Assembly: GCA_937859835.1 (NCBI GenBank)
Contig: CALMAN010000035.1
Location: forward strand, 1-32,670
Length of the DNA stretch: 32,670 nucleotides
Reading direction: 5' to 3'
Origin: an uncultured Acidipila sp.
GTDB lineage: Bacteria; Acidobacteriota; Terriglobia; Terriglobales; Acidobacteriaceae
Made by a program: the position numbers and the translations under genes. How positions within the stretch are numbered: position 1 is the stretch's first letter; each line of letters opens with the position of its first letter. A model generated the notes under the pieces. That model saw nothing but the letters and a program-made list of their open reading frames with translations, did not search any database and was not told where the DNA came from. This document shows, piece after piece, positions 1 to 32,670 of the stretch.

Positions 1-698
1 GCCTGGATTTTGCCCTGCCGCATCAGGGTGGCGGCCATGTTGTCGCTGAGCACGGTGGTGGGGATGCCGTCGTGCATCATCTCCCAGGCAGTGAGGCGAG
101 CCCCCTGCAGAAAGGGGCGCGTCTCGTCGGCGTACACGCGGATCGCCGCGCCCTGCGCCACCGCGGAGCGAACCACGCCAAGCGCGCTGCCGTAGCCGCA
201 GGTGGCCAGGGCGCCGGCGTTGCAGTGGGTGAGCACGCCGCCCTGCCGCGGCAACAAGGGAGCGCCGTGCGCGCCCATGGTCTTGCAGGCGGCGATGTCT
301 TCGCTGTACATAGTTTGCGCTTCAGCGATCAGCCCGGCGCGCAGGCTTGCCACCGTGGCGCCGGGCGCGGCGGCCAGGGTGTTGAAGCGGTCGCGCATGC
401 GGGCGATCGCCCAGAAAAGATTAACCGCTGTGGGGCGAGTGGCTGCCAGGGTCGCGCAGATCTCCTCAAATGCGGGCCGCAGCGCAGCAATGCTCCCGGC
501 GCTGCTGCCGGCCACGCCCAGGGCAACTCCCATCGCCGCGGAAACGCCGATCGCGGGCGCGCCCCGGACGACCATGGTGGTAATCACTTCCGCCACTTCG
601 CGGTAGGTGGTCGCCAGCACGTAGGTTTCTTCCAGCGGCAGCTTGGTCTGGTCCAGAAAACGAACGCCGCCCTCGGTCCACTCCAGTGTGGGAATCAT
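1..698 (-). CDS. mtnA: Methylthioribose-1-phosphate isomerase, 3' end beyond the left edge
   Basis: The enzyme isomerises 5-methylthioribose-1-phosphate to methylthioribulose-1-phosphate in the methionine salvage pathway and acts in the cytosol. The visible 232 or so residues begin MIPTLEWTEGGVRFLDQ and carry the family blocks in order: RGAPAIGVSAA, TRPTAVNLFWA, the catalytic-cysteine block LTHCNAGALATCGYGSALG, YADETRPFLQGARLTAWE and the catalytic-aspartate block SDNMAATLM. The full family length is about 350 residues, so roughly the last third is missing because of the window edge and not because of a break. The start is the ATG at 698. It is transcribed away from the c-di-GMP gene at 890, with a 191-bp divergent spacer between them. 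No other salvage gene is visible. Confidence 0.96.
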   Translation of the reverse strand, partial: MIPTLEWTEGGVRFLDQTKLPLEETYVLATTYREVAEVITTMVVRGAPAIGVSAAMGVALGVAGSSAGSIAALRPAFEEICATLAATRPTAVNLFWAIARMRDRFNTLAAAPGATVASLRAGLIAEAQTMYSEDIAACKTMGAHGAPLLPRQGGVLTHCNAGALATCGYGSALGVVRSAVAQGAAIRVYADETRPFLQGARLTAWEMMHDGIPTTVLSDNMAATLMRQGKIQ

Positions 699-889
699 GC
701 CCCCAGTGTACCGGGAGAGTGAGGCGGCCGGCGCGCAGTCTCGCTTGGCGCGCCGTGCCAGGGTGTCGAGCGTGGCCCGCGGCCGATGGAACCGGCGGAG
801 CGGCAGTGGACGTTACCGGAATACTCCCTTGGCTGAGAATTTTTCGCTCCGTCGCGCGAAAAGCTGCGGCAAGCTGCCGATAGAAGGGC

Positions 890-3208
890 ATGGATGCGGT
901 TCAAGGTATCTGTCCTCCAAGATCCACCCAGGGCCTGGCTCGGCTTGGCGGGTCGCCCGCTGTTTTCCACGAAACCCACGCCACGCGCAGCAGCGGGGAA
1001 CTGCAGTCAGAACTCGACGCCGCGCATGCCATGCTCGAAACCAGCTCGCTCATCCTCGAGTCGGTGGGAGAAGGAATTCTTGGTCTTGACGGCAATGGCC
1101 TGACGACGTTTGCAAACCCGGCCGCCGTAGCGATGACAGGCTGGCAGGTGCAGGATCTGATTGGGAACGTGCAGCATGAGCTGCTCCATCACTCTCACGC
1201 GGATGGCCGGCCATACCCGCGGGAAAAGTGCCCCATCTACATGGCGCTGCGGGATGGACGTGTTCATCGGAGCGACAGCGAGGTGTTTTGGCGGAAAGAC
1301 GGCACCTCGTTTCCGGTCGCCTACACCAGCACGCCGATTCTTCGTGACGGCAAGCCGGTTGGCGCCGTGGTTCTGTTTCTGAATATTTCAAAGCGAAAGC
1401 GGCGGGAAGAATGGGAAAAAAGTAGAAACCAGATTTTTGCCGCGATCACAAGCCACGCCAAGCTGGAAACAACGCTGGCTTTGATCGGGGAAGCCTTTGC
1501 GGCGCTTCACCCGGGAAAGCCGATCGCCATCCTGCTTCGCGAGGCAACCAGGCTCAACCTGGTGGCTAACGTAGGGCTCCCCAGCGCTGTCCAGGATCTT
1601 TTCGCTGCCGGCCAGGGACTGGCGGCGGACTGGCACGAGACTTCGGTTTGCGCCCGCGCTGCTGAAAAAGGCGAAACCATTCGGGCCCGACGGGAAGAGG
1701 TCCATGCCGGCGCGCTGCCTTACCGGGAGCTGGCCGAGTCTGGCTACCGCTCCTGCTTGGCCGTCCCCCTGCTTTCCGGATCGCAGCAGGTGCTCGGAAC
1801 AGTGGCGGTTTTTTCAAACCAGGATGGCGGTCCGGACGATGAAGAAACCAAGGCGGTCGACCGCGCCTGTGAGCTGGCGCGCTTGGCGATTGAACACAGT
1901 CAGCTTCATGCGCAGCTGCTGCGCCAGTCGCAACATGACTACCTGACCAGTCTTCCCAACCGTTTGCTGCTTGAGGACCGGTTGGAGCAGGCGCTGCGGC
2001 AGAGTCGGCGCCAGGGCACCATGGTAGCCGTCTGCTACCTCGACCTTGACCGGTTCAAGCAGGTCAATGACACGCTAGGGCACAGCGTGGGAGATGCTTT
2101 TCTGCAGCATGTGGCAGGGGTTCTCAAGAGGAATCTGCGAGAAATCGACACCGTCGCACGGCAGGGTGGCGACGAATTTATCGTGGTCCTCCCTAGCCTC
2201 AGCTCGGAAAAGGAAGCCGAAGAAACCTGCGAGCGCGTTCTTGCGGACTTGCGCAAGCCCGTGACCATCGGCAGGCATACGCTTACGCCAACCGCCAGCC
2301 TCGGCTTCAGCATGTACCCCGAATGTGGTGCATCCGGGCCGATGCTGCTCCGCAATGCAGACTTTGCCTTGTACGCGGCAAAGCAGGCCGGAAGGGACCG
2401 GGTGCAGCGCTACCAGCGATCCCTTGGCGAAAAGCTCTCAAAGGAGATGGAACTCCAGAAGGAGCTCCGTGGCGCGCTCGAAAGGAAGGAGTTTTTCGTT
2501 GCATACCAGGCTTTGTACAGCAGCGGAAGGCAGCTTCGCGGCTTTGAAGCCCTTCTGCGCTGGCAACATCCTCAGCTGGGACTTGTGAGCCCTGAGTTGT
2601 TTGTTCCGCTCGCTGAGGAAAACGGCCTGATCCTTCCCATCGGTGAGTGGGTCCTCACCGAAGCATGCCGGGAGGCGGTCGACTGGAATCGTGGACGAGC
2701 CAAACCCTTGCAGATGTTTGTAAACATTTCGAAGAAACAGCTGGCCCGGCAGGAGTTTCCGAGAACCGTTGCCCGCATCCTCGAACACAGCGGTCTCGCC
2801 CCGCACTTGCTGGAGCTGGAAGTCACCGAGGGCTGCGTTCTCGCAGATCCGGAGGTGGCCGCGATGCGCCTTCGCGAGCTGCGTGATCTGGGCGTCGGCA
2901 TCTCGATCGACGATTTTGGCACGGGTCACTCCTCCTTCAGCTGTTTGCAGCAGCTGCCGGTCAACACCCTCAAAATCGACCGCTCCTTTATCGCCAGACT
3001 CGATGGGACAGAGACCGGTTCGGCGATCATTCAAGCCATCGTCGCGCTTGCCAGGCAGCTTGGCCTGCAGACGGTTGCCGAGGGGGTGGAAACAGACCTG
3101 CAGATGGAAGAGCTGCGGGAGATACACTCCGGCCTTGTGCAGGGCTATCTGCTCGCAAAGCCGCTTGCTCCGGATGCAGTACGCCGCCTGCTCGACGAGG
3201 GCAAGTGA
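890..3208 (+). CDS. PAS-GAF-GGDEF-EAL bifunctional cyclic-di-GMP enzyme
   Basis: A 772-residue cytosolic protein that can be expected both to make c-di-GMP (GGDEF) and to degrade it (EAL). Domains in order: PAS at about 53-170, GAF at about 185-335, GGDEF at about 345-510, EAL at about 525-768. The synthase signature GGDEF is intact at 426-430. The inhibitory RxxD site (R417, D420) sits at the normal distance before it, so product inhibition is expected. The hydrolase half keeps EAL (553-555), the VNIS asparagine, the VTEG glutamate, DDFGTG, the LKID lysine, EGVET and QGY, so it looks active too. The PAS carries HHSH (100-103) followed by DG, YP and Cys114, as does the hybrid kinase at 13123. 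The ATG at 890 follows GAAGGG closely. A small inverted repeat CGGCA/TGCCG (867-879) lies just upstream and could affect initiation. No membrane segment is seen. Confidence 0.95.
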   Translation: MDAVQGICPPRSTQGLARLGGSPAVFHETHATRSSGELQSELDAAHAMLETSSLILESVGEGILGLDGNGLTTFANPAAVAMTGWQVQDLIGNVQHELLHHSHADGRPYPREKCPIYMALRDGRVHRSDSEVFWRKDGTSFPVAYTSTPILRDGKPVGAVVLFLNISKRKRREEWEKSRNQIFAAITSHAKLETTLALIGEAFAALHPGKPIAILLREATRLNLVANVGLPSAVQDLFAAGQGLAADWHETSVCARAAEKGETIRARREEVHAGALPYRELAESGYRSCLAVPLLSGSQQVLGTVAVFSNQDGGPDDEETKAVDRACELARLAIEHSQLHAQLLRQSQHDYLTSLPNRLLLEDRLEQALRQSRRQGTMVAVCYLDLDRFKQVNDTLGHSVGDAFLQHVAGVLKRNLREIDTVARQGGDEFIVVLPSLSSEKEAEETCERVLADLRKPVTIGRHTLTPTASLGFSMYPECGASGPMLLRNADFALYAAKQAGRDRVQRYQRSLGEKLSKEMELQKELRGALERKEFFVAYQALYSSGRQLRGFEALLRWQHPQLGLVSPELFVPLAEENGLILPIGEWVLTEACREAVDWNRGRAKPLQMFVNISKKQLARQEFPRTVARILEHSGLAPHLLELEVTEGCVLADPEVAAMRLRELRDLGVGISIDDFGTGHSSFSCLQQLPVNTLKIDRSFIARLDGTETGSAIIQAIVALARQLGLQTVAEGVETDLQMEELREIHSGLVQGYLLAKPLAPDAVRRLLDEGK

Positions 3209-3626
3209 TCGGCTGTGGAGCAGGGGCACCGTACCGCGTTCCGTTTGCAGCGCTCTAGGCTCGGCCTGCTCTACGGTCCGAGCTGCTACTCGTTGCCTGC
3301 GCATCGGCATGTGCAGGAACGCATCCAGTGTCGCTCGTCCAGCAGCACCGGCGTCCTGCGTGCCGCTCTGGTTTTCCGGCAGTGCAGGGCGGCCTGCCCC
3401 GCCCCGGCCGCATTCCGAGGGGACGTTACTCTCGGAACCTGTAATTGTGAACGGCATGTGTCGATAGTGAAGCCACAACAACAGCAGTGACGAATGCTCG
3501 AGTCGCGGTCGTCTGCTCCATGTGCGTCGGCGTCTTGGCGGCCTTCAACGAGGTGCGCACGGACGAGCTGCGCCCCATGGGCTCCGAGCGCTTCTGGAAG
3601 TGTTGGATTGGTCTCGGGGGTACCGC
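3209..3626. other. 418-bp spacer before cheA, no convincing gene
   Basis: This spacer separates the c-di-GMP gene from cheA. It holds a perfect 7-bp inverted repeat (3413-3437), followed by a -10-like TGTAAT at 3440-3445. A 57-codon frame starting GTG at 3487 and ending at 3660 overlaps the start of cheA. It has no ribosome-binding site and resembles no family known to me. The cheA frame is open back to 3522, but that extension shows no conserved character. Confidence 0.6.
3413..3445 (+). promoter_or_regulatory. Inverted repeat and -10-like box upstream of cheA
   Basis: TTCCGAG (3413-3419) and CTCGGAA (3431-3437) form a perfect 7-bp inverted repeat around an 11-nt spacer. TGTAAT at 3440-3445 matches the sigma-70 -10 consensus at five of six positions, but no good -35 box lies 16-18 bp upstream. 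The repeat would cover about -50 to -25 of such a promoter, where a dimeric regulator could bind. It could equally be an RNA hairpin. The leader to cheA would be about 175 nt. Confidence 0.3.
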
Positions 3627-6335
3627 GTGGATTTGGACGAGGAAGTACGGGAGTTCCTGATTGAGTGTAATGAGAACCTGGCGAACCTCGACCGGGAAGT
3701 CGTACTCCTTGAGCAGCGCCCAAAAGACGCGAAGTTGATCGCGAGTGTTTTTCGTACGTTTCACACCATCAAGGGAACGTGCGGCTTTTTTGGTTTCAGC
3801 ATTCTGGGCGCTGTGACCCACATCGCTGAGAACATCCTTGATCAGGTACGGAGCAGCCAGCGAGAACTCACGCCAGAGCTTACCTCGCTCATCCTTCAAA
3901 CCGTGGACGCGATCAAGGCGCTCCTGTCGGAGATAGAAAGCGAGGGTTGTGAAGGCAAAAATGAATACCACGACCTGCGCAAGCGGCTCACCGATGCCTT
4001 CCAGTACGCCACCACTGCCCCCGATGCGCAAAGCGCTTGTGCCGAGCCTGAGCCGAGCGTCAAGAGTCCTGCGGAGCCGGTGGCGGAGCTTCCGCCGCAG
4101 ATGCAGCAGGCGCCGGTTGCGGAACCGCCTGCCGTCGCCGCTACGGCGCCAATGAAAGAGGTGGAAGCCAGCGTTCCGAGCGATGAGGCTGGCTCCCAGA
4201 AGCACTCCGTTGTGCTCGACTCGACCATCCGCGTTGACGTCGGACTGCTCGACAAGCTCATGAACCTGGTCGGCGAGCTGGTGCTTGCCCGCAACCAGCT
4301 GCTCCAGGGCACCTCCGGGCAGGACGGCGTGCTGATTCGCACCGTGCAACGGCTCAACGTAATCACCAGTGAACTGCAGGAAGGCGTCCTCAAGACGCGC
4401 ATGCAGCCGATCGGCGTCGTGTGGAACAAGCTGCCGCGTGTGATTCGCGACCTGGCTGCGGAATGTGGCAAAAAGATCAACATCGAGATGGAAGGCGCCG
4501 AAACCGAGCTCGACAAAACCATCATCGAGGCCATCAAGGACCCCCTGACGCATATCGTCCGGAACTCTTGCGATCACGGCGTCGAGATGCCGGAAGTGCG
4601 CCTGGGCAAGGGCAAGCCGGCAGAAGGCCTGGTGCTGCTCCGCGCGTTCCATGAGGGAGGTCACGTCAACATCGAGATTTCGGATGACGGCGGCGGTCTT
4701 AACCCCGAAAAGCTGAAAGCGCGCGCCATCCAGAAGGGGCTTATCCGTAGCGAGCAGGCGGCAATGATGACAGAGCGCGAGGCCGTGCACCTTGTCTTCA
4801 TGCCTGGATTTTCAACCGCCGAGCAGGTAACCAAGATTTCTGGCCGGGGCGTCGGCATGGATGTCGTCAAGACAAACATTCAGAAGATCGGCGGCATCGT
4901 AGACATCTTCAATCGCCCGGGCGCTGCCGGCTCAACAGTAAAGATCAAGATCCCGCTCACGCTCGCCATTATCCCGGGCCTGATCATCAAGGCACACGCC
5001 GGCGGAGCCGGCGAGATGGCCGGGGAAGAACATCGGTTCGTCATCCCGCAAGCAAACCTGATTGAACTTGTCCGGCTCGACCGGGAAGAAGACCGTAAGC
5101 AGATCGAGTATGTAAACGGCATCCCCGTGTACCGGCGCCGCGGGCAACTCCTGCCCCTTACCTATCTGAACAGCGTACTGGGCATGGATGATTGCATTTT
5201 CCCTTCATCGGATGCAGTGAATATCGTGGTGCTCCAGGCAGAAGACCGGCCTTTCGGGCTGGTGGTGGACGGCATCTTCGACACGCAGGAAATTGTTGTG
5301 AAGCCGCTCGGCAAGCGCCTAAAAGGCTTGAGCTCCTACCTTGGTGCCACCATCATGGGCGACGGCCGCGTGGCACTGATCCTGGATGTTCCGGGCCTGG
5401 CGCGGCTTGCAGGCATCGTCTCTCAAGCTCGCGACGCGAAGCGGCACGAAGCGTCAACAGCGGACACTTGCCCCGAAGTACGGCAGACCTTCTTGATCTT
5501 CCGAGCCGGCAGCTTTCAGCGACTTGCTGTCCCGCTCGCGCTCGTGTCCCGGCTGGAACAGTTTCCACGCAAAACCGTCGAGCTGGCTTCAGGCCAGCCT
5601 GTACTGCACTATCGCGAACGCATTCTCCCGCTGCTCTACCTGAGCAAACTGCTTGACCCTGGCAGCGAAAGCGGAGGCGCCGGGAGCGAGACGATCCAGA
5701 TCATCGTCTTCGACGAGGGCACCAGGCGCGTCGGCATCGTGGTGGACCAGATCGTCGACATCGTCGAGGAAGCTGTGACCTTTACGCAAAGCAGCACGCA
5801 CGTGGGCCTGCTTGGCTCGGCGGTCATCGGGGGCACCATCACAGACCTGATTGATCTCCATATGCTGCTGCGTGAAGTTTCTGGCAGCGGGTCTCTGACG
5901 TACGACCTGGAGGCGAACGCGCTGAACACGCTGCTCATCGTCGACGAGTCCCCCCTTGAAGCCACCATGCTTCGTGGCTACCTGGAGATGTGTGGCTATG
6001 CGATTGCGGATGCTGGCTGCCTCAAGGACGCCCTGGAGTTTCTGCACGCGTTTCCTCGCACCGATCTTGTCATCGCATCTTTGAGCCTGCGAACGCAGAT
6101 CGGGCCTGACCTGCTTGCTGCGGTGCGCGCAACGCCCGCACTGCGCCACATACCTGTCTTGGCGATCACAAGAGATCAGGCGACGGCTTCGCGCGGCCAG
6201 CACTTGGATGGGGAGTTGCACTTCGACGGGCTTGAAGATGCTGACGATCGAGCGCAGCTGCTGCAAACCATCCGCCAACTTCTTCGCGTCCGGCGGGAGC
6301 CGGTCACCGCAGTCGGAGCAGGCCATGGCCGATAA
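3627..6335 (+). CDS. cheA: Chemotaxis-type histidine kinase CheA with two CheW-like domains and a C-terminal pseudo-receiver
   Basis: Central kinase of the chemosensory array. It autophosphorylates on a histidine and passes phosphate to CheY and CheB. In 902-residue numbering: Hpt P1 with FHTIKG (His46); a Pro/Ala/Glu-rich linker at about 130-195 in place of a P2 domain; dimerisation P3 from about 202; kinase P4 with the N box HIVRNSCDHG (about 309) and GRGVGMDVV (about 406); a first CheW-like domain at about 445-600 and a second at about 618-750; a receiver-like domain at about 766-888. That last domain keeps VDES, but the phospho-acceptor position is Ser818 (codon 6078-6080, TCT) and the conserved lysine is absent, so it should not accept phosphate. 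GTG at 3627 was chosen because GGGGG lies 6 nt upstream and the protein then starts at the conserved VDLDEEVREFL. A TTG at 3603 is the alternative. Confidence 0.93.
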   Translation: MDLDEEVREFLIECNENLANLDREVVLLEQRPKDAKLIASVFRTFHTIKGTCGFFGFSILGAVTHIAENILDQVRSSQRELTPELTSLILQTVDAIKALLSEIESEGCEGKNEYHDLRKRLTDAFQYATTAPDAQSACAEPEPSVKSPAEPVAELPPQMQQAPVAEPPAVAATAPMKEVEASVPSDEAGSQKHSVVLDSTIRVDVGLLDKLMNLVGELVLARNQLLQGTSGQDGVLIRTVQRLNVITSELQEGVLKTRMQPIGVVWNKLPRVIRDLAAECGKKINIEMEGAETELDKTIIEAIKDPLTHIVRNSCDHGVEMPEVRLGKGKPAEGLVLLRAFHEGGHVNIEISDDGGGLNPEKLKARAIQKGLIRSEQAAMMTEREAVHLVFMPGFSTAEQVTKISGRGVGMDVVKTNIQKIGGIVDIFNRPGAAGSTVKIKIPLTLAIIPGLIIKAHAGGAGEMAGEEHRFVIPQANLIELVRLDREEDRKQIEYVNGIPVYRRRGQLLPLTYLNSVLGMDDCIFPSSDAVNIVVLQAEDRPFGLVVDGIFDTQEIVVKPLGKRLKGLSSYLGATIMGDGRVALILDVPGLARLAGIVSQARDAKRHEASTADTCPEVRQTFLIFRAGSFQRLAVPLALVSRLEQFPRKTVELASGQPVLHYRERILPLLYLSKLLDPGSESGGAGSETIQIIVFDEGTRRVGIVVDQIVDIVEEAVTFTQSSTHVGLLGSAVIGGTITDLIDLHMLLREVSGSGSLTYDLEANALNTLLIVDESPLEATMLRGYLEMCGYAIADAGCLKDALEFLHAFPRTDLVIASLSLRTQIGPDLLAAVRATPALRHIPVLAITRDQATASRGQHLDGELHFDGLEDADDRAQLLQTIRQLLRVRREPVTAVGAGHGR

Positions 6336-6789
6336 GGATCTGCTCGCTGGCGACCTGGGAGAGACCAGGCAGTTTGCCACCTTCCATGTAGGGGACCTGT
6401 TCTTTGGCATCGAGGCGATCCGGGTACAGGAGGTCATCCGGCACCAGGAGATGACACCTATCCCGCTCGCACCCCCTGCCATACAAGGCTTGATCAATCT
6501 TCGCGGGCAGATTGTCACTGCGGTCGACACCCGTCGCATGCTGGCCCTGCCACCGCCGGCAGTTGGAAAGCGGCCGATGAACATCATCATCAAGGCTGAA
6601 GATGGCGCCGTCAGTCTGCTTGTGGATGAGATTGGCGATGTACTCGAAGTGCCCTTGAACTCGTTTGCTCCGGTACCCGATAACGTCCCTGCACCCCAGC
6701 GCGACCTCGTCGCCGGTGTGTACAAGCTAAGACACCAACTTATGCTCGCTCTGGATTCCGAGCGGCTCTTGGAAAACGCCTGCCACTAG
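6325..6789 (+). CDS. cheW: CheW coupling protein
   Basis: A 154-residue single-domain CheW that links receptors to CheA in the array. Visible family features are [47 protein letters not shown] (the signature LRG block) and [15 protein letters not shown] at 6325 overlaps the last 11 bases of cheA (stop 6333-6335), with GGAG at 6315-6318 as ribosome-binding site, so the two are probably translationally coupled and made in fixed proportion. The same frame is open further upstream inside cheA, but that part is only the shadow of cheA. The receptor gene follows 31 bp later. Confidence 0.95.
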
Positions 6790-6820
6790 GCAGCCCAGCT
6801 ACTTTCTGACGGAGAACACC

Positions 6821-9745
6821 ATGGCTACTGCAACTCGCAAACCCACTGCCGACCGCATCCCGGCTACGACGCCGCCCAGGGTAGCTGCCCCTTCACGCAA
6901 TGGCAACAGCAAGAGCGCCGAGCGTCATCTGCTCGCCACCCTTGCCGCCATCAGCACCACCCAGGCAGTCATCGAGTTCCTGCTGGACGGCACCATTGAC
7001 GCCGCGAACGACAACTTTCTGAACACAATGGGCTACCGGCTGGACGAAATCAAGGGCAAGCACCACAGCATGTTTGTGGAGCCTTCCGAAGCGCAAGGTC
7101 GTGAGTACCAGATGTTCTGGGATCGGCTGCGGCGTGGCGAGCACCAGACCGCGGAGTTCCGCCGCCTGGCGAAAGGTGGCCGCGAAGTCTGGATCCACGG
7201 CTCCTACACCCCCTTGCTTGATGGCAATGGCCAGCCCTACAGGATCGTGAAATGTGCTACTGACATCACCGAACAGAAGCGGCTCAACGCGAACTTCGAG
7301 AGTCAGCTCAGGGCCATCAGTAAGTCGCAGGCAATCATCGAATTTAAGCTCGACGGCACCATCCTGACCGCGAACGACAACTTCCTCAAGCTCATGGGCT
7401 ACTCGCTTGCTGAGATCAAGGATCGCCATCACAGCATCTTTGTAGATAAGGACACAAAGGTGAGTGAGGAGTACCGGGCTTTCTGGGAAACCTTGAACAC
7501 GGGTGAGTACCAGTCAGCCGAGTACAAGCGTGTAGCCAAAGGTGGAAGGGAAGTCTGGATCCAGGCCTCTTACAACCCCATCTTTGACGCCAGCGGCAAG
7601 CCCTACAAGATCGTCAAATTTGCCTCGGATGTGACCGAGCAGAAGCGGCTCAACGCGAACTTCCAAAGCCAGGTGAAGGCGATCAGCAAGTCGCAGGCCG
7701 TCATCGAGTTTCTCCTGGATGGAACGATCATCACGGCCAACGATAACTTCCTCAAGCTGATGGGCTACACGCTGGCTGAGGTGAAAGACCGCCACCACAG
7801 CATGTTTGTCGACAGGGATTACAAGGAGACCGACGAGTACCGCGAGTTTTGGGAAGCGCTCGGCCGGGGCGAGTACCACACGGCCCTGTACAAGCGCCTA
7901 GGCAAACGTGGGAAGGAAGTGTGGATTCAGGGCTCTTATAATCCCGTCTTTGACGCGAACGGCAAGCCCTACAAAGTCATCAAGTTTGCCTTGGACGTGA
8001 CCGAGCAGAAGCAGCTCAACGCCAACTTCCACAGTCAGATTCTAGCCATCAATAAGTCGCAAGCTGTCATCGAGTTCAATCTCGATGGAACCATCATCAC
8101 CGCGAATGACAATTTCCTGAAAACCATGGGGTACACGCTCGCCGAGATCAAGGATCGTCACCACGGCATCTTTGTCGACAAGGACTTCCGGGCCAGCGAT
8201 GAGTACCGGGACTTCTGGGAGGCGCTTGGACGGGGCGAGTACCAGTCGGGCACCTACAAGCGCCTGGGTAAAGGCGGCAGGGATATCTGGATCCAGGGCT
8301 CGTACAATCCCATCTTTGATGCGAACGGAAAAGCCTACAAAGTCGTCAAGTTCGCGATTGATGTAACCGAGCAGACACGCGTGAATGCTGACTTCCAAAG
8401 CCAACTCAAAGCCATCAGCACCTCGCAGGCGGTTATTGAGTTTGAGCTCGATGGAACCATCATCACGGCTAACAGCAACTTCCTGGAAGCCATGGGCTAC
8501 ACGTTGGCTGAGGTTCAGGGGCGCCACCACAGCATGTTTTGCGAGAAGGAGCTCAAGCATAGCGTGGAGTACCGGGAGTTCTGGCAGGCTCTCGCCCGTG
8601 GCGAGTACCAGTCCGGCGAGTACCGGCGCGTGGGCAAAGGGGGTAGGGAGGTCTGGATTCAAGGCTCCTACAACCCAATCTTCAACGCTCTTGGAAAGCC
8701 ATACAAGGTGGTGAAGTTCGCTCCTGACGTGACTGCGCAAGTTGAAGCGCGGCGGGAACACGCGAAGCTGCAGGAAGAGGAGCGGCGGCGTACAGCGGAG
8801 CTTGAGGAGAAAGTGGCGAAGATACTGGACGTTGTCCAAGCGGCCCGCGATGGCGACCTGACCAGAACCATCGAAGTTGCAGGGGTGGACGCGATCGGGC
8901 AGCTTGGGACCGCTCTCAAGAGTTTCTTTACGACTCTGCGGCAGAACCTCACCTCAATTGCAAGCGCCGCGAAAGATCTAGGGTCGTCCTCGGAGGAGTT
9001 GTCGATCATCAGCGAACAGATGGCGAGCAACGCGGAGGAGACCGCCACGCAAGCGTCCGTGGTTTCCCGGGCGAGCGACGACGTCTCGAAAAACGTGACC
9101 GTCGTCGCTGCAGGCAGTGAGGAGATGCAGGTCTCCATCCGCGAAATCTCCAAGAGCGCCAACGAGAGCGCCCGTGTTGCCCAAAATGCGGTCACAGCGG
9201 CGAATGCTACCAATCAGACCATCAGCAAGCTTGGGCAGTCGAGCCTCCAGATTGGCAAGGTGGTCAAGGTCATCACCTCCATCGCACAACAAACCAACCT
9301 GCTGGCGCTCAACGCAACCATCGAAGCGGCTCGCGCAGGGGAGGCCGGCAAAGGCTTTGCGGTTGTCGCGAATGAAGTGAAGGAACTGGCCAAGGAGACA
9401 GCAAAGGCCACCGAAGAGATCGGCCAGAAGATCGAGGCCATCCAGAGTGACACTTCGAGCGCGGTGCATGCTATCGAAGAGATCAGCTCGATCATCAACC
9501 AGGTCAACGACATCTCGAATACGATTGCGTCGGCTGTTGAAGAACAAACCGCGACGACCAACGAGATCGGCCGCAGCGTAGCGGACGCCTCGCGCGGCGT
9601 CAGCGAGATCGCTACAAACATCTCGGGAGTAGCCGTGGCGGCACAAAGCACAACCACGGGAGCGGCCGGCACTCAAACGGCAGCAAAGACCTTACACGGC
9701 ATGGCCAACGATCTCCAGGAGCTTGTGTCGCACTTCAAGCTGTAG
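6821..9745 (+). CDS. Soluble methyl-accepting chemoreceptor with five tandem PAS domains
   Basis: A 974-residue receptor that should control CheA through CheW. After a 40-residue basic, Pro/Ala-rich start come five PAS domains, each exactly 122 residues (about 44-165, 166-287, 288-409, 410-531, 532-653). Each has the pattern DGTI.AN.NFL..MGY, then HH, then FW, then VW(I)..SY.P. A HAMP-like segment follows (about 660-730), then the signalling coiled coil (about 745-974) with the canonical hairpin tip [16 protein letters not shown] near 820-853. There is no signal peptide or membrane helix, so the receptor is cytosolic. It ends LVSHFKL and lacks the C-terminal pentapeptide used to tether CheR/CheB in enteric receptors. 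The PAS type resembles that of Aer/BdlA-like receptors; whether these bind haem, flavin or nothing cannot be told here. Confidence 0.96.
6950..8779 (+). repeat. Five tandem 366-bp coding repeats (PAS units)
   Basis: The equivalent codon of each PAS unit (ATC of the AIS/AIN motif) falls at 6950, 7316, 7682, 8048 and 8414, a constant spacing of 366 bp with no insertion or deletion. The units are diverged at the DNA level, units 2 to 4 being most alike. Key variation: the residue after the HH motif block is FV in units 1-4 but FC in unit 5 (HHSMFCEKE), and unit 1 has DAAND where the others have TAN. Confidence 0.95.
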
Positions 9746-9761
9746 AGCCTGATATCTGCAC

Positions 9762-9795
9762 ACTGCTGTGCGTGACTTCCGACACGCGCAGCAGT
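9762..9795 (+). terminator. Strong hairpin after the receptor gene
   Basis: ACTGCTGTGCGTG (9762-9774) pairs with CACGCGCAGCAGT (9783-9795) over 13 positions, with one G-U pair and an 8-nt loop. It begins 17 bp after the receptor stop codon. No T run follows, so it may be a terminator of the U-poor kind or an RNA end-stabilising or processing element. It separates cheA-cheW-receptor from cheB-cheR. Confidence 0.6.
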
Positions 9796-9905
9796 CGCGG
9801 CACCTCATCACGCTGCACGCGGATACCTAGCTTAAACCGTGTCCGCCGGGGCGGTCGCAAACCAGTAGTTGGATCAGGCGCTGGACTGGAAGCGAGGAGA
9901 GAAGA

Positions 9906-11042
9906 GTGACATCCGCAGCGTTGGCACCAAGAGCTACTCGCCCCAAGCGCATCCTGGGTGCCGGTCAGAAGATCCGTGTTCTTATCGTCGATGATTCCGT
10001 CGTGGTTCGCCGACTGATCACGCATGCCTTGAAGGATGATGATGAACTGGAAGTTGTTGGAAGTGCCTCGACCGCAGCAAGCGCTTTGCAGAAGATTCAA
10101 CTGCTGAAGCCGGACCTGCTGACGCTGGACATTAACATGCCGGGGATGAGCGGCCTAGAGCTGCTCCCGATCCTGCGCGAACGGCATCCGGATATCCGGG
10201 CCGTCATGGTCAGCACCCTTACGGCCCACGGTGCATCGAGCACCCTGAACGCCCTTACGTTAGGAGCCAGCGACTATGTGAGCAAGCCGTCAGGCGATGC
10301 TTCGCTCGCGCCTGCCCTGGCCACACTGCAGGCCGAACTCGTTCCAAAGATCAAGCAACTGTTCCGCTTTCCTTCTGAGACCCGCTCTTCTTCGCTGATG
10401 GAGCCCTCGGCGCCGGCGGTTACGACTGCGCCGCCTGCCCGGGTTTCCTCGTCTACCCAGCGTCGCATCGAGCACCAGGTGCTCGCGGTAGGAGTCTCCA
10501 CTGGGGGTCCTACTGCCCTCGCGACCTTCCTGGCAGGTTTTCCTTCGGATTTCCCGCTGCCGATCGTGATTGTGCAACATATGCCGCCGGTGTTCACAAG
10601 ACTTCTCGCCGACCGCCTGCGCGCTCTCACTGGTTTCAACGTCGTCGAGGCGACCGCGGGCATGGTGCTCGAACCAGCAAAAGCCATTGTTGCGCCAGGT
10701 GATTACCACATGCGGGTGCGGCGTGCCGGTACTCAGGTGAACGTCACGCTGGATCAGGAGCCGCAGGAGTGTTCTTGCCGGCCCTCGGTGGACGTGCTCT
10801 TCCGGTCTGTCAGGCAGGTCTTTGGCGCGACAGCAATCGGAACAGTGCTTACGGGGATGGGGCAGGATGGATTACGGGGCGCCGAAGAACTGAAGCGCGG
10901 GGGAGCCTACATGATCGTCCAGGACGAAGCGTCCAGCGTGGTCTGGGGCATGCCCGGCGCTGTCGCCCAAGCAGGTTTTGCCGACGAGGTGCTTGACCTC
11001 AGTCTGATTCCAACCGCCATCATGAAAAGAACAGGACGTTAA
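9906..11042 (+). CDS. cheB: CheB protein-glutamate methylesterase/deamidase
   Basis: Phosphorylation-activated enzyme that removes methyl groups from receptor glutamates, opposing CheR. The 378-residue protein has an N-terminal receiver (about 24-130; VDDS, phospho-acceptor D75 in LLTLDINMPGMSG, STLTA, SKPSG), a Ser/Ala/Pro-rich linker and a C-terminal esterase. The catalytic triad is visible: Ser198 in GVSTGGP, His225 in VQHMPP and Asp321 in GMGQDG. GTG at 9906 is preceded by GAGGAGAGAAGA, a strong ribosome-binding site. cheR follows after 2 bp. All key residues are intact, so it should be active on the receptor encoded upstream. Confidence 0.97.
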   Translation: MTSAALAPRATRPKRILGAGQKIRVLIVDDSVVVRRLITHALKDDDELEVVGSASTAASALQKIQLLKPDLLTLDINMPGMSGLELLPILRERHPDIRAVMVSTLTAHGASSTLNALTLGASDYVSKPSGDASLAPALATLQAELVPKIKQLFRFPSETRSSSLMEPSAPAVTTAPPARVSSSTQRRIEHQVLAVGVSTGGPTALATFLAGFPSDFPLPIVIVQHMPPVFTRLLADRLRALTGFNVVEATAGMVLEPAKAIVAPGDYHMRVRRAGTQVNVTLDQEPQECSCRPSVDVLFRSVRQVFGATAIGTVLTGMGQDGLRGAEELKRGGAYMIVQDEASSVVWGMPGAVAQAGFADEVLDLSLIPTAIMKRTGR

Positions 11043-11044
11043 GC

Positions 11045-11905
11045 ATGGCCCTTGCTGGCGGTAAGCATTTCCAACCTGCGACAGATGCCCGCAGGCTTCA
11101 AGCGATCTCGGCAGAAAGCTACAACTTTCTCCAGCAGTGGATCCACCGCGAATCGGGCATTGTGATCGACAAAGACAAGAGCTACCTCTTGCATTCCCGT
11201 CTGGCTCCAATCCTTGAGCGCGAAAATCTCGCCTCTCTTGAAACCTTGTGTGGCCGGCTCCGCGGCGGAGCGCCTCAGGTTGCCCGCCAAGTGGTCGAAG
11301 CCATGACCACAAATGAGACTCTCTTTTTTCGCGACGCAGCTCCGTTTGACGCATTGCGCCACCACATTGTGCCGCAGCTCCTGGCGAAGCGGAAGGGTCA
11401 AAAGCTGGCGTTCTGGTCTGCGGCGGCCTCCTCGGGCCAGGAGGCGTATAGCCTGGCGATGTTGCTACTCGATCTGGGTCTGAAAAGCCACGAAGTCGAT
11501 ATCTTCGGAAGCGACTTGTCGGATGAAGTTCTGAGAAAGGCTGAGCTAGGCCTTTACGGAAGATTTGAGGTGAGCCGTGGCTTGCCGCCTGAGTACCTTG
11601 CCCGGTACTTCGACTGCCGAGGAGCAGAGTGGCAAGTGAAGGAGTGTGTACGTCGCATGGTTCGCTTCCAGCACTTGGACCTGCGCAGTAACATACGCGT
11701 GCACGGACCATTCGACGTCATTCTCTGTCGAAACGTTCTTATCTACTTCGATGCGGAGACGAAAGTCAGAATCCTTACCGAACTCCGGCGAACCCTTCTT
11801 CCCGGAGGCTTCTTGCTGCTGGGAGCCGCAGAAACTGCAAATGAGCTAGTTAAGGGCTTCAAACGAGTCGTTTTTGGTCAGGCTGTTGCTTATCAGGCGA
11901 GTTAA
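11045..11905 (+). CDS. cheR: CheR chemoreceptor methyltransferase
   Basis: Uses S-adenosylmethionine to methylate receptor glutamates during adaptation. The 286-residue protein has the helical N-terminal domain, NETLFFRD at 90-97, the SAM-binding loop AFWSAAASSGQEAYSLAM at about 122-139, IFGSDLS and the C-terminal CRNVLIYFD motif. The loop reads SSGQE where enteric CheR has STGEE; this form is common outside the enterics. It starts 2 bp after the cheB stop, so the pair is co-translated. There is no TPR extension or pentapeptide-binding evidence, in keeping with a receptor that lacks the tether. Confidence 0.97.
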   Translation: MALAGGKHFQPATDARRLQAISAESYNFLQQWIHRESGIVIDKDKSYLLHSRLAPILERENLASLETLCGRLRGGAPQVARQVVEAMTTNETLFFRDAAPFDALRHHIVPQLLAKRKGQKLAFWSAAASSGQEAYSLAMLLLDLGLKSHEVDIFGSDLSDEVLRKAELGLYGRFEVSRGLPPEYLARYFDCRGAEWQVKECVRRMVRFQHLDLRSNIRVHGPFDVILCRNVLIYFDAETKVRILTELRRTLLPGGFLLLGAAETANELVKGFKRVVFGQAVAYQAS

Positions 11906-12071
11906 CATCGTGAGCCGCTCGGCAGCAGAAAGACCACACTATCCAGCAGACGTTCCAGGTGACTTTGGTTTCCGATGGACATGAACGGAACTCACACCTA
12001 TGCCGATAGTGAAAGTGTTGGGGACGCAAGCAAACGATGCCGGTAAATACGATCGGAAAGAAGACGCGAGC

Positions 12072-12437
12072 ATGGACATACTGTTAGTGGACGATAGCAA
12101 GACGATGCGCTTGCTTGTGCAGCGCGCGATACGGCAAGCGGGATTTCGAGGCCTTGTAGTGGGTGAAGCCGAAAACGGTGCGCAAGCTCTCGAAAAGCTT
12201 CGTGGAGAGAAGCCCAAAGTAATTCTGTCGGACTGGAACATGCCTGAGATGTCGGGTATTGACTTTCTTACTCAAGTCCGGGCGTCGCAGAACAAGGTCC
12301 CTTTCGGCTTCATCACATCAGAAGCGTCTGCGCAGATCAAGGATCTGGCGATGAACTCGGGAGCTAACTTCCTGATCACGAAGCCTTTCACCCCGGAAGA
12401 CGTGCAAGCAGTGCTGTCTCCCATCCTAGGGGCTTAA
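12072..12437 (+). CDS. cheY: CheY-type single-domain response regulator
   Basis: Diffusible phospho-receiver, the likely output of CheA. At 121 residues it is only a receiver: VDDSKTMR with the acidic pair, phospho-acceptor D54 in ILSDWNMPEMSG, the threonine in FITSEAS and the lysine in ITKPF. ATG at 12072 is preferred because it gives the compact receiver start MDILLVDDSK. The frame is open back to ATG 12000, but the 24 extra residues are not receiver-like and lack a ribosome-binding site. It lies 166 bp after cheR and 6 bp before the CheX/CheC-like gene, so kinase output and its possible phosphatase are made together. What it acts on (motor, pilus or enzyme) cannot be read from this window. 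Confidence 0.95.
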   Translation: MDILLVDDSKTMRLLVQRAIRQAGFRGLVVGEAENGAQALEKLRGEKPKVILSDWNMPEMSGIDFLTQVRASQNKVPFGFITSEASAQIKDLAMNSGANFLITKPFTPEDVQAVLSPILGA

Positions 12438-12443
12438 GAGCAA

Positions 12444-12911
12444 ATGTCAGAACCTACAGCGCACGCGTTTACACAGATGTTTTCGCAACTCACCGGCCGA
12501 CAAGTGTCCTTTACCCAACCGAAGGCTGCTACGCCGTCGACTGCCAAACAAATGTACGGCCTTTACACGGTGCTTCCACACGAAGCCCCAATCGTTGTGA
12601 AGTCCGACCTAGCACTGCTCGGATCCTTTGCCGGCGCTCTGGTGGGGCTTCAAGATGATGCCGTGAAAGATCGGCTCAAGCAGACGCCGCTCGACGAGCT
12701 GCTCCGGGATGCCATCCATGAGGTGCTCAACATCTCCGCAACCCTGGTCACGAACGAGGGGCGGGCGGTTTTCAAGAAAATGGCTGCAGACCCGGTGTAC
12801 TTTGACAACTTCGACGCGCAGCTTCTTCAAAAGCCGGATCGCAAGACGGCTTTCGACGTGTCGGTCGAGGGGTACCAAGGGGGCAAGTTCACGATCTTTG
12901 CCCGGCTTTGA
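12444..12911 (+). CDS. CheC/CheX-like protein, candidate CheY-P phosphatase
   Basis: A 155-residue cytosolic protein with no obvious named family match by eye. In the middle it has LRDAIHEVLNISATLV. D89, E93 and N96 there fit the D/S-x3-E-x2-N active-site pattern of the CheC/CheX/FliY phosphatases, in which Glu and Asn act on CheY-P. Only one such motif is present, as in CheX. The flanks also look CheX-like: a strand-rich start, a GGKFTIFARL end and LLGSFAGALVGL before the motif. It begins 6 bp after cheY. The position and motif together support a phosphatase role, but this is inference. The alternative is an unrelated small chemotaxis-cluster protein. Confidence 0.7.
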   Translation: MSEPTAHAFTQMFSQLTGRQVSFTQPKAATPSTAKQMYGLYTVLPHEAPIVVKSDLALLGSFAGALVGLQDDAVKDRLKQTPLDELLRDAIHEVLNISATLVTNEGRAVFKKMAADPVYFDNFDAQLLQKPDRKTAFDVSVEGYQGGKFTIFARL

Positions 12912-12937
12912 CCGGTGCTGATGCTGATGCTGAAGTG

Positions 12938-12991
12938 GCCGCCTTAATAGAGGAGGACGACCCCCAGCGTGTTTGCCTCCGCAGCGGCGGC
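12938..12991 (+). terminator. Possible large interrupted stem-loop after the CheX-like gene
   Basis: GCCGCC (12938-12943) and GGCGGC (12986-12991) can pair, and inside them GAGGAGG (12950-12956) can pair with CCTCC (12976-12980). A second small hairpin, GAGGG/CCCTC with a 5-nt loop, lies at 13036-13050 and is followed by TCTT. Either could end the cheY transcript; neither has a proper T run. Confidence 0.25.
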
Positions 12992-13122
12992 TTTGCGATT
13001 GCGACAGGCTCTGCGCACTTCGCTTGAATCAGGGTGAGGGCACAACCCTCTCTTGCACCGGATACGGACAGGACCCCTTGGCCGCTGCTTTTTAGAAATT
13101 CTTCCTTTGACGAGGGCAAGAA

Positions 13123-15210
13123 GTGGTGACTTACATCCAGACTGCTGCCCTTAATGCAAGTGCGCCGCGTGCGAAGGCGGCGGATGAGTTCGAACTGGAG
13201 GAGAACCGGGCAAAGCTCATTCTCGGTGCAGTCGGGGAAGGCATCTACGGAGTCGATGCAGATGGGCTTACCACCTTCTGGAATCCTGCTGCCGAGCTTC
13301 TTACAGGTTGGAAAGCCTGCGAAGTGATCGGGATGTCACCCCATGAGTTGATTCATCACTCCCACTCGGATGGAAGCGCCTACCCGTACGAGGCCTGCTC
13401 TCTGCTGAGGACGATGAGCGATGGCTTGGCTCATGTCGACAATGAAGTGTTCTGGCGCAAAGACGGAACCGCGTTTGCTGTGGAGTGCACGGCCACTCCC
13501 ATCTTTCTTCATGGTCTTTACGCGGGCGCAGTCGTAGTCTTCAAAGACATCACGGAACGAAAGCGACGCGAAAAGACAGATCTTGCGGCCAGCCAGGCAA
13601 GAACGGACTTCCTCAGTAACGTCAGTCATGAGATCCGCACGCCAATGAATGGCGTTCTCGGAATGATCCAGCTGCTCCTCAATACGAAGCTCACTCCGGA
13701 GCAGAAGCACTATGCCGAGATCGCTCACAGCAGCGGCAGAACACTGTTGGCGTTGCTCGACGACATCCTTGATCTTTCGAAGATCGAGGCCGGTAAGACC
13801 GTCCTGGAAAGGCTGAACTTTGATCTAGCGGCCACGCTGAATGATGTGGTCGGTATGTGGCGCGTCCAAGCGTGTACAAAGGGGCTTGCTTTCCACCTCA
13901 GGGTCGCGCCGGAAACGTCCGTGAGTTTCTGCGGCGATCCAGTGCGACTGAGGCAGATACTAAACAATCTAGCTTCAAACGCCATCAAGTTTACCGAGCG
14001 AGGCACGGTGTCTCTCAGCACGGACACCGTCACCGACGAAGATGGAGGTTGTATGCTCCGCTTCTCGGTCACGGACACAGGCATAGGCCTGAGGCCGGAC
14101 CAGGCAGAACGGTTGTTTCTACCGTTCGTTCAGGCTGATTCCTCGACGACACGAAAATACGGGGGCTCTGGCCTGGGACTCATCATCTGCAAGCGCCTTG
14201 TAGATCTTATGGGTGGAAAGATCGGCATTGTTAGCCAAGAAGGGCTGGGCTCTACCTTTTGGTTCACGATTCCTTTGGACTGCACGGCTCCATCGCAGGT
14301 GCTGGCGCCTGGAACTGCCTCAGAAGCGTCCGCTCCAGACGAGGTTGGCGGACCGAGTTGCCGGACAGCGGGCAGCCAAGTTGTTGCACCGAGGGAAGCG
14401 AAGCGCAACACGGTCCCCGAAGATGGGTGTCGCATCCTCGTCGCCGAGGATAACAAGACAAACCAGGTAGTCATCATGGCGCAACTGCGGAAGCTGGGCT
14501 ATCAAGCCGATGCAGTCAACAATGGCGCTGAAGCAGTCGAGGCGATGCGGCGAGGCCACTATGACATCGTCCTCATGGATTGTGAAATGCCGACCATGGA
14601 CGGGTACGAGGCAACGCGGCAGATACGCAGCCTCGGCACGCAGCACGTGCCGATCATCGCTTTGACCGCGCACGCTATGTCATGTCACCGAGAGCTTTGC
14701 CTAAGCGCGGGGATGGATTACTTTCTTTCGAAGCCCCTTGATCTGCAAAGACTTGCGCGGGTGCTCGAGCAACATCGCCCAGGCAGTCCACTGGCCGCAA
14801 CAATCCCGGAGCCTACTCCTGTTTCCATTCAGTCGACCGCCAAGCTGGCGATTTTTGATGCGCAGGCGATGCTGAACAGGCTTATGGGCGACCGGAAGCT
14901 TGCCGAGGCCGTCATCGGAGGCTTTGTGGGGGACTGTCCACAACAGCTGGCGATCCTCAAGGCGCGCGTCGCGGAACAAGACGGCCCGGGCGTTCGTTTG
15001 CAGGCACACGCACTCAAAGGTTCGGCGGCATCGGTGTCGGCTATCCGTCTTTCCACCATCGCTCTCGCCATAGAAACAGAGGCGGCAAGCCAGCGGTTGG
15101 CTGGTTGCAGCCAGCTACTCTCGAGCGCGGCCGAAGCTCTAGACCAGTTCACCCAGGAGTTAGCCACCACAGGGTGGCTGAAGAATCTTGATTACGTTAC
15201 ACAGGACTGA
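13123..15210 (+). CDS. PAS hybrid histidine kinase with receiver and Hpt domain
   Basis: A 695-residue phosphorelay kinase. Domains in order: PAS (30-145), dimerisation/phospho-acceptor HisKA (His169 in [13 protein letters not shown]), HATPase ([23 protein letters not shown]), a Ser/Ala-rich linker, receiver ([10 protein letters not shown]486 in [18 protein letters not shown]) and a C-terminal Hpt (His629 in HALKGSA). The His-Asp-His chain is complete, so phosphate can leave through Hpt to an outside receiver; the receiver gene 4 bp downstream is the obvious candidate. The PAS carries HHSHSDG (78-84) and Cys92, closely matching the PAS of the c-di-GMP enzyme at 890. There are no membrane segments. 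Start: GTG 13123 with GAGGG 7 nt upstream; GTG 13126 is the next codon. Confidence 0.95.
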
Positions 15211-15214
15211 AGAG

Positions 15215-15610
15215 ATGAAATCATTGATTGTGGAAGACGACTTTACCAGCCGACTCTTGCTGCAAACGTTTCTGGCGCGCTACGGCGAGTGTCACACTGC
15301 CGCGAACGGGGACGAGGCCATCAGCGCTTTCCAGTTGGCATCGTCGCAGACGTCCGAGTACGATCTGGTCTGCGTAGATATCCTGATGCCTGGCCTGAAC
15401 GGCAAAGAGGTCGTAAAGCGCGTTCGCGATCTAGAAGAGCGTCGCGGGGTACTGTCCTCCCAAGGCGTGAAGATCATCATGACAACAGGCCTGAACGATA
15501 CACGGGAGGTATTTCACTCCTTCAAGGTTCTGTGTGATGCGTACATGCGCAAGCCGATTCATACCGGCACGCTGCTGGGCCACCTTAGGTACTACAACCT
15601 AGTGGAGTAA
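15215..15610 (+). CDS. Stand-alone response regulator receiver
   Basis: A 131-residue receiver with no output domain: IVEDDFTSR, phospho-acceptor D55 in LVCVDILMPGLNG, threonine in IIMTTGLND and lysine in MRKPI. It starts 4 bp after the stop of the hybrid kinase, so it is very likely the partner of that kinase's Hpt. ATG at 15215 follows GAAGAG. A TTG at 15188 would extend it into the kinase gene and is less likely. Lacking a DNA-binding domain, it must act by protein contact or pass phosphate on. It is the last gene of the signalling block. Confidence 0.92.
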   Translation: MKSLIVEDDFTSRLLLQTFLARYGECHTAANGDEAISAFQLASSQTSEYDLVCVDILMPGLNGKEVVKRVRDLEERRGVLSSQGVKIIMTTGLNDTREVFHSFKVLCDAYMRKPIHTGTLLGHLRYYNLVE

Positions 15611-16088
15611 GGACGGAACGCTTCCGCTTGCCTGCCTAGCCAGTAGGGACGTGGGCGGGTCCCCACTCCGGGATGACGTGGGGCAAGGCAGGTCGTCCAG
15701 AGCGCCACAGAAACGCCGGCACGCGAACAAGTGGTGTGACTGTAGCCGGTCCGGCGCTTGGACGACGACCGCCTTTCGCGCGCACAGGGCCGTGCTCTGC
15801 AAGCAGCCGCAGGTCGCCGGTAAGGGCGCTCGGCCCGCGTTTTCTGGCCGGGGAAGAGGCTCGGCGGCATACGCGACACCTGGCTCCGTACCGTCTGCTC
15901 GGGTCACCCAGCAGCGCGAGTGTGTTGAGCGCTGCGTCCCCGCTACCCGTCCGGGCAAGCACCGTGGTCAGCTGGACAGGGTAGGGGTGCGCTTCCCGCC
16001 GTCGCAACGGCCGCCCGCACACTTGGCTTCCAGCAGCCGCAACGGCCATACCGTTGGCTGCTATGACACGGTCTTTGGCCGAGTCACC

Positions 16089-16217
16089 GGTCCTCCTGAT
16101 GGCAGACTGGAAGAGGATGTCTGCAGGTATGTGGCCGGAAGGACGCGATGCCAGGCTGAGCCGGCGGTCTTCCTGATAGGGCAGACTGGAAGAAGTACTC
16201 CCCTCCCAGGTATGCGG
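16089..16217. repeat. Imperfect direct repeat, two copies
   Basis: Copy 1 (16089-16134) and copy 2 (16166-16217) share GGTC.TCCTGAT, an exact 14-mer GGCAGACTGGAAGA (16101-16114 and 16180-16193) and CAGGTATG.GG. In copy 2 TCTTCC pairs perfectly with GGAAGA. In copy 1 the same arms pair at five of six positions, so both may fold into similar hairpins. The distance between copies is 77-83 bp. Confidence 0.7.
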
Positions 16218-16258
16218 AACGCACAGGCTGCCGGTCGTCTACGGGCGACCCGCCGCTT

Positions 16259-16264
16259 TATACT
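16259..16264 (+). promoter_or_regulatory. -10 box TATACT placed for a leaderless transcript
   Basis: TATACT ends 6 bp before the ATG at 16271, so transcription would start on or next to the start codon. No Shine-Dalgarno sequence lies before that ATG (TTGCCCC only). No -35 box is obvious at 17 bp. GGTCG/CGACC at 16233-16250 overlaps where RNA polymerase would bind. Confidence 0.4.
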
Positions 16265-16270
16265 TGCCCC

Positions 16271-16498
16271 ATGCTCGCGCCGCTTCGTTTCCTGTGGAAT
16301 GCAACCCGCGGCTCAAGGCTGCGTCCATGGCGCAGCGCATATATCCTTTGGCGCATTGAAACGTACTCGGGGATGCACGCGGACAGGATCACCGGGCGCG
16401 ATGTTCTCCGATTTACCTGGCGGGAGCGGTGGAAACTGCTGCGCTTTCTGCGCTGGACTGCCGAGATGGATCAAAAGGAAGCGCGCGAAGATGGCTGA
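16271..16498 (+). CDS. Small basic protein of unknown function upstream of the VWFA gene
   Basis: A 75-residue frame, rich in Arg and Trp, starting MLAPLRFLWNATRG and containing WRIETYSGMHADRI and FTWRERWKLLRFLRW. I do not assign a function. It reads like the short conserved hypothetical proteins I associate with acidobacterial genomes (memory, not a search). It overlaps the next gene by 8 bp, typical of translational coupling, and has a -10 box placed for leaderless expression. There is no signal peptide. The many tryptophans and arginines suggest an amphipathic, nucleic-acid- or membrane-surface-binding helix protein, but that is speculation. Confidence 0.7.
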   Translation: MLAPLRFLWNATRGSRLRPWRSAYILWRIETYSGMHADRITGRDVLRFTWRERWKLLRFLRWTAEMDQKEAREDG

Positions 16499-17510
16499 GC
16501 CTCCATGGCTGCGACCGCTCGGTGCCGCGCTGCTCGCGCTTGCCCCCTCGGTGGTTGCGCGCGCGCAAGCTGGCACGGCGCTCTCGCCAAGCATCCGGGT
16601 CAACACCACCGTGGTGCTTGTGCCGACACTGGTCGAGGAAAAGAGCGGCAAGGTCGTGTACGGGTTGGGGGCGGATGCCTTTCGGCTTACGGATAACGGC
16701 CTGCCGGAGCGCATCCACGTCGATGACGACCTGGACACGACGCCGGTTTCGCTGGTCGTTTGCCTCGAAAAAGGCCGGACCAGCGCGCTCGAGTTCGCGA
16801 AGTTTGCCCGGCTGGCGCCTCTTCTGAACCTGTTCCTGGGCGACGGCAAGGGGGAAGTGACGCTGGTGGAGTTTGACTCGCAGCTGGAGTTCCGCGAAAC
16901 CTGGACCCGGGATACGGACCTGATCCAGCAGGATCTGAACGCGCTGGAGCCGGGCGACGGAGGGGCGGCGCTGCTCGATGCGACCGGCTACTCGATCGAC
17001 CTGCTGGAAGCGCGGCCGGCCGAACGGCGGCGGATCCTCCTGCTGCTGAGCGAGTCGCGCGATCATGGAAGCAGGCGCGTGACGGCCCCGGAGCTGGTTG
17101 AGCGCATCGGCACCAGCAACACCCTGGTGTTGAGCCTGACCTGGTCACCGGCAAAGGCGGAGTTCCTGGACCAGCTCATCAACCCGGGCTCGGGCTCACT
17201 GATGGCGCTGGCCGTGCTGGCCGCGAATGCAATGAAGGCAAACGCGGCCCGGTCGCTTGCTGTGATGAGCGGAGGAGAGGCAATGAGCTTCACAAGCGAG
17301 CGCGCTTTTGAGGATCGCGTCGCAGAGCTGGCAAGTCACGCCCGGAATCGCTACATGCTGAGCTTCCATCCAACGGAGTTGACGCCGGGTCTGCACCGCT
17401 TGCAGGTTGAGCTGGTAGCAGACATGCCTGCGCGGGTGGTAGCCCGTACGAACTACTGGGCCGTAAACCCGGATGGCGTACAGGCGAAAGACCAAAAGGA
17501 GAAGCAGTGA
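16491..17510 (+). CDS. Secreted VWFA-related domain protein
   Basis: A 339-residue protein with an N-terminal signal peptide (hydrophobic LGAALLALAPSVVA, likely cut near ARA-QAG). The rest is a von Willebrand A-like fold of the type common in acidobacteria: NTTVVLVPTLV, VSLVVCLEKGRTS, VTLVEFDS, ALLDATGYSIDLL, RRILLLLSESRDHGS and a C-terminal YMLSFHP block. The metal-binding DxSxS motif is replaced by CLEKGRTS, so classical metal-dependent ligand binding is doubtful. ATG at 16491 overlaps the small frame before it, and its stop overlaps the next gene's GTG (GTGA at 17507-17510). Function unknown; an extracytoplasmic protein-interaction role fits the fold. The frame is open far upstream to 15651, but that part is not protein-like. 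Confidence 0.88.
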   Translation: MAEPPWLRPLGAALLALAPSVVARAQAGTALSPSIRVNTTVVLVPTLVEEKSGKVVYGLGADAFRLTDNGLPERIHVDDDLDTTPVSLVVCLEKGRTSALEFAKFARLAPLLNLFLGDGKGEVTLVEFDSQLEFRETWTRDTDLIQQDLNALEPGDGGAALLDATGYSIDLLEARPAERRRILLLLSESRDHGSRRVTAPELVERIGTSNTLVLSLTWSPAKAEFLDQLINPGSGSLMALAVLAANAMKANAARSLAVMSGGEAMSFTSERAFEDRVAELASHARNRYMLSFHPTELTPGLHRLQVELVADMPARVVARTNYWAVNPDGVQAKDQKEKQ

Positions 17511-18211
17511 GCGAAACAGTGAAGTTGCACGCAGCGGACGGCCATGAGCTAAGCGCGTATGTTTCGGGCCCGGAAGGTACACCCAAGGCTGCCGTGGTGG
17601 TCGTGCAGGAGATCTTCGGCGTCAATCACCACATCCGTGCCGTGGCAGACCGCCTGGCGTCGCAAGGCTACCTGGCCGTAGCGCCAGCCTTGTTTGACCG
17701 CTACCAGCGAGATTTCGAGGTTGGCTACGACCCGGAAAGCGTGCAGAAGGCCATGGCTATCGTGCCGAAGCTCAACATGGAGTGGGCGGCAGCAGACACC
17801 CTTGCAGCCGTAGAGTACGGGCGCGATGAGTACAAAACAGAGGTTGGCATTGTGGGCTTCTGTTTGGGAGGCAGCATCGCCTGGATGGCAGCGGCCAAGA
17901 TGCCGGTGAGTGCTGCCGTCGGCTACTACGGCGGCCAGATCAGCCGCATGAACGATCTTGCGCCCAGAGCCCCGGTGCTGCTCTACTTCGGCACCCAGGA
18001 CGAGCACATCACGATGAGCGATGTGGATGAAGTCAAAGCCGCGCACCCGGATGTGCCCATCCACCTGTTCGAGGCAGGCCACGGATTCAGCTGCGATGAA
18101 CGCGCCAGCTACGACCCCAGCGCAGCGGAGCAGGCCTGGGCGCAAACACTTGCCTTTCTCGGCGAAAACCTGGTGGAGCGGCTGGACAACACCGAAAAAG
18201 AGCCGGCCTAG
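17507..18211 (+). CDS. Dienelactone hydrolase family protein
   Basis: A 234-residue alpha/beta hydrolase. The cysteine-based triad of the family is visible: Cys119 in GFCLGGS, Asp165 in GTQDEH and His192 in AGHGFS. The companion glutamate is in QEIFG. Known members hydrolyse dienelactone or related lactones and esters; the real substrate here cannot be told, since no aromatic-degradation gene is nearby. There is no signal peptide, so the enzyme is cytosolic although its coupled neighbour is secreted. GTG at 17507 overlaps the VWFA stop by 4 bp (GTGA), with AAGGAG just upstream. Confidence 0.93.
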   Translation: MSETVKLHAADGHELSAYVSGPEGTPKAAVVVVQEIFGVNHHIRAVADRLASQGYLAVAPALFDRYQRDFEVGYDPESVQKAMAIVPKLNMEWAAADTLAAVEYGRDEYKTEVGIVGFCLGGSIAWMAAAKMPVSAAVGYYGGQISRMNDLAPRAPVLLYFGTQDEHITMSDVDEVKAAHPDVPIHLFEAGHGFSCDERASYDPSAAEQAWAQTLAFLGENLVERLDNTEKEPA

Positions 18212-18294
18212 GGACCGCTGCGGGGCCGCGAAAGTTTCCGCGTCCTCGCGAGGAGCCCGGCATCTACTCCTCTACGCGAGCGCAGTCCACTCCT

Positions 18295-18325
18295 TGGAAA
18301 GTACTTAGAAACTACCTGGAAAGTA
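18295..18325 (+). promoter_or_regulatory. Direct repeat TGGAAAGTA upstream of the exporter gene
   Basis: TGGAAAGTA occurs at 18295-18303 and again at 18317-18325, 22 bp apart (about two helical turns), 25 bp before the exporter start codon. This is the layout of an operator bound on one face of the helix. No regulator gene is adjacent. A weak CTTAGA/GATAGA promoter with a 17-bp spacer overlaps it. Confidence 0.45.
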
Positions 18326-18350
18326 GGATAGAGGCAGGTCCGGAGAGCAG

Positions 18351-19934
18351 ATGGCGGGTGAATACGACGCAAACTGGAAGCCCAGGGTCAACCCCTGGTT
18401 GATTGCAGCGACCGTTGCGCTGGCTGCTTTTATGGAGGTTCTGGATACTTCCATCGCCAACGTAGCCTTGCCTTACATCGCCGGCGGACTGGGCGCAAGC
18501 GAGGACGACAGCACCTGGGTGTTGACCTCGTACCTGGTTTCAAACGCAATCGTGCTGCCTATGGGTGGCTGGGCGTCTACCGTGCTTGGGCGCAAGCGCT
18601 TCTTCATGAGCTGTATCGTCGTGTTTACGATTGCCTCGTTTCTGTGCGGACTGGCTCCTTCGCTCGGCCTGCTGCTGGTCTTCCGGGTGGTGCAGGGCGC
18701 GGGCGGCGGAGGCTTGCAGCCGATGGCGCAGGCGATCATGGCAGACTCCTTTGACCCGGCAAAGCGTGGGCAGGCCTTCGCCCTGTACGGCCTTGTTGCC
18801 GTGCTCGCACCCTCCATCGGGCCAACCATCGGCGGCTGGCTCACCGACACCTATAACTGGCGCTGGATCTTCTACATCAACATCCCGGTGGGTATCCTTG
18901 CGTTCTTTCTTACCCAGCAACTGGTAGACGACCCACCCTGGCTTAAATCCTCCTTTAAGAACTTCTTTCGCGTGGATTACATCGGCGTCGGCCTGCTTAC
19001 CCTGTCCATGGCCTCGATGCAGATCATGCTGGACAAAGGCCAGGAAGATGACTGGTTTGCCTCGAACTTTATCCGCACCTTCGGCATACTTTTTGTCGTG
19101 GGCCTGACCGGGCTGGTTACATGGGAATGGTGGGGCGCCAAGCGGCCGCTGATCGAGATCAAGCTGCTCAAGTTCAGCAACTTCGCAGTGTGCTGCTTCC
19201 TGATGCTGCTGACAGGCGGGCTGCTCAATGCGACCACCGTGCTCCAGCCGCAGTACCTCCAGACCGAGGTTGGCTACACGGCCACCATCGCCGGACTGTC
19301 CCTGATGGGCGGGGGCTTCTCGCTTTGCCTGGTGATGCCCTTTGCCGGGCAGGCGGTAACCAAGTTTCCGGCCCGGAACATCATCGCTTTTGGCTTTATC
19401 TGCTTCACCCTGGCCTACTACTACACGGCCACCCACCTGAACCTGGGCATGTCCTTTTCAACCGCGTCCTGGATGCGGGTGTGGCAGATCGTTTGCATCC
19501 CGTTTGTGTTCATCTCGGTGACCACGGCGGCCTACTTCGGCTTGCCGCGTGAGAAGTCCAACCAGATCTCCGGCCTGATCAACTTCGTCCGGAATATTGG
19601 CGGATCGATCCTGATTGCGCTGACGAACGCCGAAGTGACCCAGCGAGGGCAGTTTCACCAGGACCAGCTGATGAAGTACATGACTCCCTCGGGCAGCAAC
19701 TACCAGCGCATGCAGGGGATGTACCAGGGCGTGTACACCACGGCCAGCGGCGCCGGCAACGCGGCCCGGCTCGCGAACGGCAAGCTGCTCAACAATCTCC
19801 AGGCACAGTCTCAAACGCTGGCCTACGTCGACGTGTTCTGGATCCTTTGCCTGGCCTCGTTGATCATGATTCCCATGGCATTTCTGCTCAAGCGCAACGA
19901 GCCCGGCGCCGGCGGCCAGGTCGTCGCCGAGTAA
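18351..19934 (+). CDS. DHA2-type (EmrB/QacA) major facilitator drug exporter
   Basis: A 527-residue inner-membrane protein with about 14 hydrophobic helices that exports drugs or other organic compounds by proton antiport. Family motifs: LDTSIANVALPYIAGGLG in helix 1 (motif D1), GWASTVLGRKR (motif A), RVVQGAGGGGLQP (motif B) and GPTIGGWLTDTYNWRWIF (motif C). A long periplasmic loop near the C-terminus (HQDQLMKYMTPSGSNY onward) is typical of EmrB-like members that work with a membrane-fusion partner. No EmrA/HlyD or TolC gene is in the window, so the partner must be elsewhere or absent. ATG 18351 is preceded by CCGGAGAGCAG. The gene ends 18 bp from the convergent rimM. Confidence 0.95.
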   Translation: MAGEYDANWKPRVNPWLIAATVALAAFMEVLDTSIANVALPYIAGGLGASEDDSTWVLTSYLVSNAIVLPMGGWASTVLGRKRFFMSCIVVFTIASFLCGLAPSLGLLLVFRVVQGAGGGGLQPMAQAIMADSFDPAKRGQAFALYGLVAVLAPSIGPTIGGWLTDTYNWRWIFYINIPVGILAFFLTQQLVDDPPWLKSSFKNFFRVDYIGVGLLTLSMASMQIMLDKGQEDDWFASNFIRTFGILFVVGLTGLVTWEWWGAKRPLIEIKLLKFSNFAVCCFLMLLTGGLLNATTVLQPQYLQTEVGYTATIAGLSLMGGGFSLCLVMPFAGQAVTKFPARNIIAFGFICFTLAYYYTATHLNLGMSFSTASWMRVWQIVCIPFVFISVTTAAYFGLPREKSNQISGLINFVRNIGGSILIALTNAEVTQRGQFHQDQLMKYMTPSGSNYQRMQGMYQGVYTTASGAGNAARLANGKLLNNLQAQSQTLAYVDVFWILCLASLIMIPMAFLLKRNEPGAGGQVVAE

Positions 19935-19952
19935 GCGCTCTGCCTCGCCCCG

Positions 19953-20492
19953 CTAACCGGTCAGATCAAGTAGTCCTCCGGGCAGCTGCATCCGCAGCGT
20001 ACGCGTCGACAGGTCCCAGCTGGGGGCGTACGCCTTGACGAAAGGCACCAGCAGTTCGCGCCCGCCCGTCGCGGCAACAACCAGCAGCGCATGATGGCTC
20101 GATTCCCGGTCCACATCGACCACCGTACCGACCGGCTCCCCCGCGCTCGTGTCCACCAGGGTGCAGCCCACCAGGTCGGCAATGTACACCTCGTCGTCTC
20201 CGAGCGGCGCGCGCGCGTCCCAGGGGACCACGACGTCCATGTCGCGCAGCGCTTCGGCGTCAGGGATCGAACAACACCCTTCAAACTTCAGCACGACGCG
20301 CCCGCCGTGCAGCCGGTAGCTTTCGACCACGGCGCTGCGCGTGGCTTCGGCGCTCCCGGCGCTCCGCAGGTGTAGCAGGGGGCGACCGCCAAAGCGGGCA
20401 GGGAAGTCGGTGAGCAGGTCGGCGATCACCTCGCCCCGGTGGCCCTGCGGACGCACGATGCGGGCGACCCGCAGCCAGGGCTCAGGTGCCAT
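19953..20492 (-). CDS. rimM: 16S rRNA processing protein RimM
   Basis: Assembly factor for the 30S subunit head; it binds ribosomal protein S19 and helps 16S rRNA maturation. The 179-residue protein shows the N-terminal barrel start LRVARIVRPQGHRGEV and the PRC-barrel half with EVYIADLVGCTLVD, GTVVDVD and LLVPFVKAY. It starts 7 bp after khpA. In many bacteria trmD and rplS follow rimM; here the operon stops and the convergent exporter gene ends 18 bp away. Confidence 0.96.
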   Translation of the reverse strand: MAPEPWLRVARIVRPQGHRGEVIADLLTDFPARFGGRPLLHLRSAGSAEATRSAVVESYRLHGGRVVLKFEGCCSIPDAEALRDMDVVVPWDARAPLGDDEVYIADLVGCTLVDTSAGEPVGTVVDVDRESSHHALLVVAATGGRELLVPFVKAYAPSWDLSTRTLRMQLPGGLLDLTG

Positions 20493-20499
20493 GGAGCGT

Positions 20500-20805
20500 T
20501 TACTCCTGCGGGAGCGAGGGACGCGCCGGGGGTTCGCCGCTTTCCACGATGTCGAGTGTGTAGCGATGGTGATACTTCATGCTGACCGCGCTCAGGATAG
20601 TGCGCAGCGAGTGCGCGGTTCGCCCCTGCTTCCCAATCACCTTGCCGATGTCCGCATCGGAAACGTGGAGGCGCAGAACGGTGCTTTCGTCTCGCACCAG
20701 CGCTTGCACTTCCACCGCGTCCGGGTCATCGACCAGCGCACGCGCAATTTCCCGGATCAGGGTTTGGGTTGGGTCAGGGAGGGCATTGTTTACCTGGTCG
20801 GTCAT
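20500..20805 (-). CDS. khpA: KH-domain RNA-binding protein KhpA
   Basis: A 101-residue single KH-domain protein. The nucleic-acid-binding loop is seen in DIGKVIGKQGRTAHSLRTIL (GxxG = GKQG). KhpA of Gram-positive bacteria binds RNA with KhpB and affects cell division and envelope growth; its role here is inferred by family. The place between rpsP and rimM is the classic one for this gene. It starts 118 bp after rpsP and ends 7 bp before rimM. Confidence 0.95.
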   Translation of the reverse strand: MTDQVNNALPDPTQTLIREIARALVDDPDAVEVQALVRDESTVLRLHVSDADIGKVIGKQGRTAHSLRTILSAVSMKYHHRYTLDIVESGEPPARPSLPQE

Positions 20806-20889
20806 GCCGCTGCTCCGGATGAGCAGGCCACTGCAGTTCCTGGAAAGGAGGCCTTGTGAACTCGCCGCAATAGTAGCAGTTTCAACTCA

Positions 20890-20917
20890 GAGCGCAACAG
20901 CGCTCCCTTGGGAACGC
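20890..20917 (-). promoter_or_regulatory. Two mutually exclusive hairpins between rpsP and khpA
   Basis: The segment 20900-20907 can pair with 20910-20917 (GCGTTCCC with GGGAGCGC, one G-U pair, tight 2-nt loop), or its part 20900-20905 can pair with 20890-20895 (GAGCGC/GCGCTC, 4-nt loop). They share bases, so only one can form. Such alternatives occur in attenuators, or may just mark the rpsP 3' end. Confidence 0.35.
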
Positions 20918-20923
20918 TCCAGG

Positions 20924-21190
20924 TTATGCCTGAGCGCTTGCTTCCACCTGCGGCGCGGCCGGCGCTGTCTTGAGCAGCTTGGCAACGCGGTCCGAGAGCT
21001 GGGCGCCCTTGCCGGTCCAATACTCGATGCGCTCCCGCTTGAACTCAACGGTTGCGGGGCTGGTGCGGGGGTTGTAGGTGCCCACCAGTTCGACCGAACG
21101 GCCGTTGCGCGCGCGGTCTTTTTCGATCACCACCACGCGGTAAAAGGGTTTCTTGCGCGCGCCGAAACGCGCCAAACGGATCATTAACAC
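20924..21190 (-). CDS. rpsP: 30S ribosomal protein S16
   Basis: Small ribosomal protein, 88 residues, with IRLARFGARKKPFYRVVVIEK, NGRSVELVGTYNPR and WTGKGAQLSDRVAKLL. GTG at 21190 is preferred because AGGA lies 9 nt upstream; the ATG two codons later (21184) is 15 nt from it. The frame is open further back to 21262 without family resemblance. It heads rpsP-khpA-rimM. The Ala-rich tail (TAPAAPQVEASAQA) is an ordinary extension. Confidence 0.96.
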   Translation of the reverse strand: MLMIRLARFGARKKPFYRVVVIEKDRARNGRSVELVGTYNPRTSPATVEFKRERIEYWTGKGAQLSDRVAKLLKTAPAAPQVEASAQA

Positions 21191-21252
21191 AGAGGGAAAT
21201 CCTTTCAAGGAGAAGCTGCTCAGGGCCGCATGCCGCACCAAACTACTAGCTG

Positions 21253-21261
21253 ATGATACCA
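21253..21261 (-). promoter_or_regulatory. Extended -10 promoter candidate for rpsP
   Basis: On the minus strand TGG directly precedes TATCAT, an extended -10 element (TGn-TATAAT type, five of six in the hexamer). Transcription would start near 21246, leaving a leader of about 56 nt before the GTG at 21190. No -35 box is evident, which is usual for extended -10 promoters. Confidence 0.4.
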
Positions 21262-21354
21262 AAGGCGTCCTGGCGCGCGCCCCCTTCCCGAGCCTTCGCG
21301 GTCAGGTCAGGGCTCGACAGGGCCGTGGGCGTCGAGGGAGTGCATCGTACTGCC

Positions 21355-21906
21355 ATGGACGGTGACATGGACGCCCGGCCGCTCATCGTGACCCTTGCTC
21401 TGGACCAGGAAAACCAGGCCCGGTTTGAGGCGGAGCGAAAGCGCTTCTACCCTGCGCGGCTGAATCGGATCCCCGCGCACGTTTCGCTCTTCCACGCCCT
21501 GCCCGGCGAGGAAGAAGAGGCGGTGGGCGCCACGCTGGTCGAACAGGCCGCCGCCACGGCGCCCTTTCCGCTCGAGGTGCACGATCTGATGCGGCTGGGC
21601 CGCGGTGTCGCGTACCGGGTACGCGCCCGGGAGCTTGAGCAGCTCCACGCGTCACTCCGGCAGGCCTGGCTGTCATGGCTGTCGCGGCAGGACGCGCAGC
21701 CCTTTCGTCCTCACGTGGTGGTGCAAAACAAGGCCGAGGTAGAAGAAGCGCGTGCGCTCTATGACCGGCTAGCGGCGAGCTTCCGGCCCTGGGTAGCCAC
21801 GGCCACAGGCCTGCTGCTTTGGCGCTATGAGGGCGGTCCATGGGCGGCGGCCGGTGCGTTTCCCTTTGCGGCTCGACCCCTCGTAGGGCAGGCAGCCGGA
21901 GCCTGA
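21355..21906 (+). CDS. 2'-5' RNA ligase / 2H phosphoesterase family protein
   Basis: A protein of about 184 residues of the 2H superfamily, whose members act on 2'-5' or cyclic phosphodiester bonds in RNA. The first motif is clear: IPAHVSLFHALPG (H-x-S). The second is FRPHVVVQNK, where the usual H-x-T/S reads H-V-V, so the second active-site hydroxyl is missing. Activity may be altered or the protein may only bind. The start is uncertain: ATG 21355, ATG 21367 or GTG 21340 all fit. It is divergent from rpsP and followed by an aldo/keto reductase 65 bp later. Confidence 0.85.
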   Translation: MDGDMDARPLIVTLALDQENQARFEAERKRFYPARLNRIPAHVSLFHALPGEEEEAVGATLVEQAAATAPFPLEVHDLMRLGRGVAYRVRARELEQLHASLRQAWLSWLSRQDAQPFRPHVVVQNKAEVEEARALYDRLAASFRPWVATATGLLLWRYEGGPWAAAGAFPFAARPLVGQAAGA

Positions 21907-21971
21907 TGCGCCGGCGCCCGCGCTCCTTCTGCCTGCGCACCCCCGAGCCGCGGGGCGCATCTGAGCAGGGT

Positions 21972-22958
21972 ATGGGAACCACTGCTGAGACCACGCTTGC
22001 CCTGCGCCCACTGGGCTCATCCGACCTCCGGCTTACCGCGATCGGCTTTGGCGCCTGGGCCATCGGCGGCGGGGACTGGGAGTTTGCCTGGGGCGCGCAG
22101 GAGGACACGAACTCCGTCCGGGCGATCGAGCGTGCGCTCGACCTGGGATTGAACTGGATCGACACCGCCGCCATCTACGGCCTGGGCCACTCGGAGGAGG
22201 TAGTGGCGCGGGCGCTCCAGGCGAGCCCACACACACCCTACGTGTTCACCAAGTGCTCCATGCGCTGGAACCCCGGGGACCGCACCATCTACCGCGCCCT
22301 CAATCGAAGATCAGTCCGGGAAGAGTGTGAAGACTCGCTGCGCCGGCTTCGGCGCGACACCATTGATCTGTACCAGGTGCACTGGCCGAACCCGGAAAGC
22401 GAGATCGAAGAAGGCTGGGAAACGCTGGCGCAGCTGCAGGCAGAAGGCAAGGTTCGCTATCTCGGGGTTTCGAACTTTTCGGTGGCGCAAATGAAGCGGG
22501 TGCAACCGATCGCGCCCATCACCGCGTCGCAGCCGCCCTACTCCTTGATCAATGCCAAGGTCGAGGACGAAGTGCTGCCTTTTTGTCTCGAAAACAACAT
22601 CGGTGTCATCAACTACTCCCCCATGGCCTCAGGCCTGCTGACCGGCAAGATGACGGCCGAGCGCATCGCCGGGATGCCGGAGGACGACTGGCGCAAGCGC
22701 AGCGCGAACTTCAAGGAGCCGAAGCTCTCGCGCAATCTCCGGCTCGCGGCCTTGCTGGGCGAGATCGGTCAAGGCCACGGCGTCAACGCCGGGGTCGTGG
22801 CCATCGCCTGGACGCTGCACCACCCCGCGGTGACGGCGGCGATTGTGGGTGCGCGCGACCCTGGCCAGGTAGATGGCATCATGCCGGCCATGACGTTTCG
22901 GCTCAGCGAGGCGGAGTACGCGCGGATCAGTGACTGGGTGCGCGCGAACCCGGCCTGA
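21972..22958 (+). CDS. Aldo/keto reductase
   Basis: A 328-residue NADPH-dependent oxidoreductase of the barrel fold. The catalytic tetrad is visible: Asp and Tyr in NWIDTAAIYGLGHSE, Lys in VFTKCSM and His in YQVHWPNP. Other family blocks are VRYLGVSNFS, INYSPMASGLLTGKM and the cofactor-binding end AAIVGARDPGQVD. The substrate is unknown. ATG 21972 is chosen because it precedes LRPLGSSDLRLTAIGFG, the normal start of the family. An ATG at 21906 overlapping the previous stop would add 22 basic residues unlike the family. It is convergent with the prenyl synthase gene. Confidence 0.94.
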   Translation: MGTTAETTLALRPLGSSDLRLTAIGFGAWAIGGGDWEFAWGAQEDTNSVRAIERALDLGLNWIDTAAIYGLGHSEEVVARALQASPHTPYVFTKCSMRWNPGDRTIYRALNRRSVREECEDSLRRLRRDTIDLYQVHWPNPESEIEEGWETLAQLQAEGKVRYLGVSNFSVAQMKRVQPIAPITASQPPYSLINAKVEDEVLPFCLENNIGVINYSPMASGLLTGKMTAERIAGMPEDDWRKRSANFKEPKLSRNLRLAALLGEIGQGHGVNAGVVAIAWTLHHPAVTAAIVGARDPGQVDGIMPAMTFRLSEAEYARISDWVRANPA

Positions 22959-22996
22959 CCGGGGGACGAAGCGCGAGCCGCTGCGGCCGGGCCCTG

Positions 22997-23024
22997 GTCT
23001 GGCGCCACAAGCCGGCGCCAGGAC
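22997..23024. terminator. Hairpin between convergent genes, probable bidirectional terminator
   Basis: GTCTGGCGCC (22997-23006) pairs with GGCGCCAGGAC (23014-23024) with a single bulged base and a 7-nt loop. It lies between two convergent genes and is near-symmetric, so it could work for both. There is no T run on either side. Confidence 0.5.
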
Positions 23025-23065
23025 TCGGCAACTACGAGCACAAGGACCAGCAGAAAGGTCCCGCT

Positions 23066-24070
23066 CTACTTCTCGCGATTCACAACAAAGTCCGGGACCC
23101 ACAGCAGGGCTCGCTTGTATTCCGACTCGGGCAGGCAGTCGAGCGACCGGCGGGCCCGCTCGGCATGCTTGCGCGCCACATCCATGGCGAAGTCGATGGA
23201 GCCGTGCCGATCCAGAATCGTGAGCACGTCTTGGTAGCGAAACTGCGTAAACGCTCCGTCGGCGAGTACCTGAAGGATCGCTTCGCCTTCCTCAGCCGTT
23301 GCGTGGGCGAGCGCGTGTACCAGGGCAAGGGTCGCCTTGCCCTCGCGCAGATCGCTGGCCACCGGCTTGCCCAGGATGGCTTCCTCCGAGGTGAGGTCGA
23401 GCACATCATCGACGACCTGAAACGCCAGGCCGAGCGCGTGTCCGTACTCGGCCAGGCACTCTTCGGTGAGCCGGTCTGCGCCGGCCAGCACCGCGCCCAG
23501 CCGCATGGACACTTCAAACAGGCAGGCCGTTTTGCGGTAGATCAGCTCGTTGTATTCGCTTTCTGACACCGGGCGGCCCAGCTTTTCGGCCTGCAGCAGC
23601 TCGCCCTCGACCATTACCTGGGTCAGCCCGATCAGCAGTTCCAGGACGCGAAAGTTGCGCTCGTTCAACGCGACGCGAAAGGCCTGCATGTACAGCCAGT
23701 CGCCGGCCAGCACGCAGCGCGAGTTGCCCCAGGTCGTGTTCGGCGAAGGCCGCCCACGTCGCAGCTCCGCCCCATCGATGATGTCGTCGTGGACCAGCGT
23801 GGCCGTGTGCACCATCTCCACGACCGCGCCCAACCGGTGCATCGCCGAACCCGAGTACCCCAGGCTGCGGCAGGCCAGCAGCAGCAGGGAAGGCCGCAGC
23901 CGCTTGCCGCCGCTTTCTCGCAGGTAGCCGGTGATCTCGGTGATGGCGGCCACGGTGGAAACAGCATCCCGGCCGAACTCCCGCTCAATGGCAAGGAGAT
24001 CGTGGTGCAGGAGATCGAAGACCTCCTTCGCCGTCGCTACCGCTGCTGTGCCCACTCGTTCTCCTGCCAT
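23066..24070 (-). CDS. Long-chain polyprenyl diphosphate synthase
   Basis: Adds isopentenyl diphosphate units to an allylic primer, making the side chain of a quinone or a similar long prenyl chain. The 334-residue protein has GGKRLRPSLLLLA, the first aspartate-rich motif LVHDDIIDGAELRRGRPS and the second FQVVDDVLDLTS. Ala and Thr occupy positions -5 and -4 before the first DD, small residues that allow a long product; this points to a hepta- or octaprenyl type rather than a farnesyl or geranylgeranyl synthase. Start ATG 24070, or GTG 24085; neither has a good ribosome-binding site. It is the last gene of the metG-tatD-yajQ run, 58 bp after yajQ. Confidence 0.93.
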   Translation of the reverse strand: MAGERVGTAAVATAKEVFDLLHHDLLAIEREFGRDAVSTVAAITEITGYLRESGGKRLRPSLLLLACRSLGYSGSAMHRLGAVVEMVHTATLVHDDIIDGAELRRGRPSPNTTWGNSRCVLAGDWLYMQAFRVALNERNFRVLELLIGLTQVMVEGELLQAEKLGRPVSESEYNELIYRKTACLFEVSMRLGAVLAGADRLTEECLAEYGHALGLAFQVVDDVLDLTSEEAILGKPVASDLREGKATLALVHALAHATAEEGEAILQVLADGAFTQFRYQDVLTILDRHGSIDFAMDVARKHAERARRSLDCLPESEYKRALLWVPDFVVNREK

Positions 24071-24128
24071 AGCTGATGCGCGCACCTGCCGGTCCGAGGC
24101 AAAGCGGCTTGGATCGCGCCAAAAGTTC

Positions 24129-24632
24129 CTAGTTGGTGCGGAAGTTGGTGAACTGCATGTCGATGCCGAAATCGTGTCCCTTCAGCAGCGCGATCGCCTC
24201 CTGTAGAGTATCGCGATCTTTTCCGGTGATCCGGACGGTGTCGCCCTGGATGGTGGCCTGCACTTTTTTCTTCGAGTCCTTGACGACCCGCACGATCTCC
24301 TTGGCCTTGTCGGTGGCGATGCCCTGCTTGAGCGTCACCTTCTGCCGCACGCTTGAACCCGCGGCCGGCTCGACCTTGCCATATTCGATGGACTTGACCG
24401 AGATGCCGCGCTTGATCAGCTTCTGCTCCAGGATCTGCGTCACTGCTTCAAGCTTGTAGTTGTCGGCCGAGGCCAGCTCCAGGCCTTTTTCATCACTGTC
24501 GAGCTTGATGGTCGATTTGGAGTCCTTGAGATCAAAGCGGGCGTTTACTTCCTTGGTCGCCTGGTCGATCGCGTTCTTCACTTCCTGGATTTCGACTTTC
24601 GAGGCGATATCAAAAGAGTTGTCAGCGGCCAT
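24129..24632 (-). CDS. yajQ: YajQ-family nucleotide-binding protein
   Basis: A 167-residue cytosolic protein with the full family pattern: NSFDIASKVEIQEVKNAID, ARFDLKDSKSTI, GISVKSIEYGKVEPA and the end LKGHDFGIDMQFTNFR. Some members bind cyclic di-GMP and act as its receptor (shown for a Xanthomonas homologue); others have been tied to RNA or to phage transcription. Its presence 9 kb from a c-di-GMP enzyme is suggestive only, since yajQ is widespread. It lies 39 bp after tatD and is read in the same direction. Confidence 0.95.
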   Translation of the reverse strand: MAADNSFDIASKVEIQEVKNAIDQATKEVNARFDLKDSKSTIKLDSDEKGLELASADNYKLEAVTQILEQKLIKRGISVKSIEYGKVEPAAGSSVRQKVTLKQGIATDKAKEIVRVVKDSKKKVQATIQGDTVRITGKDRDTLQEAIALLKGHDFGIDMQFTNFRTN

Positions 24633-24671
24633 GGCGTTTCGGCTCCGGGCATCAGGATGGGTCCGCTTCTA

Positions 24672-25544
<873 letters not shown>

Positions 25545-25570
25545 GGCAGCGGTCCTCTTTTCCGGTGGCG

Positions 25571-27757
25571 CTACTTCAGCCGTGCGCCCAGTTCTACCTC
25601 GTCCAGAAAACCCGCCAGCGCCGGCTTTCCCCGCTCGCCCAGCGAGGCCGCGACGACCATGCCGTTCGACTCAAGGCCGCGCAGCTTGCGGGGCGCGAGA
25701 TTGGCGACAATCACCACTTTGCGGCCAACAAGCGCCTCGGGCGCATAGGTTTCAGCAATGCCGGCCAGGATCTGGCGGCGCTCGTAACCCAGGTCGACCT
25801 CCAGGCGCAGCAGCTTGTCGGCCTTGGGCACACGCTCGGCGACCAGGATCTGCGCGACCCGGAGCTCAACCTTCATGAAGTCGTCGATGGTGATCTGCGG
25901 CAGCGCGTCCGGCTTCGGCGCCCCTGCGCCGGCAAGCACCTCGCTGGCGCTCACCATCTCGATGGGCGCGGGCGCAGCGATCTGGCCAACCAGGGCTGCG
26001 TCTTCAAACGATTGCAGTCCCGGCTCAAAAACGCCCAGGGGCAGGGGCCCGGTGGGCACCTGATCGGGTGTCAGCACAATGGACGGCGATTGCGGCAGCG
26101 CTGGGTTGAGCGAGGCAAAGACCGGATCGGACGGCGCGGGCACGGCCTCGGGCGCCTGGGGGTTCGTGTCAGGTTTGGCCGCAGGCGCGGTTTTTGTGTT
26201 TTCCAGTTCCATAGCTTGCATCCTTTCGGCCGCATCCTTGTCCGCACGGGGAAAGACCGGACCCAGTGCGCCCAAGCGTGTGCCCGGCTGGAGGCCTCCC
26301 CAGCTCAGATGCCGGAGATCCGCCTGCTTGATCTCGCCGAGGCCAAGCTGCGCCCAGACTTTGGCCGCGGCCTCGGGGATCACGGGGTAGACGAGCGCGG
26401 TGAGGATGCGGATGGCCTCGGCGGCTGTGTAGAGAATGCCTGAACGCCACACGGCTTCATCCTTCTCCGAAATGTGCGCGGGTCGCTTCCAGGGAGTGTT
26501 CGCACTCAGAAAGCCGTCTACGCTGGTGATGTAGGCCCAGGCGGCTTCAAGAGCCTTTGAGAAGTTCAACCCCTGGAACTCACCCGCAACGGCGTCGATT
26601 GTCATACCCGCCTGGTCTCCTATCACCGGGTCAGACGCGCCGTCCGGCACAACGCCCTCGCAGTACTTCACGATCATCGCAAGCGTGCGGCTCACCAGGT
26701 TGCCGTAGCCGTTTGCCAGGTCCGCGTTGTAGCGGCCCACCAGCGCGTCGAAGGAAAACGAACCATCCTGCCCAAACACGATCTCGCGCAGCAGAAAGTA
26801 GCGCAGCGCGTCGGCGCCAAGCACGGCCAGGATCGTCTCAGCGCGCACGATGTTGCCGCGCGACTTGGACATCTTCGACTGCTCGAACAGCAGCCAGCCG
26901 TGAGCCACCACGGCCCTGGGCAGAGGGAGCCCGGCCGCCATCAGGAACGCGGGCCAGTACACGCAGTGAAAGCGGGAAATCTCCTTACCGATGACGTGCA
27001 ACTGCGCGGGCCAGAACTTCCCAAACAGCGATTCGTCGTCAGACCCGTAGCCGAGCGCCGTGATGTAGTTCGCCAGCGCATCGAGCCACACGTAGATCAC
27101 GTGCGACGGGTCGCCCGGCACCGGGATGCCCCACTTGAAGCTGGTGCGCGAAACAGAAAGGTCGCGCAGACCCCCGCGAACAAACGCGAGCACTTCGTTG
27201 CGACGCGTTTCCGGCTGGATGAAGTCAGGCTGCTCGGCATAAAGCGTTAGCAACCTGTTTTCAAACGCCGACAGCTTGAAGAAGTAGTTCTCCTCGCTCA
27301 CGGTTTCTGTGGTTCGGCCGCAGTCGGGGCAGGGCGCGCCCGGACCGGCCTCGACGTACAACTCATCCCACACGCAGTACTGGCCCGTGTAGGTGCCCTT
27401 GTACAGGAATCCGCGCTCCTTCAAAACATTCCAAAGCTTTGCGACGCCGCGCTTGTGCCGGTCCTCGGTGGTGCGGATGAAGTCGTCGTAGCTAAGCCCC
27501 ATCCGGTCCCACAAACCGCGGAACTCAGCAGAAACCTGGTCGGTAAACTGCTGCGGCGCGGTGCCCGCGTTGGCTGCCGAGCGCTCAATCTTCTGCCCGT
27601 GCTCATCGGTGCCGGTCAGGAACCAGACCTCCTCGCCGAGCGCGCGACGCCGCCGCGCAATCACATCGGCCACCACGGTTGTGTAGGTGTGACCAATGTG
27701 CGGGCGCGCGTTGACGTAGTAGATCGGGGTGGATAGATAGAAGGCTCTGCTGGGCAT
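25571..27757 (-). CDS. metG: Methionyl-tRNA synthetase with C-terminal tRNA-binding domain
   Basis: Charges tRNA-Met. The 728-residue protein has the HIGH-type motif in NARPHIGHTYTT, the KMSKS motif in EQSKMSKSRGN, the anticodon domain and, after a Pro/Ala-rich linker of about 90 residues, the EMAP/Trbp111-like tRNA-binding domain (ITIDDFMKVELRVAQI, GRKVVIVANLAPRKLRG, SNGMVVAA). The zinc knuckle reads YCVWDE ... PCPDCG, so one usual cysteine is Trp-Asp; I think this form occurs in related bacteria. ATG 27757 is chosen because GGGAG lies 10 nt upstream; a TTG at 27766 is in frame. Divergent from argS. Confidence 0.97.
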   Translation of the reverse strand: MPSRAFYLSTPIYYVNARPHIGHTYTTVVADVIARRRRALGEEVWFLTGTDEHGQKIERSAANAGTAPQQFTDQVSAEFRGLWDRMGLSYDDFIRTTEDRHKRGVAKLWNVLKERGFLYKGTYTGQYCVWDELYVEAGPGAPCPDCGRTTETVSEENYFFKLSAFENRLLTLYAEQPDFIQPETRRNEVLAFVRGGLRDLSVSRTSFKWGIPVPGDPSHVIYVWLDALANYITALGYGSDDESLFGKFWPAQLHVIGKEISRFHCVYWPAFLMAAGLPLPRAVVAHGWLLFEQSKMSKSRGNIVRAETILAVLGADALRYFLLREIVFGQDGSFSFDALVGRYNADLANGYGNLVSRTLAMIVKYCEGVVPDGASDPVIGDQAGMTIDAVAGEFQGLNFSKALEAAWAYITSVDGFLSANTPWKRPAHISEKDEAVWRSGILYTAAEAIRILTALVYPVIPEAAAKVWAQLGLGEIKQADLRHLSWGGLQPGTRLGALGPVFPRADKDAAERMQAMELENTKTAPAAKPDTNPQAPEAVPAPSDPVFASLNPALPQSPSIVLTPDQVPTGPLPLGVFEPGLQSFEDAALVGQIAAPAPIEMVSASEVLAGAGAPKPDALPQITIDDFMKVELRVAQILVAERVPKADKLLRLEVDLGYERRQILAGIAETYAPEALVGRKVVIVANLAPRKLRGLESNGMVVAASLGERGKPALAGFLDEVELGARLK

Positions 27758-27772
27758 GAGGGGCAAACTCCC

Positions 27773-27801
27773 ATCTTAGGAGGGCCCCGGGGGAGCGTCA
27801 A
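27773..27801 (-). promoter_or_regulatory. Sigma-70-type promoter of metG
   Basis: On the minus strand TTGACG (27801-27796) is followed by a 17-bp spacer and TAAGAT (27778-27773), the best promoter match found in the window. Transcription would start near 27766, only about 9 nt before the ATG at 27757 and on the in-frame TTG at 27766. The GGGAG that looks like a ribosome-binding site (27772-27768) would then lie at or before the transcript start. Confidence 0.6.
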
Positions 27802-27812
27802 ACCTCCGGGGC
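27784..27812. promoter_or_regulatory. GC-rich inverted repeat in the metG-argS divergent spacer
   Basis: GCCCCGGGGG (27784-27793) and CCTCCGGGGC (27803-27812) pair at nine of ten positions plus one wobble, around a 9-bp spacer that contains most of the metG -35 box. The repeat spans the -35 box and much of the spacer of the metG promoter, so it could be an operator. It is not in the predicted metG mRNA, which argues against an RNA attenuator there. Confidence 0.5.
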
Positions 27813-27824
27813 GCCGTGGACGGC

Positions 27825-27833
27825 TGGTACACT
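27825..27833 (+). promoter_or_regulatory. Extended -10 promoter candidate for argS
   Basis: TGG directly followed by TACACT gives an extended -10 element facing argS, with transcription expected near 27840 and a leader of about 39 nt. There is no clear -35 box. It has the same TGG-hexamer form as the rpsP candidate. Confidence 0.4.
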
Positions 27834-27878
27834 CAGCGGAACCGAACAGCAGTACCGAAGGGGAACGGCAGGGCACAC

Positions 27879-29855
27879 GTGTATCTGGCCGCACAACAAA
27901 GGCTCGCCGCGCGGTTGCGCGCGGTGCTACAGCAGTTGTACTCGGTCACGCCGGCTACCCTCGCCATCGAGCAGCCGCCCGAGATCCGGCTGGGCGAGTA
28001 CGCGGTGCCGGTTGCCTTTGAGCTGGCGCGTACCCTGCGCAAGGCGCCTCGCGCGATCGCCGCCGAGATGGTTGCGGCGCTGGGCGCGGTCGAAGGCTTC
28101 GCCTCCTTTGAGGTTGCGGGCGCCGGCTATATCAATGCCCGGCTCGACCGCGCTGCCGCCGTCCGTTCCCTTGCCGCCGGGGTTCCCGACGCGCGCGCAC
28201 ACGCTCCCGGCCATGCGCTGGTTGAGCACACCAGCATCAATCCGAACAAGGCCGCGCATGTGGGCCACCTGCGCAATGCGATCCTTGGCGACACGTTTGT
28301 GCGCCTGCTGCGCGCGACCGGCGACCGCGTGTCCGTGCAGAACTATATCGACAACACCGGCGTGCAGGTGGCGGACATTGTGGTAGGCCTCGAAAACTTG
28401 CTGGGGCTTTCGCTCGACGGGGTGGAAGGCTGGATCGCGGGGCTGCGCGAGCCGATCGACTATGCCTGCTGGGACCTGTACGCGCGCACCTCGCAGTGGT
28501 ACACAGCGGGCTCGCCTGAGGAGAACGCCGCGCGCAAGCAGTTGCGGCTCACCACCCTGCACCGCCTGGAGGAGGGTGGGAACCAGACGGCCGCAATCGC
28601 CGAGCGCGTGGCGACCGCCATTGTGCGCAGGCACCTGGAAACCATGCTGCGGCTCGGCATCGAGTACGACCTGCTGCCGCGGGAAAGCGAAATCCTGCAC
28701 CTGCATTTTTGGGATGCGGCCTTTGCGCAGCTCAAGGAGAAGGAGGTGTTGCGGCTCGAAACCGCGGGTAAGAACGCCGGCTGCTGGGTGATGCGCAGGG
28801 CAGGCACCGAGCCCGCCGCCGGAGAGGCCGAGATCGACGAGGACGCAAAGGTCATTGTGCGCTCCAACGGCACCGTGACCTATGTCGGCAAGGACATCGC
28901 GTATCACCTTTGGAAGTTCGGGCTGCTGGGCCGCGATTTCGGCTACCTGCCTTTTTTCCCCTACGCGGACCATACCTGCTGGATCACAGCGGTCGCAGGC
29001 GAGCCCGAGCACCCGCACTTCGGAGGCGCCGACGCAATCTACAACGTCATCGACGCACGCCAAAGCGATCCGCAGGCCAACGTGATCGAGGCCATGCGCG
29101 GGCTTGGCTACGCCGAGCAGGCCGCGCACTACACTCATTTCTCCTACGAGATGGTGGCGCTGACCCCGCGCTGTGCGCTGGAGCTGGGCTACGCGGTAGC
29201 CGAGGAGGACCGCGGACGCGCCTATATCGAAGTGTCGGGCCGCAAGGGATTCGGTGTAAAAGCCGATGACCTGATCGAGCGACTGCTGGCCGCGACCCGG
29301 GCTGAAGTGGAGGCCCGCAACCCGGAGCTCGGCGAGCTGGAGCGCGAGCAGACGGCGCAGCAGATCGCAGTGGGCGCGCTGCGCTACTTCATGCTCAAGT
29401 TCACGCGCAACACGGTGATCGCGTTTGACTTCAAGGACGCGCTTGCCTTTGAAGGCGAGACCGGCCCGTACCTGCAGTACGCCGTCGTGCGCACCCGTTC
29501 CATCTTTCGCAAGGCTGGCGTCACCCCCGTAGCGGCCCTCGCGGCAGCAGCTTCGCCCGACGCGGCCCGGTACCTGCAAGGCGAGCAGGGCGACAGCATC
29601 TGGCAGGTGTGGCTGCGCGCCGCCAAAACCGGCCTGGTGCTGCAGCAATGCCGCGAAACGGCCGAGCCCGCGCACCTGGCGCGGCACTGCTTCCAGCTTG
29701 CGCAGGACTTTTCTGCTTTCTACCGCAAGCACCACATCCTGACCGAGGAAGACCCGGCGCGCAAGGCCCTGCTGCTGGCAACGGCAGCCATCACCGAGCA
29801 AACGCTGGTACGCTCGCTCGCCGTGCTCGGCATGGAGGCGCCGGACGTCATGTAG
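27879..29855 (+). CDS. argS: Arginyl-tRNA synthetase
   Basis: Charges tRNA-Arg. The 658-residue protein has the N-terminal additional domain, the HIGH-type motif in NPNKAAHVGHLRNAI, VSVQNYIDNTGVQVAD, the KMSK-equivalent region EVSGRKGFGVKADDL and the C-terminal anticodon domain with DALAFEGETGPYLQYA. It is longer than the roughly 580 residues of the E. coli enzyme, mainly through insertions in the catalytic part. GTG 27879 has AGGG 5 nt upstream; the frame is open to ATG 27816, but those 21 residues are unlike the family. No arginine biosynthesis gene is near. Confidence 0.96.
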   Translation: MYLAAQQRLAARLRAVLQQLYSVTPATLAIEQPPEIRLGEYAVPVAFELARTLRKAPRAIAAEMVAALGAVEGFASFEVAGAGYINARLDRAAAVRSLAAGVPDARAHAPGHALVEHTSINPNKAAHVGHLRNAILGDTFVRLLRATGDRVSVQNYIDNTGVQVADIVVGLENLLGLSLDGVEGWIAGLREPIDYACWDLYARTSQWYTAGSPEENAARKQLRLTTLHRLEEGGNQTAAIAERVATAIVRRHLETMLRLGIEYDLLPRESEILHLHFWDAAFAQLKEKEVLRLETAGKNAGCWVMRRAGTEPAAGEAEIDEDAKVIVRSNGTVTYVGKDIAYHLWKFGLLGRDFGYLPFFPYADHTCWITAVAGEPEHPHFGGADAIYNVIDARQSDPQANVIEAMRGLGYAEQAAHYTHFSYEMVALTPRCALELGYAVAEEDRGRAYIEVSGRKGFGVKADDLIERLLAATRAEVEARNPELGELEREQTAQQIAVGALRYFMLKFTRNTVIAFDFKDALAFEGETGPYLQYAVVRTRSIFRKAGVTPVAALAAAASPDAARYLQGEQGDSIWQVWLRAAKTGLVLQQCRETAEPAHLARHCFQLAQDFSAFYRKHHILTEEDPARKALLLATAAITEQTLVRSLAVLGMEAPDVM

Positions 29856-29870
29856 CGCACCGCCCAAGAC

Positions 29871-29900
29871 TGGCCCGGCTTATGCTGGTCCGGCTTATGA
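29871..29900 (+). repeat. 15-bp tandem duplication upstream of the Uma2 gene
   Basis: TGGCCCGGCTTATGC (29871-29885) is followed at once by TGGTCCGGCTTATGA (29886-29900), differing at two bases. It lies 19 bp before the ATG of the next gene. It contains TTATGC and TTATGA, each a weak -10-like hexamer. Confidence 0.7.
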
Positions 29901-29919
29901 TGAAGGCGTGGAGGGACCC

Positions 29920-30423
29920 ATGGCTGCGACCACCTTTGTTTCCGTCGAAGAGTACCTCCGAACCAGCTACGAGCCCGACGCGGAGTATGTGGACGGCGTC
30001 ATCGAGGAGCGGCCGATGGGCGAAGACCAGCACTCGGCCTGGCAGGTTGCCCTGACCATCTACTTCGGGTCTCGTGCGCGAGAGTGGGGAATCCGCGTTC
30101 GCCCCGAGCTCCGGACCAAGACGAGCGAGCGGCGCTACCGCATCCCGGACATTGCCATCCTGGATGCGGATGCCCCGCGCGACCCGGTTGCCATCGTGCC
30201 GCCGCTCGCCGCCTTCGAAATACTCAGCCCGGAAGACCGGCTTTCACGCCTCCTGGTCCGGCTGGCCGATTTTGAAAGCATGGGGGTAGCGGCGCTTTAC
30301 GTTGTCGACCCGGCCGACAACAGTCTGTTCCGTTACCAGGCCGGCAAGCTTGAAGTAGCAGCGGAGATTGCCCTGCGGGAACAAAGCATCGCTTTCCAGG
30401 AGCTTGTTGCGCTGCTCTGGTAG
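29920..30423 (+). CDS. Uma2-family (DUF820) restriction-endonuclease-fold protein
   Basis: A 167-residue protein of the PD-(D/E)xK nuclease fold. Visible parts: VSVEEYLRTSYEPDAEYVDGVI, RPELRTKT, Asp77 in YRIPDIAILD and Glu100 in AAFEILSPEDR, followed by LADFESMGVAALYVVDP. Where many members have a lysine after the SP loop, this one has arginines. The family is abundant in cyanobacteria and acidobacteria; its job is not known. ATG 29920 has GGAGGG 4 nt upstream. It stands alone, with a 15-bp tandem repeat before it, and is convergent with pstS. Confidence 0.88.
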   Translation: MAATTFVSVEEYLRTSYEPDAEYVDGVIEERPMGEDQHSAWQVALTIYFGSRAREWGIRVRPELRTKTSERRYRIPDIAILDADAPRDPVAIVPPLAAFEILSPEDRLSRLLVRLADFESMGVAALYVVDPADNSLFRYQAGKLEVAAEIALREQSIAFQELVALLW

Positions 30424-30470
30424 CGAGGCCACCAGAGCAGCGCAAGCCCGAAGCGCGGCTCGGCGGGCGC

Positions 30471-31556
30471 TTACTGGATTGGCTGGCCCGCCGCGGTCAG
30501 CGTCTTCAGTTGCGACTCGTCGTACTGCTTCACCCCATCCGGCAGAGGAGCGTAGTTCAGCCCGCTGGCCGTCGACTGCCCATCGTTGATGACGTACTCG
30601 ACAAAGCTCTTCAAGGCAGTCCGCTTTGCCTTGTCCGGCCCATCCTTGGGGATGATCAGAAACGTCAAGCCGGAGATGGGGTAGCCATCCGCCGTGCTGG
30701 CCGGCGGGTTCACGATGGAGTGCCGGGGGTCTTGCGCGAGCTGGGCAGAAAAGGCGCTGATGGCCGCCGTCGTGCCCGCGGCGGTCGGCGCTACATACGC
30801 GCCCGAAGCGTTGCGGATCTTCGCCTCCGGCAGGTGGTTCTGCTCCGCATAGGTCAGCTCCACATAGCCAATCGCGCCGGGGGACTGCCGCAGTTGCCCG
30901 GTCACGCCCTCGCTGCCCTTGCCGCCCAGCCCTACCGGCCACTTGACCGACTTGCCCGCGCCCACGCCTGATTTCCAGGCCGGGCTTACTGCCGAAAGAT
31001 AGTCAGTGAAGATCGCCGTGGTGCCGCTCGATTCGGCGCGGTGCACCACCAGCACCGGCAGGGTCGGGAGCTTGACGCCCGGGTTGTCCTTTGCCACGCG
31101 CGGATCGTTCCAGCTCTTGACCGTACCCAGAAACATGCCGGCCAATACCTCCGGCGAAAGCTGGATGGCTGCGGGCGCGCCCGGCAAATTGTAGGTGATG
31201 CACACCGGCCCGGCGGTTTCAGGGATCTGGATCACGCCGCCCATTGCGGGAAGCTGGTCATCGGGCAGCGCGGCATCCGAAGCGCCGAAATCAACCGTCC
31301 TGTTCTTGACCTGCTCAATCCCACCCCCCGAGCCGATCGACTGGTAGTTGATCTGCGTACCGCTGTGCGCCTGGCTGAAGCCCTGGATCCAGCGCGTCAT
31401 GACCGGATACACAAAGGTGCTGCCCGCACCGGAAAGCCGCACCGCGCCGCCGCCGTTGTCAGCATTGCCGGCGCCCGCGTTGCACGCGGAAAGGCTGCTG
31501 CAAAGGACTGCCGCGCTTGCCAGCGCAAGCCCACGTTGGAAAAGGGTGCCCACCAT
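30471..31556 (-). CDS. pstS: Phosphate-binding lipoprotein PstS
   Basis: Periplasmic phosphate receptor of the Pst ABC importer. The 361-residue precursor has a lipoprotein signal ending LSSLSAC (lipid-carrying Cys25), then VRLSGAGSTFVYPVMTRWI, YQSIGSGGGIEQV and VDFGASDAALP, the phosphate-contacting loops, AESSGTT and SPGAIGYVELTYA. ATG 31556 has AAGGAGA at the right distance; the open frame further upstream is not used. No pstC, pstA, pstB or phoU gene is in the window: convergent Uma2 lies downstream and a divergent gene upstream, so this is an orphan copy, or the transporter genes are elsewhere. Confidence 0.95.
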   Translation of the reverse strand: MVGTLFQRGLALASAAVLCSSLSACNAGAGNADNGGGAVRLSGAGSTFVYPVMTRWIQGFSQAHSGTQINYQSIGSGGGIEQVKNRTVDFGASDAALPDDQLPAMGGVIQIPETAGPVCITYNLPGAPAAIQLSPEVLAGMFLGTVKSWNDPRVAKDNPGVKLPTLPVLVVHRAESSGTTAIFTDYLSAVSPAWKSGVGAGKSVKWPVGLGGKGSEGVTGQLRQSPGAIGYVELTYAEQNHLPEAKIRNASGAYVAPTAAGTTAAISAFSAQLAQDPRHSIVNPPASTADGYPISGLTFLIIPKDGPDKAKRTALKSFVEYVINDGQSTASGLNYAPLPDGVKQYDESQLKTLTAAGQPIQ

Positions 31557-31659
31557 ACAATCTCCTTCGGTCCCTGGTGTTCGGGAACATCTTTTTCGGA
31601 CCGTGTTCAACCCTATGTTGCGGTATCGATCGCTGCGAGGAGTGCCGCAGGCAAGGAAA

Positions 31660-31676
31660 TTCACGGTTCATTTACC
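31660..31676 (+). promoter_or_regulatory. PHO-box-like element upstream of pstS
   Basis: GTTCATTTACC (31666-31676) fits ten of eleven positions of the repeat unit known for PhoP boxes of Streptomyces, and another TTCA lies 7 bp before it. It is about 105 bp upstream of the pstS start. A second full unit at the expected 11-bp spacing is missing, so this is weak and based on recalled consensus. Confidence 0.25.
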
Positions 31677-31771
31677 TGCCGCTGCGCCCGCGTGCAGCGG
31701 CAGGGGCAAGCCGGGCCTGGGCAACAGCACCGAGTGCGGGCCCGTCTACCTGTGAAGGAGAAACAGCAACC

Positions 31772-32329
31772 ATGTCACAGGAACTGGCAGGCAGGAAGGT
31801 AGCGATCCTGGCAACGGATGGATTTGAGCAGGTAGAGCTTACCGAGCCACGCAAGGCGCTGGAAGAAGCAGGCGCGCATACCGAAATCATTTCCATCAAG
31901 GACGGCGAGATCAGGGGCTGGCAGTTCACGGACTGGGGCCTGTCGCTCCCGGTCGGCAAAACAGTGGAGAACGCCAGGGTGGACGCTTACGACATGCTGC
32001 TGCTACCCGGCGGCGTGCAAAACCCGGACAAGCTGCGCCTCAACCCCGCCGCGGTCGCGTTTGCAAAGGAGTTCGTGGCATCCGGCAAGCCGGTCGCGGC
32101 CATCTGCCATGCGGCCTGGACGCTGATTGAAGCGGGCGTCGTGAAGGGAAGAACGATGACCTCGTGGCCTTCGCTGCAAACAGACCTCCGCAACGCCGGG
32201 GCCAACTGGGTGGACCAAGAGTCGGTCGTGGACGGCAACCTGATTACCAGCCGCAAGCCCGATGATCTTCCGGCCTTTAACCAGCGGCTGGTTGCCGCCT
32301 TGGTCGACAGCCCGGTGCTTGCCGGCTAG
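31772..32329 (+). CDS. PfpI/DJ-1 family protein (general stress type)
   Basis: A 185-residue protein of the DJ-1/PfpI fold. Visible residues: Glu19 in TDGFEQVEL, the nucleophile-elbow Cys112-His113 in AAICHAAW, and LLLPGGVQNPD. Members have been reported as proteases, glyoxalases or deglycases; YraA-like ones are induced by stress. Which activity applies cannot be told. ATG 31772 has AAGGAG upstream. The frame is open back to 31517 across the pstS promoter, but that part is not protein-like. It is divergent from pstS and convergent with the aminopeptidase. Confidence 0.92.
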   Translation: MSQELAGRKVAILATDGFEQVELTEPRKALEEAGAHTEIISIKDGEIRGWQFTDWGLSLPVGKTVENARVDAYDMLLLPGGVQNPDKLRLNPAAVAFAKEFVASGKPVAAICHAAWTLIEAGVVKGRTMTSWPSLQTDLRNAGANWVDQESVVDGNLITSRKPDDLPAFNQRLVAALVDSPVLAG

Positions 32330-32342
32330 AACGCCCGCAGCA

Positions 32343-32389
32343 GGAGCGGCGTTTCCCATGTCTATGCATTTCTGGGGACGCCGCGCTCC
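32343..32389. terminator. Inverted repeat between convergent genes
   Basis: GGAGCGGCGT (32343-32352) pairs with ACGCCGCGCTCC (32378-32389) with a 2-nt bulge around a 25-nt loop. It fills the 62-bp gap between two convergent genes and may end transcription from both sides. Confidence 0.4.
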
Positions 32390-32391
32390 CT

Positions 32392-32670
32392 TCAGGCAGG
32401 AATAAACTGGCGCGCCCACTCGAAGATGCTTCGGACGCCGATGCCACTGGGACCGCGGGCAATCCATGGTTTTGCATCATCGATCCAGGCGGTGCCCGCA
32501 ATGTCCAGGTGAATCCAGGGTGTTTGCCCCGCAAACTCTTTCAGAAACATGGCTGCCGTTACGGAGCCGCCGTAGCGGCCGCCTGCGTTCAGCAGATCCG
32601 CAATCTGGGAGCGCATCTGCTCCAGGTACTCTTCCCCGAGCGGCATGCGCCAGAAACCCTCGCCGCTCAC
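32392..32670 (-). CDS. Leucyl aminopeptidase (M17), C-terminal part, start beyond the right edge
   Basis: The last 92 codons or so of a cytosolic metallo-aminopeptidase that removes N-terminal residues from peptides. The visible piece has [39 protein letters not shown] and [11 protein letters not shown], all standard for the C-terminal catalytic domain of the M17 family. The full protein is about 500 residues, so about four fifths are outside the window. The methionine seen near the edge is internal. The metal ligands lie further upstream and cannot be checked here. Confidence 0.93.

Follow-up and report, generated by a model that had tools for sequence, protein, structure and literature searches.

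The analysed window is a stretch of 32,670 nucleotides from contig CALMAN010000035.1 (assembly GCA_937859835.1) of an uncultured Acidipila sp., and it contains a chemotaxis cluster in which a short gene directly follows cheY (Table 1). Just upstream of the cluster and on the same strand, an ORF at 890-3208 codes for a PAS-GAF-GGDEF-EAL protein. In the arginyl-tRNA synthetase ORF (27816-29855), the best catalytic-domain Pfam stretch covers 61 residues only, and this protein is possibly divergent. The C-terminal receiver of CheA (residues about 805-894) appears degenerate when read by eye, with DLVIAS at the acceptor-Asp site and VDES remaining in the acidic-pair region. Because DLVIAS replaces the acceptor Asp in this by-eye assignment, the receiver is an unlikely phosphate sink. 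The genome also codes for FliG and FliM, and thus the host is probably flagellated.

Table 1. Coordinates of the chemotaxis cluster and of the motif residues in the window
Feature	Position	Strand	Remarks
cheA	3522..6335	+	Hpt, kinase core and CheW domains; C-terminal receiver without phospho-acceptor Asp
PAS-rich methyl-accepting chemotaxis protein	6821..9745	+	Pfam/NCBIfam scans
cheB	9906..11042	+	Pfam/NCBIfam scans
cheR	11045..11905	+	Pfam/NCBIfam scans
cheY	12072..12437	+	Conserved partner; ORF listed from 12000, homologues start at Met 12072
Gene under study	12444..12911	+	ATG ORF, 155 aa; predicted single-site CheY-P phosphatase of the CheC/CheX/FliY/FliM superfamily
Motif helix, residues 85-102	12696..12749	+	AlphaFold2 model of the window protein
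D89 codon GAT	12708..12710	+	First position of the D/S-x3-E-x2-N motif; two second copies have S
E93 codon GAG	12720..12722	+	Predicted acidic catalytic residue contacting the CheY active-site Lys, mechanism as in PMC3035606
N96 codon AAC	12729..12731	+	Predicted water-positioning amide, mechanism as in PMC3035606; top conserved column
Separate hybrid histidine kinase	13123-15210		Downstream of the gene under study

A sequence-only reading of this DNA had proposed that the 155-residue product is a CheX/CheC-type phosphatase with a single motif (D89, E93, N96), coupled to cheY by a 6-bp gap, and had named residue conservation, profile-profile comparison, and a predicted fold as checks. The ORF translation and the motif count agree exactly with this description of the product, with D-x3-E-x2-N and E-x2-N each occurring once, and the gap is the same (cheY ends at 12437, and the next gene starts at 12444). 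D-x3-E-x2-N arose by chance in 0.9% of 20,000 residue shuffles of the protein; taken alone, without conservation, the motif would be weak evidence.

The gene family is sparse, because solid members were found in only 21 of 398 same-family genomes and matches in only 7 of 396 genomes across the phylum. A search of 100 relatives gave 3 genomes with the gene, the window's own among them, and a scan of named genomes found homologues in Silvibacterium bohemicum and Granulicella aggregans. The same-family genomes were searched with a profile from five sequences, which matched in 23; G280, where the match reads as a CheX-like protein, and G403, with a 41-residue match containing a stop, were excluded from the members. 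The phylum-wide search used a 24-sequence profile; G595 is the one match outside the taxonomic family, and G155, with a match of only 36 residues, was excluded. A 39-residue match in G312 (L032) was left out of the copy count. A search of plasmids for the gene family gave no match. The 24-sequence alignment (A4) omits L006, L007, L008, L010, and L011, which duplicate genes already in it, and retains near-identical rows such as L023, L024, and L025.

In this alignment, N96 was kept in 24/24 sequences and ranked first of 155 columns by conservation. E93 was kept in 23 of the 24, with D in the remaining one (L031), and ranked 8 of 155, while position 89 (rank 12 of 155) was D in 22 and S in two (L030, L031). 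The first motif position also varies in genuine CheX proteins, being S in Thermotoga and A in Borrelia in alignments read by eye. According to PMC3510030, CheX depends on an acidic residue together with an amide (ExxN), and E93 and N96 fit this requirement exactly. Its conservation across the 24 homologues lifts the motif above chance. That it arose by accident in an unrelated, uncharacterised protein is hardly credible: about 1% of shuffles contain the motif and no curated family matches the protein, but conservation, a matching fold, and pairing with cheY all speak against it. Two unpaired second copies, L093 (9485-9952) and L094 (9633-10100), lie near a cheR-like gene and have S at position 89. 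L093 also carries D instead of the catalytic E93, and because of this replacement the copy may be drifting or repurposed.

The neighbourhoods of 25 gene copies from 22 genomes were compared, taking in roughly 10 to 19 kb per copy. In 22 of the 25, the gene is immediately preceded by a same-strand cheY, with -4 to 32 bp between the two; each of the other three is a second copy whose genome also has a paired one. The coupling to cheY is thus stronger than the sequence-only reading had stated. CheY of the window type (E<=1e-30) was found in 3 of the 100 relatives, exactly the three gene-bearing genomes; this co-occurrence is supportive and not decisive, because two of these genomes belong to one genus and the E<=1e-30 threshold was self-chosen. 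The window CheY keeps the DD pair, the phospho-Asp, N at D+2, T, E at T+2, and Lys, as do all 22 paired CheYs. In a phylogenetic tree, the paired CheYs were set apart from 16 further CheYs encoded in their clusters, with a support of 0.988 for 15 of these 16 and a weak support of 0.50 once L084_12695 joins. In addition, the distance matrices of the 22 CheY/phosphatase pairs correlated with r 0.90, a value to which shared ancestry contributes and which none of 2000 permutations reached. The enzyme is probably specific for its paired CheY, because the cheY-phosphatase pair travels as a two-gene module. A second CheY type was present in the same clusters (L075-L080, L082-L084, L086, L087, L089, L091, L092, and L095). 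It often has D-I-N / S-T-D at D, D+1, D+2 / T, T+1, T+2, in contrast to D-W-N / T-S-E in all paired CheYs, and it may have a different output.

Current protein-family libraries miss this branch. The window protein had 0 matches in Pfam and NCBIfam at E<=1, and thus none to the FliM or SpoA/FliN models, which were also not listed for any of the 24 homologues. Among these homologues, PF13690 (CheX) was touched only once, with an E of 0.049, and by none at the cut-off. Neither CheC (PF04509) nor CheZ (PF04344) matched the window protein or the host genome, and PDB sequence searches, run with the protein as well as the family profile, returned unrelated weak matches only, with no CheX or CheC. The sequence-only reading had suggested that no other gene of the cluster supplies an enzyme for CheY-P removal. 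The Pfam scan of the cluster agrees, and the statement extends to the whole host genome (95.6% complete), in which no PF13690, PF04509, or PF04344 match was detected.

A relation to CheX was visible at the profile level. The comparison set (A6) contained 31 CheX sequences, 30 of them PF13690 matches in relatives and one encoded beside the Silvibacterium homologue. With hhalign, which used 21 of the 24 family sequences, the family matched this set with a score of 34.5 (E 5.5e-5, probability 66%), and D89, E93, and N96 fell on the D, E, and N of CheX, consistent with the sequence-only reading. The highest score among 200 column shuffles was 19.8, and the reversed profile scored 17.6. When residues 86-99 were masked, the score dropped from 34.5 to 20.0, barely over the best shuffle, indicating that the link to CheX comes mainly from the motif helix. 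The HMM of the 24-sequence alignment detected 8 of the 31 CheX sequences at E<1 (Z=1000; best 1.5e-4), and the five-sequence profile had picked the CheX-like protein in G280 unaided (E 0.0046, residues 16-100). A FliM profile also matched, over residues 35-91, with a score of 21.0, which 2 of 200 shuffles matched or beat; a FliM ancestry from sequence was dropped at this near-noise level.

AlphaFold2 monomer models were made for the window protein and the Silvibacterium homologue, each from a 3-sequence alignment. The window model had a mean pLDDT of 70.3 and a pTM of 0.65. The homologue gave the better model (pLDDT 83.3, pTM 0.77), with four of its five runs poor (mean pLDDT 34-40). For both models, all Foldseek rows above the unrelated ones were FliY/CheX/FliM/CheC-type chains with a probability of at least 0.57, and the top match of the window model was FliY (4HYN). 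VIA Z to superfamily chains was 7.8-12.0 for the window model and 8.2-15.3 for the better model, and the next unrelated rows were at 2.3 and 2.9, respectively. By their shared alpha/beta fold, the models place the protein inside the CheC/CheX/FliY/FliM superfamily, in line with the fold check of the sequence-only reading. In the window model, FliM chains (Z 10.2-12.0) were about level with the best CheX chains (10.7-11.1), and CheC chains (1XKR, 2F9Z, 3QTA) had Z 10.1-10.3. The better model leans to FliM/FliY: the FliM middle domain (4GC8 and others) came first with Z 12.8-15.3, followed by FliY (12.4), CheC (11.3-11.8), and CheX-type chains (8.2-10.1). Because of this order, the protein is placed in the superfamily and outside CheX proper.

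The same order could suggest a protein that descends from the FliM/FliY arm and serves as a CheY-P-binding scaffold, a phosphate-state reader, or a switch accessory, its motif helix binding with little or no catalysis. The weak FliM profile match and the second copy with D for E93 (L031) point in the same direction. However, binding alone needs no exact CheX catalytic pair, and N96 and E93 are among the most conserved columns; the FliM profile match hardly rises above noise, and the protein has no FliM or SpoA/FliN match in Pfam. FliM is a rotor protein and is not known to carry the catalytic motif, and in contrast to FliM and FliY the 155-residue protein is a stand-alone domain. A non-catalytic role is thus considered unlikely, and a phosphatase remains the preferred reading.

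The protein resembles CheX (1XKO, 1SQU, 3HZH) in its length of about 155 residues, its single E-x2-N on the central helix, the D or S mostly four residues ahead of E, the motif register, and its setting in a chemotaxis operon. These likenesses, together with the CheX sequences detected by the family HMM, would fit an ordinary, fast-evolving CheX that falls under the PF13690 cut-off. This explanation is very unlikely. No member reaches the cut-off, and a proline past the motif helix, invariant in 31/31 CheX sequences, falls in an unconserved column of the family alignment, so that the conserved proline region of CheX is missing. The better model is nearer to FliM, FliY, and CheC than to CheX, and a canonical CheX is encoded immediately beside the gene in several genomes. 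At L004, for example, the gene (6001-6462) is followed by a CheX-like gene (6512-6961) in a tandem cheY - new phosphatase - cheX, and the same tandem occurs in L075, L077, L079, and L083.

The family often coexists with canonical CheX. PF13690 was found over the cut-off in 15 of the 21 gene-bearing genomes, so the new protein is not the sole phosphatase candidate in most of its hosts. The six genomes without PF13690 (G000, G001, G032, G283, G312, and G376) include incomplete ones. In the first 100 relatives, all three gene-bearing genomes lacked PF13690 and 51 of 57 other same-family genomes had it, which first suggested mutual exclusion. A functional replacement of CheX by the gene was refuted by the full set.

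CheC carries two catalytic motifs, in contrast to the one motif of the 155-residue protein, which resembles CheC in its fold and in the D/S-x3-E-x2-N type of its motif. CheZ would share the proposed job of removing phosphate from CheY-P, but its fold differs from the CheC/CheX/FliY/FliM fold. The CheZ motif is also different, being DxxxQ according to PMC3510030. Neither of the outcomes that the sequence-only reading had named as refuting, a foreign fold or unconserved residues, was seen. Its assignment to a CheX/CheC-type phosphatase is upheld for the superfamily fold and the conserved motif, and it does not hold for CheX or CheC proper, given the missing model matches at the cut-off, the single motif, the absent CheX proline, and the better model's greater similarity to FliM, FliY, and CheC than to CheX. 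The family is best read as a new branch within the CheC/CheX/FliY/FliM superfamily. No report of it was found in a literature search, which is weak evidence of absence given the thin coverage of subscription journals. New here are the conserved private pairing with one CheY lineage, a position that leans to FliM/FliY and lies outside both CheX proper and CheC proper, and the finding that no other CheY phosphatase was detected in the genome.

Taken together, the motif, the predicted fold, the pairing, the co-occurrence, and the lack of another detected CheY phosphatase in this genome make it likely that the gene encodes a single-site phosphatase that acts on the adjacent CheY once it is phosphorylated. 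The small soluble protein would bind the CheY-P encoded just before it and act through one active site, located on the long central helix of the superfamily fold. In the docked complex, N96 would position the water for in-line attack on the aspartyl-phosphate of CheY, with E93 bound to the CheY active-site lysine. Hydrolysis of CheY-P would then end the signal to the flagellar motor, and in this way the protein may affect motility. More tentatively, the family may form an unrecognised branch lying structurally between FliM/FliY and CheC/CheX and forming a portable two-gene module with its private CheY, in which one dedicated phosphatase per CheY could insulate parallel pathways.

The speed of chemotaxis is set by CheY-P removal, and a phosphatase can seem to be missing from a genome annotated with CheZ, CheC, and CheX models. 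The family described here would fill this gap in some Acidobacteriota, including the named relatives Silvibacterium and Granulicella. Genomes that combine two types each of CheY and phosphatase in one cluster offer a natural test of the specificity between phosphatase and CheY, and the family may be an intermediate between rotor proteins and phosphatases.
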